Below are positions 1-35,849 of a stretch of DNA of 35,849 nucleotides, piece after piece (the stretch's first letter is position 1; each line of letters opens with the position of its first letter). Under the pieces are notes generated by a model. It had not been told where the DNA came from, ran no database searches, and saw only the letters and a program-made list of their open reading frames with translations. Made by a program: the position numbers and the translations under genes. The stretch is from a virus. The stretch covers positions 1-35,849 of IMG/VR virus record IMGVR_UViG_3300028739_000015; one strand, given 5' to 3'.

Positions 1-37
1 GGTTCTGCCTGTCGAAGTTCGAATCTTCGTGAGACAA
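1..37 (+). tRNA. tRNA-Gln, 3' part only (cut by window edge)
   Basis: Only the 3' part is present. It starts at the last anticodon base (G1) and continues with the anticodon 3' stem, the T arm (CGAAG at 13-17 pairing with CTTCG at 25-29 around TTCGAAT) and the acceptor strand TGAGACA at 30-36. It matches the complete tRNA-Gln at 144-214 closely, so it is probably a second glutamine tRNA; the anticodon is not fully visible. Likely host DNA outside the prophage. Confidence 0.8.
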
Positions 38-93
38 CAAAATCAAACGGTTGGAGCTCAGAAATGAGTTTCAACCGTTTTTTCAACTTTCGA

Positions 94-124
94 TTTGTCG
101 GGAGAATATTTTTTTGTATTTTTG
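94..124 (+). promoter_or_regulatory. Bacteroides-type promoter for the tRNA-Gln gene
   Basis: TTTG at 94-97, a 19-base spacer, then TATTTTTG at 117-124. This fits the Bacteroides primary sigma consensus TTTG/TAnnTTTG. The tRNA begins 20 bases downstream. Confidence 0.7.
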
Positions 125-143
125 CTGTGTAAATAAAAAATCC

Positions 144-214
144 TGTCTTATGGTGTAATGGTAGCACTGCAGTTTCTGGATCTGCCTGTCTAAGTTCGAA
201 TCTTAGTAAGACAA
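144..214 (+). tRNA. tRNA-Gln (anticodon CTG)
   Basis: A full cloverleaf can be drawn. The acceptor stem TGTCTTA (144-150) pairs with TAAGACA (207-213). The D stem is GTG/CAC. The anticodon stem is GCAGT/TCTGC, with a T-T mismatch next to the loop. The loop TTCTGGA carries anticodon CTG at 176-178. The T stem is CTAAG/CTTAG around TTCGAAT. CCA is not encoded in full. Likely a host gene flanking the prophage. Confidence 0.92.
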
Positions 215-321
215 CAGTTTTGTATATACAGCGCCTCATTATCAGGCAGATGGTGGGGCGTTGTTATTCAAGGGTATAAATAAGGGTACACTATATGAAG
301 AAGTATCTAGTTTTTCAATGT

Positions 322-352
322 TTTGAGTATCTGAAAATAAAATATATCTTTG
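322..352 (+). promoter_or_regulatory. Consensus Bacteroides-type promoter, no clear gene downstream
   Basis: TTTG (322-325), 19 bases, TATCTTTG (345-352). It fits the consensus exactly but no recognisable gene follows in the next 400 bases. It may serve a host gene interrupted by the prophage, or a small RNA. Confidence 0.45.
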
Positions 353-658
353 TATCACTTTCCTTCGGTTTGCGGTTGGTGGGTTAAACACAATTTGCGG
401 TCGGGAGTGGTTTCCTAACCGCTATTTAATTGTATATCTTTGTTCTGACCCAAATAAATAAGGTTTTTTATAAAAAATATAAAAATATCGGATAGTATGC
501 AGAAGTGCAGCCAATCAACATAGTATGAATTGGATAAGTTGCATTAAAAATACTTCAAAAGTAGTGAAAGTGCATATTATTACTATAATCGAAAAAACAA
601 ATTGTGCAAAATCTATAAAACAATTTGTGTAAGAATACGACACACGCAGCATATACAG

Positions 659-687
659 AAAAGGCATCACGTTTGTGATGCCTTTTT
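659..687 (+). terminator. Rho-independent terminator
   Basis: Twelve-bp stem AAAAGGCATCAC / GTGATGCCTTTT with a GTTT loop and a trailing T run. It can work in both directions because of the A run on the left. It isolates the downstream lipoprotein gene from transcription coming from the tRNA side. Confidence 0.85.
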
Positions 688-757
688 AATTAGCATTTAA
701 ATGCTATTATAAATTATTATTTGTATTTTTGCTCTACAAATTCAAATATCGTTTAGT

Positions 758-1354
758 ATGAAAAGATTATTGTTTATTTCAATCATCACTATTTTGATTA
801 TATCATGCAAAAGCAATGATGTAAGCTCGACATTGAACCCTATCGACATAGTGCCTATACGACCATCGTTATTGGTATCTGCACAATCAGGTATAAGCAC
901 TGCACGAAAAATAACTGACATTCACTTTTACAATTACTCCATATCCGAGAATCATCCTGTAGGGTATGGATTAAGTTCATTTTCTGTTGACACATTAACT
1001 CCGTCTATTAATATGCGAATACTTGACTTTATGGATAAAAACGGAGTCCTAAATGGACCATTATCCAAAGCCCGAGATGTTGTATTCAGACGTACATTTC
1101 TTATCAAATACGGCTCTAATGATACAATTCCATACAATCTACCAACTACAATAATAACTCAGCAAGACCGATTAATTTCCGACACAATAGCATATATACC
1201 TAATTCCACACTTATAAAAGGATTATCAAAAATTGAATCAGCATATTTCGATGGCAATTATGATGAATGCACAAGATTATTTCAAACTGAATTTACATTC
1301 ATTCCAATATCAGGATATGAATGGAGAAAATTAAAGGCTGAAAATAATAATTAG
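758..1354 (+). CDS. Prophage-end lipoprotein (candidate lysogenic conversion gene)
   Basis: A 198-residue protein with a type II signal peptide: two basic residues, a hydrophobic stretch, then lipobox IISC with the acceptor Cys at residue 17, so it should be membrane-anchored outside the cytoplasm. No domain is recognised in the rest. It lies on the strand opposite to the tail operon and its last four bases overlap the 3' end of the fibre gene. It follows a terminator and has its own TATTTTTG box at 724-731, so it can be expressed independently of late transcription. This placement is typical of moron genes. A superinfection-exclusion or surface-modifying role is inference. The mature N terminus (CKSND) resembles that of the lipoprotein at 23127-23501 (CQSND). 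Confidence 0.75.
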   Translation: MKRLLFISIITILIISCKSNDVSSTLNPIDIVPIRPSLLVSAQSGISTARKITDIHFYNYSISENHPVGYGLSSFSVDTLTPSINMRILDFMDKNGVLNGPLSKARDVVFRRTFLIKYGSNDTIPYNLPTTIITQQDRLISDTIAYIPNSTLIKGLSKIESAYFDGNYDECTRLFQTEFTFIPISGYEWRKLKAENNN

Positions 1355-4300
1355 CCCTCTTTATATACCAGCCCAGTAGTAGTATCTACATACAAAGCTC
1401 TTGCATTATTGGTATTAGGCATTGATGACTTTGGCCTAAGCCCATCAAATCGCGGAATTTCTATCCACGCACCGCCATTCCAATATTTAACTCCGGCAGC
1501 TGAACATTGAATTCCTCCAGCAACTCCCGCGCGCATTTCAAATAATCCTGATTGATTATAATAAATATAATTGCTTGAATCCTTAAAGCTGAAAATTCCA
1601 TTATTTCCTATTTTTGTTTTACTGACGAACCCAACGACAGATATTGTATCTGGTGTAGATGGGGCTCCTGATATTACTACAGTAGCTGTTGATGAAGGAT
1701 TATTAGATGATAATTCTACATGGTAAGTTCCGCTCTGTAGATTTATCCCAAACTGAGACCCCGAAGACCCTGCTGCTGGATTCTCAGTATATACATTTAT
1801 TCCATTAGAATCAATTATAGAAAGTGTAAGTGTTTCTCCAGCCGCTCCATTTGTAATTGATATATATATCTTAATTGTAGATGGTTGAGAAATATAAAAA
1901 TTTTGAGTATAGGCAGATTTTATACCAGTCCAGGAGCTTTGTCTTGAAATTGATACGGTTATTGGTGATTGTAATTGCGACAAGGATTCAATAGCTGTAT
2001 CTGCAAATTCGATAGTACCAGATGTCAACGTATTACCAACCACATTTAGACCGCCTATTTTCCCAGAAACTGCTTGAATTATTCCTTTTATTACAGCATC
2101 TTGAGCATTTATTTTACCATCTTTTGTAATTAACAACTTTGAAATTCCATCTAACGCTTGCTGGTAGGTACTCCCTCCAAACAACAACACATTATCAACA
2201 TTTGATGTGCCGGGAATAGTAGTCAACCCCGACAACCCACCAGTAACAGCTCCCTGCAAGTTTTTTAATAGCATTACATTAGAAGCTACAACACCACCAT
2301 TTATTTCCGTACTACCGCCAAATGCAGCCTTTAGATAATCGAGGGAGGATATTTTAGCTTGTGTATCTTCTTGTGGAGAAATATACGTTGATGGAATTTT
2401 ACTCCCTTTTACAATCATTAAGTCAGAAATCAAAACACCCGCCCAATTACTGTTAATTGATCTAAAATCCAAGAATCCATAAACACCGACATATTGTTCA
2501 ATATACGCTGTTTTCTCGAACTTAATCCAAGTATTCAGGACGCTATCCTCATGCATAGTACCGAAGTAAATGTCATTAATATTCACATTCCAATTCAATA
2601 CACCGCCAGCAAAATGCTTATACCAAAACGAAATTGTATATTTTCCAACTTCAACGAGTGGAGATTGATATGTTATGTTCAACCGAAAAGCGTCACTACT
2701 TCCAACATTGGTAAACGAGTGCGCTTTAGTTTTAATGCCATTCTCTGAGTTTAGTGAAAAATAGCTTCCATTCGAAGGTACATAGGTCACAACTGGATTT
2801 TGAGACATCAAATTTGCCACTCCAATTTGTAAATTATCGACACTGCTCTGTGCTGTATTAGCAGAATTCTGAGCGGTATTTGCCACTGCCGTAGCTGCTG
2901 ATTGTGCATTGGCGGCAGCCTGTTGAGCTAAACTATCTAAATTAGCCTGAATAGCTTTGTTAGCAAGCTCTAGTTTGCTTTTGTATGTTGAGTACGAAGA
3001 ATCCCAAGTGCTGTATTTACTGTCGACATCTGCCTTTTCTGAGACTGTTGTTTTGCCGTCGGCAATTGCAGCATTTATTGAAGCTAATAGATTATCCTTC
3101 GCTCCGGAAATCGACACTTTTGCGTTCAATAAATCTGATTTAGCCGACCCGATTAGATATGAATTGGTATAAACTACATTATATCCTGCAATCAAATCAT
3201 TAAAATCTTTTGTGACTTGGTTTTTATATTTTTCAATTGATTGAGCCTCAGACTGAGAAATAACACCATCTTTGAATGACCCGTCGACATAAGTATTGAA
3301 AGCGGCAATACTTGAATTAGCTGTATTAGCAGATGTTTGAGCATTATCTGCTGCTTGTTTTGCGACGCCAATCGATTGGTTTATATCTCCTACAGCTAGT
3401 GTCCAATCACTAGGCTTGTTTCCTTTCTCAACCATGAAGTCAGAAATAAGAACATCAGCCCAATTACCCCCAGCTGCTTGAATATCTACGAAACCATGAG
3501 TTCCTATTAGTCTATCTACATAAACACTTCCTTTAAATTCTTTCCAAATATTCTCAACAGTCTCCTTATAAATGCTGCCTACGTAGGAGTCGTTTATTTC
3601 AATAATGTAGTCTAGAACTCCCCCTGCTTGATGTTTATATTTAAAAGAGACAGAATACCACCCACTTTCTTTTATTGGATTTTGGTATGTTATATTAACT
3701 CTAAGGGTTCCATCATTGCCATTATTAATAAATCTTGTCGCTAATGTGTTAATTCCTTGTTCTGCGTTGACATACAATCCGCCACCTGATGGAAAATATT
3801 TTTCAAAACCTGGATTTATGCTCATTAAATTTGTACCACCTATCTGCAAATTATTCACCGCTGCATTAGCCTTCGTTGTGGCATCACTTGCCGCCGTGCT
3901 AATTGCTTCCGATTTAGCCGTACTGATACCACTTTCAACGCTAACTCCCGATTGGAACTTAATGTTTCCCTGAATAACCTCATTTTCGAGATCAAAAAAA
4001 GTATTACCACTCGGACTTGCTATTTTTTTAGTCGTCAAACGTGCCGGTGTCAACTCTGAATAACCGTACATTTGACTGTACGATCTATCACCATCATTCT
4101 CGGAGTTCAAAATACCCATAAGTAAATGATAATACCCGTCAACGCCTTCCAACGCAATAGCTGTTTCAGAAAGCAAGAAAACACCAGTATTATCCGTTTT
4201 ACTCACTTTTGCATACAAGTAGTAAGACTTAGTACTATCGTCCAGTACGGGCGATATATATGCACTCATTTGCCACCATTTCAACTCTGATGCAGCATGT

Positions 4301-6078
4301 GAGCTCGAAAGGGTAGTTACTCCAAGCGTTTTATGTTGAATAATACCTGCGGATGAGATGAATTGTTTGGTTGTCGGGTTATAGATTTCATTGTGTGCAA
4401 CGGAAGCTGTAGAGTTTGAATTGGCAACAAACACGAATTGCAGCGTTTCATCACCGGCAATCAACTGCATTGTTTGAACCGTTAGCGGAGAAATAGAGCC
4501 GCTGAAATTCAATAGCGAATTCTGAAGCATTTCGGTTGTTTGCTTCACATCAGCAAACTGCCGACGGGCAAAACGAACCACTTCACTATCCTTTCGGTCG
4601 ATGGCTTGTTCCTGTGTCGAAGTCTTATTTAATTCGCTGCTTAGCGACCTTCCGGTGACTTCATTAGATAGCGTTATTTCAGGCTCCTTAGGCTTATTGA
4701 TATATTCTTTAACCCCAACTATACGAATAGATACCGGAGTCGTAAGATAATTATCATCACTCAATGCCACGAAATAACCGCAATTCATTTTTCCGCCTAT
4801 TTCAAGCCAGTTTCTTTTTGCATAAATCTCATCTAATGTACCTGTATAGGTATATTTTGGCTGTTCATTTTCCCATAAGTATTTTACCGCCTCATTCAAC
4901 ACATCCGTTTCGGCCTGTGTTTTGTATTCATTTGGTAAATCAATGTGGAATACAGCATATTTATCCCCTATTTCCGGAATTAATGAGCCTGAAGGATAAT
5001 TCACGCCATTATCCGAAGTTGGAACGATCTCAAAACGTTTATCAGCGGCCTTGTAGGCAACATCAAATTCCTTGCCTGCCAGTTGTCCGGTTTGGAAAAC
5101 AATAGTCATAGTTTCACCACCGATCACCAGTGATGCAAAATTCAACGTATCCGGAATAGATGAATCTACGATGTCGTAAAGATTAGTAGTTGCATTTACC
5201 ACGGTTACTGCACTCACTGTACCAATTCGCTTGGGGTATATCTTCGTCAAATCAACACTTCCCTCTAATTGGCGTCCAACAGGAGTAACGCGCTCAAGAT
5301 AAGTACCTGTTGCATCTGTTCGATATTGCACGCCCTCATAAGTAATGGTTGTACTCTTAGGCATGTGTAAGGTGGTAGCTCCGTATGTAGACGAATCTAT
5401 ATTCCGATCACTACCCTCAATAAATAGCCTACTAATAACCTTTGAAGATGACATATTAGCGCGCGATGTACCCGGCAATAAGCCACAGTTATAGCCATAT
5501 TTTAATGGAATAGGTGAATCTTTCGATTTCTCCACCTTGCCAATATTCAAGGTTTTATTGTCAAATTCCCACTCTGTTTTAAATGCATCAACTATTTTTG
5601 CCAACACATCAAAACAATAGTCATGATTAAAATCGATACACACCGGATCACTCTCTATGCAGGAACCAACAGACCATCCTCCAGCCGGATCATAGATATT
5701 CATATTGTCAACGAACCGCTGAGCAAATTCGCGGGGAGTAGCCGTAAGTGAGAACTTAAGTTCAAACGGACTATCTATCACACCGGCATTCATCGTGAAA
5801 AACTTAAACTTAGCTTCTTTAGTCAACGATTGAGATGAGTCAAGTATTAATGTATATTCAAAGTCCCGACTATGGTTCTGTTTGAAATTTTCATCTTCCA
5901 ACAAAAAATACCGCTCTGCCTTGAAATCGCAATAAGAACCCTGAGGTATCTCGTGAAATTCTGGCATATTAAAGTATAAAGTCATGGTATTATCATCCAT
6001 AACGGCTTTATACCTGTAACTTTTATCGTCGACAAGAAAATCAAGCAATTCCTCTCCGGATGCACTATATATTTTCAT
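1351..6078 (-). CDS. Tail tip/fibre protein with duplicated binding-type module
   Basis: A 1575-residue protein, last gene of the tail operon. Residues 1 to about 400 look like a baseplate hub/tail-endopeptidase-type region. A middle region is rich in Ala, Asn and Gln heptad-like repeats that suggest trimeric coiled coil (about 890-1075). Two modules of about 150 residues, starting NLQIGGTNLMS (near 738) and NLQIGVANLMS (near 1078), are clear duplicates and look like jelly-roll carbohydrate-binding domains (SFWYKH, WADVLISD, WAGVLISD motifs). The C-terminal part has the Gly/Ser-rich beta repeats common in phage fibres and ends in a short ALYVDTTTGLVY motif. It overlaps the upstream tail gene by 4 bases (ATGA-type coupling). 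It is the most likely receptor-binding protein by position, although it is not a DGR target here. Confidence 0.75.
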   Translation of the reverse strand: MKIYSASGEELLDFLVDDKSYRYKAVMDDNTMTLYFNMPEFHEIPQGSYCDFKAERYFLLEDENFKQNHSRDFEYTLILDSSQSLTKEAKFKFFTMNAGVIDSPFELKFSLTATPREFAQRFVDNMNIYDPAGGWSVGSCIESDPVCIDFNHDYCFDVLAKIVDAFKTEWEFDNKTLNIGKVEKSKDSPIPLKYGYNCGLLPGTSRANMSSSKVISRLFIEGSDRNIDSSTYGATTLHMPKSTTITYEGVQYRTDATGTYLERVTPVGRQLEGSVDLTKIYPKRIGTVSAVTVVNATTNLYDIVDSSIPDTLNFASLVIGGETMTIVFQTGQLAGKEFDVAYKAADKRFEIVPTSDNGVNYPSGSLIPEIGDKYAVFHIDLPNEYKTQAETDVLNEAVKYLWENEQPKYTYTGTLDEIYAKRNWLEIGGKMNCGYFVALSDDNYLTTPVSIRIVGVKEYINKPKEPEITLSNEVTGRSLSSELNKTSTQEQAIDRKDSEVVRFARRQFADVKQTTEMLQNSLLNFSGSISPLTVQTMQLIAGDETLQFVFVANSNSTASVAHNEIYNPTTKQFISSAGIIQHKTLGVTTLSSSHAASELKWWQMSAYISPVLDDSTKSYYLYAKVSKTDNTGVFLLSETAIALEGVDGYYHLLMGILNSENDGDRSYSQMYGYSELTPARLTTKKIASPSGNTFFDLENEVIQGNIKFQSGVSVESGISTAKSEAISTAASDATTKANAAVNNLQIGGTNLMSINPGFEKYFPSGGGLYVNAEQGINTLATRFINNGNDGTLRVNITYQNPIKESGWYSVSFKYKHQAGGVLDYIIEINDSYVGSIYKETVENIWKEFKGSVYVDRLIGTHGFVDIQAAGGNWADVLISDFMVEKGNKPSDWTLAVGDINQSIGVAKQAADNAQTSANTANSSIAAFNTYVDGSFKDGVISQSEAQSIEKYKNQVTKDFNDLIAGYNVVYTNSYLIGSAKSDLLNAKVSISGAKDNLLASINAAIADGKTTVSEKADVDSKYSTWDSSYSTYKSKLELANKAIQANLDSLAQQAAANAQSAATAVANTAQNSANTAQSSVDNLQIGVANLMSQNPVVTYVPSNGSYFSLNSENGIKTKAHSFTNVGSSDAFRLNITYQSPLVEVGKYTISFWYKHFAGGVLNWNVNINDIYFGTMHEDSVLNTWIKFEKTAYIEQYVGVYGFLDFRSINSNWAGVLISDLMIVKGSKIPSTYISPQEDTQAKISSLDYLKAAFGGSTEINGGVVASNVMLLKNLQGAVTGGLSGLTTIPGTSNVDNVLLFGGSTYQQALDGISKLLITKDGKINAQDAVIKGIIQAVSGKIGGLNVVGNTLTSGTIEFADTAIESLSQLQSPITVSISRQSSWTGIKSAYTQNFYISQPSTIKIYISITNGAAGETLTLSIIDSNGINVYTENPAAGSSGSQFGINLQSGTYHVELSSNNPSSTATVVISGAPSTPDTISVVGFVSKTKIGNNGIFSFKDSSNYIYYNQSGLFEMRAGVAGGIQCSAAGVKYWNGGAWIEIPRFDGLRPKSSMPNTNNARALYVDTTTGLVYKEG

Positions 6079-6944
6079 AAGAATACTTCTGTTAAGTTTA
6101 GCGTAAATTGGATTAAAATACCCGAAGAAAATGCATGCATTTTTTGAAATCCTGACATGCTGTTATAATAGACATACAGGTTATTATTTGTGTTAATAGT
6201 CAACTTTATAGCCGATGTATAGGTTAAGTTATTAAACAACGCATCGTAATTGTTATAAAATTCAGCCAGTGACGCGGCTTTCATATAGCAATCAACTACT
6301 ATTTTCCTTGCCTGCTTCTTAGTGCTGAAATCGACATCTACCACTTGCCCGGTCATTCGATCACTTGTCTGTATAAGTCCCGCTTTCGGATCATTTAGTT
6401 GCAAAGCTGTATCGTATATGTTTTTTACCGTAATACCGAAGTTTTTCAACTCAATATCATTCAGCTTTACATAAGCATCATTCTCTTTATCCGATTCGGG
6501 CACTGTACTATTCCCAAATTGACTTATCGGATCATCATCCATAAAGTCAACAGACAATTGTGCCGATTTAGTTCCGGACTTCATCAACCCACCCTTAACT
6601 GTAAATGCCGAACAGCTAACATACCGGAGTGTGAATGTCCGGTCATATTCTTTCACATAAATCGACCGATAACCGGAAGCCATAAGAGCTGCTTTAAAAG
6701 CGTTCAACCGGACAATAAACTGAGCTCCTGAAATAGCGTTTAAATAGAATTTAATCGTTACTTTTTTAGGTTTAAAATAGACTTCTGAAAGGTCTACGTC
6801 TTCACCATCCCGCTCAAACCAATCGTTTTTTAGTGGTTCTTTGCGTTCGGGGAAGGCTATAAGGTCAAGATCACCCCCCTTCAGAATAAACATGCCGATA
6901 TCGGATATATCCAATTCATCAATTATACATGATCCTGTCATCAT
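6075..6944 (-). CDS. Distal-tail-like (Dit-type) structural protein
   Basis: A 289-residue protein between the tape measure and the tail tip gene, the usual place of a distal tail/baseplate protein. No enzyme motif is visible. It is composed mainly of predicted beta strands, with a middle segment (IKFYLNAISGAQFIVRL) resembling ring-forming distal tail proteins. Its start codon overlaps the stop of the tape measure gene (ATGATGA arrangement at 6941-6944), indicating translational coupling. The assignment rests on position and general composition. Confidence 0.6.
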   Translation of the reverse strand: MMTGSCIIDELDISDIGMFILKGGDLDLIAFPERKEPLKNDWFERDGEDVDLSEVYFKPKKVTIKFYLNAISGAQFIVRLNAFKAALMASGYRSIYVKEYDRTFTLRYVSCSAFTVKGGLMKSGTKSAQLSVDFMDDDPISQFGNSTVPESDKENDAYVKLNDIELKNFGITVKNIYDTALQLNDPKAGLIQTSDRMTGQVVDVDFSTKKQARKIVVDCYMKAASLAEFYNNYDALFNNLTYTSAIKLTINTNNNLYVYYNSMSGFQKMHAFSSGILIQFTLNLTEVFL

Positions 6945-9900
6945 ACTTTTACCTTTATTCCTTTCACGTTCATATCTTCCAGATACTGTTTAATGTTTTC
7001 CAATAGCTTACAATATTCTGTATTATCGGCGATACGGTCAAGCTGACCGGTCATCGTCTGAAATATCAACATTTGTTCCCGGTTATAATTTCGTATATCC
7101 GCTATACTCGATCGAAGTGCGTACACACCACCACTTAGTTCATCAATGCTATCCTGTGAGGCTGTAGCCAAAGCTGCCGTTGTTCCGGCACGTTCGGTTG
7201 ATGAAGACAGATCAATACCGGTAGTCGTCTTAATTGACCCATACATATCGTTTATAAACTTCGTAGCATCGGATGTCGCCTGACCGATTCCATTATAAAA
7301 TGTACCCATAGCAGCCGTTACCTGTGCTGTTTTTTCTTCATTAGATAGCGATGTATCTTTATATACGGCCAATACCTTATCTGACAAATCAGAAAACATC
7401 TGTGCGAAAAATATCTGTTGTGCCAGGTCAGAGATCATTTTCTTCATAGCATTACCAACATAGTCTTGAAAATCATCAACAGCATCTTTACTACTATCTA
7501 GATTGTCAAATATAACTGTCATCAAATCATCACTTAATGACCCAAATATGTTTGATAAATAAGACTTAAGACTTCCTAAAGCCGTTTGATATTCTTCTGT
7601 ATAGTCCAGTGCCGATTGAAGAGCCGCCTTACTACTATCATTCAGCTTTTCATTCGCCAATATGGATGTAGCCAGTTCCGTATTCAGATTTCCCTGAGCA
7701 TCTATTAATGCCGGGTATTGTCCTAGTAGAGCAGAATAATCTGCCTTTTCACCACCCCAACCAAACAGACCTGTTTTGTGACTACCTGTTTGAACCGTAG
7801 CAGATGATAACGCTTTAACGGCATCATCTTTTGCTTTACCATAAGCAGCTATCTGAGCCACATAAGCATTAGCCTGTGTTAACTTACTTGTTCCAAATAT
7901 ATTTTCAGCCTTTTCAAGCAAATCATTTTGCTTCATCAGCAAATCGTTATACTGCTTTTGCGTATCGGCCTTTGCTTTCGCAATAGCTGCTAAAGCTTGC
8001 TGATGCGCTTTTTCGGCGCTGAATATAGCTGTCAGAGTTCCTGTTACCACACCAATTGCCGCACCCACATAGTCACCTTTTGCAAGGCTATTCACGGCAT
8101 TACCGGCTATATTCATAATAGTTCCAATAGATTTTGCCGCCGATGAAGCGGCATCGCCTTCCTCGGTAGAAATAGCGTCGAGCAATCCAACAGCCTGATT
8201 GGCATAATCAGATGCCGTGGAAAAAACAGTCTGCAACTTTTGTCCGTAAGTCTCTACAGAAGTAGTCAGGTTAGTTATATCTTCAGAGGCCTTCTTTGCC
8301 CCTTCAAGATCACCGGATACTTTAGCTTTAGCCAAGTCCTCTTTGGCTTTTTTAAGCTTACCAATGGAACTTATATAATCAGATAGCGAGCCACTAACTT
8401 TAACAGCCTGAGACTTATCTACCTCGGTTAATATCTTCTTGGCATCTTCCTGAGTTAGCTTGCCTGCGGCAAGTTCAGCAGCAACCCGTGTTTTTACCTG
8501 ATTGACTAATTTGTCATTAAGCTCCTTGCCCAGATTATATTGATCGGATACGGCTGTTTTGTATGCTTCAGTTTCTTGAATATAGCCCAACGTGACATCA
8601 CTTACCCGTTTGGCACGCTCTACCTTATCGGCTGTAGCACCGGCACGTAGATAAGCAGCCTGTTTCAATAGCTGCTGTTGTTTTTCTGTATCAGTTTCAG
8701 CGGCTGCCTGCGCTTCCCACGCCTGCGCTTGAGTCTCTATTTGTTTTATTTTTTTGCCCCATTCATCCTCTATCTTGATACGTTGGTCAGCCAGTTCCCC
8801 GGCTAAGTCAGTCATCTTGTCGCCCCATTCTTTGGTTGCATAGGCTGTTTTAGCTTGATAAGCAGCATCCAGTGCTAGCAGCTCATCGTTGCGCTGTTTC
8901 ATTACCTTTTTGTCCTTACTGGTATCAATAGCAGTGAGCGAAGCCGTTACAACCTGCTCCGTAGTTTTTGGCGTAAATCCGGCATCATTCTTATGTGCTG
9001 CATTGTAGGAATCTGCTGTAACAGCAAGCGGTTTGAAACCCTTGTCATCCTTATGTGCTCGGTTATAGGCTACAATAATAGCTTGTTCCTTTTCCGTGAT
9101 TTTCTGTGACTCCAACTGTTTTTCCTGCTCTATTTGTTGCAGACGTTTATTAAGGCTATCTTCTTGTTGAGAAATAAGGAGCTTAGATGTTTCATCGTGA
9201 ATATCAAGAATAAGCTTTTGTATCGCTTTTTCTGCATCATATTGCTCTTTTACCGCTTTAGTTCTTGTTTTTTTGGGGTCGGGTTTGTATTTTTCAATAT
9301 TGGCTTTTGCCAGTATTGCATCTGCTTTTTTAGTTTCCTCTCCTGCATATTTCACATAATTGTCGGCTTCCTCGAATTTCTTTTTAGCTTCGTTTATAGC
9401 TTCTTGTTTAGCTGTATTGGCCGCCATATATGACGTTGGTAACGAAAAAGTCATTCCGGTTTCACTAGGTCCACCACTTACTTTTGTGGTCTTGCGTTCA
9501 ATTTTATCCGGCATCTTTTCGGCTTCCAGCATAGCTTGAATAGCCTTTTTATATTTTTCAGAAGCCAGGTCCATTCCGGCCGCCGCTTTGGCCTTGGCTA
9601 TAAATGAGTTTACTAAAGCATCTTTATTTGTAACTAATAGATTTTCAGCATCAGCCACGGTGTTTATTTCAACACCAAGCGTTTTAAATGCTTCTTTATT
9701 ATCATCAACAAATTTCTTTTTTTCCTTAAGATTATCTCCAAGTCCATTCCATTTATCACTCAGTAATTCTATCTGAGCCATGGGTTTTGAAAATGAATCT
9801 CCTGCTTTTTCGCCAAATTCTTTAGCATCTTTTGCAGCATCCTGATGAGCCGAGGATAAGGCTGTAAGAGTATAAATCAACGTTCCTATTCCGGCAATCA

Positions 9901-10552
9901 ACAAGCCAATACCACCTATCATCAGAGCCTTTGACAGTCCAACGGACAATCCAAGTTGTGTATTGAGGAATGTTTGTGCGGCCGCCCACCCTTGTTTGGC
10001 TTTAGTAACTAAAACAACATTGAAGTATTGATCTTTATCAAGCGCATTAGCCACTTGTTCCAACCCAATCGTAATGGCCATTACAGCCTGTAAGCGGGTT
10101 TGTATTTTTGCCAGGTCTTCATCTTTAGCCCCCAACGCAGCAGCGACACCTACACCGGCGGTCATGGTACCGGTAAGAATACTTACGGCACCACTAACAG
10201 CTTTGAATCCCTTTTGATCGTCAGCCAAAATCTTAGCTTGCATATTGGTGTCTTGATATTGATCATTCAATTCACCTAACACTTTAGCTTGTGCTGCATA
10301 TTCCGGAGTGCCACGCTTGCCGGCCATCTCCATCTCGGACAATGCCTGCTTGGCTTCCATCACTTGCGTACGAAGCCTTACGTGTTTTTCGGCCGCAACT
10401 TCTACGGACCCGTTATTTTCGTCAATACTTTGTTTTAAGGTGGAGTACGTTTGTTTTAAACGGTCTTGTTCAGTTATTAATTCAACGGCTTTTTGCTTCA
10501 GATTGTCATAAGCTGCCGAATCTTTACCTCCGGCAGCTTCCAGTACCGACAT
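6941..10552 (-). CDS. Tape measure protein, C-terminal part (frame broken upstream)
   Basis: 1203 residues from the first ATG, but the frame is open further upstream, to about position 10630, encoding GYKAKVDEATQANASLTSRI before that ATG. Long alternating Ala/Lys/Glu/Gln heptads, and hydrophobic segments (for example ALMIGGIGLLIAGIGTLIYT) near residues 205-235, are typical of tail tape measure proteins, which set tail length and help DNA pass the membrane. Together with the N-terminal piece at 10612-11217 it would make a protein of about 1425 residues if one base is restored near 10625. The short Met start is probably not the true one. Confidence 0.8.
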   Translation of the reverse strand: MSVLEAAGGKDSAAYDNLKQKAVELITEQDRLKQTYSTLKQSIDENNGSVEVAAEKHVRLRTQVMEAKQALSEMEMAGKRGTPEYAAQAKVLGELNDQYQDTNMQAKILADDQKGFKAVSGAVSILTGTMTAGVGVAAALGAKDEDLAKIQTRLQAVMAITIGLEQVANALDKDQYFNVVLVTKAKQGWAAAQTFLNTQLGLSVGLSKALMIGGIGLLIAGIGTLIYTLTALSSAHQDAAKDAKEFGEKAGDSFSKPMAQIELLSDKWNGLGDNLKEKKKFVDDNKEAFKTLGVEINTVADAENLLVTNKDALVNSFIAKAKAAAGMDLASEKYKKAIQAMLEAEKMPDKIERKTTKVSGGPSETGMTFSLPTSYMAANTAKQEAINEAKKKFEEADNYVKYAGEETKKADAILAKANIEKYKPDPKKTRTKAVKEQYDAEKAIQKLILDIHDETSKLLISQQEDSLNKRLQQIEQEKQLESQKITEKEQAIIVAYNRAHKDDKGFKPLAVTADSYNAAHKNDAGFTPKTTEQVVTASLTAIDTSKDKKVMKQRNDELLALDAAYQAKTAYATKEWGDKMTDLAGELADQRIKIEDEWGKKIKQIETQAQAWEAQAAAETDTEKQQQLLKQAAYLRAGATADKVERAKRVSDVTLGYIQETEAYKTAVSDQYNLGKELNDKLVNQVKTRVAAELAAGKLTQEDAKKILTEVDKSQAVKVSGSLSDYISSIGKLKKAKEDLAKAKVSGDLEGAKKASEDITNLTTSVETYGQKLQTVFSTASDYANQAVGLLDAISTEEGDAASSAAKSIGTIMNIAGNAVNSLAKGDYVGAAIGVVTGTLTAIFSAEKAHQQALAAIAKAKADTQKQYNDLLMKQNDLLEKAENIFGTSKLTQANAYVAQIAAYGKAKDDAVKALSSATVQTGSHKTGLFGWGGEKADYSALLGQYPALIDAQGNLNTELATSILANEKLNDSSKAALQSALDYTEEYQTALGSLKSYLSNIFGSLSDDLMTVIFDNLDSSKDAVDDFQDYVGNAMKKMISDLAQQIFFAQMFSDLSDKVLAVYKDTSLSNEEKTAQVTAAMGTFYNGIGQATSDATKFINDMYGSIKTTTGIDLSSSTERAGTTAALATASQDSIDELSGGVYALRSSIADIRNYNREQMLIFQTMTGQLDRIADNTEYCKLLENIKQYLEDMNVKGIKVKV

Positions 10553-10611
10553 CTCTGAAACAATAGCCTGTATACGCGACGTAAGAGATGCATTAGCTTG
10601 AGTAGCTTCAT

Positions 10612-11217
10612 CTACTTTTGCTTTATATCCGGTTGCGCCGCTTTTTCCTCTTCCAATGCCTGCTTAGCAGCGGTTAGTTCCTGAACCAATTGCTCCTTAG
10701 AATTACCGGGAGCGGCATTGTCTACTTGCTTCTGAATTGACTTTACATCATTTTCAATGCTCTTAATTAATTCAACCTGTTCTTGCATGGCCGACTTAGC
10801 AGCCTGTATAGCCGCTTTACCGGATACCGAGATACTATCAAAACTTTCACCTATGTTTTGTCCGGATGCCTGAACGGAATTACCAAAAACACCGCTCGAT
10901 TGAGATACCTCATCCAGTTTAGACTTATAGTCCGACAAAGCTGCCTTTTCCTCGGCTAACGCCTGCTTAGTGGCTGTTAGTTCATCTAGAAGTTGAGACT
11001 TTGAAGCACTCGAAGATGTCTTATTCATCTTCTGAGAAATAGCTTCCAAATCACTTTCTATTTGCCTTATAACGTTTTCCTGCTCTTGAACAGCCGCCTT
11101 AGCTGCCTGAACAGCATCATTTCCAGCCGTAGAAATATTATTGACCCCCCTAACAGCTTTTTCACTTTCGGTGTCAACATTTTGTTTCAATCGGATATCT
11201 ATTTCTACAGGTTCCAT
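10612..11217 (-). pseudogene. Tape measure protein, N-terminal part (frameshifted)
   Basis: 201 residues beginning MEPVEIDIRLKQNV, a normal tape measure N terminus. It contains two related repeats, each ending ALAEEKAALSDYKSKLDE or ALEEEKAAQPD, after which the frame runs into a stop. Comparing the repeats shows that the second should continue as D-Y-K-A-K-V-D-E. The codons GAC TAT AAG of repeat 1 correspond to GAT ATA AAG here, so one T is missing at about 10625-10629. The length 10612-11217 plus the downstream frame (4277 bases from 6941 to 11217) is one base short of a multiple of three. This is either a real frameshift (decaying prophage) or a sequence error. Confidence 0.8.
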
Positions 11218-11250
11218 AATTCGTGTAATTAGTTTTAATTCGTGTAATTA
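11218..11250. repeat. Short direct repeat
   Basis: AATTCGTGTAATTA occurs at 11218-11231 and again at 11237-11250, spacing 19. It sits between the T part of the tail chaperone and the tape measure gene; the second copy includes the T stop codon. Function unknown; it may have arisen by local duplication. Confidence 0.7.
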
Positions 11251-11448
11251 TCGGTGCAGTACTTTTCTTAAATCTTCTGCACTATCCACAACAGGTGCCT
11301 GGCGTTCACCCTTCACATAGCGCATTTCATCAGCCATCTCCAATACATACATCATCCAGGGTTGACTCCACATAATTTGATGCTGTGTATAACCGCGTTT
11401 TTCTTTTATCTGACCGAATAATCCAAAAGGGCTATGGAGACCATCCAT
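11248..11448 (-). CDS. Tail assembly chaperone, T part (made by frameshift as GT)
   Basis: 66 residues from the first ATG, but the frame is open upstream to 11595 and overlaps the 147-residue gene in the -1 frame. Position between the tail tube and the tape measure gene is where lambda, Mu and most long-tailed phages encode the G/GT chaperone pair. No good independent start is seen, so the likely product is a G-T fusion of about 223 residues made by slipping at T_TTG_GGT (11481-11487). The T part would begin SIDKKREVTGYMDGLHSPFG. It is rich in Trp, Met and charged residues (MWSQPWMMYVLEMADEMRY). Tail chaperones bind the tape measure and guide tube assembly. Confidence 0.65.
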   Translation of the reverse strand: MDGLHSPFGLFGQIKEKRGYTQHQIMWSQPWMMYVLEMADEMRYVKGERQAPVVDSAEDLRKVLHR

Positions 11449-11474
11449 GTAGCCTGTTACCTCCCTTTTTTTAT

Positions 11475-11918
11475 CTATTGACCCAAATTCCTCATTTTCA
11501 AAATCTGATTCGTCTTGTCCATGAAATAGTTGGTAATAATCGTAAAATCCAGTGTGCTGTTTACGTGGCTCAGATAAAGGAATATCTGTATCAGGTTATA
11601 AGCAGGTACGCGCCATTGTAAGTGTTTCGCCAGTTTTTCAGCTTTTTTTGCTATTTTCTTTTCATCATTCAGCATCGCGATAGCGATAACACGGCACACG
11701 GCATCCATATTTTTATACGCTATCTCTTCAGTAGCATCTTCCAACTTCTGTTGCAAGATAACCAATGAAAATTCAGCTATAGTACCGGCATAAAGCGGGC
11801 GTATGAATATGCGATTCATACGAAGCCAACGGATATAGAAAGGGGCATCAATTTTAAATCTGACGCCCCTTTCTAATAATAAGTTGGCCGCCGCCATCTT
11901 AGTTTGAGTTTCATTCAT
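11475..11918 (-). CDS. Tail assembly chaperone, G part
   Basis: A 147-residue mostly helical protein starting MNETQTKMAAANLLLERGV, directly after the tail tube gene (3-base gap). Two codons before its TAG stop lies an in-frame T_TTG_GGT heptamer, which fits the X_XXY_YYZ slippery pattern. The -1 frame then enters the T reading frame. Gene order (tube, G/T, tape measure) is the conserved one in which a -1 frameshift is normally found. No sequence-level similarity was computed; the call comes from position, size, helical content and the slippery site. Confidence 0.7.
   Translation of the reverse strand: MNETQTKMAAANLLLERGVRFKIDAPFYIRWLRMNRIFIRPLYAGTIAEFSLVILQQKLEDATEEIAYKNMDAVCRVIAIAMLNDEKKIAKKAEKLAKHLQWRVPAYNLIQIFLYLSHVNSTLDFTIITNYFMDKTNQILKMRNLGQ
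11481..11487 (-). promoter_or_regulatory. Candidate -1 ribosomal frameshift site T_TTG_GGT
   Basis: On the minus strand the codons AAT TTG GGT CAA TAG contain TTTGGGT in the correct phase. A -1 slip gives TTT GGG TCA and bypasses the stop at 11475-11477. An A7 G3 run follows just downstream of the stop. Confidence 0.55.
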
Positions 11919-11921
11919 TGA

Positions 11922-12446
11922 TTACACGGTTACGGTATCTTTGATGATAAGATCAACGTTGTAGCCAGTTTGTACCAACGCTTTGAATTTGAACGGCAAT
12001 TTCAATAGTCCGTCAGCCGAAAACTTAGCATTAAATTGGACAGAACCTTTGGCACATGGAATAATAATAGCACCACCATTTTTAAGACGATAACGAATTG
12101 CTTTGTTAAGCATCGTTTTAGTTCCTGGATGCGAATACATGGTAGTTGCACCTGTTCCGCTAACAGTACCTCCAAGCAAGTCGGCCATTTGGTCAATAGT
12201 AGCTTTAATAAAAGTACCAACACATGATAAACCTGTACCGGTAAGTTCGTAATCTTCTGGAGAGTCGTTTTCGTGAGAGAATACTTCGCTTTCAGTTGGA
12301 TCAGCCTCTACAACCGATACTTCATCATCCTTCAATGTCAGTGGTTGAGCTTCCCATACGGCGGTAGAAATACCGGCTTCACTGGTAATTACAGGCGCAA
12401 AGTCAATACCGGCAATGCGTGCCTTCAAAATAATTTTTTCAGCCAT
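11922..12446 (-). CDS. Major tail tube protein
   Basis: 174 residues when started at MAEKIILKARIAG (12446) rather than the longer upstream in-frame Met, which would run through a palindromic repeat. It is beta-rich, with an acidic N-terminal half and a C-terminal segment (GSVQFNAKFSADGLLKLPF) that resembles tube proteins of Mu-like and siphovirus tails. Its place directly upstream of the G/T chaperone and tape measure genes supports the call. It should polymerise into the tail tube. Confidence 0.7.
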   Translation of the reverse strand: MAEKIILKARIAGIDFAPVITSEAGISTAVWEAQPLTLKDDEVSVVEADPTESEVFSHENDSPEDYELTGTGLSCVGTFIKATIDQMADLLGGTVSGTGATTMYSHPGTKTMLNKAIRYRLKNGGAIIIPCAKGSVQFNAKFSADGLLKLPFKFKALVQTGYNVDLIIKDTVTV

Positions 12447-12473
12447 AATATTGTTTGTTTTTGTTTGTTTGTA

Positions 12474-12495
12474 GATACAACGCATGCGCTGTATC
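12474..12495. repeat. Palindromic repeat, family A (imperfect copy)
   Basis: A 22-bp inverted repeat of the form GATACAACGCATGC..TGTATC with one mismatched pair (12480/12489). It lies just upstream of the tail tube gene start. It belongs with the copies at 14166-14187, 19314-19333 and 22037-22137. Confidence 0.8.
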
Positions 12496-12500
12496 AATAA

Positions 12501-13037
12501 TTAAATTTTTAAAAGTCGTTTAATAAGTGAATAAATTTTCGAAAACAAGTCAAACCTAAATCCAAGAAAACAGATACCCGAGGCTATAATTAAGTATATC
12601 CACCATGGTATTGACCACCCGGTTTTAGTTGTTGTTTTTACTGTAGAATCAGTTTTTTTATTTGAATCTATGGTAATCCTTACATGCTGCTTATTATCTG
12701 TATTATTCGTAGTATTTACAGTTGTATTCACGTCTTTTTGTGAAGACACTCCGCGAGTACGCTCCGTTACAATTTTTGATAATACAGCTTGTTTCCCTGT
12801 CGAATCAGGTAATGCATAGTTTATCTGAGTAATTACTTCCGTACTGTTGTCGGTCAAAATTGAATGATCAACAACATTCGAATCAATAACAGCATGCTGA
12901 GTTACATTCAACGTAGCGTTAGAGTCCACATGCGTTGTCAAATCAGTTTTTAAATGCTCTTTAATTACCGATTTAGTGGTTTTGCAACCGAATGCCAAAA
13001 CAGCAATAAGAGCGATTATAATTAGTTTTTTCATCAT
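12501..13037 (-). CDS. Spanin-like lipoprotein with C-terminal membrane anchor
   Basis: 178 residues. A type II signal peptide (MMKKLIIIALIAVLAFGC) puts the acceptor Cys at 18. A periplasmic region rich in Asn, Thr and Asp follows. Near the C terminus is a transmembrane helix (WWIYLIIASGICFLGF, about 145-160) followed by a basic tail. A lipid anchor at one end and a membrane helix at the other is the layout of a one-piece spanin (T1 gp11 type), which links inner and outer membranes and fuses them at lysis. It lies in the lysis cluster next to an Rz-like protein, holin and amidase. It could instead be an o-spanin partner of the Rz-like protein. Function is inferred from architecture only. Confidence 0.6.
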   Translation of the reverse strand: MMKKLIIIALIAVLAFGCKTTKSVIKEHLKTDLTTHVDSNATLNVTQHAVIDSNVVDHSILTDNSTEVITQINYALPDSTGKQAVLSKIVTERTRGVSSQKDVNTTVNTTNNTDNKQHVRITIDSNKKTDSTVKTTTKTGWSIPWWIYLIIASGICFLGFRFDLFSKIYSLIKRLLKI

Positions 13038-13065
13038 TTAAAATTTAATTGTACCAATTCATCCA

Positions 13066-13101
13066 ATTGTCCAGATTGTCCCGATTGTCTTAATTGTCCC
13101 C
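13066..13101. repeat. 9-bp tandem repeat, four units of ATTGTCnnn
   Basis: ATTGTC recurs at 13066, 13075, 13084 and 13093, exactly nine bases apart, in the gap between the Rz-like and spanin-like genes. The same AATTGTCC words occur in the leader of the prohead protease gene (about 16688-16714). Confidence 0.7.
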
Positions 13102-13103
13102 CG

Positions 13104-13421
13104 TTACTTTGCTTGCCGTGTTATAATTTTCACATCTTGTAATTGAGCCGTAAGGTCTTCAACCTCTCTCTTCAATGCTGCATTTTCTTTTCTCAATGTC
13201 TTAATTTGTCCAGCCATTTCGCTCTGACCAATCAAAAGTTCAGCATTCTGCTCTTTTACAATTACAAATTCGTTGAGTGTTTTAGTATATTTTTCACTCA
13301 ATAAATCAATCGAACTTTGTAGTTGTCCAATAAAATCGTTATTTCTTTTCTTTGCTCCTACAAACCAACCAGCAATGGCAGTCAATAGAGGAATGATAAC
13401 AGAAAACACTATTGCCGTCAT
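13104..13421 (-). CDS. Rz-like inner-membrane spanin/coiled-coil protein
   Basis: 105 residues when started at MTAIVFSVIIPLLTAIAGWF (13421), one base after the stop of the holin-like gene; a longer start would overlap that gene. One N-terminal membrane helix is followed by a long charged coiled coil (SLINE-type heptads, KTLRKENAALKREVEDLTAQL). This matches the topology of Rz-type i-spanins, which sit in the inner membrane with a periplasmic coiled coil. Its neighbours are the holin-like gene upstream and the lipoprotein with C-terminal helix downstream, so a spanin role in late lysis is likely but not proven. Confidence 0.55.
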   Translation of the reverse strand: MTAIVFSVIIPLLTAIAGWFVGAKKRNNDFIGQLQSSIDLLSEKYTKTLNEFVIVKEQNAELLIGQSEMAGQIKTLRKENAALKREVEDLTAQLQDVKIITRQAK

Positions 13422-13422
13422 A

Positions 13423-13641
13423 CTATTCCTTCGTAAGCTGTGCTGTGCCGGCAATCGCTACACAAGCAGCAACCACGTAACCCAAGCAAGTTAATAAAAC
13501 AGCATTCAAATTCAAACCAAGTGTCGAGTTGGCAACCAAAACAGCAGCTACAGAACCTCCTATTTTGAATGCAGCTTTTTTCAATTGAATGAAAAATTTA
13601 GGCGAATCTGCCTTCCAGCGTTCTATTATTGTTTTAAACAT
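13423..13641 (-). CDS. Holin-like small membrane protein
   Basis: 72 residues with a basic amphipathic N terminus (FKTIIERWKADSPKFF) and two predicted membrane segments (GGSVAAVLVANSTLGL and AVLLTCLGYVVAACVAIAG). It is encoded directly downstream of the amidase (6-base gap) and upstream of the Rz-like gene, as expected for a holin that lets the endolysin reach the cell wall. Holins share little sequence, so size, topology and position carry the call. Confidence 0.6.
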   Translation of the reverse strand: MFKTIIERWKADSPKFFIQLKKAAFKIGGSVAAVLVANSTLGLNLNAVLLTCLGYVVAACVAIAGTAQLTKE

Positions 13642-13647
13642 GACACT

Positions 13648-14127
13648 TTAGGATTTTTGTTTTACATCCGTAATACCTATTGAAGTTAACCATTTCGGAA
13701 CATCGAAACTCGGACATGCCTTATTAGCAAACTGGTTATGTCCTACAATTTTCACATCCGGAAACTTTGCATGAAATTTCTTTACGAAATCAGTCAGCGA
13801 AGCCAACTGTGCTATTGTCCGGGTATCTTTAGCCGTTCGGCCATCGCGGGCAACACCTCCAACATAAACTATATGCCTGCATACTGAATTCATATTCTCA
13901 ACGCCATTGGTTATTTCCCAAGCATCCACATACGCATCATCGTTATTTTTTACCAATCGTTCAATGGTACCATTCAGATGAATCATATCGGTATATCCTA
14001 CCTGATGCCATCCGCGCCCAACCGGTGGAGGCGAACAATGCATCCGACGAATATCATCCGACGATATCTCACGTCCCTCAGGGGTAGCCGTACAGTGTAT
14101 TACTAAGTATTGAAGTAGTTTTGACAT
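13648..14127 (-). CDS. Phage endolysin, N-acetylmuramoyl-L-alanine amidase (amidase_2 type)
   Basis: 159 residues when started at MSKLLQYLVIHCTATPEG (14127). The longer frame upstream would include a palindromic repeat and is unlikely. Zinc-binding motifs of the amidase_2/PGRP fold are visible: His in VIHCTAT (residue 11), and the C-terminal GHNQFANKACPSFDVPKWL with His and Cys. GWHQVGYTDMIHLNGTIE is the usual core strand. It cleaves the bond between N-acetylmuramate and L-Ala of peptidoglycan. No signal peptide is visible, consistent with release through the neighbouring holin. Confidence 0.9.
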   Translation of the reverse strand: MSKLLQYLVIHCTATPEGREISSDDIRRMHCSPPPVGRGWHQVGYTDMIHLNGTIERLVKNNDDAYVDAWEITNGVENMNSVCRHIVYVGGVARDGRTAKDTRTIAQLASLTDFVKKFHAKFPDVKIVGHNQFANKACPSFDVPKWLTSIGITDVKQKS

Positions 14128-14165
14128 GACATTTATATTTTCGGTGTCATCGGGGGCAGATCGTA

Positions 14166-14187
14166 GATACAAGGCATGCCTTGTATC
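14166..14187. repeat. Palindromic repeat, family A (perfect 22-bp copy)
   Basis: Perfect palindrome GATACAAGGCATGC followed by its complement, in the 97-base gap between the capsid gene and the amidase gene. It could form a hairpin in the late transcript between structural and lysis genes. Confidence 0.85.
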
Positions 14188-14224
14188 ATAGCATCACCGC
14201 CCCCTCTCACACACGGTTTATAAT

Positions 14225-15637
14225 TTAGGAAGCTGCACGGGTTACTAATACCTGATAAGTAGTAGTTGCATTTCCGTCAGCGCTGGTAACAGCTACATTG
14301 ATGATGTTTTCACCAATTGCCAGGTTCTTGGCGCCCGAAGCAACTCCACTGTTAAGGGTCGTAGAACCAAGTTTCAACACTTGTCCGTTTTGGCTCTTAG
14401 TAGCGGTTACGGTAGTCGAAGTTACTCCTGTAGCTACGTTCAACGTATAGTTCAATGTTCCGGGAGCAAAGGCGGGTACTATTTCACCTGCACCAAGGTC
14501 CAGATCATTCAATTCTGTAGAACCGGCTTGTACAGCAGCATCACGGCCGTCATACAGTACTATATCTTCACCAAATACGATATTAGTATCTGCCTTCAGC
14601 AACATTTTGAAGAAATAGTTTTCACCTGCATTTGACACTTTATCAATCAAAATAGCTGTAGTATCATCGGCATAATCAACACCGGCCCAGAAGTTGGAAT
14701 CTACGTTAGTAGAAGTAACGGCAGCTACAATTACATCTTTAGGCCAATCCGCTAATTTTACAATTTGAATACCTTTGAATCGTTCCGGATTCATATTGGT
14801 ATAGTCCTGCCCTTTAGATGGCTTATCAGTCAATTCATATTCATAACTTTCCGCGTCATCAAACGACATAAATAATTTTAAATTCGGATTGTCTTTAATA
14901 GCCTTCGGAATCCGGGCACGAACTAATTTAAGCTTAGCAATTATATTTGACTGCACCAGAGCCACTGGAGTAGGCACTTCAATAACGTCACTATCGGCAA
15001 CGATACGGGTTAGAATACCATCAAAATATTGACCTTCAGCTGTACCTTTCACACCGTTTATAAATTCACCACCTAGTTCGAAATCTACAACTTTGGCTAA
15101 TTCTGCAAGTAATTGTGTTTGTACATTAGAAGGCAATTGCTCAAAAACAAGTGGACCTTTAGGTTGAAATGGTTTCCAAATAGCCTCAAACACGCGTGGA
15201 TTGAATTCTGTATAAGCCATCACATCTTGTGGTTCAAGGTATTTTTCAGAAATCGTAAAATCGCCCTTTGAATCAGCAGTAGTTGGCTGTGCCTTACGTT
15301 TCTGTAACATCCTTCCGGATTTCAGGCGCGGAATTGAAAATTTCTTACCTATATTGGGTTGCACACGAATATGACCACCGGCTACAATCTGATTTCCTGT
15401 GGTAGCTCTTACAAGCAATTCCTCCAGTACTTCACCTGCGTAAGCCGTAGTGACGGTAATAGCCATTGGCAATATACCAACCATCTGTGGAGCAAATGAA
15501 GCTAAAAACCCGATACCGGCAAGGGTACCCATAGTCGCTAAAGGATTGAACCCCGTAGCCATCGAAATAGCACCCCCTGAAAATACACTGACAAACAGCA
15601 GGGTGAATAGAGACATGAAAAATTTGAATGATTTCAT
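14225..15637 (-). CDS. Major capsid protein with C-terminal cadherin-like domain
   Basis: 470 residues encoded directly after the prohead protease/scaffold gene, as in Mu. Three parts are visible. Residues 1-57 are hydrophobic with two membrane-like stretches, unusual for a capsid. A second plausible start lies at MAITVTTAYAGEVLEELL (15466). Residues about 58-385 form the capsid core. Residues about 388-468 match the cadherin-like beta-sandwich pattern (STELNDLDLGAG..APGTLNYTLNV...GENIINVAVTSADG...YQVLVTRA). Such Ig-like domains on capsids are exposed and can bind carbohydrate. The hydrophobic N terminus may be a delta segment removed by the protease or a misplaced start. The capsid call rests on position, size and length match. 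Confidence 0.75.
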   Translation of the reverse strand: MKSFKFFMSLFTLLFVSVFSGGAISMATGFNPLATMGTLAGIGFLASFAPQMVGILPMAITVTTAYAGEVLEELLVRATTGNQIVAGGHIRVQPNIGKKFSIPRLKSGRMLQKRKAQPTTADSKGDFTISEKYLEPQDVMAYTEFNPRVFEAIWKPFQPKGPLVFEQLPSNVQTQLLAELAKVVDFELGGEFINGVKGTAEGQYFDGILTRIVADSDVIEVPTPVALVQSNIIAKLKLVRARIPKAIKDNPNLKLFMSFDDAESYEYELTDKPSKGQDYTNMNPERFKGIQIVKLADWPKDVIVAAVTSTNVDSNFWAGVDYADDTTAILIDKVSNAGENYFFKMLLKADTNIVFGEDIVLYDGRDAAVQAGSTELNDLDLGAGEIVPAFAPGTLNYTLNVATGVTSTTVTATKSQNGQVLKLGSTTLNSGVASGAKNLAIGENIINVAVTSADGNATTTYQVLVTRAAS

Positions 15638-15696
15638 TTTTCTGAAAATTTAATTTGTTGTTAACTAATTACTTTTTATACCTTGTTGTGAGTGTA

Positions 15697-16662
15697 TTAT
15701 TTTCGCTTGGCAGCTGCTTCGTCAATTTCACGTTGACGTTTTTGCCATTTGGTTTCTCCTGTTGGAATATTATCCGTAAGATTAATCGATCCGGGCACGT
15801 GCTTTGGAAGCGTTTTAACTACCGTCATAGCCATTTCAGGGTCCTTGTCAAAAAGGCTCAGGAAAGAATCTTTAACCGGAGTCAATTTTTCACCTTCCGG
15901 CTTTTCAGATAACCGCCCATCTTTAAATGCTTCAGCCAATTCTGTTTCGTAAGCCGATTTCTTTGCCGTTTTATCAGCCAGTTCAATACCTTCAAGTTTT
16001 GTCTGCAATGCAGCTTTAGCTGTTTCCGCAGCAGTAACCTTAAGTTTTTCAGCCGCTAGTTCTCCATCCACTTTTGCTTTATCTTCGAGCAAAAGACCAA
16101 CCTTGGCGAAAAATTCAGCCTCGGTGGCTGTATCTGCAAGGTTTAATTGTGATAAATACTTTTTATACATATTCTCTATTTTTGGTTTTACAATAAAATC
16201 ACTCAGTTTTATCCCCGCATCTTGTTTGAAATCAATTTCTTTTCCTTCACGATCATACAAGCGTAGAGCGTTATGATTTCCACCAATTGGTACTATTGAA
16301 GCTTCGCGCAACCGACATTTATTCACAACCGTGATATTGGTATCTTCAATCAATGGCTCGGCAGACACTTCTAAATCAACTAATCCACAAGATGCCATTT
16401 TGATAAATCCATTAGCCACCTTCTTTATCATCCGTTGAACATCCTTGTCGGTATCTTCAGTGTCAAATACAGCATCTGCCAATAGTTGTCCGTTTTCCTT
16501 CCGAACATTTTCCCATCTACCAACAGGCATATTCCAGTCATTATGCAGATAAAACATCACAGGGTTTTTCTCAAATTGAGAAGTATCTACACCGTCAACA
16601 GATACACGCACACCATAAGTGGTTGTCGATCCGTCAAGCAAGATGAAAGTAATTGGGTCCAT
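15697..16662 (-). CDS. Prohead protease with fused scaffold domain
   Basis: 321 residues. The N-terminal half (about 1-165) has a serine-protease pattern of prohead proteases: His in FYLHNDWNMPVGRWE (near 40) and Ser in IKMASCGLVDLEV (near 91), followed by LREASIVPIGGNHNA. The C-terminal half is a charged Ala/Lys/Glu coiled coil ending in KRQREIDEAAAKRK, typical of internal scaffolds. The protease-scaffold fusion resembles Mu I/Z. It would direct capsid assembly and then cleave scaffold and capsid N termini. First gene of the minus-strand late operon; a promoter is proposed at 16769-16799. Confidence 0.8.
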   Translation of the reverse strand: MDPITFILLDGSTTTYGVRVSVDGVDTSQFEKNPVMFYLHNDWNMPVGRWENVRKENGQLLADAVFDTEDTDKDVQRMIKKVANGFIKMASCGLVDLEVSAEPLIEDTNITVVNKCRLREASIVPIGGNHNALRLYDREGKEIDFKQDAGIKLSDFIVKPKIENMYKKYLSQLNLADTATEAEFFAKVGLLLEDKAKVDGELAAEKLKVTAAETAKAALQTKLEGIELADKTAKKSAYETELAEAFKDGRLSEKPEGEKLTPVKDSFLSLFDKDPEMAMTVVKTLPKHVPGSINLTDNIPTGETKWQKRQREIDEAAAKRK

Positions 16663-16768
16663 GTTTAATTATCGTTTAATCAGTTTTTAATTGTCGTCCC
16701 CGTCCCAATTGTCCCCATTTAAGAATAAGAGCAAATCGGAACAGTTTCCCTGCTATTGAATTATGATG

Positions 16769-16799
16769 CAAAAGAACTCCATAAAAATAACCCACCAAA
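16769..16799 (-). promoter_or_regulatory. Candidate late promoter for the capsid-lysis-tail operon
   Basis: On the minus strand a TTTTTTG box (TTG at 16796-16798) is followed after 19 bases by TTCTTTTG (16769-16776), one mismatch from TAnnTTTG. It sits in the 216-base divergent gap between the protease gene and the terminase small subunit gene. No equally good promoter is seen for the plus strand; a weak box TTATTTTG lies at 16850-16857. Confidence 0.45.
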
Positions 16800-16878
16800 A
16801 AAGTACTGCCATTTTGTCCTGCATTTTTTATTGTACGCCTAAAAAGCAGTTATTTTGCTTCAAATTAAACAGGTCATT

Positions 16879-17346
16879 ATGGCAGATAAGGCAAAAAGAA
16901 GGACGAAACAAGAAATGAAAGCATTATACGATTATGCCAAATTGTTGTTTGTGTATGACAAGCTGACGCAAAAAGAAATTTCGCTTAAAACTGGCGTCAG
17001 CGAGGTAACCATTAGCAAGTGGGTACGCGATGACAATTGGGATGATTATCGGAAGGCTATATCTGTGACCCGTGACGAACGATATCGGTCTACCATCAAC
17101 CAATTGACCGAGATGGACAACCTGATTAAAAGTCGCGATGAAAATCACCGATTCCCAACAAAAGAGGAATCCAACATCAGACGCCGCCTGGTTGCTGACT
17201 TGAATGCCTTAGAAGTAGAATGCGGAATAGTAGATGTGATAAATGTGTCTATAAAACTATTAGAATGGTTGCGTCAGGTAGACGTGGAAAAAGCAAAAGA
17301 GATATCCGATATTTTTAACTCATATATAAAGTCAACGCTTAAGTAA
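16879..17346 (+). CDS. terS: Terminase small subunit
   Basis: 155 residues when started at MADKAKRRTKQEMKAL (16879); an upstream Met at 16855 is in frame but less likely. An N-terminal helix-turn-helix (LTQKEISLKTGVSEVTISKWVRDDNWDDYRKAI, about residues 30-62) has the Trp-rich end characteristic of phage small terminases and Mu gp27-like proteins. The C-terminal helices should oligomerise. It recognises phage DNA for packaging. First gene of the plus-strand head operon, followed by the large subunit. Confidence 0.8.
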   Translation: MADKAKRRTKQEMKALYDYAKLLFVYDKLTQKEISLKTGVSEVTISKWVRDDNWDDYRKAISVTRDERYRSTINQLTEMDNLIKSRDENHRFPTKEESNIRRRLVADLNALEVECGIVDVINVSIKLLEWLRQVDVEKAKEISDIFNSYIKSTLK

Positions 17347-17410
17347 TAATCGGCAGGGCGGAACCAGCGGTCAGCGTTAGCTAATTCCAATTCCGACAAA
17401 TACTAACTAT

Positions 17411-18976
17411 ATGGCTAAGCAAGCAGACAAACAAGCACTAAAGGAATGGGAAGAATACCGAAAGGCACTCATCACAGGGACGGCGCTCGAATACAATAAA
17501 ACGACAGCGGATATTGAAAAGCATCGTAAGTACCTCGAGGCACGTCCCATCGAGTGGATGATGTACATGTTTCCAAACTATGCTACATCAGAATTCGCCC
17601 CATTCCATTTAGACTATATAGATAGAGTTATTGCCAATCCGGAGTGGTACGAAGTAGTTTCGTGGGCTCGCGAGCTGGCAAAAGACACTGTCACCATGAT
17701 GTTGATGTTCTATCTGAACTTAACAGGCAAGAAGAAATTTACCCTTTTTGTTTCAAGTTCATGGACTGCTGCATCTGACTTGCTAAAACCATATATGATC
17801 AATTACGAAAGTAATCAACGCATAATCGCCTATTATGGCGAACAAAAAAGCTTTGGTAATTGGGAGGATGGCGATTTTACAGTCAAATGCGGTGCTCGTT
17901 ATGTCGCTTTAGGAGCCGGACAAAGCCCCCGTGGAAAGAAAAATGAACAACTTCGCCCGGACTCAATAATTTGTACCGATTTAGATACCGATGAGGATTG
18001 CAAAAACACTTCTACCATCGATAAACGAATGGACTGGCTGGAAGGTGCATTGTACTTCACGCGTTCAGTATCCAAACCATTATTATTCCTGGTACTCGGA
18101 AACATTATTGCCGAAGATTGCTGCGTGAAACGATGTGCAAAAAAAGCACGCCACCACGATATCATTAATCTACGTATGGTCAACATAAAAAAGCCCGACC
18201 CTATTAATGATTATCGCTACGGCAAAAGCGTTTGGCCGGCTAAAAACACGGAAGAGATGATCAATATTGTATTGGCTAATATCTCTATGCGTATAGCCAT
18301 GCAAGAGGCCTTTAATCATCCCGTACCCGAAGGTGATATATTCAAGGAACTAACCTGGGCTAAATGTCCGCAGTTATCAACTATGCCGTATGTAATTGGA
18401 TATGCCGACCCGTCACCATCCAACAAGGACAAGCAAAAGAAGGGAGTCAGCTTCAAATCGATTTTTATTATCGGTTACAAGGATAGTAAATTTTACATAT
18501 ATACCGGATTTCTGGATCAGGTAAATAATGCTGTATTTGTCGACTGGTTTTATGATCTACGCGATTATGTCAACGGTCGCACAACCGTGTACAATTACGT
18601 TGAAAATAATACACTTCAAGACCCATTTTATGAACAGGTGTTCAAACCGATGTTCTTGGCAAAGGGTAAGGAAAAAGGATTTATCAGTATCACGCCCGAC
18701 GATAGGAAAAAACCGGCTAAGGAAATAAGAATAGAGGGGACGCTAGAACCGCTTAACCGTAACGGACAACTAATTTTCAACATTGACGAAAAAGCCAATC
18801 CAAACATGGTTCGATTGGCTGAGCAATTCCGCCTTTTCACCATGCAACTCAAAGCACCTGCCGATGGACCCGATGCCATTGAAGGCGGCGTATGGATACT
18901 CAATCAAAAAATTGCAACCATGACAACGGGCGACTGGAAATCATGGAGCAGACCAACGAACAAAAAACGAATATAA
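17411..18976 (+). CDS. terL: Terminase large subunit
   Basis: 521 residues. The N-terminal ATPase region has a Walker A-like segment WARELAKDTVTMM (about 92-104), a Walker B segment SIICTDLDTDED (about 190-201) and a coupling region LVLGNIIAEDCCVK. The nuclease half begins near YVIGYADPSPSNKDKQKKG (about 328), with Asp in YADPS as a likely metal ligand, and has VYNYVENNTLQDPFYEQVF later. The order fits large terminases of Mu-like phages, which package DNA headfuls including host flanks. The Walker A loop lacks the usual Gly-Lys-Ser/Thr spacing (KDT instead of KST), worth noting but common among distant terminases. Confidence 0.85.
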   Translation: MAKQADKQALKEWEEYRKALITGTALEYNKTTADIEKHRKYLEARPIEWMMYMFPNYATSEFAPFHLDYIDRVIANPEWYEVVSWARELAKDTVTMMLMFYLNLTGKKKFTLFVSSSWTAASDLLKPYMINYESNQRIIAYYGEQKSFGNWEDGDFTVKCGARYVALGAGQSPRGKKNEQLRPDSIICTDLDTDEDCKNTSTIDKRMDWLEGALYFTRSVSKPLLFLVLGNIIAEDCCVKRCAKKARHHDIINLRMVNIKKPDPINDYRYGKSVWPAKNTEEMINIVLANISMRIAMQEAFNHPVPEGDIFKELTWAKCPQLSTMPYVIGYADPSPSNKDKQKKGVSFKSIFIIGYKDSKFYIYTGFLDQVNNAVFVDWFYDLRDYVNGRTTVYNYVENNTLQDPFYEQVFKPMFLAKGKEKGFISITPDDRKKPAKEIRIEGTLEPLNRNGQLIFNIDEKANPNMVRLAEQFRLFTMQLKAPADGPDAIEGGVWILNQKIATMTTGDWKSWSRPTNKKRI

Positions 18977-18988
18977 ATTTCTCACACA

Positions 18989-19306
18989 ATGAAAAAACTA
19001 ATTTATTTCTTTCAAGCGATGAACTATCGCCGTAAGGTTCGCCGAATGAACCGACTTACAAAGTTCAGGTATTTCAAAAAAGCATGTCATGAAGCTCGGA
19101 AGCTTTCAAAAGAAAACGACGGAAAACGTTTCCGTGTATTCCTTTTTGACAAATATCGTGTGTGGAGTCGTGAAGATATTCAGCGCATGAAAAATCAGGG
19201 AGTAATTTCCAAAAAAGAAAGTACTGGCATATTATCAAAAAACTGCTTTTACGATACATTGACATGTACAAATACGCATCCACAATTTTCAAATCGTAAA
19301 GTATAA
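18989..19306 (+). CDS. Small basic protein of unknown function
   Basis: 105 residues, rich in Lys and Arg, starting MKKLIYFFQAMNYRRKVRRM 12 bases after the terminase stop. The N-terminal two thirds form charged helices, with RFRVFLFDKYRVWSREDIQRMK in the middle resembling small proteins seen in Bacteroidota prophages. No domain is recognised. It is inside the head operon, so expression with packaging genes is expected. The last 25 residues are low in structure and may be poorly conserved. Confidence 0.6.
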   Translation: MKKLIYFFQAMNYRRKVRRMNRLTKFRYFKKACHEARKLSKENDGKRFRVFLFDKYRVWSREDIQRMKNQGVISKKESTGILSKNCFYDTLTCTNTHPQFSNRKV

Positions 19307-19313
19307 CGCGTAA

Positions 19314-19333
19314 AGACAAGGCATGCCTTGTCT
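19314..19333. repeat. Palindromic repeat, family A (perfect 20-bp copy)
   Basis: AGACAAGGCATGCCTTGTCT is a perfect palindrome between the small basic protein gene and the DUF1320-like gene. Confidence 0.85.
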
Positions 19334-19353
19334 CCGTATAAACCCAAATAATC

Positions 19354-19776
19354 ATGGCCTACGTAACACAACAAGAAATAACCACCCATCTCGGTGCGGC
19401 TCAAATATCAGCCATTAGCGATGGCGATGACACTGCACTGGAATTCGCCATTGATGCTGCCGTCAAGGAAGCTAAAGGCTACTTGCAAGCATTTGATATC
19501 GCGACTGAACTTGCAAAAACGGGCACTGATCGTAACTCGTTGCTTATGGTATTCATCAAAGATTTAGCCGTATGGCACTTTGTTAATATCTGCAACGTAA
19601 ATACAAGCTTGGAGTTACGCGAAAACCGATATAACCGCGCTGTGGCATGGCTTAAAGAGGTTCAGAAAGGCAATGTTATCCCCGATCTTCCCGAAAAAAC
19701 AAATACAGATGGAGAATCTAACAATTTGCCATACAAGGTAACAAGCAACACAAAACGCACTAATCACATCGAATAA
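19354..19776 (+). CDS. DUF1320 / Mu gp36-like head-tail protein
   Basis: 140 residues. It has the pattern of the DUF1320 family: YVTQQEITTHLG at the N terminus, a variable acidic stretch, then AIDAAVKEAKGYL and FIKDLAVWHFVNICN..ELRENRYNRAVAWLKEVQKG. In Mu, gp36 lies among head completion genes and is thought to act at the head-tail interface. It ends one base before the portal gene, so the two are co-translated. The C-terminal 25 residues (after LPEKTN) look disordered. Confidence 0.8.
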   Translation: MAYVTQQEITTHLGAAQISAISDGDDTALEFAIDAAVKEAKGYLQAFDIATELAKTGTDRNSLLMVFIKDLAVWHFVNICNVNTSLELRENRYNRAVAWLKEVQKGNVIPDLPEKTNTDGESNNLPYKVTSNTKRTNHIE

Positions 19777-19777
19777 T

Positions 19778-22036
19778 ATGGCTGAGAATAAAACAAATCC
19801 TATTGGGTTCACGGCAACCGACAAACCAATGATCAGCAAGCCGGGACAAACCGTCATCCAAACGATGGTAGTTCGTCCATCTCGTATAGAATCGGCAGAT
19901 ATTAGTACCTGGACGAACGCTATCAACTCATTCAAGAATGGTACCAGAACAGCATGGTTTAATCTCTGTCAAAATCTGTTATCCGATGGAGTGTTGGCTG
20001 ATGCTATTGATAAATTGGTGGAAGAGGTCACAGGTTCCGAAATTGCGTTTCAAATGGACGGTCAACAGGTTGACATTATCAATGATATTATTGATACGCC
20101 CGAATTCGAAGAGCTATTAAAAGAAATTGCGCTATCCAAGGTTTATGGACGTTCAGTTATTGAGGTTGGCTTTACTCCGGCTTTCGATGTGTTCAGTTTT
20201 CCACGAAAAAACTGTATTATCAAAAACATGGATAAACCGCTTTCTGAGCGTATAAAATTCATTGCATCCAAAGAAGGTGATACATCCGGTTATGATTATA
20301 GCAAGGATGAGTTTATTTTCGAGGTAGGGAAAGATGATGATTTAGGGCTTATTTTCCGTGCCGCGCAATATGTTATTTATAAGCGCGGAAACTTCGGAGA
20401 CTGGGCACAATTTGCCGAAATTTTCGGCATGCCATTCCTGTTGGGTAAATATAACTCAACTGACACCAATGCCCGTGATCAGCTTTTTGAAGCCTTAAGT
20501 CAGATAGGTGGGAAGCCGGTGGCGGCAGTTCCGAAGGAATCTGATGTTGAAGTGGTACAAAATTCATCAAGCGGTTCGAGTGCATTGTATAAAGATTTGA
20601 AAGACGCCTGTAACGAAGAGATATTGATTGCCATTCAGGGCGAAACAATGACAACTTTGTCAGGATCGTCACTGTCGCAGTCTAAAGTGCATCAGGATAC
20701 AAATTCCAAGAAAGGCAAAGCGCTGAAGCGTTACGTACAACGCATGCTCAACAAACACCTGGTACCGCTACTAATAAAGCGCGGTTATCCCGTTGTAGGT
20801 GGTAAGTTCGTGTTTCCAAAATCAGCAACCGACATAACGGTGGAAGAATTATCAACCTTGTCCGAGATTCTTGACATTCCGGCTGAATGGGCACATAACA
20901 AATACGGTATCCCAATGGCAAAAGATGGGGATAAACTGGCTAAGAAGTCACAAACTGCTACGCCTGTCAATCCCGATCCAACGCCACTAGACCCTACCCC
21001 TGCAACACCGTCGCCAAAGTCACCATCGTCGCCATCTTCAAAAAAACCGACGGCAAAACTAGCTGATACGGAATACGACAGAACTTTGATAGAAAAATTC
21101 ATAAATCTATTTGATTTTTTCGCAAACGCCCGGACGCTGGGGAGCCGGGCAAACTTGAACGCGAAATCAACGAACAATACACACACAGCCACTAACGAGA
21201 TGTCCCCTTTTAAAGGGGACGAGCACGAAGTGCGGAGGGGTTCGGGGTTAAACCTATCCGATGATTACTCTATAAATGTAAACGAACTTGTAAACCGTGC
21301 AATACGCGAACTGTACGACGACAAAACAAAGCGGGATGAACTGATTAACCGTAACCTGTTCGAAGCAACGTATACGCCACTTATTACAGCCATTAGCACT
21401 GAATTGGCGCCAACGAATGACAATGCATTTATAAATCAGTTTTCTGAAAACACGGCTGTTTTTTCGGCATTTAAAAACCATTTACAAACCAAAGAAATAG
21501 TAGCTCTTTTGGTGGACGAAAATGGAAAGCTAAAGCCATTTTACAAATTTAAGAAAGATGCCTTACAAGTATCACAGAAATACAATGTAGAGTGGTTGAA
21601 AACGGAATATAACCAAGCCGTCAGAACAGCTCGTACAGCGGCCAATTTGAAGGGATGGGAAAAGACATTAGACCTGTATCCTAATCTCGAATACATGGAG
21701 ACAACGGCCAACGAACCTGATGAAAAACATCTAACTTATGTTGGCACTATTTTACCATTTAATCACCCATGGTTTAAAAAACACATGCCTCCGAGCCGTT
21801 GGGGTTGCCAGTGCTCGGTTCGTCAAACCGACAAGCCGGTGACTGCTGTTCCGGATGGTGATTACAACGCCCCCGGATTCGATAATAATCCGGCAGAAAC
21901 AGCACAGATTGTTGATGTCAAGGAAACGGCATATTATAAAAATACGGACGCAAAACAACGTAAAAGCATTATGGCCGAAGCCGAAAAGCTTTTAAAAGCA
22001 ATTGCCGACGAAAAAGCAGCAGAAAACAACCCGTAG
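19778..22036 (+). CDS. Portal protein (DUF935/gp29) fused to MuF-type head protein (gp30)
   Basis: 752 residues. Residues 1 to about 390 match the Mu gp29 portal family (ADAIDKLVEEVTGSEIAFQM, RAAQYVIYKRGNFGDWAQFAEIFGMPFLLGKY, LSGSSLSQSKVHQDTN). A Pro/Ser-rich linker follows (DPTPLDPTPATPSPKSPSSP, about 405-428). The C-terminal part ends in the MuF signature PPSRWGCQCSVR (about 670). In Mu these are two genes. The palindromic family B repeat (21202-21242) is translated in frame in the linker-to-MuF region. The portal is the DNA channel of the head; MuF proteins are minor head proteins needed for morphogenesis. Confidence 0.85.
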   Translation: MAENKTNPIGFTATDKPMISKPGQTVIQTMVVRPSRIESADISTWTNAINSFKNGTRTAWFNLCQNLLSDGVLADAIDKLVEEVTGSEIAFQMDGQQVDIINDIIDTPEFEELLKEIALSKVYGRSVIEVGFTPAFDVFSFPRKNCIIKNMDKPLSERIKFIASKEGDTSGYDYSKDEFIFEVGKDDDLGLIFRAAQYVIYKRGNFGDWAQFAEIFGMPFLLGKYNSTDTNARDQLFEALSQIGGKPVAAVPKESDVEVVQNSSSGSSALYKDLKDACNEEILIAIQGETMTTLSGSSLSQSKVHQDTNSKKGKALKRYVQRMLNKHLVPLLIKRGYPVVGGKFVFPKSATDITVEELSTLSEILDIPAEWAHNKYGIPMAKDGDKLAKKSQTATPVNPDPTPLDPTPATPSPKSPSSPSSKKPTAKLADTEYDRTLIEKFINLFDFFANARTLGSRANLNAKSTNNTHTATNEMSPFKGDEHEVRRGSGLNLSDDYSINVNELVNRAIRELYDDKTKRDELINRNLFEATYTPLITAISTELAPTNDNAFINQFSENTAVFSAFKNHLQTKEIVALLVDENGKLKPFYKFKKDALQVSQKYNVEWLKTEYNQAVRTARTAANLKGWEKTLDLYPNLEYMETTANEPDEKHLTYVGTILPFNHPWFKKHMPPSRWGCQCSVRQTDKPVTAVPDGDYNAPGFDNNPAETAQIVDVKETAYYKNTDAKQRKSIMAEAEKLLKAIADEKAAENNP
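21202..21242. repeat. Dispersed repeat, family B, in frame within the portal-MuF gene
   Basis: Reads GTCCCCTTTTAAAGGGGAC, then a GAGCACGAAGTGCGGAGGGG-type tail. The 19-base first part is a perfect inverted repeat. Translated here as SPFKGDEHEVRRGSG. Related copies are at 25724-25759 and 25839-25873. Confidence 0.85.
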
Positions 22037-22137
22037 AGACAACGCATGCGTTGTCTCACATAAAAGCGCATGCATTGTCTCACATAAAAACGCATGCGTT
22101 GTCTCACATAAAAACGCATGCGTTGTCTCGCTTACAT
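22037..22137. repeat. Family A palindrome in four 24-bp tandem units
   Basis: CGCATGC recurs at 22043, 22067, 22091 and 22115, exactly 24 bases apart. Each unit carries CGCATGCGTTGTCTC (unit 2 with one change) followed by ACATAAAA. The first unit, with AGACAA on its left, is a full palindrome. The array fills the gap between the portal-MuF stop and the gpG-like gene. Confidence 0.9.
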
Positions 22138-22141
22138 AAAA

Positions 22142-22627
22142 ATGAAGGTCATGGATATCGAAGAATTTGCCAAACAATTTGAAAGCCGAATGAAAGAAGT
22201 GAATGAATTCATTCAGGGCGATGAAGTGAAAACCATTATGGGAGTAGAAGCTGTCAACCACTACAAAGAATCATTCGCCAACGAAGGATTTACAGACAAA
22301 ACACTTGAAAAGTGGCAGGAAGTAGAACGCCGTAAACCGTCGTCTGAGTGGTACCGAAAAGGTAAAGCCAGCGCTGGGCGTAAGATATTAAGTGGAGAAA
22401 CAAAAGAACTACAGCAATCAACCAATTACACCTACATTGCCGATGGTGTAAGAATCACAAATGCAACACCGTATGCATCCGTTCACCAATTTGGCGAAAT
22501 GGCCAAGATATTTGGGCAAAAAGAGTTTACCATGAAAGCACGTCCATTTTTTGGACCATCAGTAGTCATGGTCGACAATATTAAAACCAAAATAACAAAC
22601 GAAATCAAAAACAAACTAACTAAATAA
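22142..22627 (+). CDS. Virion morphogenesis protein (Mu gpG / Phage_tail_S-like)
   Basis: 161 residues from ATG at 22142, or 158 from the second ATG at 22151; the longer upstream frame runs through the repeat array and is rejected. Typical features are W-Q-E-V-E-R-R-K (ekWQEVERRKPSSEW), GRKILSGETKELQQS, then ITNATPYASVHQFGE and MKARPFFGPS, which match the gpG/virion morphogenesis family. The family acts in head or tail completion. It follows the portal-MuF gene as in Mu. Confidence 0.85.
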   Translation: MKVMDIEEFAKQFESRMKEVNEFIQGDEVKTIMGVEAVNHYKESFANEGFTDKTLEKWQEVERRKPSSEWYRKGKASAGRKILSGETKELQQSTNYTYIADGVRITNATPYASVHQFGEMAKIFGQKEFTMKARPFFGPSVVMVDNIKTKITNEIKNKLTK

Positions 22628-22631
22628 TCCC

Positions 22632-23075
22632 ATGAAAGCAATTTATACCGACATTCTCGATCGGATTTCTCAAGCCGTTACGACAATAAAATGGGTTGAT
22701 TACGACCGCGGGCAGCTAGACAATCAAAACCAACGACCGGCGCTCGCTTTCCCTTGCGCACTTATTGGCATCAAATTTCCGGACTGCCGGGACTTGACCG
22801 ATCGAATGCAATCATGTAAAGCCACTATTACCGTGCGCCTGGCATTCGACACTATGAACACCAACACCAATGCTTCCGTCACATACCAAAAGCGAGATGT
22901 TGCGTTAGAGCCGCTCGACGTGATAGCTTACGTGTACAAGAACCTGCAAGCCTACGAAACCGGTAATTTCAACTCCCTGAGCCGAAAGTCACAAGGAGAC
23001 GAAAAACGAAGCGACGGACTATTTGTTTACCAAATAGTTTTTAGCTGCGAAATAATTGATCAAACGGCCGAATAA
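22632..23075 (+). CDS. Tail-terminator-like protein (Mu gp37-like)
   Basis: 147 residues, last gene of the plus-strand head operon. It starts MKAIYTDILDRISQAVTTIKW, contains RPALAFPCALIGIKFPDC and a strand-rich C-terminal half (ATITVRLAFDTMN, LFVYQIVFSCEI), a pattern shared by tail terminator or gp37-type proteins that cap the tail and join it to the head. The stop codon lies inside the 52-bp terminator palindrome. The assignment is mainly from gene order. Confidence 0.55.
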   Translation: MKAIYTDILDRISQAVTTIKWVDYDRGQLDNQNQRPALAFPCALIGIKFPDCRDLTDRMQSCKATITVRLAFDTMNTNTNASVTYQKRDVALEPLDVIAYVYKNLQAYETGNFNSLSRKSQGDEKRSDGLFVYQIVFSCEIIDQTAE

Positions 23076-23119
23076 CAAAAAAGCCTGTGCAGATCTGCAC
23101 AGGCTTTTTTGTTATTCGG
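23068..23119. terminator. Bidirectional terminator, perfect 52-bp palindrome
   Basis: Perfect inverted repeat centred at 23093/23094: a GC-rich core GCCTGTGCAGATCTGCACAGGC with A6 on the left and T6 on the right, extended by nine more pairs including the stop codon of the upstream gene. It can stop transcription from both the head operon (plus) and the lipoprotein gene (minus). Confidence 0.92.
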
Positions 23120-23126
23120 TTAGTTT

Positions 23127-23501
23127 TTATTGTTTTGTATATACTCTAAAGCCGCCTGCAAGTGTTCCCATTGTAGTTTTTAGAACAGAACCGGTTATTT
23201 TACCTTTGATTGTTCCTGTCTTAGTTGTCCATGATACGGAATCACCATTTATCTTACAAGTACCATTGACTAAATATGTTCCTGGGAAAGATGCTGATCC
23301 AGATCGAACATTAATTTCCTGACAAGTTGATTCTGTTAGAAATTCTATAGTTGTAGTGCAGACACCACCATAAACTAACTTTGAAATATCATCGTTTGCA
23401 GTCCATTTTGTTCCAATATATTTACTTAATTCAACAGGATCATTTGATTGACATCCATATGCTATAATAATAATAGTTAATAGTAAAATAACTTTTTTCA
23501 T
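23127..23501 (-). CDS. Small lipoprotein (candidate lysogenic conversion gene)
   Basis: 124 residues with a type II signal peptide (MKKVILLLTIIIIAYGC, acceptor Cys at 17). The mature part is a small beta-rich domain (GTKWTANDDISKL, CTTTIEFLTESTCQEI, GTYLVNGTCKINGDSVSWTTK) similar in style to the lipocalin-like or META-like secreted proteins of Bacteroidota. It has its own consensus promoter (23536-23565) and a strong terminator downstream, so it forms an independent transcription unit between early and head genes. This suggests expression in the lysogen. Any role in surface change or exclusion is inference. Confidence 0.75.
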   Translation of the reverse strand: MKKVILLLTIIIIAYGCQSNDPVELSKYIGTKWTANDDISKLVYGGVCTTTIEFLTESTCQEINVRSGSASFPGTYLVNGTCKINGDSVSWTTKTGTIKGKITGSVLKTTMGTLAGGFRVYTKQ

Positions 23502-23535
23502 ACGATATAATTTAATTTGTTTGTGTTTTATTTTG

Positions 23536-23565
23536 CAAAAATAAAGAGTTTACCCGAATTAACAA
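23536..23565 (-). promoter_or_regulatory. Bacteroides-type promoter of the small lipoprotein gene
   Basis: On the minus strand TTG (23563-23565), 19 bases, then TATTTTTG (23536-23543). It matches the consensus and lies 35 bases upstream of the lipoprotein start. Confidence 0.75.
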
Positions 23566-23589
23566 GCAAACTCATTAAAATTTAAATTA

Positions 23590-23898
23590 TTAATTTTTCG
23601 ATATGTTATCTGTAGTTCTTCGGTATAGATTATCCATTGCTTTTTCAAATAAAACATTTAAATCTGTTTTGCTGTCCTTGTCTTCAAAAAAGAAATTGAC
23701 ATTGATAGCATTAGCTATTTGCAAGAATACGTCTAAATTAGGCTTATATTTTAGCGAAAAAAACCGGCTTACATTCGATTGAACTAATCCAGTTTCAGCA
23801 GCTATTTGCTGCTGTGTTATACTTTTGCTTTCTGCAATTTCTTTAAGAAGCAAGACGAGCAGCTTCCACTGCTCGTTTTGATTTGTATTTTGTACCAT
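23590..23898 (-). CDS. XRE-family transcription regulator
   Basis: 102 residues with a Cro/C1-type helix-turn-helix (ITQQQIAAETGLVQSNVSRFFS, about 27-48), followed by LKYKPNLDVFLQIANAINVNFFFED. A C-terminal helical tail probably dimerises. It lies three bases after the acidic 115-residue gene and shares its promoter. That promoter (24301-24330) contains a palindrome of the size such proteins bind, so autoregulation is plausible. It could be a lysogeny or late-gene regulator; the main repressor of a Mu-like phage would be expected beyond the transposase, outside the window. Confidence 0.75.
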   Translation of the reverse strand: MVQNTNQNEQWKLLVLLLKEIAESKSITQQQIAAETGLVQSNVSRFFSLKYKPNLDVFLQIANAINVNFFFEDKDSKTDLNVLFEKAMDNLYRRTTDNISKN

Positions 23899-23901
23899 AT
23901 A

Positions 23902-24249
23902 TTAATAATTAGCTGCCCATTCAGCTATATCTCCGTAAGTTGCATTATCAAAGTCAAAATCGTAATCATCAAAATCAAGGCTTTCAAAAAGTATTCTTCC
24001 TATTTCTTCTTTGAAATTTTCCATCAAAAAAGAATCTAAATCAGAATAAGGGATAGTTTCATTTCCATTGCAATCTGTGTAAGTTTCAGTTTCTTCGCTG
24101 TAAAAACAATCATTTTCATAAGTGATTCCAAAATGTTCCTCTACATTTGGAAATACTGATTGAATAAAGTACATTTCACCATTAAATGAGAAGTACAATC
24201 CTTGACGTCCGTAACCTTGTTGTTTTGTTGTGAAATTAAACGTTTTCAT
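23902..24249 (-). CDS. Small acidic protein of unknown function
   Basis: 115 residues when started at MKTFNFTTKQQGYGRQGLYF (24249); the longer frame upstream would run through the promoter and operator. Very acidic in the C-terminal half (FESLDFDDYDFDFDNATYGD). No domain is recognised. It is co-transcribed with the XRE gene downstream (3-base gap). Small acidic proteins next to phage regulators sometimes act as antirepressors or DNA mimics, but nothing here proves this. Confidence 0.6.
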   Translation of the reverse strand: MKTFNFTTKQQGYGRQGLYFSFNGEMYFIQSVFPNVEEHFGITYENDCFYSEETETYTDCNGNETIPYSDLDSFLMENFKEEIGRILFESLDFDDYDFDFDNATYGDIAEWAANY

Positions 24250-24300
24250 AATAATTTGCCGTATTATACTGTTGCCGCCAGCTCTAATTGTTTGATGATG

Positions 24301-24330
24301 CAAGATTATATCAAATATGATATATAACAA
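24301..24330 (-). promoter_or_regulatory. Promoter with operator-like palindrome in the spacer
   Basis: On the minus strand TTG (24328-24330), 19 bases, TAATCTTG (24301-24308), one mismatch from consensus. The palindrome TATATCA-AATA-TGATATA (24307-24324) fills the space between the two boxes. It precedes the acidic-protein/XRE operon. Confidence 0.6.
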
Positions 24331-24334
24331 TAGC

Positions 24335-24380
24335 ATTTATAGTTAAAGTTTATGCTCGAAGCTAACATTTAACTATAAAT
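24335..24380. repeat. 13-bp inverted repeat with 20-base spacer
   Basis: ATTTATAGTTAAA (24335-24347) and its exact complement TTTAACTATAAAT (24368-24380). It lies just downstream of the 78-residue gene and upstream of the promoter at 24301-24330. It has no GC core or T run, so it looks more like a second binding site or upstream element than a terminator. Confidence 0.75.
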
Positions 24381-24385
24381 CTAAA

Positions 24386-24622
24386 TTATTCAAATAATTT
24401 CAATTGAGTCGGGTCATCATCCGGCTTCATTTCGTCATCTACAGCCTTCTGATAACGCCAAAATGTCCTTTCACTAATACCAGTTGCAGGCTTTACTATA
24501 TTTCGATACACCCACAACTTGCAGCGGTCCTGCCTGCCCGGCTCATAGTTCTGCCGGATAATAAGCTTTATCTTTTCAGCCGAAATACGCCGGCTTATAT
24601 GTTTCGGATGTTTTTTAGCCAT
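24386..24622 (-). CDS. Small basic protein, possible HTH DNA-binding protein
   Basis: 78 residues, basic in the first two thirds. The segment KPATGISERTFWRYQKAVDDE near residues 45-65 resembles a helix-turn-helix recognition region. In Mu the middle-gene activator (Mor) is encoded in a similar place, after the early operon, but no Mor signature is seen. It is followed by the 13-bp inverted repeat and regulator operon. A regulatory role is a guess. Confidence 0.5.
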   Translation of the reverse strand: MAKKHPKHISRRISAEKIKLIIRQNYEPGRQDRCKLWVYRNIVKPATGISERTFWRYQKAVDDEMKPDDDPTQLKLFE

Positions 24623-24682
24623 TTAATTACTATTTAAATTGTATTTACTCCCCAATACTAGTTAGGTTGAAGCATGAAAAAA

Positions 24683-25108
24683 TTACCACCAGCATTTTGA
24701 AATATAGAAAGAATCGAAAATACGACTACTACCATAAATAAAATTAACTTTTTGACCAACTTTTATTGAGTTATAATCTTTTTCTGACATGCTTACATTA
24801 TCAGAGTATTTGTCATATTTTACGGTTATGTAGAAATTTTTGGGATGATCAGTAGTTATTGGAACCATGACTTTTCCACTCATAATCATAGAAGTACTCG
24901 TATATGCTTCAGTTATATTTTTATCTGACACATATCCAGCTGCTTCTTTTTCTGTTAACCCAATTGAATCTACACCCAAGATTATTAGACCAGCCACTAT
25001 TGCTATTAAAACTAAAGATAGAATCCACGTTAAAATACCAAGCAGGGCATACCAAAAGCCGCCTGTAAATGAATCAATAAACATGTCATAAAAAATTGAA
25101 TCTCGCAT
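24683..25108 (-). CDS. Membrane protein of unknown function
   Basis: 141 residues. One strong hydrophobic region (FWYALLGILTWILSLVLIAIVAGLIILGV, shown here in parts: WYALLGILTWILSLV and LIAIVAGLIILGV, about 19-46) is followed by a soluble beta-rich domain of about 90 residues (FYITVKYDKYSDNVSMS, VGQKVNFIYGSSRIF). The N terminus has no cleavable signal. No family is recognised. In the early/middle operon, where phage exclusion membrane proteins are often found; this is only context. Confidence 0.6.
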   Translation of the reverse strand: MRDSIFYDMFIDSFTGGFWYALLGILTWILSLVLIAIVAGLIILGVDSIGLTEKEAAGYVSDKNITEAYTSTSMIMSGKVMVPITTDHPKNFYITVKYDKYSDNVSMSEKDYNSIKVGQKVNFIYGSSRIFDSFYISKCWW

Positions 25109-25159
25109 AATTATAAATTTTATATATTAATAATAGAAAATTAAAAACAAATGGGGTTC

Positions 25160-25549
25160 TCACAAAAATCCATCTCTCCCCACCTTATCCGCATACGTCG
25201 GCACCATATCATGCACATGCCAGTATAGTTCCTCCCACGTAGGCAAAGGTCTCATTAAACCCCTGTCATCAATATAGAGAGAAGCATAAATCTTACGAGT
25301 ATCTACCCCGCCATATTTGGCAACATCTATTTTGCAACTCTCATTAATGTAATCGTATTTAATTTCATTTTCTGCAAGCCACAATACAGCCTTTGCCAGT
25401 TCTACACCGATTCTGCAAGTCCATATAATGATGGTGTAGCCTTCATACTTAAGCTTATTTATCGTGTCTTTCGCTCCCGGTATCATTTCCCCTATTTCGG
25501 GAAATTCATCCTTTACAATGGTACCATCGAAGTCAATTGCAATAATCAT
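25160..25549 (-). CDS. HAD-superfamily phosphatase
   Basis: 129 residues with HAD motif I IAIDFDGTIV (residues 2-11, Asp6 nucleophile and Asp8 acid/base), motif II around IIIWTCRIG (Thr), and a C-terminal SLYIDDRGL acidic motif. It resembles small phosphatases of the BT0820 type in Bacteroidota. Substrate unknown; nucleotides or sugar phosphates are possible. Its start overlaps the stop of the upstream gene by 4 bases. Confidence 0.8.
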   Translation of the reverse strand: MIIAIDFDGTIVKDEFPEIGEMIPGAKDTINKLKYEGYTIIIWTCRIGVELAKAVLWLAENEIKYDYINESCKIDVAKYGGVDTRKIYASLYIDDRGLMRPLPTWEELYWHVHDMVPTYADKVGRDGFL

Positions 25550-25803
25550 ATTTTCTCTTTTAATTTTAAAATTTCTCGTTCAGCAGACGCCAGCATTTTA
25601 GACACCGCTAAATATTTCCTAGTCAGCATTTCATTCTCTCTCTTAATTCTATCTACATCGTCACCCACGTCCTCACTGTCCCCCGATGTAAACCGTCCCT
25701 CCGAATCCCGCATGCGTTCAGTTGTCCCCTTAAAAGGGGGCGAGCAAAGCGGAGGAGTTACCCCAAACTTTAATACCAACTGTGTTTCGCATACTTTTTT
25801 CAT
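25546..25803 (-). CDS. Small coiled-coil protein containing a family B repeat
   Basis: 85 residues. The N-terminal third encodes the reverse complement of the family B repeat (GVTPPLCSPPFKGTTE), then an acidic stretch, then a C-terminal coiled coil (RIKRENEMLTRKYLAVSKML). Overlaps both neighbours by 4 bases. No family recognised. The repeat may have inserted into the gene, or the start may lie downstream of it (Met at ERMRDSEGRF). Confidence 0.5.
   Translation of the reverse strand: MKKVCETQLVLKFGVTPPLCSPPFKGTTERMRDSEGRFTSGDSEDVGDDVDRIKRENEMLTRKYLAVSKMLASAEREILKLKEKI
25724..25759. repeat. Dispersed repeat, family B, within a coding region
   Basis: GTCCCCTTAAAAGGGGGC followed by GAGCAAAGCGGAGGAGTT. 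Same orientation on the plus strand as the other two copies, but read antisense by the gene it lies in. Confidence 0.8.
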
Positions 25804-26267
25804 TTAAACCTATCTCTAAATTTTTGCAATCCATCATTGTCCCCTTCCAAGGGGACGAGCGTAGCGGAGGGGTTTTCTTCTTGTTTTATCTCCCCATACC
25901 TTTCATTTATCCATTCATTCAGCTTATCAACTGTCTTATTGCTCACCTCGCAATGATACTTGTATTTTCCGAAGTCAATAACCGTTTTTGAAACAATACC
26001 ACCCATGCAGGAAAAACTATTGAAAAACACTCTGTAATGCATCAAATCCATGCCACTTGTCCGCATGTCCCGAAACAACTTACCAACTGAAAGCAGAACT
26101 CCTGAGGGGCTATCTACTGCATTATTCCATCCCATAAACTTCCATTCCTTAGGAACTACCAGTTTTTCAAAGAAATCATTGCATAACCGGTTAAGTTCCT
26201 CAGCCGTTTTAGCCTCTTCGCGTCCCCAAGTACCTTTACTTCTCGGTTGGTAATGTTGTTCTACCAT
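25800..26267 (-). CDS. Phage protein of unknown function with family B repeat near its end
   Basis: 155 residues. Centre with Trp/Cys/Phe-rich segments (KEWKFMGWNNAVDSPSGVL, YRVFFNSFSCMGGIV). The C-terminal NPSATLVPLEGDNDG is encoded by a family B repeat (25839-25873), read antisense. Overlaps the methyltransferase-like gene by 32 bases and the next gene by 4 bases. No family recognised. Confidence 0.6.
   Translation of the reverse strand: MVEQHYQPRSKGTWGREEAKTAEELNRLCNDFFEKLVVPKEWKFMGWNNAVDSPSGVLLSVGKLFRDMRTSGMDLMHYRVFFNSFSCMGGIVSKTVIDFGKYKYHCEVSNKTVDKLNEWINERYGEIKQEENPSATLVPLEGDNDGLQKFRDRFK
25839..25873. repeat. Dispersed repeat, family B, third copy
   Basis: GTCCCCTTCCAAGGGGAC, then GAGCGTAGCGGAGGGGTT. 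Lies 115 bases from the second copy. Confidence 0.85.
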
Positions 26268-27480
26268 ATCTGAAACTTGTAAAGTGGATACATGCCATTG
26301 GTTTTGTCAGATCATATTTACCTTTTTCAAACCAATCTCTAAAATCCCTTTGGGATAACCCGTCATTTTCAGCAGTCAGGTAAAACGGAAAGTCGCGAAA
26401 TATCCCCCCTTCACACTTAATGGCCATACCGTCATAAGGCTGTTCAAATTCCGATTGATAAATAGCCTCCTGAACTCCTACACCGCTATCTTTATCCAAT
26501 CGAGCAAACTCTATTTGCTTATTTCCTTTCACATATTTGCCAAGTGTGTGATACTTCAAAACTATCACGGCATCACCGGCCAACACTGCGTCAATTCGTT
26601 TTTTCCAAACAGAAAAATTCCCACGGAAAGTATGAATTTTCGGATCACAACAATGAAATTTTGTAAGATTGAAGTTTGACACTTTTTCTATTTCATTATC
26701 AGAAAGAAGTCCAAATGGTATTATTCCCGAAAGTATTTTCTCTACAAAATATGTCGGCTCTCCTTTTTGCGGGTGATATGCCGGAAATGTCCGACTAACC
26801 ATTATCACGTATGTTTTGATTTTGTTTTTCATTATGAATATAATTATAAATTTACCCCCCCATTGAATTGCAATAGCTCTTGCTAAACCTGTTGGAGTTT
26901 TACTTCTTTCATGACCTTTACCTTTTCCGAGTTTTCCAAACTTACTGTATTTAGATGTGCCTGATTTTGTTTTACTCGATTTGTAAATTATATATTCAGG
27001 TTCGACTGATGTTTTTTTCTCAAATAAATTATCCGATAAATTATAATATAACTTTGGAAGATTCTTAAGCCATAAGCAGGTTGATTTTTGATATGGGTCT
27101 CCAAAATAATACGGTTGAACAATTTGATCTGGCTTTCGATAAATAGTTGACATTATTCCAATTGGATTTTCAATTGCAATTTTTTCAACCGGAGCATTTA
27201 CCACTTTCATGAAAAAATCAATTGAAGCTTGTTGCCTTCCATCTGCAATTTTTTCCTCAAAACTTCCCGATCCAGAAACTGCTAAATCTGTACATGGAGG
27301 AAAAAATATACCTACATCTGGTTTTATTAATTCTATAGCCTCAAAAACATCCATCTTCAAATGCCATTCAGGATGCCCTCCTGAGCAATCGATAATGTCA
27401 TTTGAATATGCCTGAATTCCTAATTTCCGGAGTTCAATACAAACCGCTTGTGATTCTTCGCATCCAATTAAGAACGTCAT
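26236..27480 (-). CDS. Cytosine-methyltransferase-like protein fused to a second phage domain
   Basis: 414 residues in one frame. Residues 1 to about 207 look like a small C5-methyltransferase relative: FLIGCEESQAV (motif I-like), IFFPPCTDLAVSG (motif IV, catalytic Cys in PPC) and IAIENPIG (motif VI, ENV-like). The target recognition domain is short, so activity is uncertain. After IAIQWGGKF the frame runs on through IIIFI into MKNKIKTYVIMVSRTFP, which has its own ATG at 26832 and looks like the normal start of a separate 198-residue gene (ASCH/PUA-like style, KIHTFRGNFSVWKKRI). The join goes through a G7 tract (26855-26861): one more G would give TGG GGG GGG TAA and end the first protein. 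So this is a fusion by tract change, phase variation, or a sequence error. Confidence 0.65.
   Translation of the reverse strand: MTFLIGCEESQAVCIELRKLGIQAYSNDIIDCSGGHPEWHLKMDVFEAIELIKPDVGIFFPPCTDLAVSGSGSFEEKIADGRQQASIDFFMKVVNAPVEKIAIENPIGIMSTIYRKPDQIVQPYYFGDPYQKSTCLWLKNLPKLYYNLSDNLFEKKTSVEPEYIIYKSSKTKSGTSKYSKFGKLGKGKGHERSKTPTGLARAIAIQWGGKFIIIFIMKNKIKTYVIMVSRTFPAYHPQKGEPTYFVEKILSGIIPFGLLSDNEIEKVSNFNLTKFHCCDPKIHTFRGNFSVWKKRIDAVLAGDAVIVLKYHTLGKYVKGNKQIEFARLDKDSGVGVQEAIYQSEFEQPYDGMAIKCEGGIFRDFPFYLTAENDGLSQRDFRDWFEKGKYDLTKPMACIHFTSFRYGRTTLPTEK
26855..26861 (-). repeat. G7 homopolymer at a gene fusion point
   Basis: Seven G on the minus strand, between the methyltransferase-like domain and the second domain. 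Eight G would place TAA directly after the tract and separate the genes. Confidence 0.8.
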
Positions 27481-27481
27481 A

Positions 27482-27799
27482 TCATGTAAAATAAAATGTT
27501 TTACCCGATCCGCTGCCGAATCGTTGTTGTTTAATGATTGTTGTAAACGGAAGATCGTTTTTGTTTATCTGTTCAAGTGCCTGTTTTATGGGGGTAGCAT
27601 TCGTAAAAAACTTGCATTCCCTGTCTTCGTACTTTACTTTCAAAATATACCGCCCATCTCCATGCGCTGTCTTTACGTTAGCTTCAAAGTCCAGCACTTG
27701 TATTTCGACGTTTATTACATCTTGTATAGAAATTACCGGAACATTGAATATATTTTTATCTTCAGGCGGCTTTACACCCAAATCAGAGAACTTTTTCAT
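27482..27799 (-). CDS. Small protein overlapping the DGR reverse transcriptase gene (possible accessory)
   Basis: 105 residues. The start overlaps the reverse transcriptase end by 17 bases, so translation is probably coupled. Beta-rich core (VINVEIQVLDFEANVKTA, GRYILKVKYEDRECKFFTN) and a basic Gly-rich tail (KQQRFGSGSGKTFYFT), which could suit nucleic-acid binding (OB-fold style), but no family is recognised. No Avd-type four-helix accessory protein is seen in the cassette, so this is the nearest candidate for one. It may equally be an unrelated early protein. Confidence 0.55.
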   Translation of the reverse strand: MKKFSDLGVKPPEDKNIFNVPVISIQDVINVEIQVLDFEANVKTAHGDGRYILKVKYEDRECKFFTNATPIKQALEQINKNDLPFTTIIKQQRFGSGSGKTFYFT

Positions 27800-28766
27800 T
27801 CAGTACTTTTTTAAGTAGATGCTTCGAGTCACAATGTTTTGCCCAACCCAACCAGGGAGCTATTTGCATCCGGTAACTTTTCGCATCAATATCCTTTTTA
27901 TTCAACTTTGCAGCCTTTCTGCAAAGCCGTTTTTTAATCGATTTACGCATTAATATGTGTGTATGATAGAATTTATAACCCACGAAGTCAATACCGCGAG
28001 AATCAACCGGAAATACTTGATAATTGCCTTTTAATTGTATGTTTAATCTATCCGTAAGATAATCGTTGATATCAACCAGTAAACCGTGTAAATATGGCTT
28101 ATCAGGTGCCAGTATCACCATATCATCAGCATATCGGTAGTAATACTTTACTTGCTTAGATTCTTTCAACCAATGATCAAAATAACTCAGATACAGGTTG
28201 GCGAAAAACTGACTCAGATAGTTTCCTATCGGAACACCAGGAGCAGAATCAATAATCAGATCAAGCAATTCAAGCAACCGGTTATCTTTTACCTTCAGTC
28301 GGATAATGCTTTTCAGTACATCATGGTCAATACTCGTATAAAACTTTCTTACGTCCAATTTCAGGCAGAACTGTGTATTTTCAACGTCTTTTAAATCCCG
28401 TTTAATCGCTTTTAAAACGGCATGAATTCCGCGCCCCTTGATACAGCTGTATGTCTGCTGAATGAAAATACTTGTCCATATTGGCTCCATTACATTCATA
28501 ATGGCATGGTGAACCACTCTGTCCCGAAATGGTAACCGGTAAATCTCGCGTTCTTTCGGATCGTAAATGGTAAATATGCTATATTCCGAAGTCCGGTAAG
28601 TTCCGTTTATCAATTCATCCTGTAGCTGTCTCATGTTGCTTTCCAACTCTTTTTCAAAGAGCCGAACACCATATGTATGCGCTTTACCCTTTCTGGCTTT
28701 TTCGTAAGCGAGAACCATATTATCCTCGCTGCATACCTGAGCATATAAGTTATTGTATCGTTTCAT
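27783..28766 (-). CDS. DGR reverse transcriptase
   Basis: 327 residues. Visible RT motifs: LKLDVRKFYTSIDH (motif A, catalytic Asp), PIGNYLSQFFANLY (about 178-191), which is the IGxxxSQ form seen in diversity-generating retroelements instead of the QGxxxSP of retrons and group II introns, and RYADDMVILAP (YADD, about 211-214). No maturase, endonuclease or X domain follows. The template repeat lies just upstream of the start (28871-28950) and two variable genes lie before it. The enzyme copies the TR RNA with errors at adenines; the cDNA replaces VR. Confidence 0.95.
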   Translation of the reverse strand: MKRYNNLYAQVCSEDNMVLAYEKARKGKAHTYGVRLFEKELESNMRQLQDELINGTYRTSEYSIFTIYDPKEREIYRLPFRDRVVHHAIMNVMEPIWTSIFIQQTYSCIKGRGIHAVLKAIKRDLKDVENTQFCLKLDVRKFYTSIDHDVLKSIIRLKVKDNRLLELLDLIIDSAPGVPIGNYLSQFFANLYLSYFDHWLKESKQVKYYYRYADDMVILAPDKPYLHGLLVDINDYLTDRLNIQLKGNYQVFPVDSRGIDFVGYKFYHTHILMRKSIKKRLCRKAAKLNKKDIDAKSYRMQIAPWLGWAKHCDSKHLLKKVLNEKVL

Positions 28767-28870
28767 TTCTTTGCTTTTCGTTTGGAGCTTTCGGTTTCCT
28801 TACCAGCACCTTTTGAAGTTTGTTATTTTTTTGCCAAGTGGCAGGGCCTTTATCCTTGTATCTTTATTTC

Positions 28871-28950
28871 GCATAGGTGCGAGGTGTTACCTGCATTCGC
28901 ATTCGAGTTATCGTAATTCGTATCGTTGAAAACGAAACCACTGGAAGACA
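28871..28950 (-). repeat. DGR template repeat (TR)
   Basis: 80 bases between VR gene 1 and the reverse transcriptase gene. Its minus strand is the sense strand. Compared with VR1 it differs at 14 positions, with VR2 at 20, all at T on the plus strand (A in sense), of 21 such positions. In the VR frame it reads through codons rich in AAC and AAT (NDTNYDNSNANAGNTSHLC), as expected for A-targeted diversification. The 16-base sense 3' end CACCTCGCACCTATGC is the likely IMH*. Confidence 0.97.
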
Positions 28951-28979
28951 ACCTCACAAAGACAAACAGCCTGTTTTAT

Positions 28980-29360
28980 TTACTTCAGAATGATTCTGCT
29001 GTACACTTCGGTAAATTGTCGCCCTGCATATTCTGCCATTTCCTCAGATGGAAAGCAAAGGCGCGAGGCGCAACCCGCATTCGCATACGAGCAATCGAAA
29101 TACGTACCGCTGAAAACGAAACCACCGGAAGACACTTTAAACCAAGGATACCACTTGTATTGATCAGTATCATTCCAATCGGCCTTCCAATCTCCAACTA
29201 ACGCTCTGGTGATTACTACCGCTTCATACACTGATTTGAAATATTCGCGAAGCTCTTCAGGTACTTCGTTGAATTCAGGTGTTGCAGGCATACCTGTTAC
29301 GTTCAAAGCATCTTCTACTGTTTTGATGCTTTCCATTTGTGTTGCTTCTACTTTTTCCAT
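28980..29360 (-). CDS. DGR target protein 1 (variable C-terminal domain)
   Basis: 126 residues. The N-terminal part is helical (IKTVEDALNVTG, VPEELREYFKSVYEAVVITRAL). The shared core DTDQYKWYPWFKVSSGGFVF begins the variable domain. VR1 encodes residues from SSGGFVF to ASRLC, with varied residues S, G, Y, F, C, Y, C. It ends EEMAEYAGRQFTEVYSRIILK. The pattern matches small Bacteroidota DGR targets thought to have a C-type-lectin-like fold. No signal peptide or membrane segment. It ends 29 bases before the TR. Function unknown; ligand binding is inferred from the DGR. Confidence 0.9.
   Translation of the reverse strand: MEKVEATQMESIKTVEDALNVTGMPATPEFNEVPEELREYFKSVYEAVVITRALVGDWKADWNDTDQYKWYPWFKVSSGGFVFSGTYFDCSYANAGCASRLCFPSEEMAEYAGRQFTEVYSRIILK
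29055..29134 (-). repeat. DGR variable repeat 1 (VR1)
   Basis: 80 bases aligned without gaps to the TR; 14 differences, all at TR adenines. The sense 3' 16 bases CGCCTCGCGCCTTTGC (29055-29070) are identical in VR2 and differ from the TR only at three adenines: the likely IMH. Confidence 0.97.
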
Positions 29361-29389
29361 GTGTTCAAAATTGTTTGCATTTAGGCTGA

Positions 29390-29860
29390 TTATTTAATAA
29401 AATCTGAATATAATTGTAAGAATTGTTTACCTGCATAAGTGGCTAATTCGTCACTCTTAAAGCAAAGGCGCGAGGCGAAACCCGCAAGCGCAGCCGAGAG
29501 AACGCAAAACGCATCGCCGAAAACGAAACCACCGGAAGACACTTTAAACCAAGGATACCACTTGTATTGATCAGTGTTCAGCATGTCAGGTTTCCATCCT
29601 TCATTCAATGCGCGTGTGATAGTTTTGATTTTCCGATACGTTATTTCATCATCGGTAAAACTAAGTAGTTTGAAAATAGATTCGTCTAGTGGCTTTTCGC
29701 CCAGCTCTAAACAGGCATCTTCGTAGGTTTTAACTCTATCCATAATGCTTTCGGAAAAAAAAGCCTTTCCAAAAGTATCTTCAAGTGCTACCTTGAATTC
29801 CGGAGTTGCATCCTTGTACAACTTCCTTGCATTTTGTTCTGAAATTTGTAATGTTTTCAT
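29390..29860 (-). CDS. DGR target protein 2 (variable C-terminal domain)
   Basis: 156 residues when started at MKTLQISEQNARKLYKDATP (29860); the open frame extends upstream to 29947 but there overlaps the DUF4494-like gene. The N-terminal domain (FKVALEDTFGKAFFSESIMD, RVKTYEDACLELGEKPLDE) is longer than in target 1. The core NTDQYKWYPWFKVSSGGFVF is nearly identical to target 1. VR2 encodes GDAFCVLSAALAGFASRLC, very different from VR1. It ends DELATYAGKQFLQLYSDFIK. It lies upstream of target 1 in the same operon, sharing the TR. Confidence 0.88.
   Translation of the reverse strand: MKTLQISEQNARKLYKDATPEFKVALEDTFGKAFFSESIMDRVKTYEDACLELGEKPLDESIFKLLSFTDDEITYRKIKTITRALNEGWKPDMLNTDQYKWYPWFKVSSGGFVFGDAFCVLSAALAGFASRLCFKSDELATYAGKQFLQLYSDFIK
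29462..29541 (-). repeat. DGR variable repeat 2 (VR2)
   Basis: 80 bases aligned without gaps to the TR; 20 differences at 20 of 21 TR adenines and none elsewhere. The next 35 bases beyond the VR on its sense 5' side (29542-29576) are identical to those beyond VR1. Confidence 0.97.
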
Positions 29861-29909
29861 TTTGTTATTTTTATGTGGAAGTACAAAAAATGCACTTCCA
29901 CTGATTAAT

Positions 29910-30353
29910 TTAAGCAGCCTTATCATCGGCATCATATTTAAACACATCCATAATGAGGGTCTCCGTAATAGCAGCTATTTCATAGTCTGCCATTGACCCT
30001 TTCATTCCTTCCACTACGCCTGCATTAGCCTCTTTGGTGTCATTAGCCTGAACTAGCATGCTAACGGCTGTTCTGCGTTCAACACCCTTATCTTCATCCA
30101 AGCAGATAAACATCACTTTTGCGCGATACCATTTATCTCCATTTTCATTGAAGAACATTTCGTTTATCTTTGCCCTACGAATAGCTGTTACTGTGAATTC
30201 ACCACTAATAAACGGTCTCAGTTCCTCAATAATTCTTGTCTCAGCTTCAGTAAATGACAGTGCATCTACTAAATACGTTTCACTCACTTTTACGATTTTA
30301 CCCTCTTCGCCGGTTTTTTCGTACTTAATTTTACACTCGAACCAATTATGCAT
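29910..30353 (-). CDS. DUF4494-like early phage protein
   Basis: 147 residues. WFECKIKYEKTGEEGKIVKVSETYLVDALSFTEAETRIIEELRPFISGEFTVTAIRRAKINEM (quoted here in parts: WFECKIKYEKTGEEGK, ETYLVDALSFTEAETRI, FISGEFTVTAIRRA) is the recognisable pattern of the DUF4494 family, common in Bacteroidota mobile elements. No function known. It is the gene before the DGR targets in the early operon. The C terminus is acidic. Confidence 0.8.
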   Translation of the reverse strand: MHNWFECKIKYEKTGEEGKIVKVSETYLVDALSFTEAETRIIEELRPFISGEFTVTAIRRAKINEMFFNENGDKWYRAKVMFICLDEDKGVERRTAVSMLVQANDTKEANAGVVEGMKGSMADYEIAAITETLIMDVFKYDADDKAA

Positions 30354-30368
30354 AATTTTTTTGTTTGT

Positions 30369-30401
30369 GCTTTTCCAAAGTTTCTTTTACGTTGGAAAAG
30401 C
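30369..30401 (-). other. 10-bp stem hairpin between early genes
   Basis: GCTTTTCCAA (30369-30378) and TTGGAAAAGC (30392-30401) with a 13-base loop, in the 54-base gap between the DUF3164-like and DUF4494-like genes. On the minus strand it is followed by a T- and A-rich stretch, so it might be a weak terminator or mRNA-stability element. Confidence 0.55.
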
Positions 30402-30407
30402 TGATTA

Positions 30408-31028
30408 TTATATATTTGAAAAATTCAATTCAATAGCCTCATAAGCCCCTGCAACATCTTTAACCGATACCCGGTAATAAACTTTCGAATCGGGTCGACG
30501 CTCGGCTTTTTTTATCAATTTGCAAGCTTCAGTAAGCCGGGGCTCTTTTGCTCTCTCTTCGTATCTGAATAGAGGTCCTGTTTTTTTTGGATCAAGCTTT
30601 CCACTTTTATTGTCAAAGCAACTAATAACCATATCCTTAACAAAATCCTTATCCGATTCAATAGAACTCCCAAGAAACTCATGTAGAATCTCTTTAGCTG
30701 CCATGATCGTTTGATCATCATACTGCAAGGCTTCATTTACTGACCGTTCAATCTTTATTGACCGATCGAAATTATACCATGTGTAGTTTCCTTTGAATTT
30801 AGCATCCCGTTTTATCTTATTTTCATCTAAGAAAGCCTGTTCGGCTTCCTCACAGAGCTGTTTAATCTCCTTTTTAAAGGCAATTAAACGCGCATTTACC
30901 GCCAACGCATCTTTTGCCAATCGGGCCGAATGAACTTCCATTAGCCGCTCTGACTTTGTCACGCGCTTGTATGGTATTCGAGTCCCCGACTCATCTACCC
31001 ACGTTTCGTTTTTACTTGTTTGTGTCAT
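30408..31028 (-). CDS. DUF3164-like early phage protein
   Basis: 206 residues from MTQTSKNETWVDESGTRIPY (31028); an upstream in-frame Met at 31076 is less likely. The N-terminal WVDESGTRIPYKRVTKSERL and the central GNYTWYNFDRSIKIERSVNE match the DUF3164 family found in early operons of Mu-like phages. It is basic and helical. Function unknown; early placement suggests a role in replication or transposition control. Confidence 0.75.
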   Translation of the reverse strand: MTQTSKNETWVDESGTRIPYKRVTKSERLMEVHSARLAKDALAVNARLIAFKKEIKQLCEEAEQAFLDENKIKRDAKFKGNYTWYNFDRSIKIERSVNEALQYDDQTIMAAKEILHEFLGSSIESDKDFVKDMVISCFDNKSGKLDPKKTGPLFRYEERAKEPRLTEACKLIKKAERRPDSKVYYRVSVKDVAGAYEAIELNFSNI

Positions 31029-31133
31029 TTTTTTATTGATTTTATTATAAATATTAATATTTCGTAGAGTACCCAAAAATTAAAACATGAAAGAATGATC
31101 AATCCTATCAAAACTTTCCAAAACGGGATTTCC

Positions 31134-31661
31134 TTATCTTCCATCAGATTGTATTTTAAAAGTGGATAGTTCCTCAATTCCTCCGGACAAACTTGTATTT
31201 ACACTCTCATTAAGTGTGTAATATTTTACCTCTAAGCGATGCAAATCATTGCATTTAGCCTCATAATCCGGATGAGTGATTGGATTTTCTTCAAACCATT
31301 CAACTACCCGTTGTATCTTAGCATTTATTTCCTGTAACCGCTTATTAGAATTTATCTTTTTAAGCTCTTCCTCTTCCATTTCTTCCACAGCATCTACTCG
31401 TTTATAAATTCCTTCACTCTCATATTCTTCAAGAGACATTCCAAGCTCTTTAGCACGCTTTCTATGGTACCATTTCAACCGGATTGCATTCTGAAGTTTT
31501 AACCGCTCTTCAGGGGTTATTGGTCTACGCGTATTCTTCGTTTTTAAGCGTTCTTCATATTCTTCAACCGAAAGTCCTAGTTTTTTAGCTCTTCTTTTCC
31601 GAACGCTTTTACGGGCAGCTATTTTATTAGCCTCTGCTATCTCTTCTTTTGATTTTTTCAC
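31134..31661 (-). CDS. Basic coiled-coil early protein with two related repeats
   Basis: 175 residues, highly charged. Two copies of a motif, RAKKLGLSVEEYEERLK and RAKELGMSLEEYESEG, appear near residues 23-39 and 69-84, each followed by basic or acidic helices. This looks like a duplicated DNA-binding-type helical unit. The C-terminal part has NAKIQRVVEWFEENPITHPDY. No family recognised; lies in the early operon eight bases after the upstream gene. Confidence 0.6.
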   Translation of the reverse strand: MKKSKEEIAEANKIAARKSVRKRRAKKLGLSVEEYEERLKTKNTRRPITPEERLKLQNAIRLKWYHRKRAKELGMSLEEYESEGIYKRVDAVEEMEEEELKKINSNKRLQEINAKIQRVVEWFEENPITHPDYEAKCNDLHRLEVKYYTLNESVNTSLSGGIEELSTFKIQSDGR

Positions 31662-31668
31662 AGCACAT

Positions 31669-32121
31669 CTAATTTAAAGTTGCCAAATAGTCAACCTGAT
31701 CTTGTGTCATTGCTGTCACCTTATTCAGGTCCTTTGTTTTGTTATTAAAGGCATAATACAAGCTTTGCAACCTTTCTTTTGGAATCTGATTAAAATCCGA
31801 TACAGAACAAGCATTACAGGCTATACCTTTCACTTCATTAATTGAGCTTATACATCCCATTGCTTTGCGCCATGCAAAAATGGAGGCAATAAGCCGTTTC
31901 CGCATTTTGTCAAGCTCATCAAGTACGGGGTTCACCTTCTTATCAAGTGCATCACATACCTGTATCAATTGATCGATCGTTAGATCAAGCGACGTAACCA
32001 CTCCATATTGCGCCAGTATAGCCAGTTTTCCGTCGTTATCAATTCCGGCCTTTCCAAGTAGCACATGCAATTTTTTTACAAGTGCCGTTTTTTGTTTGTC
32101 CATAAAAGTTTTTGTTGCCAT
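31669..32121 (-). CDS. Early phage protein, possibly GemA/DUF1018-like
   Basis: 150 residues, helical. LHVLLGKAGIDNDGKLAILA near the N terminus and DFNQIPKERLQSLYYAFNNK near residue 110-130 are reminiscent of Mu GemA (gp16/DUF1018) proteins, which affect DNA supercoiling and host gene expression. The match is loose. Position in the early operon agrees. Two Cys close together (ACNACS) are unusual. Confidence 0.45.
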   Translation of the reverse strand: MATKTFMDKQKTALVKKLHVLLGKAGIDNDGKLAILAQYGVVTSLDLTIDQLIQVCDALDKKVNPVLDELDKMRKRLIASIFAWRKAMGCISSINEVKGIACNACSVSDFNQIPKERLQSLYYAFNNKTKDLNKVTAMTQDQVDYLATLN

Positions 32122-32135
32122 GTGTGTCTATTTTT

Positions 32136-32768
32136 TTATTCGTTATTATTTTTTATTCCGTATTTCTCTGCTCGTTCTCTCCAAATTACATAATGCCCTG
32201 TTTTACCAATATATCTGCCTTTAGAATAAGCCACATACCCCTCAACAAGTATTTTCAAACAGGCATCATACATTACCGATTTAGCGCTACGTCCGGCGGG
32301 CAATTTTCCATCTGCATGGCTGATAAATACGATTAACTTGTTTGGAAATTGAGTTTTAAAATTGATATAATCCCGGTAACTCATCTGCGTGTACTGAAAG
32401 GAGTCTATAATCACTATTCTAGGACTCTTTTTTTGTTTCAGTCTAGCTGTAAGATCAGCCATATTTTCATTTACAATCAGCAGCTTTCGTTTCACGTCAT
32501 TCATTCCAAAGTTTTCGAACGACTTCCGGAGCGTGTGGCTTGTTCCTTCCTCCCGGCTAACTAAAAGTATTTGATCTACAAAGTCAGCAAGGCATTTAAT
32601 CAGTTGGAGTACAAAACTTGTCTTTCCGTTCCCTGAGTTTCCCCAAATAAACCAAACTCCTGTTTTTTCAGGTCTATCGAAAGCATCAAACCACTCATCC
32701 TCAAAATCAAAAAGATCGTATTTTTTATCGAAAATATTCTGTACCGTTAATGCTCTCTTAATTGCCAT
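32136..32768 (-). CDS. P-loop ATPase (RecA/RadA-like)
   Basis: 210 residues. Walker A FIWGNSGNGKTSFVLQLI (about 39-56), Walker B SPRIVIIDSFQY (about 113-124), then KLIVFISHADGKLPAGRSAK, which fits a RecA-like sensor region. Single-domain size and gene position next to MuB suggest a replication or recombination helper. Separate from MuB, which has its own ATPase domain. Confidence 0.75.
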   Translation of the reverse strand: MAIKRALTVQNIFDKKYDLFDFEDEWFDAFDRPEKTGVWFIWGNSGNGKTSFVLQLIKCLADFVDQILLVSREEGTSHTLRKSFENFGMNDVKRKLLIVNENMADLTARLKQKKSPRIVIIDSFQYTQMSYRDYINFKTQFPNKLIVFISHADGKLPAGRSAKSVMYDACLKILVEGYVAYSKGRYIGKTGHYVIWRERAEKYGIKNNNE

Positions 32769-32779
32769 TTAATCACCGT

Positions 32780-33646
32780 TTAATTTATTCCCTTTTCTTT
32801 GTTTCTTTTCGACCGCTTGTACGATTGGACTTTCTTCTTTACCCTTCGCAAATCACCTTCGCTGTCCTCAATTATTTCGCTGATTATTTTATTCTCCGAA
32901 ATTCCGTTAGCCACACAAATGGATGTAATGTCGTTGGCTGTTATTCCGGTTAGTTCAATGAACTTTCTGCCCAACCGGCTCCAAATTTCCCTGAATCCCT
33001 TTTTGTTCTTTGCTACTCCATTTTCAATACGTTTTTTGAAATAAGATGTTGAAGTCAATATGATGGAGCAATAGTCTTCTAATTCGTTATAGAGAGTTAT
33101 GAAGAAATAAAGCAGTTCGTCCGACAGTTTATCAACCTCATCAATGTAGATAATCGGGTCCACCTGACGCTTAAGCGTTGCTATGATTTCCTGCATCATT
33201 CGGTTTATGTTCATCCCGTCGGGTTCTTTGCCTAGCGACTGCAATAATTCAATAGCAAATTGCTTTTTATTCCAGTACTCGGAACATTTCAGCAGGTAGG
33301 AGTTTTTTTCTTTCGAAATAAGTTTCAAAAACTCAGTTTTACCAGTTCCGGCATCACCAATCACCGAACTGACCAAATGATTTTCTTTGGAGTCAGTCAA
33401 AATCATTTTCAACTGGCGCGTAGTGCTTATTTCGGCATAAATCCACTTTTCAAACTGATGACCTATTTGAGCGGCCACATTGCGCCACATATCATCATTT
33501 ATAAGCTCCCAATTTTCATTCATCATCTGGCTTAAGGTAGCCGAACTTACGTTTTTCAATGAATTAGCCGCTTTGTTTTGGCTTCCGTATCGGTCTATGT
33601 ATGCACTAAGCGTCTCTGTGATTTGTTTTTTCTGAATAGTTTCCAT
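32780..33646 (-). CDS. MuB-like transposition ATPase
   Basis: 288 residues. The N-terminal region has a small helix-turn-helix (SQNKAANSLKNVSSATLSQM, about 18-38), followed by an AAA+ domain with Walker A VIGDAGTGKTEFLKL (about 94-108) and Walker B DPIIYIDEVDKLSDEL (about 165-180). The C-terminal part is basic (RRVKKKVQSYKRSKRNKEKG). MuB binds target DNA, activates the transposase and gives target immunity. Adjacent to MuA through one small gene, the usual order. Confidence 0.88.
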   Translation of the reverse strand: METIQKKQITETLSAYIDRYGSQNKAANSLKNVSSATLSQMMNENWELINDDMWRNVAAQIGHQFEKWIYAEISTTRQLKMILTDSKENHLVSSVIGDAGTGKTEFLKLISKEKNSYLLKCSEYWNKKQFAIELLQSLGKEPDGMNINRMMQEIIATLKRQVDPIIYIDEVDKLSDELLYFFITLYNELEDYCSIILTSTSYFKKRIENGVAKNKKGFREIWSRLGRKFIELTGITANDITSICVANGISENKIISEIIEDSEGDLRRVKKKVQSYKRSKRNKEKGIN

Positions 33647-33660
33647 GTGTATCGTTTTTT

Positions 33661-33867
33661 TTAGTTATTTGATAGCCATTTAGTTGGAATTAAATAATTG
33701 TATTTTTTGAAGTGGTATTCAACTTCAGCAATTGGACCTAAATCAGGATGTACCAAGTGCTTTTTAGGTAATATTTTTACAATTACACCGGTTAGCTCTT
33801 CTGTTATTCCTATTGATTTCAATTCTGGCCAAGTAGCTATCACAATAGCTGTTTTTTCTGTTTCCAT
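33661..33867 (-). CDS. Small protein between transposase and MuB genes
   Basis: 68 residues, beta-rich (ITEELTGVIVKILPKKHLVH, AEVEYHFKKYNYLIPTKWLS). One base after the transposase stop and 14 before MuB, so part of the transposition operon. No family recognised. Confidence 0.6.
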   Translation of the reverse strand: METEKTAIVIATWPELKSIGITEELTGVIVKILPKKHLVHPDLGPIAEVEYHFKKYNYLIPTKWLSNN

Positions 33868-33868
33868 G

Positions 33869-35836
33869 TTAGTAGATATTATATATGTCTAATTCGTTTT
33901 GCTCTTCATCCGGAACGTCTACGGCAGTCGCTTTCAGCTTTTTTGTATTCGATCTGCCTTCGTTTCTGTTGTTCTTATGCTGCCCCTTAGAGTCCGTTAA
34001 GCAGAATTTCTGAAGCGTATCGTTTTGAAGTAATACAGGCATGATATCAGCCATGTTCTGTATATTTTGTGCTCTAAAGTCTGATACCTGCTTTTCAAGA
34101 CTGGCGTTGAACTCTCGTACCCGCTGTATTTCGCCACTGTCACCCGGCTTTCTGTCTTTCAGTGCCATTGGTTGCACATATACCTTTTCAAGCAAAAACC
34201 GGTGTGTTTTATCTTCGCTAACCGCTAACACCTTATCCATATTTGTCGGGTCAAAGTATATGTCAAATTTCAAGTGATCGTAATTCCGGAAATTTGGATT
34301 CCAACACTCCCACGTGTGTTTTATTCCGTTGATTGTTTTGTGTAACCCATCACTTTCACGTTGGTTAGGCTTTCCTTTTGTTTCTCCGAATGTGTACAGG
34401 TAGTTTTCTATGGACATTTCTAGCTTATTATCTTCCGCCGTAGCTTCCCACAACTTCATATATTCATCTATCTTTTTTGCCCTTGCTTTTTCAATGATCT
34501 GAACAACCTGGGCACACGCACCTGCATAATCGGGAAATTCATTCTTGTATTTGTTCAGATATTCCGTATTTGCCTGCTTATCTTTAGCAGAGGTGATACC
34601 GTAACCGCTCCAGTTCTTTTCGTATTGGCAATAATCGTGATTAATGCTTTTAAAATAAGGTTCAATAACCTTTGCTTTTGCGTTCTTTGCGCGGGCTGGA
34701 GTGCTCAGTTCTGATACAGCCTCGTAAAATGGAGTCATTTTTTTTATAGCATATCGGTCACTCTGTATCTGGTGTGTCCGGTACATCTTTCCAAACAGTT
34801 GCGCTGTGTGGCATTCTGCATTCCGTAGAGCCATTGTAATCAACTCCGGAGTTTCATGGGTACCTATTGCATAACCAATGATATATTTTACTGACGGGTC
34901 AAGAACCACAACCACTGTTGGCCGGTGATGATAGGTTGTTTTGCCATTTTCAAACTGCTGAAACAATAGTTCTACATCCCAACCATCCAATGTCCAGTAA
35001 TAAAGTGGACAAGTAGGGGAAGATCGTTTCACCTGCATTGTTTTTTTGTTTCTGAATTCAACAGCTCCGCGTCGTCCGGCGAATATTTGTGTTGCATATT
35101 TCTTTCTCCACTTGGCCACAGCAGCACCGGTTATTTTATCCCACTGTAAAGTGGATGCTATCATATTATACAATCCGGCTACCTGTTCGTTATCCAAATT
35201 GCGCGGATCAGCCAGTAATTCATTTAGAATAGATTGTTTTTGATCATCATTCACTTTGGCAGAATTCTTATTGCAGAAGTTACGATGTATCAAACATCCG
35301 TATCCCTCTTTCAGGTACTGTTTGTATTTTTCATGTAGTCTACGATCGTTGCTTGGCAGCGTATGAGGGTATTCCTTTCGGTCTAGGTCCATCACTCGTT
35401 TGGCTATGCCATTCCAAATACCTGTTGTAGTTCCGCCCAAAGCCCTGCGCATCGTTACGCGGTCAGAAATCAAACTATGAATAGCATTCAATACAATAGC
35501 ATTCGTGTAGTATTCCTTTACCACGTTGTTATCCTCCGATGCCGGAAGGTATCTGTCCGGCTCAACTTCATAGCTGCTGTAAAACTCCATCGCTGCCGAA
35601 TCCTGAATAATCAATTGTTGAAGTACATTCGTTATGGTCTTTTTAGTGATATCACCAAACTCCATTTCTATTTTCTTCCGAAAGCGCTCAGGCATGGTTT
35701 TGTAGTCAATCAATGCAGGAGTACCATAGCATCCCCGCCTGATCACATTAATTTGTTTCCTTACTGTTAGCTTTCTATATGTATCTTCACTCATTATGCC
35801 ATTATCAATAAGGCTTCTTGACTGAATTGCCAACAT
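33869..35836 (-). CDS. Mu-like DDE transposase (MuA)
   Basis: 655 residues. The N-terminal part is a DNA-binding region (TVRKQINVIRRGCYG, TPALIDYKTMPERFRKKIE). The catalytic domain has YYWTLDGWDVELLF (first Asp, about 280), HQIQSDRYAIKK (second Asp, about 357) and VIEPYFKSINHDYCQYEKN (Glu, about 392), with VVVVLDPSVKYIIGYAIG between. The C-terminal basic and acidic tail should bind MuB and the helper proteins. It joins phage ends to target DNA for integration and replication. The start is 13 bases from the window end, so the operator/repressor region and prophage left end are outside. Confidence 0.95.
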   Translation of the reverse strand: MLAIQSRSLIDNGIMSEDTYRKLTVRKQINVIRRGCYGTPALIDYKTMPERFRKKIEMEFGDITKKTITNVLQQLIIQDSAAMEFYSSYEVEPDRYLPASEDNNVVKEYYTNAIVLNAIHSLISDRVTMRRALGGTTTGIWNGIAKRVMDLDRKEYPHTLPSNDRRLHEKYKQYLKEGYGCLIHRNFCNKNSAKVNDDQKQSILNELLADPRNLDNEQVAGLYNMIASTLQWDKITGAAVAKWRKKYATQIFAGRRGAVEFRNKKTMQVKRSSPTCPLYYWTLDGWDVELLFQQFENGKTTYHHRPTVVVVLDPSVKYIIGYAIGTHETPELITMALRNAECHTAQLFGKMYRTHQIQSDRYAIKKMTPFYEAVSELSTPARAKNAKAKVIEPYFKSINHDYCQYEKNWSGYGITSAKDKQANTEYLNKYKNEFPDYAGACAQVVQIIEKARAKKIDEYMKLWEATAEDNKLEMSIENYLYTFGETKGKPNQRESDGLHKTINGIKHTWECWNPNFRNYDHLKFDIYFDPTNMDKVLAVSEDKTHRFLLEKVYVQPMALKDRKPGDSGEIQRVREFNASLEKQVSDFRAQNIQNMADIMPVLLQNDTLQKFCLTDSKGQHKNNRNEGRSNTKKLKATAVDVPDEEQNELDIYNIY

Positions 35837-35849
35837 GTTATTATAATAT

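Follow-up and report, generated by a model that had tools for sequence, protein, structure and literature searches.

Receptor switching is the usual explanation for DGRs in phages. In Quimbyvirus, the DGR targets were reported to be C-type lectins, and a second target is located in a non-structural, defence-related neighbourhood near methyltransferases (Benler et al. 2021, PMC8008677). LoVEphage appears to belong to the same group, as suggested by its gene content and by the B. dorei prophage CP011531, which is named in both papers. Moreover, according to a 2025 paper, four species of gut prophages have a second, distal VR in the vicinity of counter-defence genes (PMC12629997). By its own statement, the large DGR survey of Roux et al. 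could not reach remote targets (PMC8144416), and this class of DGRs may therefore be under-counted. Regarding accessory proteins, Avd is usual but does not occur in every DGR, and HRDC and MSL are also known (PMC10053308). Here we describe a phage DGR that probably has two early, non-structural targets and the small domain P105 as the partner of its reverse transcriptase (RT).

The cassette and its place in the phage genome

The window, i.e. the whole stretch of DNA that was analysed, is an entire IMG/VR virus record of 35,849 bases. Judged by its genes for a MuA-like transposase and a MuB-like ATPase, the phage is a Mu-like transposable phage of Bacteroidales. The cassette and its neighbourhood comprise the following features:

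33869..35836, minus strand, MuA-like transposase (phrog_310, 6.2e-33), head of the early block; context only
32780..33646, minus strand, MuB-like transposition protein (phrog_296, 1.3e-46), early block; context only
29910..30353, minus strand, DUF4494 gene, early-block neighbour; context, outside the DGR
29390..29860, minus strand, target gene T2, 156 aa, ATG at 29860 (phrog_11581, 1.1e-32)
29462..29541, minus strand, VR2 within T2, IMH-like end at 29462-29483
28980..29360, minus strand, target gene T1, 126 aa (phrog_11581, 2e-17)
29055..29134, minus strand, VR1 within T1, IMH-like end at 29055-29076
28871..28950, minus strand, TR with 21 sense adenines, IMH*-like 3' end at 28871-28892
28767..28848, minus strand, RT-17 structured RNA (RF03020), exactly between TR and RT; Rfam covariance model 46.4 bits, gathering score 40.4
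27783..28766, minus strand, DGR-type reverse transcriptase, 327 aa (RVT_1, 9e-15; phrog_1423, 1.6e-131)
27482..27799, minus strand, P105, 105-residue domain overlapping the 3' end of the RT gene (phrog_19665, profile match 9.4e-29)

On the minus strand, the early block consists, in this order, of the genes for the MuA-like transposase, the MuB-like protein, DUF3164 and DUF4494 and of the DGR cassette, which is itself arranged as T2, T1, TR, RT and P105. The terminase and portal genes are located on the plus strand at 17-22 kb of the window and the genes for the tape measure and tail proteins at 1-11 kb, so the DGR sits apart from the structural genes. The initial annotation had described a complete DGR in the interval 28871-29541. 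TR, two VRs and a DGR-type RT are indeed present and the interval holds the TR and both VRs, but it omits the RT and most of both target genes; furthermore, no Avd was found with a model that recognises its controls, and P105 had been overlooked. That annotation likewise did not mention that the targets are early and not tail proteins.

At the left end of the window, a tRNA gene (144-214) and a lipoprotein-like ORF (758-1354) could represent the host flank of an integrated Mu-like phage. Direct 24-bp copies of a AACGCATGCGTTGTCTCACATAAA-type repeat are present at 22041-22134, immediately beyond the portal gene. Downstream of P105, the ORF at 26236-27480 joins a DNA-methyltransferase-like part (phrog_757) to a second part (phrog_8581), and several relatives have only the phrog_8581 part.

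TR, VR1 and VR2 can be aligned without gaps over 80 bases. VR1 differs from the TR at 14 positions (8 A>G and 6 A>T) and VR2 at 20 positions (9 A>G, 8 A>T and 3 A>C), and all differences are found at TR adenines and none at the 59 other positions, just as had been claimed. The hypergeometric chance of this restriction to adenines is 8e-11 for VR1 and 6e-18 for VR2, which rules out repeats formed by chance or by simple duplication. The TR, which is rich in AAC/AAT codons, translates as SSSGFVFNDTNYDNSNANAGNTSHLC, VR1 as SSGGFVFSGTYFDCSYANAGCASRLC and VR2 as SSGGFVFGDAFCVLSAALAGFASRLC. Of the 21 TR adenines, five (28942, 28892, 28885, 28878 and 28874) belong to a fixed class facing one base in nearly every VR. 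The fixed and mutable classes were defined from 85 distinct VRs of relatives, and by this comparison the five sites are fixed TR/VR differences, namely IMH/IMH*-like and at the 5' boundary. The mutable core of the window comprises 16 adenines, of which VR1 is changed at 9 and VR2 at 15; the two VRs agree at only 3 of the 16.

Scanning the whole window with the TR revealed no third copy, the next best site having 29 non-A mismatches as compared with 26-30 for shuffled TRs. By the same scan, no VR was found in the 1575-aa tail protein or in any other tail or receptor-binding gene of the window, whose only VRs are those in T1 and T2 of the early block; in five long contigs of relatives, VRs outside the T genes were not detected either.

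The assignment of the RT to the DGR class by its IGxxxSQ motif was confirmed: the motif is present as IGNYLSQ, RVT_1 and phrog_1423 match, and those RTs of the best phage matches that were examined adjoin TR/VR pairs. In NCBIfam, only generic RT matches were obtained. The RT-17 RNA was found at the same place in five relatives (L007, L009, L013, L014 and L063). The folding stability of the TR-RT spacer RNA is no better than that of shuffles (z -0.15), although the Rfam model matches. In the crAss-like cr56_1 (W03), the RT frame (59463-60440) is interrupted by five in-frame TAG codons, as would be expected if this stop codon is reassigned in the phage.

T1 and T2 belong to one family of small proteins, phrog_11581, to which no function is assigned. 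Neither protein has a Pfam or NCBIfam match above the cut-off or a convincing PDB match. The AlphaFold2 model of T2 (mean pLDDT 84.5) is helical up to residue 86; a beta-hairpin comes next, then the VR loop, which is modelled with low confidence, and finally two helices. Searches for a known fold with Foldseek and VIA-align gave no convincing PDB match and only uncharacterised viral proteins, which implies neither a new fold nor that T is no lectin. As to a C-type lectin fold, the low confidence of the model applies to the VR loop itself, and tail-type proteins make use of this VR segment as well. About 24 residues follow the VR, which thus ends short of the very C-terminus, the usual position in DGR targets (PMC8144416).

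Relatives, distant targets and the P105 domain

With T2 as the query, 26 viral loci were obtained, and from the T alignment search the best 80 of 229 loci were taken; most relatives share the order T(1-3)-TR-RT-P105. In 103 distinct TR/VR pairs of relatives, 1470 of 2203 TR adenines were changed (822 to G, 460 to T and 188 to C) and other bases at 29 of 6050 positions (12 of the 29 in one odd locus, L118), under an alignment score that penalises non-A mismatches and thereby trims the repeat ends in favour of the pattern, whereas the window pair was counted free of that bias. The alignment of the 85 distinct VRs was anchored on conserved S-R-L codons, and in it the adenines of the mutable core take all four bases. 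Adenines with one fixed opposite base are located on the 5' side (-60, -57, -53 and -51) and on the 3' side (-10, -3, +2, +4, +7 and +8), and +6 is only T or C. Positions -10, -3, +4 and +8, fixed in nearly all VRs, represent the fixed 3' differences between VR (IMH) and TR (IMH*). At the sequence level, the 3' fixed set matches the IMH/IMH* prediction, with a putative role in priming. Position -10 (window 28892) is odd in being synonymous and in having mutable sites on its 3' side, and still it is G in 46 of 50 distinct VR pairs; this fixed G may reflect context-dependent misincorporation or selection at the DNA level. That the window element is a genuine DGR is nearly certain.

In named phages, members of phrog_11581 also match a TR that lies, with its RT, far away from them:

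cr56_1, remote T target about 54 kb from the RT, A-only match to the TR
cr60_1, remote T target about 46 kb from the RT, one non-A mismatch
LoVEphage and PV4-TP1, remote T targets about 14 kb from the RT, A-only match to the TR
Versailles, remote T target 44 kb from the RT on the linear record, A-only match to the TR

The remote targets match the phrog_11581 profile too, and the TRs of these phages also match a local VR beside the RT, mostly in an annotated tail protein. Seven further remote cases in five bacterial genomes and two viral contigs have 0-2 non-A mismatches; in G294, the two parts lie on separate contigs, and a local VR was not detected in G303. Across the crAss-like Buchavirus, LoVEphage, Versailles and other Bacteroidales phages, the distance between remote T and RT ranges from 11 to 54 kb. 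The genes near T include those for an SbcC-like ATPase, RecT, an MBL-fold hydrolase, SSB and a sliding clamp, and in the locus L110 a complete T-T-TR-RT-P105 cassette lies between the MBL gene and the SSB gene of a module of this kind. T was also found in records in which no RT was detected (Dulem virus 41 and cr109_1).

Of 45 distinct complete RTs, 42 have P105 behind them, typically with an overlap of 2-14 bases. A search starting from P105 alone yielded 54 distinct loci; 53 of these have an RT on the same strand, in 50 cases within -14 to +24 bases, and the sole locus lacking an RT starts at a contig end. P105 and RT form a single reading frame in six of the 54 loci, and P105 is located upstream of the RT in G061, G110, G259 and G303. 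Because of this strict linkage and the fusion, we infer that P105 is a likely functional partner of the RT and may take the place of Avd. In the window's record, neither PF22296, the bAvd model, nor PF05635 matched an Avd gene; PF22296 detects Avd in the BPP-1 and BalMu-1 controls and PF05635 matched no control, which makes the PF05635 half of this result weak. PF22296 also gave no match in Hankyphage, LMMB, LoVEphage, PV4-TP1, Versailles and cr56_1. P105 is not universal, since it is absent beside three cassette RTs (L026, L111 and L115) and was not detected in Buchavirus, also when TAG was read as Gln. By eye, the RT of the LMMB crAssphage seemed to have a P105-like extension, but this received no support from hhalign. 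The AlphaFold model of P105 is poor (pLDDT 44.7), and no convincing sequence relative was found in the PDB. As a second solution to Avd's job, P105 would be testable and useful for studies of the mechanism and for mutagenesis tools.

Possible roles of the targets and activity of the cassette

The adenine specificity, the fixed blocks and, for a sister phage, activity in nature were observed directly, and the following steps are proposed. The TR transcript, with the RT-17 RNA behind it, would be copied by the RT together with P105. Adenines would be misread during copying, and the VR core of both target genes would be replaced by the cDNA; the block of fixed 3' sites (IMH in the VR, IMH* in the TR) would distinguish the target from the donor. 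T1 and T2 are likely to be non-structural and early targets: judging from the observed location of their genes, these small proteins would be made early, alongside the DNA replication and recombination genes. Each of them would display a variable surface on a conserved scaffold and would bind, within the infected cell, factors that differ from host to host, e.g. defence proteins. The DGR would thereby supply the phage with a changing repertoire of counter-defence binders. We give this counter-defence role slightly less than even chances, and it is the best single guess.

T1 and T2 could instead serve ordinary tropism switching as small virion-borne lectins that sit on the tail or head and aid adsorption, their genes simply lying apart from those for the tail. 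Among the known targets of phage DGRs, tail receptor-binding proteins predominate (PMC8144416, PMC10743442), and LoVEphage, Versailles and Buchavirus use one TR for a tail-type protein and a T protein. Furthermore, the C-terminal part of T weakly matches the tail family phrog_5302 through the VR region. T could be a virion component that is expressed from an early operon, and a surface-ligand role is possible because, in other phages, one TR serves both the VR part of T and tail proteins. However, unrelated phages have their T genes in replication/recombination or early blocks, frequently at a distance of 11-54 kb from the RT and its tail-type target, the N-terminal part of T is helical in the predicted model and has no virion-family match, and T is spread over groups as different as Mu-like phages, crAss-like phages, LoVEphage and Versailles. 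We therefore regard tropism switching as rather unlikely. The location of T early and beside recombination and methylation genes, together with the confinement of the variation to one loop, would also fit evasion in place of binding, i.e. T would be an early protein that is seen by host sensors and whose recognised surface is altered by the DGR. An AAC/AAT-rich TR and a conserved VR scaffold are, however, the design of known ligand-binding DGR targets, and evasion seems improbable to us.

Natural DGR activity was directly shown only for VR1 of the sister phage: the contigs L008 and L009 (9158 bp) differ at six bases, all of them in VR1 at TR adenines, and their TRs are identical. The contigs L073, L075 and L076, which are 99.3-99.9% identical over the aligned parts, differ in the T copies that they carry (two or three) and in the VRs of these copies. 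In the window's own phage, no VR variation was found among four contigs (the window and L002-L004), which is not a sign of activity and speaks weakly against it. The initial annotation had taken the difference between VR1 and VR2 as a sign of recent activity in both; this does not follow from such a difference. The VRs are identical in the three other contigs. A decaying DGR, with old VR differences and no current activity in the window's phage, would agree with this identity and with the broken cassettes of the relatives L018-L020 and L011/L012. On the other hand, the window has an intact RT, TR and P105 and two intact T reading frames, close relatives differ only in the VR at TR adenines, and identical contigs may share one site and time of origin. 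Decay of the window's DGR is thus quite improbable.

In L018, L019, L020 and L098, a TR-type sequence (SHLC) ends the T gene (about 3957-4352 in L018) and the TR is gone, which looks like a recombination between VR and TR that deleted the TR and hence the template of the DGR. In L011, L012 and L072, T1 is truncated, no TR was found, the RT is partial and T2 is intact; these cassettes are apparently deleted DGRs. In a Dysgonomonas genome (G001, contig C22; L063, 4133-5157), two tandem T genes encode proteins that are identical outside the VR and different inside, and this pair adjoins a third T, the RT and P105.

Comparison with known systems

A broader, still tentative proposal, to which we give somewhat less than even chances, is the following: Bacteroidota phages may share a DGR sub-type that is devoted wholly or partly to one intracellular family, an early hypervariable binder directed against variable host defences, with P105 replacing Avd. 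In such a sub-type, this binder could, equally tentatively, be the phage counterpart of the putative antigen sensors that are diversified by bacterial DGRs (PMC10907252). With only early non-structural targets in this DGR and a recurrent family in unrelated phages, directed hypermutation may serve the intracellular fight too. In the open literature, to which the search was confined, no description was found of P105, of DGRs with T targets only or of the T family as a target that several phage groups have in common.

The mtd/avd/brt system of BPP-1 resembles the window in the A-specific transfer from TR to VR, in the IMH/IMH* logic and in the class of the RT; however, its target is the tail protein Mtd, Avd is present, and P105 was not detected in its DGR region. 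Hankyphage p00 (BK010646, PMC6199706) is likewise a transposable Bacteroidales phage with a DGR and a P105 domain, but its DGR diversifies a very large protein that has a C-type lectin domain and the VR at residues 2188-2225 (PMC6199706), P105 is fused to the RT, the RNA is RT-3 and not RT-17, and the RT is only 33% identical to that of the window. The gut prophages of the 2025 paper share the idea of a distal VR away from the tail genes; target family and RT partner are unnamed in its accessible part, whereas here one target family was followed across several phage lineages (PMC12629997). The likeness to Quimbyvirus and LoVEphage lies in the diversification of a protein from a non-structural region, where LoVEphage and PV4-TP1 have a remote A-only VR of phrog_11581. 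There, the local target is of the tail type and T is the remote second one, whereas the window has two T paralogues next to the TR as its targets and no tail VR; a single frame encodes the window RT, P105 has a gene of its own and the phage is of the Mu-like type. A distant non-structural target is already known from Quimbyvirus; the targeting of T proteins only and the P105 partner are apparently new, and counter-defence is the best single guess for the role of the system.
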